Position numbers and translations under genes: made by a program. From Persicirhabdus sediminis (GTDB lineage Bacteria > Verrucomicrobiota > Verrucomicrobiia > Verrucomicrobiales > Akkermansiaceae), in NCBI RefSeq assembly GCF_016595495.1, contig NZ_JAENIM010000020.1, positions 1-51,535 of the forward strand: a stretch of 51,535 bases of DNA. The letters run 5' to 3'. Shown here one piece after another: positions 1-51,535 of this stretch (positions are counted from its first letter, which is position 1; each line of letters opens with the position of its first letter). A model generated the notes under the pieces. That model saw only the letters and a list, made by a program, of their open reading frames with translations. It did not search any database and had not been told where the DNA came from.

Positions 1-35
1 CGTTCGTTCTGAGCCAGAATCAAACTCTCCGTAAT
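1..35 (-). rRNA. 16S rRNA, 5' end only (partial)
   Basis: Read on the minus strand, positions 28 to 9 match the universal bacterial 27F site (AGAGTTTGATTCTGGCTCAG) and the next bases read AACGAACG, the usual start of 16S rRNA. By comparison with E. coli numbering, mature base 1 lies near position 35. The rest of the gene is outside the window to the left, so phylogeny and the anti-Shine-Dalgarno tail cannot be read here. Confidence 0.93.
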
Positions 36-295
36 ATTTATAAAACGGTTATTTGGCGTCACGTAAAATTACGTAAACTGTAAACTATTATGTTTTCCAA
101 ATTGACGGTCATAAACCTTAATAAATTAAGACTTAAAACCATACTGCACATCTCGCAATGCACAGCGCACAATTCAATCTTTCCTACTCCACTTAGTTAT
201 TTCTTCGCTTCTGAACATGCTAGTCAGAATCACAAATTGCTTTGTTTCATCTGGCACGCTCCTTGCTTAGAACTAGGAACTAAGTTAAGTACACT

Positions 296-307
296 CTGTA
301 AAAGAAC
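296..307 (-). promoter_or_regulatory. Candidate boxA-like antitermination element
   Basis: The minus strand reads GTTCTTTTACAG here, resembling the boxA consensus (TGCTCTTTAACA) found in rRNA leaders, where NusB/NusE bind to prevent early termination. It lies about 260 bases before the 16S 5' end, just after a terminator-like hairpin. The match is only partial and no boxB or boxC was recognised. Confidence 0.3.
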
Positions 308-322
308 TAATACGAGGAGATA

Positions 323-353
323 AAAAACCCGACTGGCTACTGGAGCTCGTCGG
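323..353 (-). terminator. Terminator-like hairpin within the rRNA leader
   Basis: On the minus strand a stem CCGAC/GTCGG with a 15-base loop is followed by a run of six T. This has the form of an intrinsic terminator pointing toward the 16S gene. No protein gene lies upstream of it, so it could end a small RNA, act as a leader attenuator, or insulate the rRNA promoter. The stem is short, so the call is tentative. Confidence 0.45.
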
Positions 354-787
354 CGTTTGCTTCTCTCTCGTGCCCCCCTTTCGGCTGGCGGGGCGCAACC
401 TACTCAAAATTCGGATTTGCGCAAGATAAAACTACACCGAAAGTGACAAAAAATTCACCCACCACCCACAAAGCCCACAAAATCAACCCTTAGCGATTTT
501 CACAAAAATCCCCCACCCCAGCAAACTACCCACACCACAGCTGGCCAAAATACAATTTCACCAAATCAACATGCACCACATCCCCAGCAAAATCGCCTAA
601 CCGCCAGCCAATTCAGCAAAATATCCAGCCAGATACCCGCCACACCACAAGCATCCCGCCTCACTCAATGTGAATAAGTGGTGAATAACTCCAGCTGGCT
701 GGTCATCAGCTGAAATCACCAGCGCACAAATTCTCTTCTCCTGCAAATTTCAGCCAGCTGAGGGACTGCAGACAAAAGATCTGTGTC

Positions 788-890
788 GCTCTTTCAGAGC
801 TTTTTTCCTTGGGGCGCACCGGTTCCTTGGGTTGCGTTGCCCCTTCGGGGCGGCCTTACCCAAGGCTAGGCTATTTCACGCCTTCGGCGT
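788..890. repeat. Compound palindromic intergenic element (three hairpins)
   Basis: Three consecutive hairpins are visible: GCTCT-TTC-AGAGC (788-800), a nested structure with outer stem CCTTGGGT/ACCCAAGG (825-832/858-865) and inner GCCCC-TTC-GGGGC (839-851), and ACGCC-TTC-GGCGT (878-890). The block is non-coding and resembles dispersed GC-rich intergenic elements common in PVC and Bacteroidetes genomes. Only one copy occurs in this window, so its repeat status is inferred. Confidence 0.5.
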
Positions 891-940
891 AGGCATGCCA
901 TATTTGACGAGTTAGGAGTAGATCGAATCTGCCAGTTAGA

Positions 941-1047
941 ATGAAACCCAGCTAGCATGAAACCCAGCTAGCATTATCCCAGCTAGCATTATCCCAGCTA
1001 GCATTATCCCAGCTAGCATTATCCCAGCTAGAATGAAACCCAGCTGG
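941..1047. repeat. Tandem array of seven 15/16-bp units, core CCCAGCTAG
   Basis: Two 16-bp units (ATGAAACCCAGCTAGC, 941-956 and 957-972) are followed by four 15-bp units (ATTATCCCAGCTAGC, 973-1032, the last ending in A) and a final variant with CAGCTGG (1033-1047). Units abut with no spacers, so this is not a CRISPR. Each carries the CAGCTAG word that is abundant across the window. It sits between alaS and the 16S leader. Confidence 0.9.
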
Positions 1048-1150
1048 CTGGTGCCTAGCTAACAAACCCGTATAATCGCATAACAAACTTCGATTACTCC
1101 CATCGTCATGGTTCGCTTCTTTTCGTTATTTGCCAGTCTAGCTATTTAAC

Positions 1151-1189
1151 GAAAAAAATAGCCCGCAAGGATTTCTCCTCACGGGCTAT
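1151..1189 (-). terminator. Intrinsic terminator of alaS
   Basis: An 8-bp stem (ATAGCCCG/CGGGCTAT, 1158-1165 and 1182-1189) with a smaller internal AGGA/TCCT stem is followed on the minus strand by a T run. It lies 25 bases past the alaS stop codon. Confidence 0.85.
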
Positions 1190-1213
1190 AAATTGTCAGG
1201 TTATCTGGAATGA

Positions 1214-4021
1214 TTAGCCAAGAGCCTTTTCAGCTTCTGCAGCCAACTCAGCTAGTTTCTCGCGCTGAGGCGCGGCACCACGAGCTGTATCAGGACGACC
1301 GCCACCTTTGCCTCCGGCGATTGGCGCCAACTGCTGGATTAACTTGCCAGCCTGCAGGCCAGCTGCCTGAGCGTCGCTTCCAGCGTATGCACCTAAGTGG
1401 AGTTTTGACCCATCATCAACGATGAAGAAGGCAGCTTTAGTGAATTGCTTTTTCTTCAGCCCATTGAGCAGCTCTTGCAGCAGTGCGGCTGATGCTTCGA
1501 TTTGGAAGACAAAGTTAGATCCTTCAGAAATCTTCTCTTCGAGCGCTTCATCCGCATGAGCGGCTGCATGAGCAGCTTCCGCTTTTTTAAGTTTTTTGTC
1601 CGCACGAATAACAGCTTCATTGAGCGTAGTGACATGCTCGCGGCTCTTTTTGATCACAGTATTGATCTGGTGGAATGTGCCACCACCCATGAGCAATCCA
1701 GCCATGATACGAGGAAAATCTGGGTGATCTTCTGGCTCAAGACCGATAGATTTCAGCTTTTCGTTAGCCTCATCTAATCGCTTGCGTAGCTTTTCATCTT
1801 CCTCGGAATCTTTAGCAACCTCCGAGCGAAGGAATTCCCATGCAGACTCACCACAAGCAGCTTCTAAGCGACGAACCCCTGAAGCGATCGCGCCTTCACT
1901 CTTGATTTTGAAAATACCAATTTCTTCGGTATTGCGTACATGCGTACCACCACAGAGTTCCATGGAATAGCCATCTAGCTGTTGGGCTTCACCGCCAACT
2001 TGCACCACTCTGACTAAGTCACCATATTTATCACCAAAGAACTGCATGATATCACTGCGGCTCTTCACGTCTGCATGCGGCACCTCCAACCAAGAGACAG
2101 GCTCTTTAGCGGAAATCTTCTCATTAACAAGTTCTTCGATCTGATCTATCTGCTCAGCCGTTAGCGGTGCTGAGTTAAAGTCGAAACGTAAACGCTTACG
2201 AGTTACCAATGAACCTTGCTGAGCGGCATCTTTAGACACCACCTCGTGCAATGCCCAGTGCAGCATGTGTGTCGCTGTATGGTGAGCTTCGATTGGACGA
2301 CGACGCTCGGTTTCCAATATCAGCTCAACCTTATCACCAACGTGAACGTCAGCATCTGAAGGAACCAAGTGAGCGCGAGCTGCTCCTAACTGCTGAACAC
2401 CAGCAATCGTATACTCTTTGCCATTCACCCGCATGATTCCCTGATCACCATGTTGACCACCCATTTCACAGAAGAAGGTCGTCTTATCCGTGATAACTAA
2501 CAAATGACCATCATCCAAGTGATTTTCGATCACAGTCGCTTCAGTATCATCTTGGTCGAAACCAACAAATTCAGTCACCGCATCCGTAGCAATGTCTGCA
2601 GCACGCACCAGCTCGCTAGTACGGCTAGCGCGGCTACGCTCACGCTGCTCTTCCATCAGTTGCTTGAAAGTTTTCTTATCTAGCGGCACATTGCGTTCTT
2701 CGCAGAGCAGCTCGGTTAGATCGATTGGGAACCCGTAGGTATCGTAAAGACGGAAAGCAAAAGTTCCTGAAATTGCGCCATTGTTAGTCACCTCACGTTC
2801 GAACATTTCCAGCCCGCGGTCGAGAGTTTCGTTAAAGCTCTTTTCTTCACGCTCGAGAGTTTCTTCAATCACACTGCGGCGCTCGATGAGCTCTGGGAAA
2901 ATGTCACCTAGCTGCTCGACCAGTGTCACCACGAGATCTTTGAGGAATGTTTGCGATCCAGAGAAACCTAACTTACGACCGTAACGCACAGCACGGCGGA
3001 GAATACGGCGCAGCACATAGTTACGGCCAGCATTGCCAGGAATGATCCCGTCTGCAATCGAGAATGAAAGTGTACGGATGTGATCAGCAATCACACGGAA
3101 AGCAATCGCCTGCTCCAGCTCATCACTGGCAGCCCCACGAGTTAGAGTCTCTGGATAGATATCGTGATATTTCTTCCCACAGAGTTCTTCGATTTTTCTA
3201 AACAAGGGCTGGAATACATCCGTTGCGTAGTTAGTTGGTTTCTGTGAGAAATCAGTAAAGTTCTTAGTCCCCTGCATGATAGAGCAGGCGCGCTCAAAGC
3301 CCATACCAGTATCCACATGCTTAGCTGGAAGATCGCGGAATGAACCATCAGCCTCAGCATTGTACTGAATAAATACGAGGTTCCAGATTTCGATACACAG
3401 GTCACTATCCATGTTTACCAGCTTGCCGCCAGTATCACCGTTAGGGGTGAGATCTACGTGCAGTTCAGAGCACGGACCACATGGACCAGTCTCGCCCATC
3501 ATCCAGAAGTTATCCTTCACGTTGCCATCTACAATCTGCACATCAGGGTCGAGGCCTTTAGCGCGGAATAGCTCAGCCCACAGCTCCCATGCTTCTTGGT
3601 CAAACATGCCAGGATCACCTTTGCCTGGACGATAAACAGTCGCGTAAAGTCGCTCAGCTGGGAAACCCCAACGCTCAACTACCAATTCCCACGCCCATTT
3701 GATCGCTTCAGGTTTGAAATAATTGCCAAACGACCAGTTACCTAACATCTCAAACATAGTATGGTGATAGGTATCGTAGCCAACATCATCCAAATCATTG
3801 TGTTTGCCGCCAGCGCGGATGCATTTCTGAGTATCCGCTGCGCGCGGTGGATCGTATGGAGCTTTTTCTGTTCCTAGGAAATAAGGCACAAACTGGTTCA
3901 TGCCAGCATTCGTGAAAAGCAATCCTGGTGACTGTGGCATCAGCGAGGCGGATGGCACGATCGTATGCTGCTTCTCTTTAAAAAAGTCAAAAAAACTCTG
4001 GCGAATTTCGGCTGCGGTCAT
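1214..4021 (-). CDS. alaS: Alanine--tRNA ligase
   Basis: Cytoplasmic class II synthetase that charges tRNA-Ala and edits mischarged tRNA. The 935-residue product opens with the typical MTAAEIRQSFFDFF segment, followed by the class II catalytic core. The editing domain shows the zinc-site motifs HHTATH (about residue 579) and CGGTH (about residue 690), and the C-terminal DHHA1/C-Ala region ends with the glycine-rich GGKGGGRPD stretch. Bacterial AlaRS is usually 850-900 residues, so this one is slightly long but appears complete. The ATG start has no visible Shine-Dalgarno sequence. It is transcribed alone toward the rRNA leader and ends at a clear terminator. Confidence 0.97.
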   Translation of the reverse strand: MTAAEIRQSFFDFFKEKQHTIVPSASLMPQSPGLLFTNAGMNQFVPYFLGTEKAPYDPPRAADTQKCIRAGGKHNDLDDVGYDTYHHTMFEMLGNWSFGNYFKPEAIKWAWELVVERWGFPAERLYATVYRPGKGDPGMFDQEAWELWAELFRAKGLDPDVQIVDGNVKDNFWMMGETGPCGPCSELHVDLTPNGDTGGKLVNMDSDLCIEIWNLVFIQYNAEADGSFRDLPAKHVDTGMGFERACSIMQGTKNFTDFSQKPTNYATDVFQPLFRKIEELCGKKYHDIYPETLTRGAASDELEQAIAFRVIADHIRTLSFSIADGIIPGNAGRNYVLRRILRRAVRYGRKLGFSGSQTFLKDLVVTLVEQLGDIFPELIERRSVIEETLEREEKSFNETLDRGLEMFEREVTNNGAISGTFAFRLYDTYGFPIDLTELLCEERNVPLDKKTFKQLMEEQRERSRASRTSELVRAADIATDAVTEFVGFDQDDTEATVIENHLDDGHLLVITDKTTFFCEMGGQHGDQGIMRVNGKEYTIAGVQQLGAARAHLVPSDADVHVGDKVELILETERRRPIEAHHTATHMLHWALHEVVSKDAAQQGSLVTRKRLRFDFNSAPLTAEQIDQIEELVNEKISAKEPVSWLEVPHADVKSRSDIMQFFGDKYGDLVRVVQVGGEAQQLDGYSMELCGGTHVRNTEEIGIFKIKSEGAIASGVRRLEAACGESAWEFLRSEVAKDSEEDEKLRKRLDEANEKLKSIGLEPEDHPDFPRIMAGLLMGGGTFHQINTVIKKSREHVTTLNEAVIRADKKLKKAEAAHAAAHADEALEEKISEGSNFVFQIEASAALLQELLNGLKKKQFTKAAFFIVDDGSKLHLGAYAGSDAQAAGLQAGKLIQQLAPIAGGKGGGRPDTARGAAPQREKLAELAAEAEKALG

Positions 4022-4239
4022 GGTTCTTAGCTGGTTAAATCACCCGCCTGGCCGCCCGTGGCCATCGCGGTGAGCGCGCACACTGCACAATCTGTGACTA
4101 TTAGTAAAGGCATCATGTCAATTCTCAGCGGCAAAATCTGCCTATAACTGCCCATTTCATCCACCACACACGTTTTCAGCTAGCCATCTGGCTGGAAATC
4201 CAGACTTGCATCACCGTGCTATTTCTCTATCAAAACACT

Positions 4240-5106
4240 ATGCATGACCCAGATGACGCCATTTGGTACTACCGCCGTGTTGGCCAGAAATACGGACCCG
4301 TACCACTCCAGAAAATCCTCGATCTAGCGAAAGATGGCATGCTGCACAAAGAACTCGATGCCGTGTGGACCAAAGGCATGAGCGAGTGGGCCACCTCGGG
4401 TGAAGTGAAGGGCATCCATATCGAAGCCAAACGGCTCAAGGAGCTGGACTCAAAAGCCATTCGCTACCGCCAATGGTTAAAGAAGAAACCCTATAACATC
4501 GCCAAGGTAAACCCCGTCCACCTCAACAACCTCGTGGCTCTAATTGGCGCCGCCATCATCCTAACATGCGTTGGACTCTACGGCCAATATAGCCGACTAT
4601 TCCAAGACATCAACCTGCCTGTACAAATAGACGAAATGCTCATTATTGCAGGAGGATTCTTCGCCGCCGTCGCCGCCATTATCTTCTCAGTCTGGTTGTT
4701 TCGCGCGTGGCACATGCTGCGTCCTACTGGTGAAAAAATCCCCGCTTGGCTCGCTGTCCTGCTCATCTGGATTCCCGGAGCACAGCCAGTCACCAGTTTC
4801 TTTTCTATCGGACTCTGGCCACACGCATACAACCGAGCCCGCGCCAGCCACCCGCAATTCCGCTTTGTAGAAAAAGTCCCTGCTGCGCAATTCTGGGTCT
4901 TTTGTCTCTTCCCATGGATAGGCGCAGCGCTCAGCCCGCTCGTCTTCTATCAAAACCTCCAGCTGGAACAAATCACCATCGCCGTTAGTGTGTTTGCATT
5001 TATCTATCTGATGCTCGGCTATGCGGTTCTAAAAGCCATCACAGGCGCCATTAACGACATGGCTAACCTATACAAAGCTCAGCTGATGCGCCGCGAAGCT
5101 TTATAA
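4240..5106 (+). CDS. GYF_2-domain multi-pass membrane protein, function unknown
   Basis: Residues 5-60 form a GYF_2-type domain (WYYRRVGQKYGPVPLQKI, then a WTKGMSEWA segment), a small fold thought to bind peptides and common at the N terminus of membrane proteins in PVC and Bacteroidetes. Five hydrophobic segments follow. A GTG at 4216 would add eight residues, but the ATG at 4240 places the start directly before the domain as in relatives, so I prefer it. The gene is divergent from alaS and 18 bases ahead of the cold-shock/DUF1294 gene, so the two may be co-transcribed. Role not known. Confidence 0.75.
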   Translation: MHDPDDAIWYYRRVGQKYGPVPLQKILDLAKDGMLHKELDAVWTKGMSEWATSGEVKGIHIEAKRLKELDSKAIRYRQWLKKKPYNIAKVNPVHLNNLVALIGAAIILTCVGLYGQYSRLFQDINLPVQIDEMLIIAGGFFAAVAAIIFSVWLFRAWHMLRPTGEKIPAWLAVLLIWIPGAQPVTSFFSIGLWPHAYNRARASHPQFRFVEKVPAAQFWVFCLFPWIGAALSPLVFYQNLQLEQITIAVSVFAFIYLMLGYAVLKAITGAINDMANLYKAQLMRREAL

Positions 5107-5124
5107 AATTCCCTAGCAAACCAG

Positions 5125-5820
5125 ATGATTCAAAAAGGAACCATTACACAATGGAATGATGATCGAGGTTTTGGCTTCATCACCACACCATCGAACAGTG
5201 AACGGGTTTTTGTGCATATAAAGGCATTCAAAAATCGTCAACAACGTCCGAAGCAAGGAGACGAACTCACCTACCTTCTATCATCAGATGCAAAAGGCAG
5301 ACCTTGCGCCAAGGACGCCAAACTATGCTCGCGTTCCTCCACCAGCTCGTATACCAGAGGTAACTCAACCTTCACGGACACCTTCGTCACGCTGTTTTTT
5401 ATTACCCTCCTGTTAGCCGGCTGGAGATCACATATCCCGTGGTGGGTATCTGGGCTATATCTCGGAATGTCAGTCATAACATTCTTAAGCTACAGAAAGG
5501 ATAAACTGGCAGCAAAACAAGGCAAGCGAAGGACACCTGAACAAACACTACACATACTGTCGTTAGCTGGAGGGTGGCCAGGTGCTCTCATCGCCCAAAC
5601 GCAGATACGCCATAAATCCAAAAAGGTATCATTTCGCTGTGTCTTCTGGCTAACATTGATCTTAAATTTGGCTATTCTCTGGGCATCTATTGGTGACAAT
5701 GCTTCTTCGATCATAGAAATCATTACCTCCGTGGTTGATCAAAAACTAACAAATACAACAACGGTAGAAAATTTGCCCCAACTTGATGGAGATGCATTCT
5801 ACATAAGACCTCTCAACTGA
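5125..5820 (+). CDS. Cold-shock domain / DUF1294 membrane protein
   Basis: The first 70 residues are a cold-shock domain with the RNA-binding motifs GFGFI and VFVHI. After a linker come two or three membrane segments containing DUF1294 features (SYRKDKLAAKQGKRRTPE and the LAGGWPGAL motif). This fusion is a known architecture in bacteria; a nucleic-acid-binding role at the membrane is inferred. The C-terminal 35 residues after the last membrane segment look unrelated to the family. ATG start, 18 bases after the GYF-domain gene. Confidence 0.88.
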   Translation: MIQKGTITQWNDDRGFGFITTPSNSERVFVHIKAFKNRQQRPKQGDELTYLLSSDAKGRPCAKDAKLCSRSSTSSYTRGNSTFTDTFVTLFFITLLLAGWRSHIPWWVSGLYLGMSVITFLSYRKDKLAAKQGKRRTPEQTLHILSLAGGWPGALIAQTQIRHKSKKVSFRCVFWLTLILNLAILWASIGDNASSIIEIITSVVDQKLTNTTTVENLPQLDGDAFYIRPLN

Positions 5821-5868
5821 GTAAGTTTTAGCCTTTCCCTAACCCAACAAAAATGATTGATTTCTATC

Positions 5869-8800
5869 ATGAATTTCCGTTGGGTTTCTTTTGCCGCCTT
5901 ATCTTTACTGTCACCATTACATGCAGCCTCATTAGAATTTTTAGAATCCTGGGTATACTCAGAGGATAGAGAGCAAGCACTGCAGCAGCTCGTGCCAGGC
6001 ACGGCTGATTATTATTTTTTCAACGCGCTGCATCTCCAGCTTACTGGCCAAAACGCCAAGCTGGAAACTCTGATGGAAGAGTGGGGTAACAAGATGCACG
6101 GAAATGGCTCGAACCTCGGCAATTACGAGCAATGGGAGGTCATTCGTAAGCGGCAATATCTATTCCTCTACCAGAAATCACCAGAGGAAGCACTTCATCA
6201 CATCCGCGGAGATTTAAGAATTAGAACTCAGCATCAGCGCCCTATTCCTCCAGAAGAAGCCAAGGTTCCCAGCGTGCTGAGTGAGGATATGATCTCAGCT
6301 GATGCCTTTCTCAAACATCAAACCCGCCAGTACCAAAAGCTAACGGGTCCACTCCTCTACGCCGAGCTGGATAAAGACGAACCCATTGATTACAGCAAGC
6401 AGAGCCATTTGCTAAAAAACCTCAAGCGCGCCGACCACCCAAAGGTCATCGAACTCATCCTGACAGAATTAGCTGCAGCGCCTAACTCCGGTTTTCGTTC
6501 ATTATATCACATTAATAAGTATCTCACGCTAGCCCAGCTGGACGAACTGCTAGAAAAACGCCCACAGCTGATCGAGGACGAATCATTTGTTGATGCCTAC
6601 CTCACCCGCATGTGCCCAGCTGAAGCCAGCTGGTTTCTCTACCATCCAGCTGAGCGTATGAGCTGGCTAGAACAAGCGTGGGAATTTGCCCAGCCACTCC
6701 CAGAAAAATTCTATTCGCTCAAAGCGCACCTGCTAGGCAACTTGATCATGCAGAAACAAGCTGCGGGTCAATACGAGCTAGAGACATTTCTCAGCTACCT
6801 AGCCATTCCCCGCGACTCCAACATTTTTAGATCCTCACCAAGTGGGAAAAATTTCCGCGGCAGCGTCGGGCGACTAGAAAAAAAATTCTTTGATATCAGC
6901 CAGGAACATCCAGCTAAAGAAGAAGATTTTCTCATCCATCAGCTTCACCACTTCATCCGTAACGGAGTCGAGCCGAAACAATTTTCCAGCTACATCGAAG
7001 ACGACATTTTACGTCGCGAAACAGCCATCGCCCACCTACTGCACGGTGGGCCAGCTGAACAATGGGGAAAAGAACTACGGCCAGAAGACTACAGCCAGTT
7101 GCGCGAAAAAACTCACATTCTCGTCGCTCCAGAGAATCAAAAACTCTGGGGCGAAGACGAGCTTGTTAGCTTGAATCTCCTGTTAAAAAACACCCCTAAG
7201 CTGCACATCAAGATCTTTGAGTTAGACCAGCTAAATGCCAGCACTACTATCAGCGCCGACGCCCCACTCAGCGGGCTAGTTCCGCACTACGAAAAGCATA
7301 TCGACTATGCTCAGGATCCGCTGATAGAGCACCGTGAAAAGATAGAACTTGCCGAGCTAAAAGGGCGCGGCAGCTGGATTGTTGAATTGATCGCAAACAA
7401 ATCCACTACTCGTGTGATGGTGCAAAAAGGCCAGCTCCACTTGATTACCAAAGACGCTGCCCACTGCCAGCATGCATGGCTGCTAGACGAAAACCGTGAC
7501 ATCATTCCTGCCAGCGCCATCTACCTCCACGGGAAAAAATACATCTCCGATAAAAACGGTCTCATCCAGCTACCATTAGCCGCGATCCAAGAAAAAGCAG
7601 AAATCACCCTCTTTGCAGCTAACGAAAATGCCAAAAATGCTAATTCTGGGCTCGCAGTTAAATCTGAACTCGATCGCGCCTCTACCCGCTATAACCTCCA
7701 CCTCAGCTTGATCTCTAGCCGCGAGCAAATGATTGCCGGCAAGCAAGCGACCTTCAAGCTGCGCACCATCTTTGCTAGAGAAGACGTCCCCTGTGATCTT
7801 AGTAAGCTAGAAAACCCTAACTTCAAAGTGCTCGCGACCTTGACTGACGGAACCATCAGCGAGATCTCCAAGCGCGATATCCAGCTAGATAATGACGGGC
7901 TCATCAGCTGTAAAATCCATGTCCCAGAGGCTACCCGCAGGCTTAGTTTTAGGTTGTCAGCAGAGCTGCCCAAGCAGCTAGACCACAGCTCCAGCACGGA
8001 AAAACCAGCGCGCATTTTACAGGCCAAACGCTCAATCAGAGTCAACAGCTCGGATGGAGAAAGTCACATCGTTCAACCTAACTTCACCTATACCACAGAC
8101 GGCTGGAAGATTGAGCTACGTGGCCGCAATGGTGAACCTATCAGCAAGCGCAGCGTCTATCTCACCTTCAACCATGAGTTCATCTCAGAGAAAGTTTCCT
8201 ATCACCTACGTAGCGACGAAAACGGGCTTATCCACCTAGGCCAGCTAGAAGGAATCTCTGGTGTGCACTACAATGACAGCGAACAAGGGGTGAAAACCTA
8301 TCTCAAGCCAAAGGATACACTCCACATTGAGTCTGCTAGCACCTATCAGATCAGTGAAAATAAACCACTCTACATCACACTGGATTCACCAATAGCTCCA
8401 GAAAAAGTCGAGCGAGCCTATTTTCAGTTCTACCAGATGGATGCCAATGAGCACAACTTGGTACGCAAAGATGTTTTGGAGAAAATCCAGCTGGCTGGCA
8501 ACAGGCTAAAAATTGAAGGTCTATCAGCTGGAACCTATCACCTGAGATCACCATTGCTCGGCAGAGACGTCACTATTAAGGTGATGAAAGGAAAATCACA
8601 AGCTGGCTGGATCTGCGCAGAGGACAAAGCGCTAGAGTTAGTGGAGATCCCAGCGTTGAATATCGATTATAAAAACGACGACCAGCAAACGCTACAGATC
8701 CAGTTAGAGGGCCACAGCCCATCGTCTATCGTTCATCTAATTGGCACGCGCTATTTTAATCACCTCGATAACTATTATTACTCACGCTTCCAGCTACCTG

Positions 8801-11800
8801 GCTCATACAGCACGCAGCCATTTAGCTGGCAGGGAACGATCAGCTCTAGTGACGGCACCATCTCCGACGAGTACCGCTACATCATGGAGCGGCGAGCTAG
8901 CAAAATCTACCCGGGCAACATGCTGCCGCGGCCAAGTATTTTACTCCATCGCTGGGATATCAACCGGGCTAGTTATTCGGCCATTAATGAATCAGAAGCC
9001 GGCACACTCGAAGAGACTCCTGCTCCAGCTAAACAAAAATCTAGAAGCCGCAACTCCAGCAGTAATTCAAGTCAGTCAGGAAATACTCCCTACATGCCTA
9101 ACTACGATTACTTAAACGAAACGGCGGTCGTTAAGTCTGGTCTACGTCCTGATGCTTCAGGTAAACTCAGCATCGATCTATCCGAGTTCTCTAGCAGCCA
9201 GACGCTCACCGTAATCTTTAACGATGGCGACAATACCTCTATCAAATCCATCCCCCTAGCAGCTAAACAGCTGGAAACCCGCGACCTCAGGCTGAAAAAA
9301 ACTCTCGCGCTGGATAAACACTTCATGGATACACGCGGCACTGCAGTGCTCGCAGCTGGAGCAAAAACCACCATCGAAAATATGCTCGACGCTGACTGGC
9401 GAGCCTACACCGAGTTGGCTGACGTCTATGATTATATGGTTTCCAACAAGAATGGTAGCCAGATAGAAAAATTTGAAATACTGCTAGAATGGGACAGGCT
9501 AACTGAAGATGAAAAACTCACCGCGTGGTCGGTGCTGGCCTCACACGAATTCAACCTTTTCATTCATCGTCACGATCCCGCGTGGTTTGAAAGAGTCATT
9601 AAACCTGAGCTGGCAAACAAGATGCAGCGTGAGTTTATCGACGACTACCTGCTCGGCTCCGACCTCAGCAAATATCTATCAGTGAATAAGTTCAGCCAGC
9701 TAAATGCAGCCGAAATGGCATTGTTAGCACACGCGCAGCCAGCACACAAAAAATTCATAGTCAGATACCTCAGCGATGAATTTGCCAGCTCGCATCCAAG
9801 ACCTGAGGTCGAAACTCGATATTTCACCTCTGCTCTCAAACACAATGCCCTCGCCAGCAAAGATCGGCTAGGCATCTCCAAACAGAAAATTGCGCTCGCC
9901 GCTGGAAAGATGCTGAATGCTGACGCCGAGCTAAAAACAAGAACCTCGTTAGAAAGCATCTTCATCCCTATCGTTGACCTGCAGGACGTAAGTTTGCAAG
10001 AGGCCATTGACTTTGTGAACCAAGAAGCCGCCGAAAGTTTTGCCTACGGCAACTGGCAGAACATAAGCATCGACAATAGTTTGGCTAGCGACCTTGGGAC
10101 TGTGCGCATTCCAAAACTACAGCTCCGCAATGTTCCCCTCGGTGTCTGTCTGCAATACATCTGTGACTTGAGCAGAACTCGATACCAAGTAGTTGGACAT
10201 TCTGCCATCGTCACCCCAATCGGCTCGCTAGAAACGGATGAACTCTACACACGCACTTTCCATGTTCCACCCGATTATATCACTAAGCTAGCGTCCGAAG
10301 TTAACTCATATGATGATCCATTTGCTAGTAGGCCTAGTGCAGCTGCCATTGCTCCAAGAAGAACTGTGAAAGAGCTGCTTTCAGAAAAAGGTCTCAGTTT
10401 TCCTGACGGCAGCAACGTGATATTCGACGCGGTAAACGGAACGCTAACAGTCACTAATACCTTAAGCAATCTCGATGTGACTGACCAATTAACCCAGTCT
10501 TTAAGACCGGGCGGGCCAAGCTCAAGAAAGCTACTGAATAATCAGCACGACGAATTTAACAACTATAGAAAACTCGACTATTTCACTTCACCTTCCTCAG
10601 GCGCTGAGGATGCCTTTGCTTCAAGCGCTGTTGCCGATGATCCCTTTGCCTCGAGCGCGGGTTCAGATACTCTCTATGAAACTAGTGAGATCGCACCTGA
10701 TCGAGCTGAAATAGAAACTCAGGTCTGGGCGGAATCTCAGTATTTCCGCCGTGAAGATACCTCTCACATATCTGCGAACCGCTACTGGATCGACTATGCA
10801 AAATGGGACGGTAAAGGCGAATTCATCTCCGCTAGATTTCCTGAATGCGCTGGTTTGACTCACTCAGCGATGATGGCATTAGCCCTCTGCGACCTCCCAG
10901 CTAGCGGGAACAAACCCGAAACCACAGTGGCTAACAATCAGCTAACAATCACAGCCAAGTCACCGCTGATATTGTTCTACCGCGACACCCGAGAAACTAA
11001 CAAAGTCGCTGATCACAGCCAGCTGCTAGCTCGCAATAGCCTGTACAAACTGCGAGACCGCAGCAAAACCGACAAACAAGGGCGTAAGGTAAATATCCCA
11101 GTCACCTCACCGCTTCAAGCAGGTGAAGCCTACACTAGCTCGCTCACACTAACAAACCCAAGCGACCTTCCTCAAGAAGTAGAAATTCTCCAACAAATTC
11201 CTCAAGGAGCCATTGCGCTAGGTGAATCCCCCGCCACCTATTCGGTAAAAAAAGAAGTCCCAGCAAACCAAACGATCAAGCTCGAGCGGCATTTCTATTT
11301 CCCAAAAACTGGCGAGTTTCCCCAATACCCAACTCACATTCTGCATAACGATGAAGTCCAGCTGACACTGCCAGCTGAAGCTTGGCAGGTCGTAGATACG
11401 CCGGCGCAGCGCGACCTCACTAGCTGGAAATCCATCGCCATGTACGGCAGCGACGAGCAAGTCATCGCCCAGCTGGAATCAGCTAACCTGAACTCGCTAG
11501 ATTTAGCCCTAACTGCATGGCGAATGAAGGACAAGGCATTTTATGAGAGAGCAATCACCATCTTAAAGCAACGCTTATGCTATGACGGCACACTCTACAG
11601 CTATGCATTTTTGCACGGTGATGAGCCCGCGATGCAAGAATACCTTGAAGCATCCGGCGTACTAACAAATTCAGTAGGTAGCTACATTGATACCCCTATC
11701 TATCATTACGATGCGACCAGCTCCGAGCCGCTATGGCATCTCGAATTTGATCCTATCGTCAACGCCCGCCAACATCGATTCCAAGGCGAAACCAAAATCT

Positions 11801-12756
11801 CTAATGACAAGGTGAAGGAGAAGTATGAACAAATCATCCAAGACCTATCGTGGAAAGCCGAACTCAGCGCCAGAGATCAGATGATTCTTTGTTATCACCT
11901 ATTTCTCCAAGATAGAGTGCAAGAGGCGCTAGCGCTGTTTGATCAACTAGAGCGTGACGAGTTAGACATGCAAATGCAATACGACTACCTGCACTGTTAC
12001 GCACTTTTCTACCGAGAAGATCCACAAGCCGCGGCCAAGATTGCAGCTAGCTGGCTAGATAGAACGAAACAATCTATCAGCAACAGATGGCAGTATAACT
12101 TCGGACAGGTAGTCGGACAAGCACAGCAGGTTTCCAGCCAGCTCGCCGCTGAACACAATGAATCACGCCCCGAAAAACTAACGGCCAAGCTAGAATTAGA
12201 AATGAAAAATAGCCAACTGGTCGTCCACCACCGCGGCCTCAAGTCAGCTGAGCTCAAACTCTATCACATCGATATGGAAGCATTGTTTTCTGAGAATCCA
12301 TTTCTCGATCAACAAAGCACCATGCAGCCAGCGATTCGCCCTAACTACGTGAAGACGATTCAGCTAGATCAACAAGTGCAAGAGCAAACTATAGAACTAC
12401 CAGAAAGCTACCGCAGTGGCAGCCTGATAGCCGTGGCTGAAGCCGCTGGGCTGAAAACCACGCGGGCACTTAACAATAACAGCCTGCAAATTCAGCGCCG
12501 TAAGTTCTCACAAAGCCTGCACATTTCTAAGACCAATGACGGCAAATCTCTGAGTAAGTGTTATGTCAAAGTCTACGTCGAAAAAGTAGAAGCAGATAAC
12601 GCTGAGCCGGTGTTCCTAAAAGACGGTTATACTGACATGCGCGGTTTGTTTGACTATGCCAACCAGCTGGACATCAAGGTGAAAAATATCAAGCGCTTTG
12701 CCGTTTTCATTCACCACCCAGAGCACGGCAGCCAGACGATGGTGTTCGACAACTAA
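5869..12756 (+). CDS. Giant secreted alpha-2-macroglobulin-like (MG-domain) protein with embedded secretin-type module
   Basis: The 2295-residue product starts with a signal peptide (MNFRWVSFAALSLLSPLHA). Its layout resembles bacterial YfaS/alpha-2-macroglobulin-like proteins: a helical N-terminal third, a row of beta-rich MG-type domains (about residues 420-1050), a helical middle and further MG-like segments before the C terminus. No CxEQ thioester motif is visible, so covalent trapping of proteases is unlikely. Residues about 1362-1542 instead resemble a secretin/STN N-domain (LQEAIDFVNQ, LQLRNVPLGVCLQYI, TRTFHVPPDY), followed by repeated D-(P/A)-FAS linkers. A TTG at 5857 could add four residues, but the ATG at 5869 is preferred because the signal peptide begins there. 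No pbpC partner lies nearby. Family assignment is by pattern, not alignment; an envelope structural or defensive role is inferred. Confidence 0.72.
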   Translation: MNFRWVSFAALSLLSPLHAASLEFLESWVYSEDREQALQQLVPGTADYYFFNALHLQLTGQNAKLETLMEEWGNKMHGNGSNLGNYEQWEVIRKRQYLFLYQKSPEEALHHIRGDLRIRTQHQRPIPPEEAKVPSVLSEDMISADAFLKHQTRQYQKLTGPLLYAELDKDEPIDYSKQSHLLKNLKRADHPKVIELILTELAAAPNSGFRSLYHINKYLTLAQLDELLEKRPQLIEDESFVDAYLTRMCPAEASWFLYHPAERMSWLEQAWEFAQPLPEKFYSLKAHLLGNLIMQKQAAGQYELETFLSYLAIPRDSNIFRSSPSGKNFRGSVGRLEKKFFDISQEHPAKEEDFLIHQLHHFIRNGVEPKQFSSYIEDDILRRETAIAHLLHGGPAEQWGKELRPEDYSQLREKTHILVAPENQKLWGEDELVSLNLLLKNTPKLHIKIFELDQLNASTTISADAPLSGLVPHYEKHIDYAQDPLIEHREKIELAELKGRGSWIVELIANKSTTRVMVQKGQLHLITKDAAHCQHAWLLDENRDIIPASAIYLHGKKYISDKNGLIQLPLAAIQEKAEITLFAANENAKNANSGLAVKSELDRASTRYNLHLSLISSREQMIAGKQATFKLRTIFAREDVPCDLSKLENPNFKVLATLTDGTISEISKRDIQLDNDGLISCKIHVPEATRRLSFRLSAELPKQLDHSSSTEKPARILQAKRSIRVNSSDGESHIVQPNFTYTTDGWKIELRGRNGEPISKRSVYLTFNHEFISEKVSYHLRSDENGLIHLGQLEGISGVHYNDSEQGVKTYLKPKDTLHIESASTYQISENKPLYITLDSPIAPEKVERAYFQFYQMDANEHNLVRKDVLEKIQLAGNRLKIEGLSAGTYHLRSPLLGRDVTIKVMKGKSQAGWICAEDKALELVEIPALNIDYKNDDQQTLQIQLEGHSPSSIVHLIGTRYFNHLDNYYYSRFQLPGSYSTQPFSWQGTISSSDGTISDEYRYIMERRASKIYPGNMLPRPSILLHRWDINRASYSAINESEAGTLEETPAPAKQKSRSRNSSSNSSQSGNTPYMPNYDYLNETAVVKSGLRPDASGKLSIDLSEFSSSQTLTVIFNDGDNTSIKSIPLAAKQLETRDLRLKKTLALDKHFMDTRGTAVLAAGAKTTIENMLDADWRAYTELADVYDYMVSNKNGSQIEKFEILLEWDRLTEDEKLTAWSVLASHEFNLFIHRHDPAWFERVIKPELANKMQREFIDDYLLGSDLSKYLSVNKFSQLNAAEMALLAHAQPAHKKFIVRYLSDEFASSHPRPEVETRYFTSALKHNALASKDRLGISKQKIALAAGKMLNADAELKTRTSLESIFIPIVDLQDVSLQEAIDFVNQEAAESFAYGNWQNISIDNSLASDLGTVRIPKLQLRNVPLGVCLQYICDLSRTRYQVVGHSAIVTPIGSLETDELYTRTFHVPPDYITKLASEVNSYDDPFASRPSAAAIAPRRTVKELLSEKGLSFPDGSNVIFDAVNGTLTVTNTLSNLDVTDQLTQSLRPGGPSSRKLLNNQHDEFNNYRKLDYFTSPSSGAEDAFASSAVADDPFASSAGSDTLYETSEIAPDRAEIETQVWAESQYFRREDTSHISANRYWIDYAKWDGKGEFISARFPECAGLTHSAMMALALCDLPASGNKPETTVANNQLTITAKSPLILFYRDTRETNKVADHSQLLARNSLYKLRDRSKTDKQGRKVNIPVTSPLQAGEAYTSSLTLTNPSDLPQEVEILQQIPQGAIALGESPATYSVKKEVPANQTIKLERHFYFPKTGEFPQYPTHILHNDEVQLTLPAEAWQVVDTPAQRDLTSWKSIAMYGSDEQVIAQLESANLNSLDLALTAWRMKDKAFYERAITILKQRLCYDGTLYSYAFLHGDEPAMQEYLEASGVLTNSVGSYIDTPIYHYDATSSEPLWHLEFDPIVNARQHRFQGETKISNDKVKEKYEQIIQDLSWKAELSARDQMILCYHLFLQDRVQEALALFDQLERDELDMQMQYDYLHCYALFYREDPQAAAKIAASWLDRTKQSISNRWQYNFGQVVGQAQQVSSQLAAEHNESRPEKLTAKLELEMKNSQLVVHHRGLKSAELKLYHIDMEALFSENPFLDQQSTMQPAIRPNYVKTIQLDQQVQEQTIELPESYRSGSLIAVAEAAGLKTTRALNNNSLQIQRRKFSQSLHISKTNDGKSLSKCYVKVYVEKVEADNAEPVFLKDGYTDMRGLFDYANQLDIKVKNIKRFAVFIHHPEHGSQTMVFDN

Positions 12757-12813
12757 CTGGCTACATCACCAGTTGGCTAGAAATTTCCAGCCAGCTATAA
12801 CAAGTTAAACGTA

Positions 12814-12845
12814 ACAAAGCCCAGAACCGAGGTTCTGGGCTTTGT
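12814..12845. terminator. Bidirectional terminator between the MG-protein gene and recA
   Basis: A perfect 15-bp inverted repeat (ACAAAGCCCAGAACC and its complement) with a two-base centre lies between the convergent MG-protein gene and recA. The stem is strong and the outer arms supply A- and T-rich tails, so it can serve both strands. Confidence 0.75.
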
Positions 12846-12875
12846 CCATTGTTAACCTAATCAAACTCGCTAGGT

Positions 12876-13901
12876 CTAATCTTTCTGAGCTTCCATCTGC
12901 TCTTTGACTTTGTCTTCCACCTCTTGGTAGAGCTCAGGTTTCTGCTTCAATGCGGCCTTGGCGGCATCACGACCTTGAGCAAGCTGAGCACCATCGTAGC
13001 TGAACCAGCTACCGCGCTTGAGGATGATGTTAAATTCTAACGCGAGGTCTAGCAGAGAACCAACTGATGAGATTCCCTCTGAGTACATGATGTCAAATTC
13101 AGCTTCAGTGAATGGTGGAGCCACCTTGTTTTTGACGATCTTGATTTTAGTGCGGTTGCCCTGCACGGTTCCGTCAGTCGCTTTGATCTGGCCAATGCGG
13201 CGGATATCGATACGGATAGATGAAAAGAACTTCAGAGCTCGGCCACCTGGAGTGGTTTCAGGGCTACCAAACATAACGCCAATTTTCTCACGAATCTGGT
13301 TAGTGAAGATACAAGTGGTGCGCGCTTTGGCGATGAGCGAAGTCAGCTTTCTCATAGCTGCACTCATCAAGCGTGCCTGAGCACCCACGGTGCTATCACC
13401 AATTTCACCGGCGAGTTCTTGCTTAGTCACCAAGGCTGCTACGGAGTCGAGAACGACGACGTCGAGTGCGTTAGAGCGCACCAGAGCTTCCACAATTTGC
13501 AATGCTTCCTCACCAGATGATGGCTGAGATACTAACAAATCATCGAGATTTACACCCAACTTCTTAGCATAAGTAGGATCGAGCGCGTGCTCAACATCAA
13601 CAAAAGCAGCTAGACCGCCAGCCTTCTGAGCTTGGGCAATTGCGGTGAGAGTTAGAGTGGTTTTACCAGATGATTCAGGACCGAATACTTCGATGATTCT
13701 GCCACGCGGAAGCCCACCAACACCAAGCGCTCTATCAATGAGCAAATTACCTGTTGGGATGACATCAACATCCACACGGTGTTCATCACCCATGCGCATG
13801 ATGGCGGTCTCACCAAAGTCTTTTTGAATTTGAGAAATCGCAAGGTCTAGGTTCTTCTTGCGAGCTTCTGAGAGTTTATCTGCATCTGTTTTTCCAGCCA
13901 T
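12876..13901 (-). CDS. recA: Recombinase RecA
   Basis: ATP-dependent strand-exchange protein of homologous recombination and co-protease for LexA cleavage. At 341 residues it has normal length. The Walker A motif GPESSGKTT (about residue 70), the VEHALDP and [11 protein letters not shown] core segments, and loop regions around [13 protein letters not shown] are all present. The ATG start has no Shine-Dalgarno. A perfect Verrucomicrobia-type LexA site lies 95 bases upstream, so SOS control is expected. It is a single gene, convergent with the MG-protein gene. Confidence 0.98.
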
Positions 13902-13995
13902 GATCGTAGTTTGATTAATCTAATAAGTTGTGAGCACTGCGCTCGCTTTGATGATTTCCAAACTACTAGCAAAAGTCTCACGGTCAACATAAATC

Positions 13996-14009
13996 TGTTC
14001 TAGTGAACA
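13996..14009 (-). promoter_or_regulatory. LexA operator (SOS box) of recA, Verrucomicrobia type
   Basis: The palindrome TGTTC-TAGT-GAACA matches without error the TGTTC-N4-GAACA LexA motif described for Verrucomicrobia. A possible minus-strand promoter (TTGACC at 13982-13987, 16-base spacer, TAGTTT at 13960-13965) lies just downstream of it. Flanking C and G extend the palindrome to 16 bp. Confidence 0.85.
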
Positions 14010-14107
14010 GAAATGAGACCCAAGCAAAGCAAACAGAAAAGCAATCAACCCATTCTAAGATAACAAGTTAAAACAAAATACAATTGAACAGTATTTTTCT
14101 ATTTTAG

Positions 14108-14126
14108 AAGCTTTGTGGCAAAGCTT
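14108..14126. promoter_or_regulatory. Inverted repeat upstream of the MBL-fold gene
   Basis: AAGCTTTG and CAAAGCTT flank TGG, giving an 8-bp inverted repeat 34 bases before the hydrolase start codon. There is no T run, so an operator or leader hairpin is more likely than a terminator. No regulator is suggested by the context. Confidence 0.3.
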
Positions 14127-14159
14127 GAGCTTCACGCTCTAGCCAGCTAGAGTCTGCGC

Positions 14160-14771
14160 ATGGAAATTTCAGTCTATACAGGCGGCATGGTTTCTACCAA
14201 TGCCTACCTCATCGAAGATGGAGACATTTGTGTTTTGTTTGATGCGCCAGAAGGCGTGGCCGGCTGGCTGCAAAGTAAAGGCAAGAAACCTAGCCATTGT
14301 TACCTCACCCACCAACATTTTGATCATGTCGAAGATGTTGCGGCTCTCAATGAAATGGGCGTAACAGTGCTCGCCTATATGGAGCGCAGTGAAGAACTAG
14401 TTCACCAACAGCTCGCTAGAACCTGGGGCCTTCCTGTAAACATCCGCGATTACAAAATTGACCAGCTACTAGCAGACACTACTAATCACGACGCTTCAGG
14501 TCTGCCATTAGAAATCTTCCACGTCCCTGGGCATTCCGTGGATAGCATCGCTTTCTATCACCAAGGATCGGCGACTCTAATTGCAGGAGATACCCTATTC
14601 GCATCAGGCGTTGGGCGCTCAGACCTACCAGGCGGCAACGAGCTAACATTATTCACTAGCATTAAAGAAAAACTCTACAGCCTACCAGATGAGACCAGCG
14701 TCTATCCAGGGCACGGACCTCGCACTACGATTGGCGTCGAAGCGAATGGCAATCCTTATGTCAAAAAATAA
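14160..14771 (+). CDS. Metallo-beta-lactamase-fold hydrolase (glyoxalase II-like)
   Basis: A 203-residue soluble protein with the full MBL zinc-ligand set: THQHFDH (about residues 50-56), VPGHS (about 125), GDTLF (about 143) and GHGP near the C terminus. This pattern matches the short glyoxalase II-like hydroxyacylglutathione hydrolase or thioesterase branch; the actual substrate cannot be told from sequence. It appears to be a single gene with its own upstream region, 74 bases before the DUF883-like gene. Confidence 0.9.
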   Translation: MEISVYTGGMVSTNAYLIEDGDICVLFDAPEGVAGWLQSKGKKPSHCYLTHQHFDHVEDVAALNEMGVTVLAYMERSEELVHQQLARTWGLPVNIRDYKIDQLLADTTNHDASGLPLEIFHVPGHSVDSIAFYHQGSATLIAGDTLFASGVGRSDLPGGNELTLFTSIKEKLYSLPDETSVYPGHGPRTTIGVEANGNPYVKK

Positions 14772-14845
14772 AACGCATCTTCTTGCACTTGAGTAAGATC
14801 AGTGCCAATGTACTAACGATAACTTTACGATAACCAACTAAATAT

Positions 14846-15232
14846 ATGGACACAACAAGCACGGAAACAGAATTTGTACCAGAAGTTCCAACAACAGAAC
14901 CAACATCTGGCAAGCTCGACGTAGCTAAAGAGAAGGCACGTCAAATTGCTAACGAAGCCAGTGATAAAGCACACGAGCTTAAAGCTAGCGCAGCTGAAAG
15001 AGCAGCACACTTAAAGGCAATTGCTGAAGAACGCAGCCAGCATGCCCGTGCCGTAGCAGCCGAGCGCACAGCGCAACTCAAGCAGGTATCTAACGAGAAG
15101 ATCCAACAGAGCCGCGTAAAAGCACGCGAATGCCACGCAAGCACAGAAGAATATATCCGCCAGCATCCTACTAAATCTGTACTCACCGCATTGGGTGTCG
15201 GATTTGTGGTTGGCCTTCTTATTCGTAAGTAA
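14846..15232 (+). CDS. DUF883/ElaB/YqjD-like membrane-anchored protein
   Basis: A 128-residue Ala/Glu/Lys-rich protein predicted to be one long amphipathic helix (residues 25-100), ending in a short glycine-rich membrane anchor (TALGVGFVVGLLIRK). That helix-plus-anchor plan is the hallmark of ElaB/YqjD proteins, which in E. coli sit in the inner membrane and bind ribosomes in stationary phase. The two following genes match YqjE and YqjK, supporting the call. The heptad-like repeats may have expanded by duplication. A strong terminator follows it. Confidence 0.8.
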   Translation: MDTTSTETEFVPEVPTTEPTSGKLDVAKEKARQIANEASDKAHELKASAAERAAHLKAIAEERSQHARAVAAERTAQLKQVSNEKIQQSRVKARECHASTEEYIRQHPTKSVLTALGVGFVVGLLIRK

Positions 15233-15250
15233 TTCGCCCTTCAACTATTT

Positions 15251-15281
15251 ACCGCCAAGGGCTAAATCCTTGGCGGTTTTT
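15251..15281 (+). terminator. Intrinsic terminator after the DUF883-like gene
   Basis: Perfect 10-bp stem ACCGCCAAGG/CCTTGGCGGT (15251-15260/15268-15277), 7-base loop, then five T. It lies inside an otherwise co-directional membrane-protein cluster and may lower expression of the downstream genes. Confidence 0.92.
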
Positions 15282-15304
15282 CATCTCTGTTTTGCCCACC
15301 AAAC

Positions 15305-15754
15305 ATGAATCCCGAAGAGGAACCCCAAGCTCCAACTGGGCCGTCATTAGATGACCTTGGGCTATCGCAATCAGCCAAAGCGTTTAGCCAAACATTCAGC
15401 ACGTTCATCAAACATCGTGCCGAACTAACTAAGCTCGAGGCTCAAGAAGCTGCCCAATTTACCGCTATCAAATTAGCCGCGGGCGTGGGCTTGGCTCTGC
15501 TTGCCTTATTCACGTGGATGCTCATTGTGGCAGGACTAACTGGCATCATCGCTGGTGTACTTACTCCTATGATGCCCGGCTTCGCTGAAAAATTTGGCAC
15601 TTGGCCACTGGCCTTATTCATCTTGGCATTGGTTCACGCTATTGGTGCATTCATTTGCTACCGACAACTGAAAAAATCGCCAGAGGCACCATTTTTCGAA
15701 CTGACTAAGCAAGAAATAGAAAAGGACAAAGCATGGCTTCAAAAGCAGAAATAG
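15305..15754 (+). CDS. YqjE-like phage-holin-superfamily membrane protein
   Basis: A 149-residue protein with two membrane hairpin segments (about residues 55-85 and 97-118) matching the holin superfamily III/YqjE pattern: a short acidic N terminus, then LTKLEAQEA before the first helix, and a charged C-terminal tail. The next gene overlaps its last 22 bases, implying translational coupling. The function of YqjE is not established; membrane stress in stationary phase is inferred from the family context. Confidence 0.8.
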   Translation: MNPEEEPQAPTGPSLDDLGLSQSAKAFSQTFSTFIKHRAELTKLEAQEAAQFTAIKLAAGVGLALLALFTWMLIVAGLTGIIAGVLTPMMPGFAEKFGTWPLALFILALVHAIGAFICYRQLKKSPEAPFFELTKQEIEKDKAWLQKQK

Positions 15755-16101
15755 CCCAACGCAAGCAGGCGCTAACAGCTGAAATTTCCAAAGCTCGAGC
15801 GCAAATGACTTTGCAAGGTGGACGGCTCCGTAAGGAGTTCAACCTGAAAAACCAAGTGAGCAAATCCATCAGCAAACAGCCAAGCAAATGGTTCGCTGGC
15901 TCACTAGCAGCTGGACTAGGAGCCACCTTCTTATTCCGCAAACCTAAAAAGCAAAAAGTTAAGCTGGTAGCCCCACCAAAACCGCTCTCACACCTCATCA
16001 TTGGCTCGCTCATGCAAATGGCTAAACCAGCTATTCAAGCACTTGTCGTTTCTAAGTTGAAGGAATTTGCCATGGAGCGCGCGCAACAAAGCAGACGCTA
16101 G
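15733..16101 (+). CDS. YqjK-like small protein, function unknown
   Basis: A 122-residue basic protein: an N-terminal amphipathic helix, one hydrophobic segment (WFAGSLAAGLGATFLF, about residues 54-70), a basic stretch, then another amphipathic region. It overlaps the YqjE-like gene by 22 bases. Similarity to YqjK rests mainly on position and size and is weak in sequence. Confidence 0.65.
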   Translation: MASKAEIAQRKQALTAEISKARAQMTLQGGRLRKEFNLKNQVSKSISKQPSKWFAGSLAAGLGATFLFRKPKKQKVKLVAPPKPLSHLIIGSLMQMAKPAIQALVVSKLKEFAMERAQQSRR

Positions 16102-16174
16102 CTGAATTTAAGTGCTTTCAGCTAGGGCTTTACCCTTTACTTACAGGCGTAGCCTCGCGCATGCTCACTTGCGC

Positions 16175-18484
16175 ATGAAGCGCCTTTTCATTAGCTCCAT
16201 ATCACTCGTAGTTTCGCTCTCCACACTGGCCCAAGAAGTGCAGCCAGAGCGTGACGGTGAAGTATTTGAGGCCCCCTCAATTTTGGGTGGAGACGACTTT
16301 GCCGTCCCTTCTATGCCCGAAAGCCTAGTGATCAATAATACTGGGGGGATTGAATTTGACATGGGCTCAGGCTCTATCATTTACAAAGACAATGTTAGCA
16401 TCATTGCGGACAATGGCCTTGAGCTCTTTGCCAACCGCGCTCGAGTTGATAGTAAAACACAAAATATCTACCTTGACGGCGATGTTAGCATTTTCCAAGG
16501 CCCCGTCCTCATGCGCGGCAAAAAGGCTATCTTTAACTACGAGACCCAGCAGATAGATACCAAGCAATTGCGCACGGCAATGCCACCGCTCTTCATCGAA
16601 GCCGATGATTTTTCCAGCAAGGTTGTAGACGGCAAACACCTGCTAGAAGCCAAAAATGCGGGAATCACCACGCACGACTACTCCACACCTAACTACTGGC
16701 TTAGGTCTGACAGTACAACCATCGAAGATAAAGAGAGAGTTACCTTTGAGAAGATGCGTCTAAAATCTGGCGATCGACAACTTTTCTATCTCCCCTACCT
16801 TTCTCAGCCACTCGACCAAGCGCTCGGATATCATGTCACTCCCGGGGCAAAAACCAGTTGGGGGTTATTCCTGCTTAACCGCTACGCGATCATGCTCGGC
16901 GGCAAGACCGATCCTAACACAGGTAAAAAGACTGACCAATGGCTATTGTCCGACTGGCAACTCGACCTGCGAACTCGTCGCGGTGTTGGCCTCGGCGTCG
17001 ACCTCATCGACCAGCGAATGAAGGAAAATAAAAACCTAGGCTGGCTGAAACTTTACTACCTCTACGATTTGGACCCAAACTACGAGAGGTCAAGCATTCC
17101 ACGTGAAGGACTCGACCCTAACCGTGGCAAAGTCGAATTTAAGTATCGCTTCGACCTAGACGAAAATACCGATAGAAAATACTACGCCAACTTTAACCTC
17201 ACTTACCTCTCAGATGAGTTTTTCTTGGAAGATTTTGAACCCAATACATTCCAGCTAGATCCAGCACCCGACAATACCCTTGGACTATTTCGCCAATCTG
17301 AGAGGACTCTAGCAGGTGTCTATGCACGTGTCAGACCTAACGAGTTTTATCAATCTGACACACGCCTGCCCGAGCTTTTTGTCGACCAAGCACGAGCACC
17401 AATCTTCAACTCAGGAATCCTACACGAGGGCAGAACGTCTCTAGGTGTTTATCGAGAATACGGACCCACTTATAAAAATCAGGCCAGCATTCCAGACATG
17501 GAAGACCTTGTCTTCCCTGAGGCTGACTACCAGCGATTTTATACCCATCAGGAAATATCTAAGCCTTTCATGTTAGCTGATACCTTTGCGGTAACCCCCC
17601 GTTTAGGTGGTGGCTATCGCCAATATTGGGATATCGACAACACAGGAGAGAACCAAGGAAGCGCGCACTTTGCCGCAGCGATGGATCTCTCTATGAAAGT
17701 CTCCAAAGTTTACGACGTCGACCGCCACGACTGGGGCATCGACTCACTGATGCACATCATGCAGCCCTACTCGACTTTCTCATTTGTCGCGGCTGAGGAA
17801 ATTCAGAGCAACTTCACTAAAGTTGATAGACTCAATGCGAGCACTCGCCCAAGACCGCTAGATGTTGGCCGCTACAGTGCGATTGATGACTTGCAAGATT
17901 GGTCAATCCTTCGCCTTGGCTTGCGCAATACATTGCTCACTAAACGCGACGGCAGCAGCCATGAATGGCTCACATTAGACACCTACATCGACGCCTATTT
18001 TGACGACCCTGAGTTTGATAGAAACTTGTCTAACCTATACAACGATCTGCGGTTCCAACCTCTACCGTGGATGTATTTGAATCTGGAAACTCAGTTCCCG
18101 CTGAGCCAGGACGAAGCCGACTTCAACGAACTCACGATGTCGACCACCTTCATGCCGAAAGACGACCTCGAGTTCAGCGTCAGCTACCGACACCTCGATA
18201 GCCATCCCGTTCTGCAAAACAGTGATCGATTAGACGTAAGAGGATACGCTAGACTTTCAGAAACTTGGGGTGTTAGTTTCTACCAGTCATGGGAATTTGA
18301 TGACTCCACTTTGGAATACCAGCTCTACTCGCTGCATAAAGACATGAGCAGTTGGACGGCGAGCATTGGGCTGATGATGCGTGACAACCGCGCAGAACAA
18401 GATGAGTACGGCTTCCTGATTAACTTTAGCCTGAAAGCCCTACCATCTATCTCACTTCCCCTCACACTCGACGTAAATCAATAA
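16175..18484 (+). CDS. lptD: LPS-assembly protein LptD (OstA-like beta-barrel)
   Basis: Outer-membrane protein that inserts lipopolysaccharide into the outer leaflet. The 769-residue product has a signal peptide (MKRLFISSISLVVSLSTLAQ) and an N-terminal OstA/LptA-like beta-jellyroll (about residues 55-130, repeated DGDVSIFQG-type strands). Amphipathic strands of a C-terminal barrel fill the rest. A longer reading frame begins at 16112, but the ATG at 16175 is chosen because the signal peptide starts there. Its presence indicates a diderm envelope with LPS. No lptE or surA homologue lies beside it. Confidence 0.85.
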   Translation: MKRLFISSISLVVSLSTLAQEVQPERDGEVFEAPSILGGDDFAVPSMPESLVINNTGGIEFDMGSGSIIYKDNVSIIADNGLELFANRARVDSKTQNIYLDGDVSIFQGPVLMRGKKAIFNYETQQIDTKQLRTAMPPLFIEADDFSSKVVDGKHLLEAKNAGITTHDYSTPNYWLRSDSTTIEDKERVTFEKMRLKSGDRQLFYLPYLSQPLDQALGYHVTPGAKTSWGLFLLNRYAIMLGGKTDPNTGKKTDQWLLSDWQLDLRTRRGVGLGVDLIDQRMKENKNLGWLKLYYLYDLDPNYERSSIPREGLDPNRGKVEFKYRFDLDENTDRKYYANFNLTYLSDEFFLEDFEPNTFQLDPAPDNTLGLFRQSERTLAGVYARVRPNEFYQSDTRLPELFVDQARAPIFNSGILHEGRTSLGVYREYGPTYKNQASIPDMEDLVFPEADYQRFYTHQEISKPFMLADTFAVTPRLGGGYRQYWDIDNTGENQGSAHFAAAMDLSMKVSKVYDVDRHDWGIDSLMHIMQPYSTFSFVAAEEIQSNFTKVDRLNASTRPRPLDVGRYSAIDDLQDWSILRLGLRNTLLTKRDGSSHEWLTLDTYIDAYFDDPEFDRNLSNLYNDLRFQPLPWMYLNLETQFPLSQDEADFNELTMSTTFMPKDDLEFSVSYRHLDSHPVLQNSDRLDVRGYARLSETWGVSFYQSWEFDDSTLEYQLYSLHKDMSSWTASIGLMMRDNRAEQDEYGFLINFSLKALPSISLPLTLDVNQ

Positions 18485-18498
18485 CACAACACACCCTA

Positions 18499-19137
18499 AT
18501 GACACCGCAAGAACTCATTTCATCACTACAAACCCGCTACGCCACCAAACAATTTGACCCTAGCAAAAAGGTTTCTGATGACCTACTCAATACCCTCGTT
18601 GAGAGCTTAGTCCTCACTCCATCTTCATTTGGCCTTCAGCCGTGGAAGTTCATTATTGTTAGCAACCAATCTATCAAAGAGCAACTACTGCCTCACTCAT
18701 GGAATCAAGCTCAGGTTACTGAGTGCTCCCACCACATCGTTCTCTGTGCAAAAACCAAGGTTGATAGCTCAGATGTGGCTAAGCTTATTTCTCACACAGC
18801 GGAAACTCGTGGTGTCGAAGTCGAATCTCTACAGATGTACAGCGATCTAATGAACGGCTTCATTAGCAAGATGGATGAGGCTCAAATCAGCACGTGGGCA
18901 CGCAACCAAGTCTACATCGCTCTTGGCCAACTCATGGCGAGCGCAGCAGCCCTCGGCGTGGACGCCTGCCCAATGGAAGGTATCACCCCTGCTGAATACG
19001 ACAACATCCTCGGCCTAACTGACAGCGATTACCAAACTGTCGTCGCTTGCCCAATTGGCTACCGTAGCGCTGATGACAAATACGCATCAGCCGCCAAAGT
19101 ACGCTTCCCAGCTGAGCAAGTTGTCGAGCTTCGTTAG
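18499..19137 (+). CDS. Nitroreductase-family NAD(P)H oxidoreductase
   Basis: A 212-residue FMN-dependent flavoenzyme of the NfsB/YdjA type. Family landmarks are RYATKQFDP at the N terminus, SSFGLQPWKFIIV (about residues 43-55), a dimer-interface helix, and the GVDACPMEG segment (about 155). The physiological substrate is unknown. It begins 14 bases after lptD, so the two are probably one transcript, ending at the strong terminator downstream. Confidence 0.92.
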   Translation: MTPQELISSLQTRYATKQFDPSKKVSDDLLNTLVESLVLTPSSFGLQPWKFIIVSNQSIKEQLLPHSWNQAQVTECSHHIVLCAKTKVDSSDVAKLISHTAETRGVEVESLQMYSDLMNGFISKMDEAQISTWARNQVYIALGQLMASAAALGVDACPMEGITPAEYDNILGLTDSDYQTVVACPIGYRSADDKYASAAKVRFPAEQVVELR

Positions 19138-19161
19138 CCTACAACATTCATTTCCAAAAAC

Positions 19162-19194
19162 TAGCCAGCGAGGCACCTCGCTGGCTATTTTTTT
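19162..19194 (+). terminator. Intrinsic terminator after the nitroreductase gene
   Basis: Perfect 12-bp stem TAGCCAGCGAGG/CCTCGCTGGCTA with a two-base centre, followed by seven T. It ends the lptD-nitroreductase unit. Confidence 0.95.
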
Positions 19195-19286
19195 GCCTAG
19201 AATCATCCACAAAACAGGCCCAACTAAGCAGACTAACATCTCAACCTAATAATTAGGCTCAGCCAATCGTAGTAAAAGAAGCCGCC

Positions 19287-19910
19287 ATGAAAAAAATTCG
19301 TCTCACCATTCCATCACTGACGCTACTGCTATTACTAACAAATTGCGACTCAGCGCCGCAACCCCATCACAAAGAAACAAAATCTGAGATCGTCGCCGCA
19401 GCGAGACAGCAAATCGGAAAAACTGTGAGTTACGACCCTAGCTACCAGTCACTCAGCTATCCGAATGGGGACATTCCGCTAGAGGCTGGAGTTTGCACGG
19501 ATGTGGTCATTCGCGCATTACGCACAAGCCACCAGTTGGACCTGCAGAAGCTTGTCCACGAGGACATGAAGGCCAATTTTTCGTCTTACCCAAAAATCTG
19601 GGGGCTCAAAGGTACCGACAAAAACATCGATCACCGGCGCGTGCCCAATTTACAAACTTACTTCAAGCGCATGGGCTATCAGCTAAAACTCACAGACAAT
19701 CCAGCTAACTATCTAGCTGGAGATTTAGTCACCTGCACGGTGCCCCCGCATTTACCGCACATCATGATAGTGAGCAGCCGCACTAATGCTACAGGAACGC
19801 CCTTAGTCATTCACAATATTGGTAGCGGAACGCGTGAGGAAGACCGACTCTTTGAATTCAAACTAACTGGCCACTACCGAATACCTACAAACAAAAAATC
19901 CCCTCGTTGA
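19287..19910 (+). CDS. DUF1287 lipoprotein
   Basis: A 207-residue exported protein with a lipoprotein signal (hydrophobic stretch, then LLTNC, about residues 15-19). The mature part matches DUF1287: VAAARQQIG, YPNGDIP, GVCTDVVIRALR, DHRRVPNLQ, PHIMIVS and VIHNIGSG. DUF1287 has an NlpC/P60-like Cys-His arrangement; here the Cys of GVCTDV and the His of PHIMIV would be the catalytic pair, suggesting a peptidoglycan or amide hydrolase (inferred). Anchoring as a lipoprotein is slightly unusual for the family. Confidence 0.85.
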   Translation: MKKIRLTIPSLTLLLLLTNCDSAPQPHHKETKSEIVAAARQQIGKTVSYDPSYQSLSYPNGDIPLEAGVCTDVVIRALRTSHQLDLQKLVHEDMKANFSSYPKIWGLKGTDKNIDHRRVPNLQTYFKRMGYQLKLTDNPANYLAGDLVTCTVPPHLPHIMIVSSRTNATGTPLVIHNIGSGTREEDRLFEFKLTGHYRIPTNKKSPR

Positions 19911-19942
19911 GCTGGTGATGGCAGCAGCAGAACAACGAGAGG
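19893..19942 (-). terminator. Intrinsic terminator of the outer-membrane barrel gene
   Basis: On the minus strand a stem CTCGTTG/CAACGAG with a long loop is followed by six T. It lies just past the barrel-protein stop and overlaps the end of the DUF1287 gene on the other strand. Confidence 0.7.
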
Positions 19943-19978
19943 ACAAGCGCTATGAGAGATATTTCTATCAGCGTATGA

Positions 19979-20728
19979 TTAGAATGAGTATGCGAAACCA
20001 GCAGCTACGCGAGACTGGTCTTTGTGATTGAGGTCTTTGAGACCGTCTTGTGACCAGCTGTAATCAAAGCGGCCAAACAGATTCCAGTTTTCAGTAATTG
20101 TGAGATCAGCAACTACACCAACCTGGAAGTGGTTAAGAGTGAAATCGCTATCATCTTGAACGTAACCGAAATCAAATGCCTGCTGGATGAAAGGTGTTAC
20201 GGTGAGGCGCTCTTCGATCACTTCGATAGGCGCAGCGAGCTCGAGCTCGAGGTAGCCACCACTGCTTTCGCGTGAGTAGATGTAAGTCGCTGACGCGTCG
20301 AATTTATCCCAACCGTTGTATGCAACACCAAGTTCGAACTCGTCGTCAGCCCAGTTGTCGTCAAACAACTCAACGCGAGTGTAGGCGAGGTAACCATCAA
20401 AATCACCCAGCTCGAAGTTGTAAGCAACGATGATGTCCAACTCGTCAAATGAGCTGCTGTCAGAAACTGCGTACCATGCGGCTAATGTCCAGTTGTTGTA
20501 GCTAACTGCTGCGTCCATAGCAACAAGACCTTCACCTTTATCAAGCAGGCTACGGCCCTTTGAGAGATACTTGCTAGACCAGTAAGAAGAAGCGGTGAAC
20601 TCAACAGCGCTGTCGCTACTTCCGTGTTTGCCAAGGTAGTGGAAACTCTGAAATTCTGGTTCATCTGAGCTGAGTGCTGGAAGTGATAATCCTACGAGAA
20701 GGGCGGCGGCTGTAAGTGTGCTTTTCAT
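19979..20728 (-). CDS. Outer-membrane beta-barrel protein (porin-like)
   Basis: The 249-residue product begins with a signal peptide (MKSTLTAAALLVGLSLPALS). It is then made almost entirely of alternating hydrophobic/polar beta strands rich in aromatic residues, ending with the terminal phenylalanine (AAGFAYSF) expected by the BAM machinery. Strand patterns such as ELGVAYNGWDKFDASATY resemble TorF-like putative porins. The reading frame extends upstream to 20815, but the ATG at 20728 fits the signal peptide; an ATG directly before it (20731) is equally possible. Substrate unknown. Confidence 0.75.
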   Translation of the reverse strand: MKSTLTAAALLVGLSLPALSSDEPEFQSFHYLGKHGSSDSAVEFTASSYWSSKYLSKGRSLLDKGEGLVAMDAAVSYNNWTLAAWYAVSDSSSFDELDIIVAYNFELGDFDGYLAYTRVELFDDNWADDEFELGVAYNGWDKFDASATYIYSRESSGGYLELELAAPIEVIEERLTVTPFIQQAFDFGYVQDDSDFTLNHFQVGVVADLTITENWNLFGRFDYSWSQDGLKDLNHKDQSRVAAGFAYSF

Positions 20729-20928
20729 CATTTTTATTATTGGTAATTGCCATCTCCTCAATACGACTAAAATTTGTATTAGAGATGAACGCACACAGCA
20801 ATAACCCGAAATCACACTGCCTCAATCAAGTGCGATAACCTGCACAGGTTAGAACGCAGAAACACACATCACACGTTTGATAATAAACGAGTTAACAATA
20901 GACAAAAATCTAATTCGGCGACACCAAG

Positions 20929-21876
20929 TCAGCTCGATTCACTATCTCGAGCCGTCCCTTGCACGATGTACATAGGCCGTTGTTTCACCTCATCATAGAT
21001 GCGGGCGATGTATTCCCCCACTAAAGCAATAGCGACTAAAATCAGCCCGCCCAGCATGCTGATGAGAATCACCAAGGTAGTGAAACCAGTGAAGGCAACC
21101 TCGTGGCCAAGCAGGCGCCTTGCGGTAAAATACACTGCAATGGCAAAGGCCGAAAAAGCTGTTAGCAAACCAATCCCTCCTAGAAAACGAATCGGCTTGT
21201 AGGAAAAACTTAGCACACCATCAAAAGCGTATTTGAACAGGCTTTGAAAAGTCTGCTTAGGAGCACCAGCCGAGCGTTCGTCGCGAGCGTAATCAACAAA
21301 CCCCTGCTTGAAGCCGACCCAGCTGTAGAGCCCTGGTAAAAATCGATTACTTTCGGGTAGGTTCTTGATCTCATTGACCGCCCGACGATCTAGCAGGCTG
21401 AAAACCCCCACATTCCGTGGAATAGGAAAGGCAATAGCGTAGCGAAAGAACTTGTGGAAAAGCGCAAAACCAACGCGGCGCATGCCAGTTTCCGCACGCT
21501 GGGTTCGTCTAGCAAAAACCACCTGATGACCATCCTGCCAGCTAGAAATCAGCTGCGGAATCAGAGCCGGAGGGTCCTGCATATCGGCATCCATCACCAC
21601 CACAGCATCGCCAACAGAATGATCAATCGCGGCAGTGACCGCCGCTTGATGGCCAAAGTTGCGCGACAAATCAACCCAGACGAGCTGCTCTAATGACTGA
21701 GATTTCTCCTGCAAAATCTCTAATGTGCGATCACGCGAGCCGTCATTGACGATAACTAACTCCCAGCTCAAATCTCCCCCCGCCATCACATCAGCCACGG
21801 CGTTGATAAAATCTACAATCCCCTCCTCTTCATTATAAGCAGGGGATACGATACTGATGACGGGTTTCTCTGACAT
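20929..21876 (-). CDS. Polyprenyl-phosphate glycosyltransferase, GT2 (GtrB/ArnC-like)
   Basis: Membrane enzyme that transfers a sugar from a nucleotide donor to polyprenyl phosphate. The 315-residue protein has a GT2 domain with PAYNEEEGI (about residues 11-19), NDGSRDRT and the metal-binding MDADMQDPP motif. Two C-terminal membrane helices follow, as in GtrB/DPM1-type enzymes. It follows the GT39-like gene by 17 bases in the same operon, which supplies the likely acceptor-using partner. No gtrA-type flippase is adjacent. Confidence 0.9.
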
Positions 21877-21893
21877 AGCTGATATATTTAGGA

Positions 21894-23363
21894 TTAGTTA
21901 GCTGGCGGGATAATAGCAATGCCATATCTCCCTGCATTACCGTCACTGCGGCGCGGCCACTCGATCACCAAATCATCGAGCTGATAGATACCAGGATAAC
22001 GAGATTTCAAATCACCAAAGGTCTCCTCCATAGGTCTCGACCTCCCCGAGCTGGCATCACGGCTTTCTAGCCACAAAATGACAGCGCCTTTTTCCCTGAC
22101 TTCTTCATCAGTTAGGTAGCGCGAGTGATCCAGCCAGCCACGAATCATCACCTCAGCGCGATCTTGCCCGTAGCGGTTCATAATGCCACCTAACCACTCA
22201 TCCGCCACTACATACTCTAGCTCGGTTTGATATTTCTCATGCCAAATGCTCTCAACTTGGCTGGCAATCTCACGCGCTGGGTAATTAACACGATGAGGAG
22301 TTTTACGGATCTGCGGGCCAAAGCCAAACACCACCACATAGGCGACCACAAACAAGCTAAACATAATCACCGACGCCCTCAGCACCCATTGTGGAAATTG
22401 ATCTAACTTAAACTTAGTCACCGCCCAGATGCCAATCGCCAGCGGCATCGGCGCAGCCCACATCGTCACTGGCTTGAAGGCCATCAGCAAACAAAACAAT
22501 GCTAGAAAAATGTACGCGCCAAATGCCAAAGCAAAACTTCCAGCTGGCGGATCGCCAAATGATTTCTCTTTGCGCCAGGCTAACAACCCAAGAATCCCAA
22601 TTGGAATTAGAAATGCTAACTGAGCACCGAGGAAATAAACCGGCATCCATAGATGATGCCACCATGGCGAAACCTCAGAGTCACCGCGGCTCAATCCGTA
22701 ACTGATAGTCATCCACTCATTCTCCATCATCCAGAAAAAGTGCGGCAGGAATAACAAAATAGAAACCAATCCAGCTAGATAGAGCCCGGGTGATTTCAGC
22801 GCCTTGCCAAGCTCACCGCGCTGCCACCAGCATGCGAACAAAGGGATCAACATAAAGACTGCCAGATATTTGGTCAGAGCGCCCGCTGCCACGCAGACAC
22901 CCAGCCCCAGCCAATACAGCCACTTTTGATCGCGAAGCCCACGCAGGCCAAAATACCAGCCCCACGCCCAACATGGCATCTGCAAGTAGTTCACATTGTA
23001 TTCCACGCTGATGTATTGATAGAAATAAATGGTATCTAGCAGTAAGATTGCCAACACCGCTTGTTTGCTGCTCAGCGCAAAAAAACGAGCGAGTTTGTAG
23101 ACCGCAATGGCTGCCGTCACAATACATAGCTGGCTGAGCAGATAGATACCGGCATCCCCCATGATGAGAGCCGCTAGCTCGGCGGTCCAAGCACTCAGCG
23201 GAGGATGTTTATCGTACCCCCACTGCCACTGAGATCCCCACATCACCGCCTCCATGCAGTCCAGCGGTAGACACTCGTTGCACAACCATGGCACCAATGT
23301 CCAAATCACTAAGTGACACATTGCCCAGATGGCGAAAACTCGTTTGGGGCGATCTAAAAACAT
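21894..23363 (-). CDS. GT39/ArnT-like membrane glycosyltransferase
   Basis: A 489-residue protein with about ten membrane segments. The first periplasmic loop holds the acidic DCMEAV and KHPPLSAW motifs characteristic of the PMT_2/ArnT superfamily, which moves a sugar from a polyprenyl-phosphate donor to a glycan, lipid A or protein. A GTG at 23408 would extend it by 15 residues, but the ATG at 23363 is preceded by AAAGGT and is preferred. It forms an operon with the GT2 gene, suggesting one envelope-modification pathway; the acceptor is unknown. Confidence 0.85.
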
Positions 23364-23548
23364 ACCTTTATCTGACTTGTGAAGTGTTTCCGCCGCCAGC
23401 CTAAACACAGCTCAGCTCCATCGACACGAAAAATTATCCGCTCAGCGTAGAAAATCTGCAGCAATCCAGCGACATGCCCCAAGCCCGCTGCAGCAGAGCT
23501 ATAACCCCGAAACTAAATCCTTTTATTTGATCATCCAAACCATCTTCA

Positions 23549-23680
23549 ATGAAACCAAATCAAATCACATGCGCCCCGCTTGCACTCATCATGCTGACCG
23601 CATCCAACTCGTCCAGCCTGCTGAAAACAAAAATTAACCCGCTGGTGGACTCCATTTTCTACGCCAATTCACCCGCTTAA
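23549..23680 (+). CDS. Possible small exported peptide (43 residues)
   Basis: An ATG-initiated frame in the gap before prfC encodes MKPNQITCAPLALIMLTAS followed by a short polar tail. The start has a basic residue and a hydrophobic core with a Cys at position 8, loosely like a signal sequence. There is no Shine-Dalgarno and no known relative. Chance is a real possibility; the rest of the 23409-23842 gap holds nothing I recognise. Confidence 0.25.
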   Translation: MKPNQITCAPLALIMLTASNSSSLLKTKINPLVDSIFYANSPA

Positions 23681-23842
23681 TCCTCCCAGCCACGCCAGTT
23701 CACCACTAGCTTGGCCACTTTTATACGAGAAATTTCCAGCCAACTGGACAGCCATCCTAACACCACTACCTGTGTCCATTTAGAGAAATTACCCACAGCC
23801 TGTGTTGCCAATCGGCCCGCTTTAAGCTACCTCTCTCTCGCC

Positions 23843-25480
23843 TTGACCACTACAGCTACCATCAACACAGTTCCAGCCACTGCAGCTCGCGAGATTTCTC
23901 GCCGCCGCACATTTGCCATCATCTCGCACCCGGATGCGGGAAAAACCACGCTTACCGAAAAGCTCCTGCTTTACGGTGGAGCCATTGGCCTAGCTGGCAG
24001 TGTCACCTCGAAAAAAGAAGAACAATCCACCTCCAGTGACTGGATGGCGATGGAAAAAGAACGTGGTATTTCGGTCTCCTCCACCGTGCTGCAGTTCGAA
24101 TACAAAGACCGCTGCGTCAACCTACTAGACACTCCCGGTCACCACGACTTTTCTGAAGATACCTATCGCGTACTTTCCGCAGTAGATGCCGCGGTCATGG
24201 TCATTGATGCCGGTAAAGGTGTCGAGCCACAGACACTCAAGCTGTTTGATGTTTGCCGCCAGCGCGGTGTGCCTATCTTTGTTTTTGTTAACAAAATGGA
24301 CCGCCCATCGCGTGCCCCTCTCGAGCTCATCGACGAGCTGGAAGAAGTGCTCAAACTCGCGCCAGCACCCGTCAACTGGCCACTCGGCGACGGCCCACGC
24401 TTCCGCGGCGTTTATGATCGCAGCAAAGATGAAGTTCACCTCTTTGAGCGCACCACAGGCGGCGCATTCAAAGCCCCGCTAGAAGTCGCCGGCATCGAAG
24501 ATGATAAAGTGCGCGAAGCACTCAGCGATGACCTCTACGAAGCCGTCACCTCAGAAGTAGAAATGCTCGACGGCCTCACTGAGCCGCTAGACATCGAGCG
24601 TGTTCTCGCTGGCGAGCAGATGCCTATCTACTTTGGTAGCGCCATGAATAACTTTGGTGTGGAAAACATGCTAGAGAGCTTTCTAGAAATGGCTCCTGAG
24701 CCAGCTGGCCGCGTTAGTGATGAGAAAATGGTCGCCCCCGAAACTAACAACTTCTCCGGCTTTGTTTTCAAAATTCAAGCTAACATGAACCCGCGCCACC
24801 GCGACCGAGCTGTTTTTGTACGCATCGTTTCCGGTATCTTTGAGCGCGACATGCAAGTCATCGACCAGCGCACTGGCAAAAAAGTCAGACTCTCCAATGC
24901 GCAAAAACTCTTTGGCCAAGATCGCGAAACTCTCGATACAGCCTACGCTGGAGACATTCTAGCTCTCGTGGGTAACTACAACTTCCTCATCGGCGACACT
25001 CTAACTAGTGACCCAAAAGTCGTCTACAACGAGATGCCTCGATTCACTCCTGAGTGTTTCACCTACATCGTCAACAACGACACAGCTAACATCAAGCGCT
25101 ACCGCGCCGGTATGGAGCAGCTGATGAAAGAAGGTGTCGCGCAGGCATACAACGTCCACGGCAGCATGCGCGCGGTTCCTCTGCTAGGCGCCGTTGGCCC
25201 ACTGCAGTTCGAGGTGCTACAAGCCCGCCTCATCTCCGAGTACCAGGTAGAAACTCGTCTCGAGCACTCACCATGGTCGGTCGTTCAGTGGTTCGAGGAA
25301 AACGTGCCTGACACCATGAGACGCGACAGCGATCCTCCTGAAGTCAAGCTGCCATCAGGCTGCTCGGTCGCCCGCGACCAAGACGGCAACTGGGTGGTTC
25401 TTCTATCATCTCAGTATATGGTCAGTGTGCTGCACGACCGTAACGACCACCTTACCTTCCGCAACCACGCGAACGGGTAG
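23843..25480 (+). CDS. prfC: Peptide chain release factor 3
   Basis: GTPase that recycles RF1/RF2 after termination. All G motifs are present: SHPDAGKTTLTEK (G1), EKERGISVSSTV (switch I), DTPGHHDFSEDTY (G3) and NKMDRPSR (G4). The domain II and III signatures follow to the C terminus. No ATG lies before the conserved RRRTFAIISHPD; the frame is open from 23711, and I chose the TTG at 23843 because it gives 545 residues with a short leader, close to the usual 525-530. The true start is uncertain. Confidence 0.95.
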   Translation: MTTTATINTVPATAAREISRRRTFAIISHPDAGKTTLTEKLLLYGGAIGLAGSVTSKKEEQSTSSDWMAMEKERGISVSSTVLQFEYKDRCVNLLDTPGHHDFSEDTYRVLSAVDAAVMVIDAGKGVEPQTLKLFDVCRQRGVPIFVFVNKMDRPSRAPLELIDELEEVLKLAPAPVNWPLGDGPRFRGVYDRSKDEVHLFERTTGGAFKAPLEVAGIEDDKVREALSDDLYEAVTSEVEMLDGLTEPLDIERVLAGEQMPIYFGSAMNNFGVENMLESFLEMAPEPAGRVSDEKMVAPETNNFSGFVFKIQANMNPRHRDRAVFVRIVSGIFERDMQVIDQRTGKKVRLSNAQKLFGQDRETLDTAYAGDILALVGNYNFLIGDTLTSDPKVVYNEMPRFTPECFTYIVNNDTANIKRYRAGMEQLMKEGVAQAYNVHGSMRAVPLLGAVGPLQFEVLQARLISEYQVETRLEHSPWSVVQWFEENVPDTMRRDSDPPEVKLPSGCSVARDQDGNWVVLLSSQYMVSVLHDRNDHLTFRNHANG

Positions 25481-25569
25481 GATTAAAAACCAGACCAATA
25501 ACAACGAAGTTAGGGTGACAGCTGGCGCGCATTTTTACCATGCCGCCAGCCCATTCATCCGCTTCGTTT

Positions 25570-25863
25570 TTACTTCTTCACATCTAGCTCCTTTTCTAGC
25601 AGCAGATCTAAATCCGCTACCTCAGGCTTCACACACTCAGAGCGGCCCAGCCTAACGATCTGTACTTTTTGCGCGCTCTCCCCCACCGCTAGGTAAATAT
25701 CTCGCCCTACTGGCAATCCAGAATACCTCGTCGCAAATACCTTGCCGAGAAATCGACCGTCACCTTCCGGGCTGGTCATCACCTCGCCAGATTCGCTGCT
25801 GAAGTCGGTAAATTTGGCGCCAATCGCAGCCGCTATGTATTGCTGAATTTCTTGAGTTTCCAT
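25570..25863 (-). CDS. Small hypothetical protein (97 residues)
   Basis: An ATG-started soluble protein with mixed charge and no membrane segment or signal peptide. It has an N-terminal helix (METQEIQQYIAAAIGAKF) and a central beta-like region with GRFLGKVFATRYSGLPVGRD. I do not recognise the family. It is convergent with prfC and sits 95 bases downstream of the Fic gene on the same strand, so co-transcription with Fic is possible but no coupling is visible. Confidence 0.6.
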   Translation of the reverse strand: METQEIQQYIAAAIGAKFTDFSSESGEVMTSPEGDGRFLGKVFATRYSGLPVGRDIYLAVGESAQKVQIVRLGRSECVKPEVADLDLLLEKELDVKK

Positions 25864-25958
25864 AAGCAGATAATTTACCAGCTACCCTCAGGCAATTTCC
25901 AGCTGCAGACCAGCGCAATTTACCACAAGCACTCCCAGATGAAATCGCCAGTCTGATT

Positions 25959-26993
25959 TCACCGCTGCTTTTGCCTGTCGTGAAACTCAGCAATCAGCTG
26001 CCTAACTGGCTGCCATTCTTGTTCGAAAAATTGCAGCAACTTCCTGAATTCATCATTTTTATGCACCAAGGACTCGCCCGGTTTGGGAGCAGGATAGGCA
26101 GTACAGTAATCACCCAATAGAGTCAGGTAATCGCGGCGCGACTCAACCTTTACCAGCACTGGAGGCAAGCCAGCCTTTAGTAAGGGAATGTTAGCTAGTA
26201 ATCTAGCTAGCCGACCATTGCCATCAGCATAGGGGTGAATGCTTACAAATGCTAAATGAAGGGTGGTGTAGACATCAATTGCTGAGCCTCCGTCCGCAAT
26301 TACTTTTGCACTTTTATTAAATAAATCTAACCACTGATCCATCAGCGCCGCCACATGCCGCGGATGGCTATATTCATGCCACTCGGGATCACCCTGCGAG
26401 CGAATCGCCGTCGTTCCGTTAGCCTCCACCTTCCATTGGCCCACTGGCGCGTAGGCATCCAGTGTCCGCTCAGTTTGTACCAGCCGATGCAGCTCATGGC
26501 ATCTGCCCACCGATAGCTTCTGTTTGTCATTCAGCCAGCTGGATATCAGCTTGATCGCTGAACCATGCCCATGGATCTCTTCGTGCTCGCGTAGCGACTT
26601 GCCACTAACCGTCAGCCCTTGGGTCAAAATCAGATGGGTATCTCCCGCCGAGATCGTATTTCCCTCCAGCCCAGTCGAGTGATGCGTCCATTGACAAATC
26701 AACTGCTCAATCAAGCCCGCACGTAAATCTCCATCCAGCCCAGCCAAAAACCGCCAGCCCACGTAGGGTTCATCTTGCCCCTGCTTCGCTATCGCTAACA
26801 GCGCTCTATCAATCACCTCCTCATCCACCTCCAGCACCTTAGCCAGCTTAGCTACGGTCTTGCGATGCGGGCGGTTTTTCCCAGCTTCTATTCGTGAAAT
26901 CGTCTCAAACCGCAATCCCGACAAACGGGCCACATCACGCTGGCTATACCCGTGCCTTCTCCTGAGATCTGAAAAACTTATCATCTTGATCAT
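25959..26993 (-). CDS. Fic-domain protein with N-terminal XRE helix-turn-helix
   Basis: A 344-residue protein. Residues 5-63 form an XRE-type HTH (SFSDLRRRHGYSQRDVARLS, then ISRIEAGKN). A Fic domain follows with the active-site motif HPYADGNGRLAR (about residue 250), which should transfer AMP or another nucleotide part to a hydroxyl on a target. STGLEGN (about residue 110) matches the (S/T)xxxE(G/N) inhibitory helix placed N-terminal to the core, so it is probably a class II, self-inhibited Fic enzyme. Two operator-like palindromes cover its promoter, suggesting autorepression by its own HTH. The target is unknown. Confidence 0.93.
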   Translation of the reverse strand: MIKMISFSDLRRRHGYSQRDVARLSGLRFETISRIEAGKNRPHRKTVAKLAKVLEVDEEVIDRALLAIAKQGQDEPYVGWRFLAGLDGDLRAGLIEQLICQWTHHSTGLEGNTISAGDTHLILTQGLTVSGKSLREHEEIHGHGSAIKLISSWLNDKQKLSVGRCHELHRLVQTERTLDAYAPVGQWKVEANGTTAIRSQGDPEWHEYSHPRHVAALMDQWLDLFNKSAKVIADGGSAIDVYTTLHLAFVSIHPYADGNGRLARLLANIPLLKAGLPPVLVKVESRRDYLTLLGDYCTAYPAPKPGESLVHKNDEFRKLLQFFEQEWQPVRQLIAEFHDRQKQR

Positions 26994-27003
26994 ACCCTAA
27001 ATA

Positions 27004-27047
27004 GGCATTTTAAAATGTCAATTATAGACATTTCAAAATGTCTACAA
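27004..27047 (-). promoter_or_regulatory. Fic-gene promoter with two palindromic operators
   Basis: On the minus strand -35 TTGTAG (27042-27047), a 15-base spacer and a perfect -10 TATAAT (27021-27026) precede the Fic start. The palindrome GACATTTCAAAATGTC (27027-27042) fills the spacer, and a second copy, GGCATTTTAAAATGTC (27004-27019), covers the expected transcription start. The two centres are 23 bp apart. This arrangement fits repression by the XRE domain of the encoded protein. Confidence 0.65.
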
Positions 27048-27154
27048 TCACCAACCATCCCACGCCAGATCATGCATCATCCCCTTACCGAAAACCCCAG
27101 CTGGAGCAAATATGCTTGAATCTGGCGGCGCAGGCCTCAGCGTACGCAAAATTT

Positions 27155-27613
27155 ATGAACAATAACGACATCCTTCGCCGTCTTCGCTACGCGTTCAACT
27201 TCACCGACGTGCAGGTGAGCAAAATCATCGCTCACGTGGGAGCCGAGGTCCAGCCAGCTCAGGTAGCAGGCTGGTTGCAGCGCGAAGGTCACAAAGATTA
27301 CCAAGCGCTCACGGATGTTGATCTCTGCCAATTCCTCGACGGCCTGATCATCGAAAGACGTGGTCCGCGCCCAGATGGCACCGTGCCAGAGGCGCTGAGC
27401 CAGCTGTCTAGAAACGAGATCTTAAAGAAACTACGCATCGCCCTCAACCTACGCGAAGAAGGCATGCTCACCGTATTTGAACAAGCTGAGTTTGTGGTGA
27501 CCAAAGCCGAGCTCGGCTCATTTTTCCGCAAATACGGCCACCGCCACTATGCAGATTGCCCCGAGCAAGTGCTGCGCAAATTCATCGCTGGCCTCGGCCA
27601 CGTCCCTAGTTAG
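27155..27613 (+). CDS. DUF1456 (YehS-like) protein
   Basis: A 152-residue protein made of two copies of the DUF1456 unit: MNNNDILRRLRYAFNFTDVQ (residues 1-20) and SRNEILKKLRIALNLREEGM (from about residue 84). Each is followed by a segment of the type GWLQREGHKDYQALTDVDLCQ. The frame continues upstream to 27038, but YehS proteins begin exactly at this M, and the longer start would place its codon inside an operator, so 27155 is chosen. Cytoplasmic; the role of the family is unknown. Divergent from the Fic gene. Confidence 0.88.
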   Translation: MNNNDILRRLRYAFNFTDVQVSKIIAHVGAEVQPAQVAGWLQREGHKDYQALTDVDLCQFLDGLIIERRGPRPDGTVPEALSQLSRNEILKKLRIALNLREEGMLTVFEQAEFVVTKAELGSFFRKYGHRHYADCPEQVLRKFIAGLGHVPS

Positions 27614-27706
27614 TATCAGCTAGAAAATCTCAATCTCCCCCGTCACGCTCCTTCACCGGAACCTATCATCATCACCAGCAGCCACGCTGCACCAAATCTA
27701 ATCACT

Positions 27707-28012
27707 ATGTCAGAAGAACAAGCAAAAGCACCTAAGGGCGCCTCATTCGGATTTCCAAAATCAACACCAAAAAAACTGCAGGAAGAGATCGAAAAATTGA
27801 TCCCTAAAGAACTGCACGAGCAAGCCATCGTCATTCTGCGCGACAACGAAAAACAAGGTCTGCGCGACACCCTATCAGCTCGTCCATACAAGCTGCCAGC
27901 TAGCATGATCGCCATGCTCATGAAAAACTACTACTCACACGGCTGTGACACAGCTACGATCTTAGAGAAAGCCAGCCAGCTTGCTGAACTGATCAGCCAA
28001 AAAGGCAAATAA
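27707..28012 (+). CDS. Small conserved-looking hypothetical protein (101 residues)
   Basis: A charged, mostly helical soluble protein (KKLQEEIEKLIPKELHEQAI, then RPYKLPASMIAMLMKNYYSH). No signal peptide, no membrane segment and no recognised domain. It has an ATG start without Shine-Dalgarno and clean coding character, and is followed by a tandem repeat and a shared terminator. Function unknown. Confidence 0.65.
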   Translation: MSEEQAKAPKGASFGFPKSTPKKLQEEIEKLIPKELHEQAIVILRDNEKQGLRDTLSARPYKLPASMIAMLMKNYYSHGCDTATILEKASQLAELISQKGK

Positions 28013-28039
28013 TCCAGCTCGCCACATCCCACGATGTAG

Positions 28040-28084
28040 CCAGCTAGATGAAGTCCAGCTAGATGAAGTCCAGCTAGATGAAGT
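28040..28084. repeat. Tandem array of three 15-bp units (CCAGCTAGATGAAGT)
   Basis: Three perfect head-to-tail units are followed by the truncated start of a fourth (CCAGCT, 28085-28090). Unit length and the CCAGCTAG core match the 941-1047 array, although the tails differ. It lies just past the stop of the 101-residue protein gene. Confidence 0.92.
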
Positions 28085-28135
28085 CCAGCTTCCTAGCAAA
28101 GGACCTCAACCATAATAGAACTGACTATTTAAAAT

Positions 28136-28174
28136 AAAAAAGCCACCCCAGATCTTCTCTGGTGTGGCTTTTTT
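28136..28174. terminator. Bidirectional intrinsic terminator
   Basis: A long stem from AAAAAAGCCAC-C-CCAGA pairs with TCTGG-T-GTGGCTTTTTT (one internal mismatch, 5-base loop) between two convergent genes. A and T runs on both sides allow it to work on each strand. Confidence 0.92.
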
Positions 28175-28200
28175 AGTTCTAAAATGTATCTATCAGCTGG

Positions 28201-28770
28201 TTATTCAGCTGGTTCGGCAGCAGCCTCTTCCATGCTGAAGTGGCGCTCCATCTGCTCGCCTGCCACCATCACTTTGCCAAAAAACTCCATCATCATGCCC
28301 TGCACAAATGTCTGAGTATCGGCATCTAGGCTAAGCATCATGTTCTGCATTTTGTCGCCCATCTTAGCTTCGATTTCAGACTCCCTAGCTTCCATCTTTT
28401 TGCTGATCTTAGTTTTCAACTCCGCATCAGGCAGCTCCATCTTTTCCAGCTCAGCTGAGAGGGCGGTGAAGCGATCGCCAATTTTATCTAACTCAACTTT
28501 AGCGGCCTGCGCAGTTTCCATATCTTTAACCTTCAGCATCTCGTCAGCAAAGTCAGTCATCGCGTTCAATACCTGATCGGCAATTTCCTCGTGACGACTA
28601 ACACTAGCTGCTGCTGGAGCCACCTCAGAAGTATCGGCTACCTCTGCTGCCGCTTCAGTTTTTGCTTCCGCTGGAGCATCTACCTGGCTCGCATCATCGC
28701 TACCTCCCTTATCACATGAGCTCACTGCCATCACTGCTACCAAAGGAAAAATGCACTTTTTAAGTTTCAT
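28201..28770 (-). CDS. Putative lipoprotein with helical acidic domain
   Basis: The 189-residue product starts MKLKKCIFPLVAVMAVSSC, a lipoprotein-type signal with Cys as the probable lipidation site. An Ala/Glu-rich low-complexity linker follows, then a long helical domain of about 120 residues (coiled-coil-like, rich in Met, Lys and Glu). The upstream ATG at 28779 would add three residues; 28770 is preferred. No family recognised. It may be a periplasmic structural or adaptor protein. Confidence 0.65.
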   Translation of the reverse strand: MKLKKCIFPLVAVMAVSSCDKGGSDDASQVDAPAEAKTEAAAEVADTSEVAPAAASVSRHEEIADQVLNAMTDFADEMLKVKDMETAQAAKVELDKIGDRFTALSAELEKMELPDAELKTKISKKMEARESEIEAKMGDKMQNMMLSLDADTQTFVQGMMMEFFGKVMVAGEQMERHFSMEEAAAEPAE

Positions 28771-28924
28771 AACTACCAAGTTACTCGCGGAATTTCCCTA
28801 ACTTGTCGATAATTAATATTTTTATCAACTGCCATCACGCGCATAGCCGACTGCTAGCTAGCAAAATCAACTTGTGGAAAATGCCCTCCAACAGATCACG
28901 CCAGCCCAACAAATAAGAAAAATC

Positions 28925-28966
28925 TTGCCACACAAAAAAACTAACTGTATCAGTGTACCCATACAG
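28925..28966 (+). promoter_or_regulatory. Promoter and candidate operator of the GntR-ABC operon
   Basis: -35 TTGCCA (28925-28930), a 17-base spacer and -10 TATCAG (28948-28953) precede the GntR gene. An inverted repeat CTGTAT/ATACAG (28945-28950/28961-28966) overlaps the -10 box, consistent with repression by the first gene product, as known for YtrA-type regulators. Confidence 0.5.
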
Positions 28967-28980
28967 AACGACACGCATTT

Positions 28981-29376
28981 ATGCCACCCTTACCGCACCT
29001 ACAGATCAACCCAGCGACAGGCGTCCCAGCCTATCGCCAGATCATGGAGCAGATAGCCGCGTATCGCAGCAGTGGCGTATTGCCAGCTGGCTCCCAGCTA
29101 CCATCTATCCGCTCGCTAGCCAAACAACTCGCCGTCAACCCCGGCACTATCGTCAAAGCCTACAACGAACTCGAACACGCTGGCATTGCCGTGAGCCAAA
29201 AAGGCAAAGGCTTTTTTGTCACCGCCATCGAGCAAATAGCCAGCCGCAAACAACGCGAAAATGAACTCAGCGAAAGCTGCCAGCTACTCGTCCAACAAGC
29301 CAGCCAGCTGGACATCCCCTTTGACCGCCTCATCCAACTTATCCAGATAGAAATTAAGCATCATGACAAGACCTAG
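28981..29376 (+). CDS. GntR-family regulator, YtrA type
   Basis: A 131-residue repressor: a winged HTH (residues 10-80, with PAYRQIMEQIAAYRSSGVLP and SQLPSIRSLAKQLAVNPGTI) followed by only a short helical tail. That short form defines the YtrA subfamily, whose members usually control adjacent ABC transporters and respond to cell-envelope-active agents in Bacillus. Its end overlaps the ATPase gene by 14 bases, so it heads the operon. A candidate operator overlaps its promoter. Confidence 0.93.
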   Translation: MPPLPHLQINPATGVPAYRQIMEQIAAYRSSGVLPAGSQLPSIRSLAKQLAVNPGTIVKAYNELEHAGIAVSQKGKGFFVTAIEQIASRKQRENELSESCQLLVQQASQLDIPFDRLIQLIQIEIKHHDKT

Positions 29377-30271
29377 CATCGAAGTCAGCCAGCTACACAA
29401 AAGCTACAAACTTGGTACCGAAGTCCTCCGTGGTCTAGACCTCAGCGTGCAACCCGGCGAGGTCTATGGCCTAATCGGCGAAAACGGCGCGGGCAAAACG
29501 ACCCTGTTCAGCTGCCTCACCGGCCTACTAGCTCCCAGCTCTGGGCGAACCCAAATCCTCGGCTCAAACTTCCGCCACGCATCGCCAACCCAGCGAGCTC
29601 GCACCGCCTATGTGGGGCAATATAACAGCGGCTACCCCAATCTATCATTGATGGAGCATTTCATCTACTACGAGAAATGTTTCCCCAAATGGAACGCCAA
29701 ACAAGCTGGCTACCTGGCACGCAAATTTGACCTCCCGCTGTTCCATTCTTTCAAGTATATGTCTGGAGGTATGCAGCGCAAAGCCGCCATTGTGCTCTCT
29801 ATCGCCTCACAAGCTGAAGTACTCTTGCTAGATGAACCAGCCGCTAACCTCGACCCACTAACAAGAATAACATTCGTCTCTGAACTCGCCGACATTTTAG
29901 CCGAGCGTGAGAATCTATCGGTTCTACTCAGCACCCATATTCTTAGCGACCTAGAGCGCGTCGCCTCCACCTTAGGCATGCTGCAAAACGGCAAGATCAG
30001 CTACCAAGCCAACCTCATCGAGCTGAGCGAATTTGTCCGCAAAGTTCAGGTCATCTTTCCGAAGGGAACAAACCCGCCAGCTGACTTCACCCTGCCAGGA
30101 CAAATAGGCAGTCTGACTATAAATGGGCCCATCCTAACTGGAACTGCCAAATTCGACTCGCTTGACCAGCTCGACAGCTATGCGCGCCGCACTGACGTAC
30201 AAGTTGGGCTATTTCCAATGAACTTAGAAGACCTCTTCATCGAACTCACCCAACTACGCAAAGCCTCATGA
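29363..30271 (+). CDS. ABC transporter ATP-binding protein
   Basis: A 302-residue ATPase with Walker A GENGAGKTT (about residue 38), signature MSGGMQRK (about 133) and Walker B LLLDEPAANLDP (about 154). A C-terminal extension of about 80 residues follows the ATPase core. It resembles the ATPases of YtrB/bacitracin-type exporters. It overlaps the GntR gene at its start and the permease gene by four bases (ATGA) at its end, giving tight translational coupling. Confidence 0.94.
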   Translation: MTRPSIEVSQLHKSYKLGTEVLRGLDLSVQPGEVYGLIGENGAGKTTLFSCLTGLLAPSSGRTQILGSNFRHASPTQRARTAYVGQYNSGYPNLSLMEHFIYYEKCFPKWNAKQAGYLARKFDLPLFHSFKYMSGGMQRKAAIVLSIASQAEVLLLDEPAANLDPLTRITFVSELADILAERENLSVLLSTHILSDLERVASTLGMLQNGKISYQANLIELSEFVRKVQVIFPKGTNPPADFTLPGQIGSLTINGPILTGTAKFDSLDQLDSYARRTDVQVGLFPMNLEDLFIELTQLRKAS

Positions 30272-30984
30272 ACAGTTTAGCGAAACAATCTATCTACGCG
30301 GTTTATCCAGAGACATGGAAGGCCATTCTGTGGCGCGATCAACAGCGCATGTTAAAGACTGGGAAAATCCTTCTCAGCCTGATCACCACCTTCTTTTTCC
30401 TGCTGCCTATAGACCATAGCGGTTTCATGATTGTGGCGAGCTCACTGCTTCTTGCGATCTATCTCTCCTACGCATTGGGCTGTAGTGATTTGATAGAAAT
30501 GCGTGAGTCCTACGCCTTCACCTTGCCATTTAGACGGGCTGATTATTATTGGTCGCGATTACTAGCTGGCTTAGCCATTCTCCTCAGTGCGATCATCCTT
30601 ATGACCACCGTGACCTTCTTTGACCTTTCCTCTAAGTTCTGGAGCTGGTTTTTCCAAAGTGGCCTAGCTACCCCCAGCACAATCGACGAAAAAGAGTTAG
30701 GCGACATGCTCATCATTGCAATATTCGCAGGCACCTCACTTTACCTTACGAACTTTGCTTTGAATTCGATGATCACCAACATCAAACAATTCTCAGCGAT
30801 GCTCTCCTTAGCTCTGGCCATCGTCTTCTTGCCATCGGTCTTTCTCCTCACTCTACTGGAGAGCGCCAATGGATATCAGGAGCTGGAATTCACCGACGTC
30901 GCCGTATTCCTGATGCCGGCGACTACAGCCCTGCTGCTATTTCAGTCTCTGCGCGTCTATCTGGGCAAAACCCCAATCAGCTAA
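30268..30984 (+). CDS. ABC-2-like permease subunit
   Basis: A 238-residue integral membrane protein with about six hydrophobic segments, including LSLITTFFFLLPI and LAGLAILLSAIILMTTVTFF. Its size and position just after the ATPase (ATGA overlap) mark it as the membrane subunit. Sequence does not match a well-known permease family closely, as is usual for YtrC/D-type subunits. Substrate unknown. Confidence 0.85.
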   Translation: MNSLAKQSIYAVYPETWKAILWRDQQRMLKTGKILLSLITTFFFLLPIDHSGFMIVASSLLLAIYLSYALGCSDLIEMRESYAFTLPFRRADYYWSRLLAGLAILLSAIILMTTVTFFDLSSKFWSWFFQSGLATPSTIDEKELGDMLIIAIFAGTSLYLTNFALNSMITNIKQFSAMLSLALAIVFLPSVFLLTLLESANGYQELEFTDVAVFLMPATTALLLFQSLRVYLGKTPIS

Positions 30985-30996
30985 ATCTAGCAAATC

Positions 30997-32070
30997 ATGA
31001 ATATCATCTACCTTATCGTGCTGATTTTTGCGCTCAGCTTTTTCAGCAAATGGATCTATCCGCGCATCCCAAATCCACTACCGCGCAAATGGCGTCTGTG
31101 CTCGCTAGGCATTGGGCTGATCATTCTAGCTGGATTGATAGGCAACACGGTGATCCATGTACGTGATACCGTGCTTGCGTCAAAACTCAAACAAAGCAGC
31201 ACGACCATACAGGTTCCTAGCTATACACCGAGTGAAGAAGAAATAAAAAACAGCAAGCCTACTGACTGGATCGTTCTCGCTACTCTAGTGATCAGCTCAG
31301 ACATCGATGACGATTCTAAAACCACTATCTTACAAAAGAAAGTTAGATATGATAAAGGCCTGCCTAAAACTACTATCAACAGAGCTGGTAATGCTTCTAG
31401 CTTAGAAATCGAGCCGGGCAAAAACATTTCCAGCCGAAGTATTCAGGTACGTGCTCGAGCTTCGCTTGAGCGCAGCAATGGTGGCAATTCAAGTGGCGCT
31501 GGCGGTTACTCCATCACACCTGGCCCCATCGGTGCCCCCAATGGACACCTCAAGATAGGGCAAGGTCCGCGATGGTTTCAGCTCATTCCCAGCGCTGTCG
31601 ATGGTCAAAAACTCCAAGCGTATAACATCAGCTGGATTGCTAAAAAAGACGATCCCTTAAAAACCATCCCCCTATCAGATTTACAAGACTATGTGAAAGA
31701 CTTGCCTAACTCGCTCGCTTACCGACCTGAAAACCTTGGCTGGGAACTCGGCTTACCCTACAGCTCAAACAAACCCCATATCAACCGAATAAGCTCATGG
31801 TTAGGCCTATCCTTTATGCCCGCTCTCGCGGCCCTCATTTTCATAACCGTGGCCAGCCCGTGGGATAAATCATTCTCGCTTACGGCTCTGGTTGTCATCT
31901 TCATTTTTGCTCTATCAGCCGTGGATTACTGGGCGCTTAACTTCAGCCGCAACATCGCCCTAGACAGCCAGCAAGCCCATGAACAACGCATGCGCGCCGC
32001 CCACCAAATGCAACAAACCTTCTTCTGGCAAGACAGCGCGCAAGAAGCCCTGCGGCAATGTAAGAACTAA
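30997..32070 (+). CDS. Membrane protein of the GntR-ABC operon, paralogue 1
   Basis: A 357-residue protein with N-terminal membrane helices (about residues 1-20 and 30-52), a large extracytoplasmic domain (about 55-270) and two C-terminal helices (about 272-320). The outer domain contains LVISSDIDD, and the tail carries RMRAAHQMQQTFFWQDSAQ. Both elements recur in the next gene, so the two arose by duplication. It starts 12 bases after the permease. No known family recognised; it is probably an accessory transporter subunit. Confidence 0.75.
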   Translation: MNIIYLIVLIFALSFFSKWIYPRIPNPLPRKWRLCSLGIGLIILAGLIGNTVIHVRDTVLASKLKQSSTTIQVPSYTPSEEEIKNSKPTDWIVLATLVISSDIDDDSKTTILQKKVRYDKGLPKTTINRAGNASSLEIEPGKNISSRSIQVRARASLERSNGGNSSGAGGYSITPGPIGAPNGHLKIGQGPRWFQLIPSAVDGQKLQAYNISWIAKKDDPLKTIPLSDLQDYVKDLPNSLAYRPENLGWELGLPYSSNKPHINRISSWLGLSFMPALAALIFITVASPWDKSFSLTALVVIFIFALSAVDYWALNFSRNIALDSQQAHEQRMRAAHQMQQTFFWQDSAQEALRQCKN

Positions 32071-32101
32071 GCTGCAATAGCCCCGCTCCGATTCAGCTGA
32101 T

Positions 32102-33304
32102 ATGAAACCATCCATCATCAAATTCTTAGCGCTAACAGTCACTCTAATCGCCTTGATCGTCTGTGGCATTATGATTTGCCACGCGCAATACGGGCTACCT
32201 TTCCTTGCTTTGGGTGGCTTTTTCATTCTCCCCTTTGTGCTGAAAAAGGTGCCACGTCCGCTTCCGACTCCATTCAGGTGGGCTCTAGCCAGCGTAGGCA
32301 TTTTCATCCTAGTTTTCATCTTCGCCAATAGCATGTTATTTCTGCGCTCTAACTATACAGCAAATAACATTGATAGATCATCATTAATGATTTCGGTTCC
32401 AGCTGAGACAGCGGCAGACCTTCCCTCTCCTGAACAAGCTCCAAATGACTATCAGGTGATGGTCATGTTTTTGATATCGGCTGATCTAGACGACCCCAAT
32501 ACAACACGCGTACAGCAATGGATCGCCCCGACAACGGCGATGCCAGCTGATCCCTTCCAGCTGGCATTTCAAGGTTTGCATTTATCTGCCAGCTTAGATT
32601 CATTTTCTCCCACATCGGAGTGGATTAGCGGCGAATACAGAAAGGAAAGCATCAGCGCTTCACATCACTCGAGCTCCTCAGGCAGCATTGACTGGGACTT
32701 GAAAAAGGTCCGACAGAGCAAACTTGGTCACATCTTAGAAAGTGACGGCAATCTTATTTACAACCACACCCCCAATAAGATCTCACTCACCCCTTTAGAC
32801 CTTAGCTATCATAGCTATATCATCGTTTGGCTGGTACACAAAGAAGCACGGATGGAGAAAATTGAGCTGAGCTCATTATCTAATCACCTGCTCCCAGAGG
32901 ACAGCGATAAGCTTCTAGCTGACAGGCTCGATTCTGATCGCATGGGCTTCCATATATCATTTGATGAGGAAATTGCCGCCAAGGGTGTCTTGCTAGCTAA
33001 CTGGCTCATGCCCGGCTTCCCATTGATCCTTCTAGCCATTTTGTTAATCATCTGCGCACTACCAAAATACAAGTACACTGGCCTAGTTGCGCTGCACGTC
33101 TTGGTGATTTTTGTGAGTGCCGCGATCGACTTCTGGGCGATTCACTACAGCTCCCGGGTGGCGCAAGATGCCGAGCGCCCCGACCACATTCGCATGCAAG
33201 CTGCTAGCCAGCTGAAGCATTCATTTTTCTGGCAAGAAAGCGCACAGAAAATGTTAGCCCAGCTAGATAAAAATGAGCTAACGACTCAAGCAGCCGATCA
33301 ATAA
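32102..33304 (+). CDS. Membrane protein of the GntR-ABC operon, paralogue 2
   Basis: A 400-residue paralogue of the preceding protein with the same plan: two N-terminal helices, an outer domain bearing LISADLDD, two C-terminal helices with DFWAIHYS (compare DYWALNFS in the neighbour) and the tail RMQAASQLKHSFFWQESAQ. It is the last gene of the GntR-led operon, 31 bases after its twin. The pair may form a heteromeric accessory complex with the transporter (inferred). Confidence 0.75.
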   Translation: MKPSIIKFLALTVTLIALIVCGIMICHAQYGLPFLALGGFFILPFVLKKVPRPLPTPFRWALASVGIFILVFIFANSMLFLRSNYTANNIDRSSLMISVPAETAADLPSPEQAPNDYQVMVMFLISADLDDPNTTRVQQWIAPTTAMPADPFQLAFQGLHLSASLDSFSPTSEWISGEYRKESISASHHSSSSGSIDWDLKKVRQSKLGHILESDGNLIYNHTPNKISLTPLDLSYHSYIIVWLVHKEARMEKIELSSLSNHLLPEDSDKLLADRLDSDRMGFHISFDEEIAAKGVLLANWLMPGFPLILLAILLIICALPKYKYTGLVALHVLVIFVSAAIDFWAIHYSSRVAQDAERPDHIRMQAASQLKHSFFWQESAQKMLAQLDKNELTTQAADQ

Positions 33305-33342
33305 GCAACTTCAGCATCCTGACTAAGTCCTAGCTAGCCCCT

Positions 33343-33852
33343 TCACTTCATCTTACCTAGGTGAGTCGATAGAGATTCCTGAAGCCATTGGTAGTCGTCA
33401 TCACTGGCAAAAAACCTGCGAGGAAGAATCATAAACTGCCAATCAGATAGATAAACAAGAAGGACTCTATCATTGCTTTTCCAAGCATGAAGATTTTCCA
33501 ATTTCTGGCGAACACGGCCGTTTTCACTCTCCAGCTCGAAACCATCTTGATCGATAGTGTATCGAGCCTTACAACCAAGCTTCTTCAGCTGGGCGAATTG
33601 TTTTTTCGCCTGCTTAGGCAGATAGTACAAGTAGAGCCAGAGCAAGCCAAACCAAGCACCAAAGAGACCACAAGCTATCCCCTTCATGCTACTCTCAGCG
33701 TCTAATCTGAACATGAAAAAAACAATGACGGGAGCCAATAGGGCGAAAAAAAGGGCTCCGTATTTCACCATTGGAGACATCGCCTGATAGAGATTTTGAG
33801 CCGCGACGTGGTCTTCCTCCGCGATATCTAACTCCAAGTTTAATGTCTTCAT
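33343..33852 (-). CDS. YcxB-like membrane protein
   Basis: A 169-residue protein with an N-terminal soluble segment, two membrane helices (about residues 30-47 and 55-77) and a C-terminal beta-rich domain. That domain has YTIDQDGFELESENG, LENLHAWKSNDRVLLVYLSD and FMILPRRFF, matching the YcxB domain. The frame is open further upstream, but the ATG at 33852 lies one base after the ruvB stop (TAG-G-ATG), so this start implies translational coupling to ruvB. Function unknown. Confidence 0.8.
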   Translation of the reverse strand: MKTLNLELDIAEEDHVAAQNLYQAMSPMVKYGALFFALLAPVIVFFMFRLDAESSMKGIACGLFGAWFGLLWLYLYYLPKQAKKQFAQLKKLGCKARYTIDQDGFELESENGRVRQKLENLHAWKSNDRVLLVYLSDWQFMILPRRFFASDDDYQWLQESLSTHLGKMK

Positions 33853-33853
33853 C

Positions 33854-34882
33854 CTAACTAAACAAATCTGGCTGATCTGAGCGCACTGGCTGAGGGGCGC
33901 CAATTTTTGAATAGGCAGCAGGCATGGCCACACGCCCTCGTGGAGTGCGTTTCATGAAACCTTGCATAATGAGGAATGGCTCGTGAACTTCTTCCAAGGT
34001 CGAAGCGTCTTCACCAATGGCTACGGCTAGAGTTGATAGACCTACAGGACCGCCGTTGAATTTATAAATCATGGCTTCGAGAATGCGGGCATCCATTTCA
34101 TCGAGACCATCTTGGTCGATTTCTATCATCGCCAGTGCTTCATTAGCCACCTCACCAGTGATCGTGCCATCAGAACGCACTTGAGCGAAATCTCGCACCC
34201 AACGCAGCAGGTTGTTAGCAATCCGTGGAGTACCACGCGAACGACGGGCAATTTCTAATGATCCGTCTGCGGTAATCTCCACCTTGAGCAAGCCAGCTGA
34301 GCGATCGATGATCACGCTAAGCTGCTCGGCGGTGTAATAATCAAGTCGATTGACGAGACCAAAACGCGAACGCAATGGCGAGGTGAGCATGCCAGCGCGG
34401 GTAGTTGCACCCACTAGAGTAAACTTTGGCAAATTCAGCTGGATAGATCTAGCTGATGGACCGGAGTCGATGATGATATCTAGCCGGTAATCTTCCATCG
34501 CTGGATAGAGGTATTCCTCAATCGCTGGATGCAGACGGTGGATCTCATCAATAAAGAGAATGTCGCCTTTTTGCAGATTGGTTAGCACGCCAGCTAGATC
34601 GCCAGCCTTTTCAATCTGCGGCCCGGAAGTGGTATGTAAATTGGTTCCCGCTGCGCCAGCGATGATGTTTGCTAGAGTGGTTTTGCCCAATCCGGGAGGC
34701 CCTGATAGAAGCACGTGCTCAAGCACATCATCACGCATTTGCGCGGCCTCAACCATGAGCATGAGGCGGTCTTTAATTTTCTCCTGCCCGTGGAACTCGC
34801 TAAAGTCTGGCGGGCGCAATGATAGATCAAATCCAGGATCGTCTGGCTGATCCCCTTTGGGTTGGTAAAATGATTCTGACAT
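33854..34882 (-). CDS. ruvB: Holliday junction branch-migration helicase RuvB
   Basis: AAA+ motor of the RuvAB complex. The 342-residue protein has [17 protein letters not shown], Walker [10 protein letters not shown] (about residue 65), Walker [10 protein letters not shown], sensor 1 GATTRAGML and the C-terminal winged helix ([13 protein letters not shown]). The frame extends upstream to 35008, but the ATG at 34882 gives the normal length. ruvA and ruvC are not adjacent; instead it lies 8 bases after the ACT-domain gene. No LexA box was noticed nearby. Confidence 0.97.
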
Positions 34883-34890
34883 GGCAGTGG

Positions 34891-35349
34891 CTATCGCAGC
34901 AGGTCTTCTTCGTAGACTATCTGCACTCCAGCTGAGCTGAGCACGGATACGCCAAAAAAGGTATCTTCCAAATGCATTGCGAGCAAGGTTTTGCCGTGCG
35001 GGTGGCACAAAAGTGTGTAGGTGAAGTCGACGTTAGTCTCGGCAGCTCTGAGCGTATCGAGGCATTTGCTGAGCCCAGCATTGACATCGCGCAGTGCCAC
35101 AACACATAACTCACAGGTATTGAAGGCGATGCCCTTTTCTATGAATAGCTGAGAGGCCAGATCTGGGTCTGATAGAACTAATCTAGCTACTGAAACATCG
35201 TGAGAATCTTGCATGCTCAGCCCAACCACTTCGATCTTTGCTCGATGCAGCAAGCGAACTAGCGAGCTTAGGGCTCCAGCCCGATTCTTTAACAATACAC
35301 TGAACTGCGTGGGCAATGTTCCCTTTGGTTTCACTTCCATCTCACTCAT
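34891..35349 (-). CDS. Tandem ACT-domain protein
   Basis: A 152-residue protein built of two ACT-like modules: residues about 15-80 ([33 protein letters not shown]) and about 80-150 ([20 protein letters not shown]). ACT modules bind small ligands, often amino acids, and usually regulate enzymes; no enzyme domain is attached here. It lies 12 bases after the ankyrin lipoprotein gene and 8 bases before ruvB. Its role is unknown and the link to ruvB may be only operonic. Confidence 0.85.
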
Positions 35350-35361
35350 GACTTTGCTCTT

Positions 35362-36750
35362 TTATTTAGCGCCTAATGAAAGGTTTATGCCTTCTTCAGA
35401 TCCGCTTGTCAAAGTGATTTGCGCTGCAGATAATGAGTCGATGACGATCACCTCGCCCGACATCGAGTAGAATTGATCACCTCGCCTAGCAATATATAAT
35501 TTACCAGACTTAAAATGCCGAAGTAATGCTTGCGGCTCGATCACGTAGGCTAGCTGGCCACTTTCTATAGCTATGGCCACCTCGCTCCTAATGTCTTTCA
35601 GCTGCAGTAGTGAGCGGTCTACCATGTCGCTCGTGGCGAGGTCGCGTACTAATTTTCGCTGCATTGTCACCACTTGATAGGCTCCCCCAGCCATACTCTC
35701 ACCAGCGACAATATCGTCCAGCTGAACCACATCGTACCACTGGCGAATTTTCGCCTGTCCACTCTCGTCCACAGCAAGCAAGCTAATCGGCAAGACGTAG
35801 TGTTCGTATGCTAGAAATTGCCACTGTTGGTCTAATGGAGTCGCTTGCTCCACGCTGACTTTACTGTGATGCAAGGCTGAGATGATACCGCTTTGTTGCT
35901 CTAATGACTCAGTCAGTGATTGTCCCACAGAACTGTGCCATGAAGTGCCTGCTGTAGATTTGGGCATCAGCCGCGGCCACTCGCTCAGCTTCGACCGCAG
36001 TTGCTTGGCCACTTCACTATGACCATTTTCTTCAGCCAGCTGCAGCGCACATTTCCCTGTATCGTCCAGAGAATAGGGACAAATGCCATGTTCTAGCAAT
36101 GCGATTGCCGTATCCCCCTGACCGTGTTCCGCAGCTAACATAAATAATGTCTTGCCGCCCTTAGCTAGGGTGAATAGCGGCGCCCCTTGGTCAACCAGCA
36201 TCTGGATCACTTCAGCTGAAGCGCCAGCTCTTACCGCCCCTTGCATCAAACTTCCCATCTGATCGCCAGCTGATTCCAACAAGCTAACAATGAGCTCGTC
36301 CGAGCCCTTGGAGATCGCTACGCTGAGCGGTGTCTCCCCTTGTTTATTGGCTAGGTCTACTCGCGCATGGCGCTGCAGTAAAAACTTAGTGCTAGCTGGA
36401 TCTCCGTCGCGGACGACCAATAACAAAGCTGTGGATCCGTCTGGTCCCTGCTCGTTGATGTCAGCGTCCAGCTGGAGAAGAAAATCTATCACCTCAAAAC
36501 GACCAGCACGCGCAGCGACATGCATCGCCGGCCAGCCAGCTGGATCATGCGCACCTACATCTATGCCTTCGGCAACGAGATGCTTGAGCGCAACGACGTC
36601 ACCTTTTTTAGCTGCCTGCACAAATGCTAGCTCACTCACGTCATAACCACGCGACTTGAGCTCGCGCTTAGCCTTACTGCCGCATGCGACTAACAATAGA
36701 CAGCAGCTAGATAAAATCAGCCCTCGTGAGATGAATCCATGCAAATGCAT
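35362..36750 (-). CDS. Ankyrin-repeat lipoprotein
   Basis: A 462-residue protein with a lipoprotein signal (ILSSCCLLLVACGS; the Cys of LLVAC is the likely lipidation site). About seven ankyrin-type repeats follow in residues 35-260 (for example GWPAMHVAARAGRFEVIDFL and KQGETPLSVAISKGSDELIV). The C-terminal 200 residues have no recognised domain but include a beta-rich end. It is probably a periplasm-facing protein-interaction scaffold. First gene of the unit that includes the ACT protein, ruvB and the YcxB-like gene. Confidence 0.85.
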   Translation of the reverse strand: MHLHGFISRGLILSSCCLLLVACGSKAKRELKSRGYDVSELAFVQAAKKGDVVALKHLVAEGIDVGAHDPAGWPAMHVAARAGRFEVIDFLLQLDADINEQGPDGSTALLLVVRDGDPASTKFLLQRHARVDLANKQGETPLSVAISKGSDELIVSLLESAGDQMGSLMQGAVRAGASAEVIQMLVDQGAPLFTLAKGGKTLFMLAAEHGQGDTAIALLEHGICPYSLDDTGKCALQLAEENGHSEVAKQLRSKLSEWPRLMPKSTAGTSWHSSVGQSLTESLEQQSGIISALHHSKVSVEQATPLDQQWQFLAYEHYVLPISLLAVDESGQAKIRQWYDVVQLDDIVAGESMAGGAYQVVTMQRKLVRDLATSDMVDRSLLQLKDIRSEVAIAIESGQLAYVIEPQALLRHFKSGKLYIARRGDQFYSMSGEVIVIDSLSAAQITLTSGSEEGINLSLGAK

Positions 36751-36837
36751 AGTACCACCTATAAATCGATCTAGCTAAAAATCAATTACATTTGAGGTCA
36801 TCCTAGCGATTAGCTGGACGACCCCGCTGTTAGCTCG

Positions 36838-37938
36838 TTAGTAATTGAGTTCTTTGAGATCATCGACAACAAACTGGCCGTCTTTGCGGATCAACTCGCC
36901 ATCAAAGTAGATTTCCCCACCACCGTACTCAGGGCGCTGGATATTCACCATGTCCCAGTGGACTTGTGAGCGGTTGCCATTGTCGGCTTCCTCGTATGCT
37001 TGGCCAGGGGTGAAGTGGAATGATCCAGCAATTTTCTCATCAAACAAGATGTCGCGCATTGGCTCTTTGATTACAGGGTGGAAACCGATGGCAAATTCAC
37101 CGATGAAGCGTGCGCCTTCGTCAGAATCCAAGATTTCGTTGAGCGCTTCAGTTTTACCGCCCGCCTCAGCATTGACAACTTTGCCGTCAACAAATTCCAA
37201 GCGGATAGAGTCGAATGGCACACCTTGATAGATTGTTGGAGCATTGTATTGAACAACCCCTTGCACACTATTTTTCACTGGCGCGGTGAAAACTTCCCCG
37301 TCTGGGATATTGTAATTACCACCACAAACGATAGCTGGAATGTCTTTGATTGAGAATTTCAAATCTGTGCCATTGCCAATGATATGGACCTGCTCAGCTT
37401 CATCCATGCGCTTTTTCAATGCTTCCATAGCTGGCAGCAATGATTTGTAATCTAGCAAACAGACATCAAAATAGAAATCTTCAAAGGCAGCTGTGCTCAT
37501 GCCAGCTTGCTGGGCCATTGAGCTGCTAGGCCAGCGCAAGACACACCACTTTGTCTGTTTGACGCGGTAATCTAGCACCGCGCGCACATGAGACATCATC
37601 AGCTTCATTTTGCTAGCTGGCACATCAGAGGTTTCGGCAATGTTGTTTCCACCGCGGATGGCGATGTAGGCATCCATTTTTTTCATCTCCGCCAGCTGCA
37701 GCTCAGCCATCGCGCCGTATTGTTCATCAGTCGCGCCGAGCGCCATGGTGCGGTTGATGAGACCGCTTTCCAAACGGACAAATGGCGTCCCTCCCGCATC
37801 CCTAACGGCATCAATAAGCGCTAGTCCAATTGCTTCGGGAACATCAAAAAGGTGCAGCAATACCTTTTCGTCTTTTTGGACATTCACAGAATACTCTACC
37901 AATTGCTTGGCCAGCTGGATGACACGTGGATCTTGCAT
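36838..37938 (-). CDS. Aminopeptidase, M29 family
   Basis: A 366-residue cytoplasmic metallopeptidase that removes N-terminal residues from peptides. The family pattern is clear: the N-terminal [11 protein letters not shown]-type helix, [14 protein letters not shown], the acidic metal-binding segment around [10 protein letters not shown], then [13 protein letters not shown] and QVHWDMV, which hold the expected His, His and Asp ligands. It is a little shorter than typical AmpS (about 410), but both ends look intact. Neighbours suggest no special role. Confidence 0.9.
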
Positions 37939-37997
37939 GCATTCAACCTTACTAATCCAGCTAATATGTCAATCTCGGAACCTAGCCATTAGATGGC

Positions 37998-38564
37998 TCA
38001 GATGCCCAAGCGCAGGTGGACGTCGGCATTGATTTTGCCAAACATCACAGGGTCTATCACCTGCTCGCCAGCCCACTTATCAGCTGGATTTGAGCGCTCG
38101 GGAATCTCCACCCAAGAACGACATCCGCCGTGGCTTTTTTCATAACGAAAACGGTGAGGAACATCCAACCTAACGACTCGGGCTAATGCACAGTGAATGC
38201 TTTGGCCGGAAAGTTCTTTGAATGTCCAGTCGAAGCGCTCACGCAGGCATTTCTCCGTATAAATGTGATAATCATCCAGCTGACACACCTGCTGCCAATC
38301 AGTCAATGTGCGGGCCCACTCTAGGTGAGCAAAGCTAGTGATCTCGACTTCATCACCAATCTTCCATTCCGGCTGGCTGACACCATCCTGAACTTTCAGG
38401 TGCTCGGCTTTGCTATGGAAATGAGTGGGAAAGAGGTAGAATGCTTCGTGTTTGAAGGAAAACCCCTCACGTCCTTCATGAATTCCGCCTTTGCGAAACA
38501 TCAATACTTGCTCGCCATGCTCCAATGCACGGCAGACGCGGGCCCATTCCTTGAATGCGATCAT
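37998..38564 (-). CDS. DUF1802 family protein
   Basis: A 188-residue soluble protein matching DUF1802: FKEWARVCRALEHGEQVLMF at the N terminus, then RKGGIHEGREGF, the YLFPTHFHS segment and a beta-rich C-terminal half. The frame reaches 38618, but the ATG at 38564 gives the family start (MIAFKEWA). Function unknown; DUF1802 is sometimes found near restriction or DNA-repair genes, which is not the case here. Confidence 0.85.
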   Translation of the reverse strand: MIAFKEWARVCRALEHGEQVLMFRKGGIHEGREGFSFKHEAFYLFPTHFHSKAEHLKVQDGVSQPEWKIGDEVEITSFAHLEWARTLTDWQQVCQLDDYHIYTEKCLRERFDWTFKELSGQSIHCALARVVRLDVPHRFRYEKSHGGCRSWVEIPERSNPADKWAGEQVIDPVMFGKINADVHLRLGI

Positions 38565-38699
38565 GATAGCGATGCTTGCCACGTCCCCCGCTAAGATGCA
38601 AGTTTGAGATCTATACAAGGAGAAAAAAACTCCCCTGATTGCCAGCTGGCCTTGCTTTTTCTCTTTCTAATCAGTCGGTTCAGCGCTAAGTTGATTCCC

Positions 38700-39020
38700 A
38701 TGCAATCCGAAACCAAACCTAAAGATTGGACCAATACTAGCGCATCACTGGCACCTACATTACTAGGCGCGGCTGCAGGAGTCGCTATCGGCGAGTTGGT
38801 GAAAAACGAATCACGCAAACCACTTGCTTTGGGTTTGGTTTGCCTCGGAGCCGTTGCTTTAATGCCAAGCGTAGTAGACACCGTGGTTGACCTAATCAAC
38901 GGTCCTAACTCACGCCGTGGATCACGCAGAACACTTCGCTCTATCCGCGATAGTGGTGCTGATGCAGCTGACCTTGAACTGCTCGAAGCCGACATGGATG
39001 ACGAGCTGTTCATTGGCTAA
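38700..39020 (+). CDS. Small membrane protein, function unknown
   Basis: A 106-residue protein with two hydrophobic stretches (about residues 15-30, APTLLGAAAGVAIGELV, and 42-60, ALGLVCLGAVALMPSVV), a basic segment (SRRGSRRTLRS) and an acidic C terminus. The ATG at 38700 is chosen over an upstream TTG at 38604 that would add a 32-residue leader with no clear purpose. No family recognised. It starts the run toward the RmlD-like gene, 9 bases away. Confidence 0.6.
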   Translation: MQSETKPKDWTNTSASLAPTLLGAAAGVAIGELVKNESRKPLALGLVCLGAVALMPSVVDTVVDLINGPNSRRGSRRTLRSIRDSGADAADLELLEADMDDELFIG

Positions 39021-39029
39021 CAAAGAATC

Positions 39030-39902
39030 ATGCGCATCGCACTCACAGGCCCAACAGGCAGGCTGGGAAACCAGTGGATGCGCAAGATCAATGCCACGCC
39101 TGGTTATCAGCTCGTCGCTCTGGATCGCCAGCTGCTAGACCTGAGCCAACCAGCTAAAATCCCCCAACAACTCAGTGAGATCCCCTTTGATTGTCTCATC
39201 AATACGGCGGCGCTCTCCAGCCCCGATGAATGTGAGAATAATCCTCAGCTAGCTGCTCGCTGTAATGCGCAAAGCCCCGCTGAAATGGCTAAATTCTGCC
39301 ATCAAAACCAACGGAAATTTCTCCACTACAGCACAGATTATGTCTTTTCCGGCCAGCAATCTGGCTACCTCGATGAGTCGGTTGTGCCTGAGCCTATCAA
39401 TGTTTACGGACAATCAAAACTTGATGGCGAGCGCGCCATTTTAGCCGCTAACCCAGCCGCCATCATTGCCAGAGTTTCGTGGTTATTTGGCCCAGGCAAA
39501 ACCAGCTTTTTTGATTTTGTGCTAGATTCTGCTCAACAAGGAAAACCGCTGGCAGCCATTGCCAATAAGTTCTCTCTACCAACCTACACGGTTGACCTCG
39601 TCGACTGGAGTCTCACACTGCTAGAGAATGAGGCCGCTGGAATCTATCACCTCTGTAACTCTGGCGACGCGCAGTCGTGGCACAGCTACGCTAGCGAAAT
39701 CATCAAGCAAGCAAAGCAGCTGGATTTATTGCCCGAGGAAGTGGGAGTTCGCAAGCAAATGCTCGACGAAATGGTGAGCTTCACGGCGACCAGACCTATA
39801 CATACAGTTATGCGAACACAACGCATTGAGGATGAATTTAATATCAAACCAAGACCGTGGAATCTAGCGGCTCGCGATTTTTTGCATGTGTTTCGTAGAT
39901 GA
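39030..39902 (+). CDS. RmlD-like dTDP-4-dehydrorhamnose reductase / SDR
   Basis: A 290-residue extended short-chain dehydrogenase. The NAD(P)-binding TGPTGRLG motif (residues 6-13), INTAALSSPDECE, the STDYVFSG segment, and the catalytic YGQSK (about residue 131) are the RmlD signature. RmlD makes dTDP-L-rhamnose in O-antigen synthesis, but rmlA, rmlB and rmlC are not adjacent. It may therefore instead act on another nucleotide sugar or be an RmlD-like subunit of another enzyme. Confidence 0.88.
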   Translation: MRIALTGPTGRLGNQWMRKINATPGYQLVALDRQLLDLSQPAKIPQQLSEIPFDCLINTAALSSPDECENNPQLAARCNAQSPAEMAKFCHQNQRKFLHYSTDYVFSGQQSGYLDESVVPEPINVYGQSKLDGERAILAANPAAIIARVSWLFGPGKTSFFDFVLDSAQQGKPLAAIANKFSLPTYTVDLVDWSLTLLENEAAGIYHLCNSGDAQSWHSYASEIIKQAKQLDLLPEEVGVRKQMLDEMVSFTATRPIHTVMRTQRIEDEFNIKPRPWNLAARDFLHVFRR

Positions 39903-39945
39903 TGGTGCTAGTGTTTAGCTTTACCGAATTACTGAACCAATTTAC

Positions 39946-40677
39946 ATGCCTGACGAATCCGATCCAAAAACAGAGATTAAATCATCCGCCTATACGGATG
40001 ATTTTCCAGATACGCGATGGAGCGTCATCCTAACCGCTAGATCAGATAGCGACGATGCAGGCGATGCATTAGATCAGTGGTGCCGATCCTACTGGAAGCC
40101 TATCAATGCCTATGTCAAAGCGCGTGGCGTCAATGACCCGGACGAAACGACCCAGGCATTTTTTGTTCACATGCTAGAGAAAAAAGGTGCCGGCCTCCCA
40201 GATAATACCAAGGGAAAACTGCGCGCCTATCTGATGCGCTCGGTGAAGCATTTCATCACCGACCAATGGCGCAAACAAAACGCGCAAAAACGCGGTAGCA
40301 ATGCCGAGCACGTAGGCATAGAGTTTGGCCACGACATCGATGAGAACCACGAGCAAGAGCCAGACAAACAATTCGAACGCCGCTGGGCGCTCAACCTTAT
40401 GGAACGTGCGATGCAGAGGCTTGAACACGAGATGGCTCATTCAGGCAAAGGCCTTCATTTCAAATACATGAAGACCATGCTCTCCGGCGGTGAAGATCCT
40501 AAACTGCGCCAAGAAGCCATCGAAACCTTGGGCATGACTAGCAGCAATTTCCGCATTGCCCTGTATCGTGTACGCAAGAGATACCGCCACCTGCTAGAAG
40601 ATGAAATCATGCAAACAGTGACCACTCGCGAAGAGTTCGAAGATGAGCTTAACTACTTCATGAGCCTCTGGTCCTAA
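39946..40677 (+). CDS. ECF-type RNA polymerase sigma factor
   Basis: A 243-residue sigma-70-like protein of the form common in Planctomycetes and Verrucomicrobia. It has TRWSVILTAR at the N terminus, a region 2 segment (DETTQAFFVHMLEKKG, KLRAYLMRSVKHFITDQWRK) and a region 4 HTH (ETLGMTSSNFRIALYRVRKR, about residues 200-220). The kinase gene starts 16 bases downstream, the layout of kinase-linked ECF groups in which phosphorylation replaces an anti-sigma factor. Its target promoters are unknown. Confidence 0.9.
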   Translation: MPDESDPKTEIKSSAYTDDFPDTRWSVILTARSDSDDAGDALDQWCRSYWKPINAYVKARGVNDPDETTQAFFVHMLEKKGAGLPDNTKGKLRAYLMRSVKHFITDQWRKQNAQKRGSNAEHVGIEFGHDIDENHEQEPDKQFERRWALNLMERAMQRLEHEMAHSGKGLHFKYMKTMLSGGEDPKLRQEAIETLGMTSSNFRIALYRVRKRYRHLLEDEIMQTVTTREEFEDELNYFMSLWS

Positions 40678-40693
40678 CTCTATCATTTCTACC

Positions 40694-43033
40694 ATGCCCA
40701 ACGAAACCTGTGATATCTGTGGAAATGAAATCCCTAGCGATTCGTTAAATTGTCCACACTGCACATTCTCTGCATTCTTTGCAGGTGATCAGGCTGAGGA
40801 TTCACTTAATATTCCGGGTTTTGAAATCCTCGACGTCATTGGCGAGGGGGGATTCGGGTTAGTCTATCAAGCTGAGCAAACAGAGCCAGTGCATCGCAGC
40901 GTGGCGATGAAGGTGCTCAAGATGGAAGCGATGGCTAAGGCCACGCGTTCACGCTTTGCTGAAGAAGTCCAGACGCTAGCACTGCTAGAGCACCCTGGAA
41001 TTGCTAGAATTTACGAATCTGGCGAGACCGACGAAGGTCTACCATTTTATGTCATGGAGCTCGTTCAAGGTTTAACCTTGATGGAGTGGATCCAACAAAA
41101 AAAGCCAACTCTAGCGCAGCGACTCATTGTTTTCCAAAAGATCTGTGATGCGGTGGAACACGCGCATATTCGCGGCGTCATTCACCGCGATCTCAAGCCA
41201 ACTAACATCCTTATCAATAACGAAGACTCGCTGCCCAAAGTCATTGATTTTGGTGTTGCCCGTGTTTTTGAAGGGCCTGTCTCAGTTGGCCGCGAAGTCA
41301 CCTTAGATGTCCAGCTGATGGGAACGCCTGAGTTCATGAGCCCCGAGCAGCTGGCTGGAGAAGCTAACATCGACATTCGCTCTGACGTCTATTCTCTAGG
41401 TTGCATTCTCTACTCGATGCTCAGCACCAAGTCGCTATTTCGCGAAACCTTGCAGAAAGCGCATAGCTGGAAGGACAAACTCGACGCCATTGACGAATTT
41501 GCCCCACCATCACTCTCGTCATTCACGCCAGACGGCATCTATGGCAGAACCGAACGCAACCGGCTCAAAGAGCTTGATTGGTTAGCCTGGAAGGCTATTG
41601 CGAAAAAACGAGATGACCGTTACCAAACGGTATCTGAGCTCAATCTAGATCTCACTCGATTTCTATCTAATCAGCCTATCAGCGCGGGCCCGCCTTCGTG
41701 GATTTACCGCACGCGCAAGTTCCTCTCGCGAAACCTAGCAGCGGTAATCACTCTATCAATGGTGATGGTCACCTTGCTGGGAACAACTATCACAACCTAC
41801 ATATTAGCGCTCAAGGCAGTAGCGCCAAAAGAGAAAACGGTTCAAGAACTCAACCAAGAATTCAACAAAAACCGCCAGCTCAGCAGGTATATCAACAACC
41901 TTCATGAAGTCGCCTCTATCGAGTCATTAGATCACGCGCGCACACTGATGGAATTTGAATTGAATGATCAGGCCGGCGAGCGCCTCGATCGCGCAGTGAC
42001 TTTTTATTCAAAAAACCAAGATGTGGGAATGGCAGCAGCAGCATTTAATGCCTGGCACCGCAAACAATACGACCTGAAGCCAGCTGATCCAAACATCCTC
42101 TTCACTGTGGAGGATCACATCTTATCCTCGGATGGAAAAACGCGCTTTGACCTTGATGGTGTGCAATTCCATTTCACAGGTTTCTGGGATCCTAGTGAGC
42201 ACCCAGCTAGCGAATGGATCGACGAGCTAATGACTCAAATTAAACTCTGGCAAGATTCTAACGACGAAAGGATCAGCGAAATCATCAGCTCGCGCCATAA
42301 CGGCTCCACTCTCTTTCTGACAAAATCTGGCGATTTATATTTCATCACGCCAAGCACACCAGCGCAGAATATTGATCAACATGTTAGCGCAGCTGGCTTC
42401 ACCATCAACTCCAGCGCTACTGGCATCGCCTACCTCAAGGAACACAAACAAATTTCTATTTTCGACTTAGAGACTGGCGAAAAGTGTACCGTGATCGACG
42501 CGCCAGCCGATATTGCCACCATCTACCTCTCCGACAATAACAAGCACCTAACTGCCGTCACCCCGGATCAAACTCTCTACGTCTACGAATGCCTCGAGGC
42601 AACCCTGAGCCCTAAGGTCATCCGCCACACAGCAGCCAATGATGGAAAATCCACCGGCGACCTTCTATTTAGTTTCTCGCGCTTTGGCTCAGTGATAGCC
42701 ACCGCCCATACCAATGACTCGAAAATTAAGTTTTGGAACTCGATGACTGGCGAACCACACGGACCGCCAATCGACATTGAGGGGCAAATCGAACAACTAA
42801 AATTTTCCCGCAGTAGCTTTTATTTATATACGGCGCAAAAAAGAACTCAGCTCAACGAGCCGGTGAGTTTTCTCAACATTTGGTCAATGCAATACCGTCA
42901 CAAGATCGCGGAATCCCCTGATTTTAAAGGCATTATCACCGACCTCGAGTTAAGCAAAAAAGACTCAGCTGCTGGCATTAGAACCAGCGAAAACAAAACA
43001 GCCGTTTGGCCGTTTTTACAAATCTCAAAATAA
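40694..43033 (+). CDS. Transmembrane Ser/Thr kinase with zinc ribbon and propeller-like domain
   Basis: A 779-residue protein. A zinc ribbon (CDICGN and CPHC, residues 4-24) precedes a Hanks-type kinase domain (about 35-330) with GEGGFGLVYQ, VAMKVLK, HRDLKPTN (catalytic loop, about 165), DFGVARV and GTPEFMSPEQ. One membrane helix (about 350-372) separates it from a large sensor region whose last 300 residues look like WD40/beta-propeller blades. Coupled to the ECF sigma gene, it probably phosphorylates that sigma factor or a partner (inferred). It is followed by an unusual 558-bp gap. Confidence 0.88.
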   Translation: MPNETCDICGNEIPSDSLNCPHCTFSAFFAGDQAEDSLNIPGFEILDVIGEGGFGLVYQAEQTEPVHRSVAMKVLKMEAMAKATRSRFAEEVQTLALLEHPGIARIYESGETDEGLPFYVMELVQGLTLMEWIQQKKPTLAQRLIVFQKICDAVEHAHIRGVIHRDLKPTNILINNEDSLPKVIDFGVARVFEGPVSVGREVTLDVQLMGTPEFMSPEQLAGEANIDIRSDVYSLGCILYSMLSTKSLFRETLQKAHSWKDKLDAIDEFAPPSLSSFTPDGIYGRTERNRLKELDWLAWKAIAKKRDDRYQTVSELNLDLTRFLSNQPISAGPPSWIYRTRKFLSRNLAAVITLSMVMVTLLGTTITTYILALKAVAPKEKTVQELNQEFNKNRQLSRYINNLHEVASIESLDHARTLMEFELNDQAGERLDRAVTFYSKNQDVGMAAAAFNAWHRKQYDLKPADPNILFTVEDHILSSDGKTRFDLDGVQFHFTGFWDPSEHPASEWIDELMTQIKLWQDSNDERISEIISSRHNGSTLFLTKSGDLYFITPSTPAQNIDQHVSAAGFTINSSATGIAYLKEHKQISIFDLETGEKCTVIDAPADIATIYLSDNNKHLTAVTPDQTLYVYECLEATLSPKVIRHTAANDGKSTGDLLFSFSRFGSVIATAHTNDSKIKFWNSMTGEPHGPPIDIEGQIEQLKFSRSSFYLYTAQKRTQLNEPVSFLNIWSMQYRHKIAESPDFKGIITDLELSKKDSAAGIRTSENKTAVWPFLQISK

Positions 43034-43080
43034 TTGTCACATATTTGGTAACACGCGGCATTCCTTTGCGTTTGGGTATA

Positions 43081-43348
43081 TGAAGACGGTCGTGAGTCTT
43101 CAGGACCCCCCAATCGGAATAGAACCCCACGACACACCTCCTCCATCCTCCAACAAACCTCTCCCCTAGCATTTTTCCCTCCAAAGATGCTTCGCAGAAG
43201 GACCCGACAAGCCGGCGTTAGGCCTTCTGCTCCCCTCCCCCATTCCGTGTAACTACGGATCCCCCCCAATAATCCTCCAGACACCACTTCATTCGTGAAG
43301 CTGATTCATCTAGCATTACATGCCCACACATGCCCTCTTAATGCTAGA
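43081..43348. other. Candidate structured non-coding region with five hairpins
   Basis: In the 558-bp gap 43034-43591 five inverted repeats are visible: TGAAGAC/GTCTTCA (43081-43102), GCAGAAGG/CCTTCTGC (43194-43230), TCCGT/ACGGA (43244-43259), CTTCA-TTCG-TGAAG (43287-43300) and TCTAGCATTA/TAATGCTAGA (43309-43348, ten perfect pairs). The plus strand has many runs of four or more C, unlike the rest of the window. No convincing gene is present. It may be an RNA gene, a leader for the SH3-like lipoprotein or a DNA-structural element; which strand is active is unclear. Confidence 0.4.
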
Positions 43349-43591
43349 CAGCTCCCCTTCCCTCCAGCCGCCACGATTTGATTCCCCTTTTTTTGCCCCC
43401 CATCCTCTGTGCCCCCATGTTTTGTAGATGCGCGTACGACAACTCGCTCCAGCTACAACTAACGATTAGACATTACTGGCTCTTTTCTTCCCATCTAGCC
43501 ACTCCGCTGACTTGTTATTATATCATTTTAGCTTGCCCTATCTGGGGTTCGCTTCCAAAGTGAACATTATAGGAAACTAACGACCTCATCT

Positions 43592-44086
43592 ATGAATAAC
43601 TTCTTCCGCATATCTGCTCTAGCAATCGCAGCGAGCGCCCTTACCAGCTGTGAGTCTTTCAATCAGCCACTCGATGGCAGCTCTAACCCACTAGACCCAC
43701 CAGGCTCCGGCAACACACCTCCAATCGTCAGCACTCCAGCCTTTACCCCAGGGTCATTTGTGCAAACTAACGTCTCTAACGCAGCGTTCTTTAAGAATTT
43801 CCCAGCACAGGCAGATCAACCGACCAAAACACTGCCTGTTGGCACCAGCGCAAAAGTGATTTCTCTGAAAAAAGAATACGCCAGAGTGGAGCTAGCCAGC
43901 GGCGAAGTCGGCTTCATTCCAGCCTTCATGCTCATGGATCAAAGGTCAACTCGCGAAGTTCCTATCACTCCAGGAGTCGTCACAGAGCCTAGTTCTCCAA
44001 TCAGCAGTCCTGAGTCTATTCCTGATCCAGAAATCCCATCTATCGAGCCGCCATCTACCATCAACCCTGGCGACGGACTCGAATAG
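43592..44086 (+). CDS. SH3-like-domain lipoprotein
   Basis: A 164-residue protein with a lipoprotein signal (LAIAASALTSC), a Ser/Pro/Gly linker, a bacterial SH3-like module (about residues 60-115: TKTLPVGTSAKVISLKKEYA, VELASGEVGFIPAFML) and a Pro/Ser-rich C-terminal tail with repeated E-P-P/P-D-P elements. SH3b modules commonly bind peptidoglycan, so a cell-wall-associated role is likely. It has its own terminator, and the long structured gap precedes it. Confidence 0.8.
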   Translation: MNNFFRISALAIAASALTSCESFNQPLDGSSNPLDPPGSGNTPPIVSTPAFTPGSFVQTNVSNAAFFKNFPAQADQPTKTLPVGTSAKVISLKKEYARVELASGEVGFIPAFMLMDQRSTREVPITPGVVTEPSSPISSPESIPDPEIPSIEPPSTINPGDGLE

Positions 44087-44113
44087 CCAATCGCTGATTG
44101 ATCCCATTTCACC

Positions 44114-44149
44114 AAAACCGCAGCTCCTCGTGGATCTGCGGTTTTTATT
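44114..44149 (+). terminator. Intrinsic terminator after the SH3-like lipoprotein gene
   Basis: Perfect 10-bp stem AAAACCGCAG/CTGCGGTTTT with a 12-base loop, followed by a T-rich tail. Confidence 0.92.
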
Positions 44150-44223
44150 TTGCTACGAAGCGACCATAGATTGCCATGATTTGGGTTGAAGATTAGGCCA
44201 ATCCAAGACAAAGCTAGTCGATC

Positions 44224-45498
44224 ATGAGCAGGCAATATTCCATCTTTGGCGAGCAACTAGGGCAAGGCAGCGGCATTGAAGAGCTGATGGACGACCTTGG
44301 CCACGCGCTGGCATCAGGTGGTGATGAGGTAAAAATGCTAGGTGGTGGCCAGCCAGCTCATATCCCTGAGATGAATGCTATCTGGCGGCGCAGAATGGAA
44401 GAAATCCTCGAGGCGCCTGCTGAGCTCGATAGCATGCTCTGTAACTACGATCCACCACGTGGCAAACCAGCATTCCTCGCCGCACTGGCAAAAATCCTGC
44501 GCGAAAATTTCGGCTGGAATATCACCGAGAAAAACCTCGCCGTCACTAACGGTGGGCAAAGCGCATTCTTCTTTCTCTTTAACCTGCTAGCTGGAAAACA
44601 CGCTGACGGCAGCACCAAAGAGATCCTTCTGCCTCTCGTTCCCGAGTACATTGGCTACGCTAACCAATCCGTAAGCGAGTCATTTTTCCGCGCCACACCG
44701 CCGAAGATAGAAACTATTGGCAAACACCAATTCAAATACCGCGTTGATTTCGACCAGCTAGAAATTAAGCAAAACACTGCAGCCATCTGCGTTTCCCGCC
44801 CAACAAACCCAACTGGAAACGTCCTAACGGACAATGAAATTGCTAAACTCGCAAAGCTGGCTGAAGAAAATAACATCCCGCTGATTATCGATAACGCCTA
44901 CGGTGCGCCGTTTCCTAACATCATCTTTAGCGAAGCTAACCCAGTGTGGAACGAAAACATCATTCTCACACTCAGCTTATCTAAGTTAGGCCTGCCAGGC
45001 ACGCGCACCGGCATCATCATAGCCGACGAACAAACAGCCGCCGCCATCACCTCGATGACCGCCGTCATTGGCTTAGCTAACAGCAACATTGGCCAGGCGC
45101 TCTTAGAGCCACTCATGCGCAGTGGAGAAATCCTCCAGCTGAGCAAACAGATCGTACAGCCATTTTACCTAGAGAAATCCAAGCTCGCCCAACAATGGGT
45201 TCACGAGGCCTTTGATGAGCAAACACCATATCGCATCCACCTCAGTGAAGGCGCGCTCTTCCTCTGGCTGTGGTTTGAAGGCCTACCTATCAGCTCTGCG
45301 GAACTCTACGAAAGACTCAAAAAACGCGGCGTGCTCATTATCTCAGGCCACTACTTTTTCTTTGGTCTCGAGCACAGCGACTGGCAGCACCAACACGAGT
45401 GCCTGCGCATGACATTCACCATGGATGAAGCGACCGTCAAAGACGGCATCCGCATCATCGCTGAGGAAGTCGGGCGAGCCTATGCTCAAGCTCGCTAG
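44224..45498 (+). CDS. avtA: Valine--pyruvate aminotransferase
   Basis: PLP-dependent class I/II aminotransferase converting valine and pyruvate to 2-oxoisovalerate and alanine. The 424-residue protein follows AvtA closely: YSIFGEQLGQGSGIEELMDD, MLGGGQPAHIPEMNAIW, NYDPPRGKPAFLAAL, RPTNPTGNV, IDNAYGAPFP and the PLP lysine in SLSKLGLPGTRTG (about residue 257). Start and length fit the family. It is convergent with parA with only five bases between stop codons and no terminator hairpin, so the two transcripts probably overlap. Confidence 0.95.
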   Translation: MSRQYSIFGEQLGQGSGIEELMDDLGHALASGGDEVKMLGGGQPAHIPEMNAIWRRRMEEILEAPAELDSMLCNYDPPRGKPAFLAALAKILRENFGWNITEKNLAVTNGGQSAFFFLFNLLAGKHADGSTKEILLPLVPEYIGYANQSVSESFFRATPPKIETIGKHQFKYRVDFDQLEIKQNTAAICVSRPTNPTGNVLTDNEIAKLAKLAEENNIPLIIDNAYGAPFPNIIFSEANPVWNENIILTLSLSKLGLPGTRTGIIIADEQTAAAITSMTAVIGLANSNIGQALLEPLMRSGEILQLSKQIVQPFYLEKSKLAQQWVHEAFDEQTPYRIHLSEGALFLWLWFEGLPISSAELYERLKKRGVLIISGHYFFFGLEHSDWQHQHECLRMTFTMDEATVKDGIRIIAEEVGRAYAQAR

Positions 45499-45503
45499 AA
45501 AAA

Positions 45504-46271
45504 CTAACGGTGGCGGCGAATGAACTCGTTCGCCATCGCTCTGTATGCCTTGGCGCCATGGCCATAAGGGTCATGTTGGAAGATCGTCTTGCCGTGGCTA
45601 GGCGCTTCACCGATACGGATCGACCTAGGAATCACTGATTTATAGATCTGCTCAGGGAAATAGTTCCTCACCTCTTCTACCACCTGATGAGATAGATTGG
45701 TGCGTGAATCAAACATCGTCATCACAATACCTTCTAACATCAGCCCTTCATTGGCACCAGAATCGCGGATCTGCTCGATCACTTGAACAATCTTGGCAAG
45801 CCCTTCCAGACCAAACCACTCACACTGCAATGGGATGAGAATTTCATCCGCGGCAGCCAGAGCCGAGGTCATCAGCACACCCAGTGATGGCGGTGTATCT
45901 ATGATACAAAAATCAAACTGATCATCCTCTTTCAGCTGGCTAACAACTTTACCTAAGCGAGTAAGATGGTCATCCATGCGGGCCATCTCGATCTCCACGC
46001 CAGCTAGATCCATATCAGATGGAATGACACTCAGCTTGCGCTGGCCAGAATCGATGATTTTATCCGCGACGCGCGCAGTGCCTATCAGCGGATGATACAT
46101 TGATCCTTCGCCATCAGGCTCCAGTCCAAGCCCACTTGTAGCGTTCGCCTGAGGATCTAAATCAATAAGTAACACCCTCTTACCCCTAGCAGCTAGGGCA
46201 GCAGACAAATTGATTGAGGTGGTGGTTTTCCCCACTCCTCCTTTTTGGTTGGCTATGGCAACGACTTTCAT
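45504..46271 (-). CDS. parA: ParA/Soj-family chromosome-partitioning ATPase
   Basis: A 255-residue deviant Walker A ATPase: KGGVGKTTTSIN (about residues 10-21), DLDPQANATSGLG, CIIDTPPSLG (about 120) and the C-terminal EAPSHGKTIFQHDPYGHGA segment typical of Soj. Such proteins move ParB-parS complexes on the nucleoid. No parB gene and no parS-like TGTTTCACGTGAAACA site were found in the window, so its partner lies elsewhere. Single gene, divergent from the SNF2 helicase. Confidence 0.95.
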   Translation of the reverse strand: MKVVAIANQKGGVGKTTTSINLSAALAARGKRVLLIDLDPQANATSGLGLEPDGEGSMYHPLIGTARVADKIIDSGQRKLSVIPSDMDLAGVEIEMARMDDHLTRLGKVVSQLKEDDQFDFCIIDTPPSLGVLMTSALAAADEILIPLQCEWFGLEGLAKIVQVIEQIRDSGANEGLMLEGIVMTMFDSRTNLSHQVVEEVRNYFPEQIYKSVIPRSIRIGEAPSHGKTIFQHDPYGHGAKAYRAMANEFIRRHR

Positions 46272-46443
46272 AGGTATTCAGCCGCCACAACATGCCTCAT
46301 GCAGGGCCACTTCTAAAAGCTCAAAGTTTATCATCTTCTCATATTTTCTCACAAATCGCTAATATTCAGCCAGCTAAGCTAATTTCCAGTCGAGATTCTC
46401 ACTTCAGACTTGATTCACAAATATGTAAAATCACATTCACTGC

Positions 46444-49400
46444 ATGGAAATCACCGAAGAATGGATTGGCAAATCAGCTGGCTGGAAAGCGCTCAAAGCT
46501 GGCCGGCTCATCGCCAAACAGAACTCTGTATTCGACTGCACCCGCAAAGGCAACTTGTTTCAGGGATTCCGCAAGGTAGCTAACAAAAAGATGCGCCTTG
46601 TAGTAGATGTCAAAGGTCCTTTCTCAATAAAAAACTCCTGCTCCTGCCCGATCAGTCGGTCAACCGGAGCGCTCTGTGAACATGCCGTCGCCCTCATGCT
46701 TAGCTGTCTTTGGGGAAATGAAAGCGCTGCAAAAAAGCCAGCGAGCCCAAAGAAAGACTCGTCGCCAGCAGCAAAAACCAGCCAGCCAGCTATCGTTCCG
46801 GGTGATTTCTCCCCGCTTCAACTCACATTTCCACCCAACCTGAGCGCCGCCTTACACAAAAAATCAGTCAATATACGTATCGCTCCAGCCAGTAACGCCG
46901 AACTCCACCCAGCGGATCTCGCTCTAGCCAGCTGGCTTCATAAAAATACCGGCAGCACAAAAGCGCCCCCAATCCTCGCTCTCAACGCCTCATTGATCGC
47001 CAGCCTGCTGCCAGCTCTGGTAGATCACCCACGCCTCACCGCTGGCGACCAGCCACTATCTATCAGGCAAAGCCTCATCAGAATCCCCGTCGAGCTGAGC
47101 CATGCCAAGCAGCTAACTCAGATCCAGCTGGCTGACCACGCCCACGATGCCATTTACTTTTTTGATAGCCAGTTAGTCGTCTGGGATGCGGCACAACAAT
47201 CATTGCTCGTCAACGAACAACAAGCAGGCCAAGGCGACAGCAACGACCAATCACTACAGCAGCTCGCGAAAGGAAACTCAGTGCCGATTCCTACCGCACA
47301 ATTCCTGCAAATGGCGGACGCGCTGCAGATGGTATTCCAGCTGCCCGATGACCTTGGCGGGCTCAAAGTATCAGCCGCCCAGCCGACATTCCACCTCCTG
47401 CTAGAAGGCTCAACTCGCGCGCTGCAGGCTAGGCTTTACGCCAATTACCCTGAAGGCAAACGCGTACAGATTGGCAATCCGAAATCAAAACGCGGACAAT
47501 TCCCTATCAGCGCTAGCGATACTGATTGGCTCACCGCCAATGATGACGCCGAGCTCGTCGCCCGCGCTCAACTACTGGCAGCTGGTTTCCAGCTGATAGA
47601 TAGTGCTGGCAACTTTGTGCTGCGAGGAGAGAACGAAACCATGGTCTTTCTCACCTCCACCCTGCCTGAGTTAGAAAAATCATGGCAAGTTGAGTTCCAC
47701 GAGAGGTTGGCTAACATCAATAGCAAACTAGCTAGAATTACTCCTAACATCGACTTCCAAGGAAGCGGTGAAGACTGGCTAGCCTTTGATTGCAACTGGC
47801 AATCTAGCGACGGCAGCCAAATTGACCGCGAACAAATTCGCCGCATGTTGCAGATGGGTCAGCGCAGTGTGAAACTCGCTAATGGCAAACAAGCCGTGCT
47901 ATCAGAGTTTGACGCCCAAACAATGGACGCACTGCTCTACGACACCGCCCCCGAACAAGAAGACGGACATTTTATCGTCGCAAAAAACCAAGCTGCCTAC
48001 CTGCGCAGTTTGAAAGCCCACTACACTGGCAAATCTGAGACACCTGAAGTGGCTGTCCCTGCTCTACCAAGCCAGCTAGAATCCACCCTGCGAGACTACC
48101 AGAAACAAGGTGTCGAGTGGCTCTACCAAAAAGCCACTAGCGATGGCGCTGCTTTGTTAGCCGACGACATGGGTCTGGGAAAAACCATTCAAACACTGAG
48201 CTTCATCCAGCTCTGGCAAATGCAGAAAGATCAGCAAAAACCAGCGCTCATCGTTTGCCCTTCCTCCTTGTTAGCCAACTGGCGAGATGAGTCAGCACGC
48301 TTTACCCCAGAGCTTGATGTCATCGTCATGCACGGGCCAAAACGCAAAGCAAACTTTGAGCTGATAGAAAGCGCCCAGCTCGTCATTACCAGCTACGCAT
48401 TGCTAGCCCGCGACATCAAACAATACCAAGAGATAGAATTTTCCACCATCGCACTGGACGAGGCCAGCCTGATCCGCAACCCAGATACACAAATTGCCAA
48501 AGCCGTGCGCAAAGTATCAGCCAGCTCACGCGTCGCCCTATCAGGTACTCCGATTGAAAATGGTCTTCGTGATTTATGGTCAATCTATCAATTCCTCCTA
48601 CCAGGCTATCTAGGCGCGCAAAAAGACTTCCGCGAACGCTATGAAAAACCCTGCAGCGGTGAGAATGCCGACCCACAACTGATGCAGCGCTTACGCTGGC
48701 GCACCGAGCCATTCATGATGCGCCGCACTAAAGATGTGGTCGCCAAAGATCTACCAGCCAAAATCGAATCTGTCATTTGGTGTGAACCTAGTGATAGCCA
48801 GCGCCAAACCTATCAGGAAATCCTGCGCAGCGGTAATGCCAAGATTGACGAAATGAAAAAATCAGCCAGCCAGGGAGCTCGCCGCATGGCCATGCTTACC
48901 ACCTTGCTGCGACTGCGCCAGAGCTGCTGTGACCTGCGCCTGCTAGATAAAAACCTCGAACTAGAGCTCGCCCAATCATCAGCCAAACTCACCCGCCTCC
49001 TTGAGCTGCTAGAAGAAGCTCAAGCAGGTGACCACCGGGTGATCGTCTTTAGCCAGTTCACCTCCATGCTTGGCCTCATCCGCGACGCGTTAGACAGCCA
49101 AGACATCGACTATTGCTACCTAGATGGAGCCACACGTGATCGCGATGCCGCCGTCAAACGATTCCAAAAATCAGACGGTCCGCCAGTTTTCCTCATCAGC
49201 TTGAAAGCCGGTGGCTACGGTCTCAACCTAACGGCAGCAGACACAGTGGTATTATTTGATCCATGGTGGAACCCAGCCGTAGAAGCTCAAGCGGCTGATC
49301 GGATTCACCGTATCGGCCAGACCAAACCAGCCACCATCTATCGCTTCGCCACACGGGGTACCGTTGAGGAGAAAATTCTCAAATTACAGGAGAAGAAACG

Positions 49401-49488
49401 CGCGGTGATAGATGCTACCATTGGTGACGAAAATAAACCGATGATGACTGGCCTCAGCGAGCAAGACCTTGAGTCACTCATCGGCTAG
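46444..49488 (+). CDS. SNF2-family helicase with SWIM zinc finger
   Basis: A 1014-residue ATPase. An N-terminal SWIM finger (CSCPISRSTGALCEH, about residues 64-78) is followed by a middle region without clear domains. The SNF2 core (about 550-1000) has ADDMGLGKTIQ (motif I), LDEASLIRNP (motif II), ALSGTPIENGLRDLWS (III), SQFTSMLGL (IV), LKAGGYGLNL (V) and DRIHRIGQ (VI). Motif II is DEAS instead of the usual DEAH/DEAQ, which may affect ATP coupling. Such bacterial proteins remodel protein-DNA or transcription complexes; the substrate is unknown. Confidence 0.92.
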   Translation: MEITEEWIGKSAGWKALKAGRLIAKQNSVFDCTRKGNLFQGFRKVANKKMRLVVDVKGPFSIKNSCSCPISRSTGALCEHAVALMLSCLWGNESAAKKPASPKKDSSPAAKTSQPAIVPGDFSPLQLTFPPNLSAALHKKSVNIRIAPASNAELHPADLALASWLHKNTGSTKAPPILALNASLIASLLPALVDHPRLTAGDQPLSIRQSLIRIPVELSHAKQLTQIQLADHAHDAIYFFDSQLVVWDAAQQSLLVNEQQAGQGDSNDQSLQQLAKGNSVPIPTAQFLQMADALQMVFQLPDDLGGLKVSAAQPTFHLLLEGSTRALQARLYANYPEGKRVQIGNPKSKRGQFPISASDTDWLTANDDAELVARAQLLAAGFQLIDSAGNFVLRGENETMVFLTSTLPELEKSWQVEFHERLANINSKLARITPNIDFQGSGEDWLAFDCNWQSSDGSQIDREQIRRMLQMGQRSVKLANGKQAVLSEFDAQTMDALLYDTAPEQEDGHFIVAKNQAAYLRSLKAHYTGKSETPEVAVPALPSQLESTLRDYQKQGVEWLYQKATSDGAALLADDMGLGKTIQTLSFIQLWQMQKDQQKPALIVCPSSLLANWRDESARFTPELDVIVMHGPKRKANFELIESAQLVITSYALLARDIKQYQEIEFSTIALDEASLIRNPDTQIAKAVRKVSASSRVALSGTPIENGLRDLWSIYQFLLPGYLGAQKDFRERYEKPCSGENADPQLMQRLRWRTEPFMMRRTKDVVAKDLPAKIESVIWCEPSDSQRQTYQEILRSGNAKIDEMKKSASQGARRMAMLTTLLRLRQSCCDLRLLDKNLELELAQSSAKLTRLLELLEEAQAGDHRVIVFSQFTSMLGLIRDALDSQDIDYCYLDGATRDRDAAVKRFQKSDGPPVFLISLKAGGYGLNLTAADTVVLFDPWWNPAVEAQAADRIHRIGQTKPATIYRFATRGTVEEKILKLQEKKRAVIDATIGDENKPMMTGLSEQDLESLIG

Positions 49489-49535
49489 CCGTGCCTAGCT
49501 GGATGGACCAAGTGTGATTGTTAGCATCTACTAGT

Positions 49536-49611
49536 CAGCTGGATCGTCCAGCTGGCACACCGGCGAGCAGATTTGCATTGAAAATTGCAAATTCTCCACT
49601 AAAACTCGCCG
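49536..49611 (+). promoter_or_regulatory. Hairpin leader of serS
   Basis: Between the SNF2 and serS genes lie CAGCTGGA-TCG-TCCAGCTG (49536-49554) and a nested pair: outer CGGCGAG/CTCGCCG (49561-49567/49605-49611) around inner ATTTGCA/TGCAAAT (49571-49577/49586-49592). The outer stem ends four bases before the serS ATG, so it could control access to the start. No T-box signature is present. Confidence 0.45.
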
Positions 49612-49615
49612 CGTC

Positions 49616-50884
49616 ATGCTCGATATCAAAGCCATCCGAGAGAATGCTGAAGCCATCAAAGAGCGCCTTGCCACCCGCGGTGGTGAAGCTCACTTGCTCA
49701 TTGATGAGGTCCTTCGCTGCGACGAAGCTCGCCGCGCCGCCGAAACTGAAAAGCAACAGCTGCAAAGTCAGCGCAAGCAGATTTCCAAACAAATCGGCAT
49801 GCTGCGCTCGAAAGGTGAAGACAGCTCAGCCATTGAAGCCGAGGTGAAAGCCATTGGTGAAAAAATCAAGGCTCTCGATGTCGACTCTGAGACAGCTGGC
49901 ACACGCCAAACTGAGCTGCTGCTCAACATTCCTAACCTACCGCACGACGGCTGCCCAGTAGGCGCCGACGAAGACTCTAACCCAGAGATCCGCGTATGGG
50001 GTGAAAAGCCTGCGGTGGAAAATGCTAAAGATCACTTAGAGATTGCTACAGAGCTTGGGCTCATCGATTTCGAAGCTGCTGCTCGCATCACAGGATCTGG
50101 TTTTGCCCTCTACCGAGGCAAAGGTGCCCGCCTCGAGCGCGCGCTCATCAGCTTCTTGCTAGATACTCAAACAGAAGAACACGGCTACGAAGAACTCAAC
50201 GTTCCTCACATCATTCGCCGCGAATGTATGGAGGGAACTGGTCAGCTGCCAAAGTTTGAAGACGACATGTACGGCATCGAGGAAAATAGCATGTTCCTCG
50301 CTCCTACTGCCGAGGTGCCAGTCACTAACATTTACCGTGAGACATTGCTGCAGCAAGACCAACTTCCTGTCAAACTCACCGCTCACACTCCATGTTTCCG
50401 CCGTGAAGCAGGCAGCGCAGGCCGTGATAACAAAGGCATCATCCGCACCCACCAGTTTGATAAAGTGGAACTCGTGCAGATCGTCAATCCTGCCGAGTCA
50501 GCCGCTGTACTCGAAGAACTAACTGGCCACGCTGAAGCTATCCTGCAAAAACTCGGCCTGCACTACCGTGTGATCGAGCTCTGCACTGGCGACATCGGCT
50601 TCTCAGCTGAACGCACCTACGACATCGAAGTATGGGCACCAGGACAAGGCAAGTACCTAGAAGTTTCATCATGCTCTAACTTCGGTGACTATCAGGCACG
50701 CCGCATGCGCCTGCGCTACAAAGATGAAGATGGCAAAAACCAATTCTGCCACACACTCAACGGCAGCGGCACCGCACTTCCTCGCCTCTACGTTGCTCTG
50801 CTAGAGCAATACCAGCAAGCTGATGGATCTGTGAAAATCCCTGAAGCCCTAGTTCCTTACTTCCGCGCCGAAGAGATCCGCTAG
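49616..50884 (+). CDS. serS: Serine--tRNA ligase
   Basis: Class II synthetase charging tRNA-Ser and tRNA-Sec. The 422-residue protein has the N-terminal coiled-coil arm (residues about 1-105, MLDIKAIRENAEAIKERLAT onward), motif 2 (CFRREAGSAGRDNKGIIR, with HQFDKVEL) and motif 3 (LNGSGTALPRLYVALLEQ). Length and both ends are normal. It starts at ATG directly after a hairpin leader and without a Shine-Dalgarno, and ends at a strong palindromic terminator. Confidence 0.97.
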   Translation: MLDIKAIRENAEAIKERLATRGGEAHLLIDEVLRCDEARRAAETEKQQLQSQRKQISKQIGMLRSKGEDSSAIEAEVKAIGEKIKALDVDSETAGTRQTELLLNIPNLPHDGCPVGADEDSNPEIRVWGEKPAVENAKDHLEIATELGLIDFEAAARITGSGFALYRGKGARLERALISFLLDTQTEEHGYEELNVPHIIRRECMEGTGQLPKFEDDMYGIEENSMFLAPTAEVPVTNIYRETLLQQDQLPVKLTAHTPCFRREAGSAGRDNKGIIRTHQFDKVELVQIVNPAESAAVLEELTGHAEAILQKLGLHYRVIELCTGDIGFSAERTYDIEVWAPGQGKYLEVSSCSNFGDYQARRMRLRYKDEDGKNQFCHTLNGSGTALPRLYVALLEQYQQADGSVKIPEALVPYFRAEEIR

Positions 50885-50916
50885 AAATTTCCAGCCAGCT
50901 GGAAACCATCCATTTC

Positions 50917-50951
50917 AAAAAGCACCGAGCCAGCTGGCTCGGTGCTTTTTT
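50917..50951 (+). terminator. Perfect-palindrome terminator of serS
   Basis: A 26-bp perfect palindrome centred on CCAGCTGG (50921-50946) is flanked by four A and a run of T, forming a stem with no separate loop sequence; the hairpin tip would open to about four bases. It is usable on both strands. Confidence 0.9.
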
Positions 50952-50997
50952 ATTGCACAAAAGATGCCCCGCATAACTTCCTCTGAGATTTCTAGCG

Positions 50998-51030
50998 AAA
51001 AAAAGCACCGACCACTAGTGGCCGGTGCTT
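50998..51030 (-). terminator. Terminator facing the IS3 element
   Basis: AAGCACCG-A-CCACT pairs with AGTGG-C-CGGTGCTT (one mismatch), followed on the minus strand by seven T. It shares the GCACCG stem sequence with the serS terminator about 80 bp away and would stop transcription coming out of the IS element. Confidence 0.85.
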
Positions 51031-51112
51031 AAAATTATTAGCCACCAACTACATCAACTGGCAGCTATCGTTAGCAAATTACTTATTGCTTCATGAGCAG
51101 GCTAACCTGATA

Positions 51113-51181
51113 GCTCTAGCTGACTCATTCGACGATAAAAATCAGAGGAGGTTTACTGTACGAAATTTGAGAGAAAGATCA
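51113..51181 (+). mobile_element. Remnant of an inverted IS3-family end
   Basis: This 69-bp stretch is an inverted, diverged copy of the first 69 bp of the neighbouring IS end (51185-51253): 56 of 69 positions agree by eye. It includes the terminal repeat (23 of 25) and a part matching the last transposase codons, with the stop codon changed (TAA to TCA). It is best read as the 3' end of an older, mostly lost IS3-type copy pointing the opposite way. Confidence 0.65.
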
Positions 51182-51209
51182 GCGTGATCTTCCCCTCAAA
51201 TTTCGTACA
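51157..51209. repeat. Tail-to-tail IS3 terminal repeats separated by 3 bp
   Basis: Two 25-bp repeats beginning TGATCTT and ending CGTACA face each other across GCG. Internal stems CTGTACGAAATTTGAG/CTCAAATTTCGTACAG and AAGATCA/TGATCTT are visible. The 3-bp spacing equals the usual target duplication or circle-junction spacing of IS3-family elements. Confidence 0.85.
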
Positions 51210-51535
51210 GCAAGTCTCCTTTAATTTTTTTAGTTGAATTAGGCTGCTAGAGCAACCTGATTTTGTTTTTTGAGGTACTCAAATGGCGATATATAGCCCA
51301 GTGATGAGTGGCGTCTGTAGGTGTTATAAAAGCCCTCAATGTACTCAAAAATAGCTTTGCGAGCTAGTTCTCTGCTTGCGAAATAGCCACAGCTAGGAAG
51401 TAGTTCTGCTTTAAGTGAGCCGAAAAAACTCTCACATGTTGCATTGTCGTAGCAGTTTCCTTTGGCTGACATCGACTGCTTGAACTTATGATCTCCGAGT
51501 AACTTACGTAGTTTGCAGCTTGTGTACTGGCTGCC
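51185..51535 (-). mobile_element. IS3-family insertion sequence, right end (partial)
   Basis: The element ends at TGATCTTCCCC (51185), like the TGATCTTACCC terminus of IS3 itself. It contains the C-terminal part of an IS3-type OrfB transposase on the minus strand and continues beyond the right edge of the window, so orfA and the other end cannot be seen. Confidence 0.85.
51239..51535 (-). CDS. IS3-family transposase OrfB, C-terminal part
   Basis: The frame is open to the window edge and gives at least 98 residues: QSMSAKGNCYDNATCESFFG, then LKAELLPSCGYFASRELARK and FYNTYRRHSSLGYISPFEY. These are the hallmark C-terminal segments of the IS3 OrfB rve domain; the E of ESFF is the last residue of the DDE catalytic triad. 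The first two D residues and the upstream frameshift region lie outside the window. No stop or frameshift is seen in the visible part, so the gene may be intact. Confidence 0.93.
   Translation of the reverse strand, partial: GSQYTSCKLRKLLGDHKFKQSMSAKGNCYDNATCESFFGSLKAELLPSCGYFASRELARKAIFEYIEGFYNTYRRHSSLGYISPFEYLKKQNQVALAA

Follow-up and report, generated by a model that had tools for sequence, protein, structure and literature searches.

What do the two related membrane proteins encoded at the end of a GntR-regulated ABC operon of Persicirhabdus sediminis do, and are they part of the transporter that precedes them? The operon lies in a 51,535-nucleotide stretch of contig NZ_JAENIM010000020.1 (the window). 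A first-pass annotation of the window had proposed the two proteins, here called A and B, as candidate subunits of a novel envelope-stress transporter. Based on our analysis, we think that the operon probably encodes an ABC-2-type transporter, autorepressed and of the Ytr/Pmt kind, together with a dedicated accessory membrane subunit that carries an extracytoplasmic domain, and that an envelope-stress role for the transporter is plausible. The support comes from sequence: the gene order, the families of the regulator and the ATPase, the conservation of the operator, and the co-occurrence of relatives of A and B with this ATPase.

The interval 28945-33304 is a single operon of five open reading frames, all on the + strand. 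The features are as follows.

28925-28953, + strand: candidate promoter, read by eye, with -35 TTGCCA (28925-28930), a 17-base spacer and -10 TATCAG (28948-28953)
28945-28966, no strand assigned: candidate operator CTGTATCAGTGTACCCATACAG, a 22-bp palindrome overlapping the -10
28981-29376, + strand: gntR, GntR-family regulator of 131 aa, YtrA-type by size and neighbourhood
29363-30271, + strand: ATPase gene, ABC ATPase of 302 aa with a clade-specific C-terminal domain
30268-30984, + strand: permease gene, 238 aa with six predicted helices, probably of ABC-2 type as judged from relatives
30997-32070, + strand: gene A, membrane protein of 357 aa, helices 2+2 around a domain of about 215 aa, C-terminal tail FFWQDSAQ
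32102-33304, + strand: gene B, membrane protein of 400 aa, helices 3+2 around a domain of about 221 aa, C-terminal tail FFWQESAQ

The gntR and ATPase genes overlap by 14 bases and the ATPase and permease genes by 4 bases; gaps of 12 and 31 bases separate the permease gene from A and A from B. No tRNA, and no Rfam family above gathering scores, was found in the window.

A YtrA-type repressor, an ATPase and a permease had been placed ahead of A and B, and this arrangement held up. The regulator matches PF00392 (8.6e-14) over residues 18-80, its N-terminal winged helix, and the ATPase matches PF00005 (4.1e-26). The C-terminal part of the regulator is very short, with 51 aa past the PF00392 match, and short size is a criterion for YtrA-subfamily regulators (PMC5080381). 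The highest NCBIfam score of the regulator, 69.1/320 bits, is with the MocR-type PdxR model and involves the DNA-binding part only. Matches of the ATPase in PADLOC were taken as generic ATPase matches, and a defence system was not inferred from them.

The operator had been proposed as CTGTAT/ATACAG overlapping the -10 box. Both arms were located (28945-28950 and 28961-28966), and 9 of the 11 loci compared keep the pattern TGTATNNGTGTNNNNATACA close to the start of gntR. Across these loci, the inner bases vary on both arms together (GG/CC or TA/TA), and in the whole 4.17 Mb genome the pattern has one exact match. Judging from its conservation, the predicted operator is real, and a long palindromic operator at the regulator's own promoter, a trait of the YtrA subfamily, is present in the form of this predicted 22-bp site. 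The YtrA operator of Xanthomonas citri, given as GGTG-N16-CACC in PMC6746942, is similarly a long palindrome of about 22-24 bp with distant half-sites, whereas the half-sites in the window are TGTAT/ATACA, with a conserved asymmetric GTGT at the centre. Two relatives (loci L038 and L039) have TTGACA and TATTAG separated by 17 bases, in the same position relative to the operator as the candidate promoter of the window. The latter is absent from an automated promoter scan, which requires T as the last base of the -10.

A and B are paralogs, as had been claimed: BLASTP aligns them at 1e-29 with 26% identity over 352 aa, and a search of their own genome gives 2.8e-35. The proposed D(Y/F)WA membrane motif (DYWA in A, DFWA in B) and FFWQ-x-SAQ tail are both there, and the exact tail string is common to A and B only. 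Two other descriptions fit one protein better than the other. The motif LIS(S/A)D(I/L)DD, also common to A and B only, describes B (LISADLDD), but A reads VISSDIDD, with V for L. Likewise, the topology of two helices, a domain and two helices holds for A, but in B the domain is preceded by three hydrophobic helices.

The core of the wider family is formed by the last two helices and the tail, D-x20-R-x2-A-x7-FF(W/H/F). In a 12-row alignment (A7), with B numbering, D343, R364 and A367 are each conserved in 11 of 12 rows, F375 in 10 and F376 in all 12. The Asp is one of the closing residues of the last helix or lies close to them, and is followed by Arg at +21, then Ala at +3 and FF at +8-9. A DDP motif is found in A and at that place in 6 of the 12 family members; its absence from B suggests that, of the two copies, B may have diverged further. 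Basic loops tend to lie on the cytoplasmic side of the membrane (the positive-inside rule), and in most members K+R exceed D+E in the loops between helices 1 and 2 and between helices 3 and 4, which would place the large domain and the tail outside. In A, however, the last loop carries one basic and one acidic residue and is therefore neutral, so that the topology is not firm.

The family had not been recognized from the sequence, and searches bear this out. Pfam, NCBIfam, PADLOC and the PDB sequences gave nothing significant for either A or B, and there is no strong match to a characterized family in the libraries searched. Matches at E<=0.1 to DUF4131 (in 4 of 12 members, the best at 5.7e-6) and to Wzy_C (in 3 of 12, the best at 5.3e-4) were taken as hydrophobic-helix matches. 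An AlphaFold model from 5 rows (pLDDT 50.7) gives a mostly beta outer domain at low confidence, and a model of the permease from 4 rows is similarly weak (pLDDT 48.0). These predicted structures are too poor to reveal the fold. A Foldseek search of the weak model against the PDB gave 90 matches at E<=10, none of them at E<=0.001, and was disregarded.

Linkage of the membrane proteins to the ABC genes extends beyond this genome. Close relatives of the ATPase (E<=1e-110) occur in 10 genomes of six genera, own genome included, and a neighbourhood survey found that all 9 intact loci combine GntR, ATPase, permease and a relative of A/B. The locus in the tenth genome runs into a contig edge and was not counted as intact. 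No relative of the membrane (TM) proteins was seen in L044 (G851), where the contig stops just 3' of the ATPase gene. Those relatives that have names belong to Verrucomicrobiota. Leave-one-locus-out profiles (A, 6.7e-20; B, 7.4e-17) confirm, at the level of sequence, the homology of the A/B relatives. These profiles and the tree were made from 9 of the 12 rows of A7; the other rows, two proteins of G147 and one of G754, served as test sequences.

The three test sequences differ in their standing. In G147, permease and TM module form one 702-aa chain, with matches to the permease profile at residues 10-200 (7.5e-24) and to the TM profile at 598-676 (3.5e-7), and this fusion speaks for A and B as transporter subunits. 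A 481-aa protein of G147 ends in a similar FFW string and matches the permease profile (1.3e-18); against the TM profile it gave E>10 in one search and no match at E<=1 in the leave-one-out test. A 432-aa membrane protein of G754 (L041, order GntR, permease, TM, ATPase) had a profile E of 2.9 and then no match, and was not counted as a member of the family.

Other searches mark the limits of the family. Weaker ATPase matches (1e-78 to 1e-94) in G424, G857 and a second G754 locus (L042) have no TM relative nearby, indicating that the broader ATPase type can do without the TM protein. A three-row profile (A1) matched 7 of 386 genomes of the order, own included. Two of these, G283 and G315, were covered only at profile positions 267-338 and were set aside, in view of the G283 neighbourhood (L017) with genes that we take to encode phosphatidate cytidylyltransferase (CdsA). 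A scan of close-relative contigs with B gave 15 pattern matches, none of them confirmed. When 384 genomes of the class were searched with a TM profile (A2), the own genome alone matched, which points to a rare family or to an insensitive search.

The permease is tentatively assigned through its relatives. Among 11 members of its family, two match PF13346 (best 1.3e-6) and one matches PF12679 (1.7e-5), both ABC-2 families. The six-helix window permease itself has no Pfam match at E<=0.1, and matching no ABC-2 model counts against the assignment. The ATPase profile, whose best matches among solved structures are to phospholipid transporters of the ABCA type, speaks for the ABC-2-type reading.

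Known YtrA-type systems resemble the operon in part. The Pmt transporter has two ATPases and two permeases, and we know of no relative of A or B in Pmt. The window ATPase (3.6e-33, 115.1 bits) and regulator (54.3 bits) fall below the cut-offs of the PmtA (NF047565, 350 bits) and PmtR (NF047563, 200 bits) models. In S. aureus PmtR-PmtABCD the YtrA-type regulator gene also overlaps transporter genes and the repressor site is at the transcription start (PMC5080381). The B. subtilis ytrGABCDEF operon similarly combines a YtrA-type GntR repressor, an ABC ATPase, two membrane-spanning proteins and an extracytoplasmic component, YtrF (PMC8060467, PMC12772383). The ytr system has two ATPases, whereas the operon described here has one ATPase and one permease. 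A and B also carry a 200-aa outer domain and an FFW tail, and are set apart from YtrC, YtrD and YtrF by library scans only.

Because the gene set and the repressor-like DNA site recur in relatives, a real, uncharacterized envelope transporter is likely. We postulate that a GntR dimer would sit on the 22-bp operator over the -10 and block transcription of its own operon, until a ligand or a change in the envelope frees it. Two ATPases would then power a permease dimer flanked by A and B, whose mostly beta domain and short helical FFW tail would lie outside the inner membrane. These outer parts could bind a substrate that is amphiphilic or derived from the envelope, or could guide it, and the likeliest direction of transport would be outward or out of the membrane.

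A special case of this model, and the view of the first-pass annotation, would be an envelope-stress or antimicrobial-peptide detoxification module, with outer domains that detect or trap compounds active on the cell wall, or peptides of competitors, and an operon induced by them. We regard this as possible but tentative. Inhibitors of the lipid II cycle induce the best-studied YtrA operon, ytr of B. subtilis, although a consistent role in antibiotic survival was not confirmed (PMC12772383), and S. aureus PmtR is released by the peptides that Pmt exports (PMC5080381). The single exact operator in the genome would also suit a dedicated inducible pump. However, none of the 8 Pfam-searched proteins at 25959-33933 is a known resistance or two-component protein.

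Without any stress role, A and B might instead work mechanically on an outer-leaflet lipid, lipoprotein or glycan, as in GldG or LptFG-like machines and other ABC systems whose partners carry extracytoplasmic domains. We consider this unlikely, even though the large outer domain is mostly beta in the low-confidence prediction, among solved structures the ATPase profile comes closest to ABCA-type phospholipid transporters (5.5e-75, in two stretches), and there is a weak LptG match (E 0.79). Of the 15 Pfam families that one or more of the 12 members hit at E<=0.1, none is by name of GldG (ABC auxiliary), LptF/LptG or MacB/FtsX type, and occurrence of the ATPase is sporadic (7 of 386 genomes of the order at E<=1e-80), which argues against a housekeeping role. 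A and B could also be separate proteins, for example signalling or protective membrane proteins, that share only the repressor. They diverge far faster (13-22% identity to proteins of other genomes) than the ATPase (37-54% identity to 5 relatives), and a Sulfolobus YtrA regulator represses membrane-protein genes (PMC6746942). The permease-TM fusion and the unbroken linkage in intact loci make this reading improbable, the least favoured of those considered here.

The YtrA-type ABC operon of B. subtilis serves as a standard reporter of cell-wall attack, although what it does is poorly understood (PMC12772383). The operon described here has a single ATPase and a single permease, a dedicated partner with an outer domain, and one exact operator in the genome, and is thus a small system in which the inducer and the substrate could be identified directly. 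A and B point to a membrane protein family missed by the libraries searched. We speculate, with some reserve, that they may represent a new family of transporter partners across Verrucomicrobiota, an extracytoplasmic substrate receptor on a minimal ABC-2 pump with the FFW tail as its outer-face docking element, which may multiply, as in the two copies here and the two or more of G147, and may fuse to the permease.

The window comprises all of contig C20 (51,535 bases; the genome has 4.17 Mb in 47 contigs), and the five-gene unit within it stands alone because the open reading frames on both sides run on the other strand.

28981-33304, + strand: five closely packed genes (gntR, ABC ATPase, permease, A and B)
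28201-28779 and 33343-33933, strand opposite to the operon: flanking open reading frames
25959-26993, - strand: protein with an N-terminal helix-turn-helix (PF01381, 4.9e-13) and a C-terminal Fic domain (PF02661, 4.6e-11)
33343-33933, - strand: YcxB-like protein (PF14317, 7.1e-10)

The listed frame of the YcxB-like protein overlaps the 3' end of a reading frame at 33854-35008 that we take to be RuvB-like.

Adjacent genes of the unit overlap by 14 and 4 bases and are then separated by 12 and 31 bases, and this sequence evidence points to one operon. At only 131 aa, the regulator, a GntR protein by its PF00392 match (8.6e-14), falls within the YtrA-type size range. PF00005 identifies the ATPase (4.1e-26), and a Pfam search with the permease gave nothing below E 0.83. 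The first-pass annotation, which described a GntR-ABC operon ending in two paralogous membrane proteins, was right: all five genes are on the + strand, and A and B align at 26% over 352 aa (1e-29). In an unrooted tree of nine sequences, A and B cluster together (support 0.971) and adjoin the G051 genome's relative, so their duplication is most simply set in the window's lineage.

The main claim of that annotation, a transporter-linked family without a name, also holds. All Pfam and NCBIfam matches to A and B were below threshold (best E 0.028 and 0.16), and PADLOC gave nothing at E<=0.01. Among 12 relatives, the top Pfam match was DUF4131 (5.7e-6; four of the 12 at E<=0.1) and the best NCBIfam match was 0.012. 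No PDB chain matched the 12-row profile below E 0.25.

Few genomes gave a match to the family. A search with B at E<=0.001 matched two of 98 genomes, its own and G051, and a three-row profile matched 7 of 386 genomes of the order, two of which were put aside because the match covered a short stretch. (One genome of genus g3, at L017 1981-4639, has three similar membrane proteins in tandem, of 287, 286 and 291 aa, which resemble phosphatidate cytidylyltransferases.) The ATPase, being more conserved, is a better probe than the TM protein, as we call members of the A/B family. Own genome included, it found 7/386 genomes of the order at E<=1e-80 and 8/387 of the phylum at E<=1e-75. Ten genomes from six genera matched at E<=1e-110 (G000, G051, G289, G304, G381, G147, G238, G707, G802 and G713), of which G304, G381 and G289 carry the window's family label. 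GntR, ATPase, permease and a TM gene occur together in all nine intact neighborhoods of these ten; in G238 the contig ends past the permease start. A scan with the ATPase C-terminal domain gave four named records, all metagenome-assembled: Verrucomicrobia bacterium casp40-mb.124, Verrucomicrobia bacterium UWPOB_VERRUCO3, Akkermansiaceae bacterium A14_bin-1981 and Haloferula sp. NCBI taxonomy places Akkermansiaceae and Haloferula (Verrucomicrobiaceae) in Verrucomicrobiales, Verrucomicrobiota.

We searched each fetched locus (L numbers) with profiles from which it was excluded, using ORFs of at least 100 aa and E<=1; L038 and L039, 72% identical, were also excluded from each other's profile, whereas L015, L016 and L028, from one genus, support one another. 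Only operon TM genes matched, at 6.7e-20 and 7.4e-17 among 54 ORFs in the window and at 1.1e-7 to 3.5e-60 elsewhere. None of these profiles matched in L029, L041, L042, L043, L044 or L045. No TM relative was recognized beside the weaker ATPase matches in G754 (1e-99, 1e-94), G424, G851 and G857 (near 1e-78), a result limited for G851 by a contig cut directly 3' of the ATPase (L044). Thus, TM-gene linkage is specific to this ATPase clade.

Operon composition varies. In G147, an ATPase is followed by three permease-like proteins, and one 702-aa chain joins a permease (7.5e-24) to a TM C-terminal module (3.5e-7). Against the permease and TM profiles, none of 140 shuffled decoys scored better than 0.016 and 0.27, respectively. 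This expanded operon (L014 5303-12228) starts with GntR, ATPase and the fusion and continues with a 481-aa permease ending in an FFW string, after which come one more permease and an additional TM protein. In G754 (L041 164-3926), the order is GntR, permease, a similarly placed 432-aa membrane protein that the family profile does not match, and ATPase. Adjoining the G304 operon is a second ABC set (L016 93-5067), a 303-aa ATPase followed by 829-aa and 526-aa proteins, apparently membrane proteins.

By hydropathy, the family has two helices, a 199-221-aa domain, two helices and a 38-78-aa tail. B has one additional N-terminal helix, and one of the final two helices falls below threshold in G304 and G713. 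The loop between helices 1 and 2 has 2-8 basic and 0-1 acidic residues, and that between the last two has 1-4 and 0-1 (one of each in A). By the positive-inside rule, basic loops face the cytoplasm, so these loops are predicted to be cytoplasmic, with both the large domain and the tail on the outer side. In B numbering, D343, R364 and A367 are each conserved in 11 of 12 rows and F376 in all 12. One outer-domain site reads DDP in six of the 12 rows (A, G051, G381, G304, G802 and G713) and EAR in B. An AlphaFold model of A combines four long helices with a region built largely of strands, and its tail forms two short helices; at pLDDT 50.7 the model does no more than agree with this layout.

The annotation's candidate operator, CTGTAT/ATACAG over the -10, is a real conserved site. 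CTGTATCAGTGTACCCATACAG at 28945-28966 overlaps a plausible -10, and an exact TGTATNNGTGTNNNNATACA lies near the gntR start in 9 of 11 loci (window, L004, L014, L016, L028, L029, L038, L039 and L040), an independent count nearer seven given the same-genus pairs L014/L029 and L038/L039. L015 keeps both arms and not the GTGT core; L041 keeps the right arm alone exactly. Several loci show the two innermost bases covarying between the arms (GG/CC or TA/TA), a pattern that a dimer site would be expected to show; in the window and L004 these bases are unpaired. At up to two mismatches, the own genome has 18 matches versus 13 for a reversed control. Counting both strands, it has one exact match, so within this 96.66% complete genome the regulon is most likely the operon alone.

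No title among the literature matches listed, a weak negative from open-licence full text only, describes such an operon in Verrucomicrobiota. The window operon was ruled out as a Pmt system, falling below NCBIfam cut-offs. Its operator resembles bacterial YtrA sites, which are typically 24 bp with distant half-sites (PMC6746942). Its logic is that of Ytr of B. subtilis, which is reported to be induced by agents binding lipid-linked wall precursors (PMC12772383, PMC8060467); a consistent survival role was not confirmed (PMC12772383). In PmtR-Pmt of S. aureus, a YtrA-type repressor is reported to be released by ligand (PMC5080381). The window operon would work like Ytr and PmtR-Pmt.
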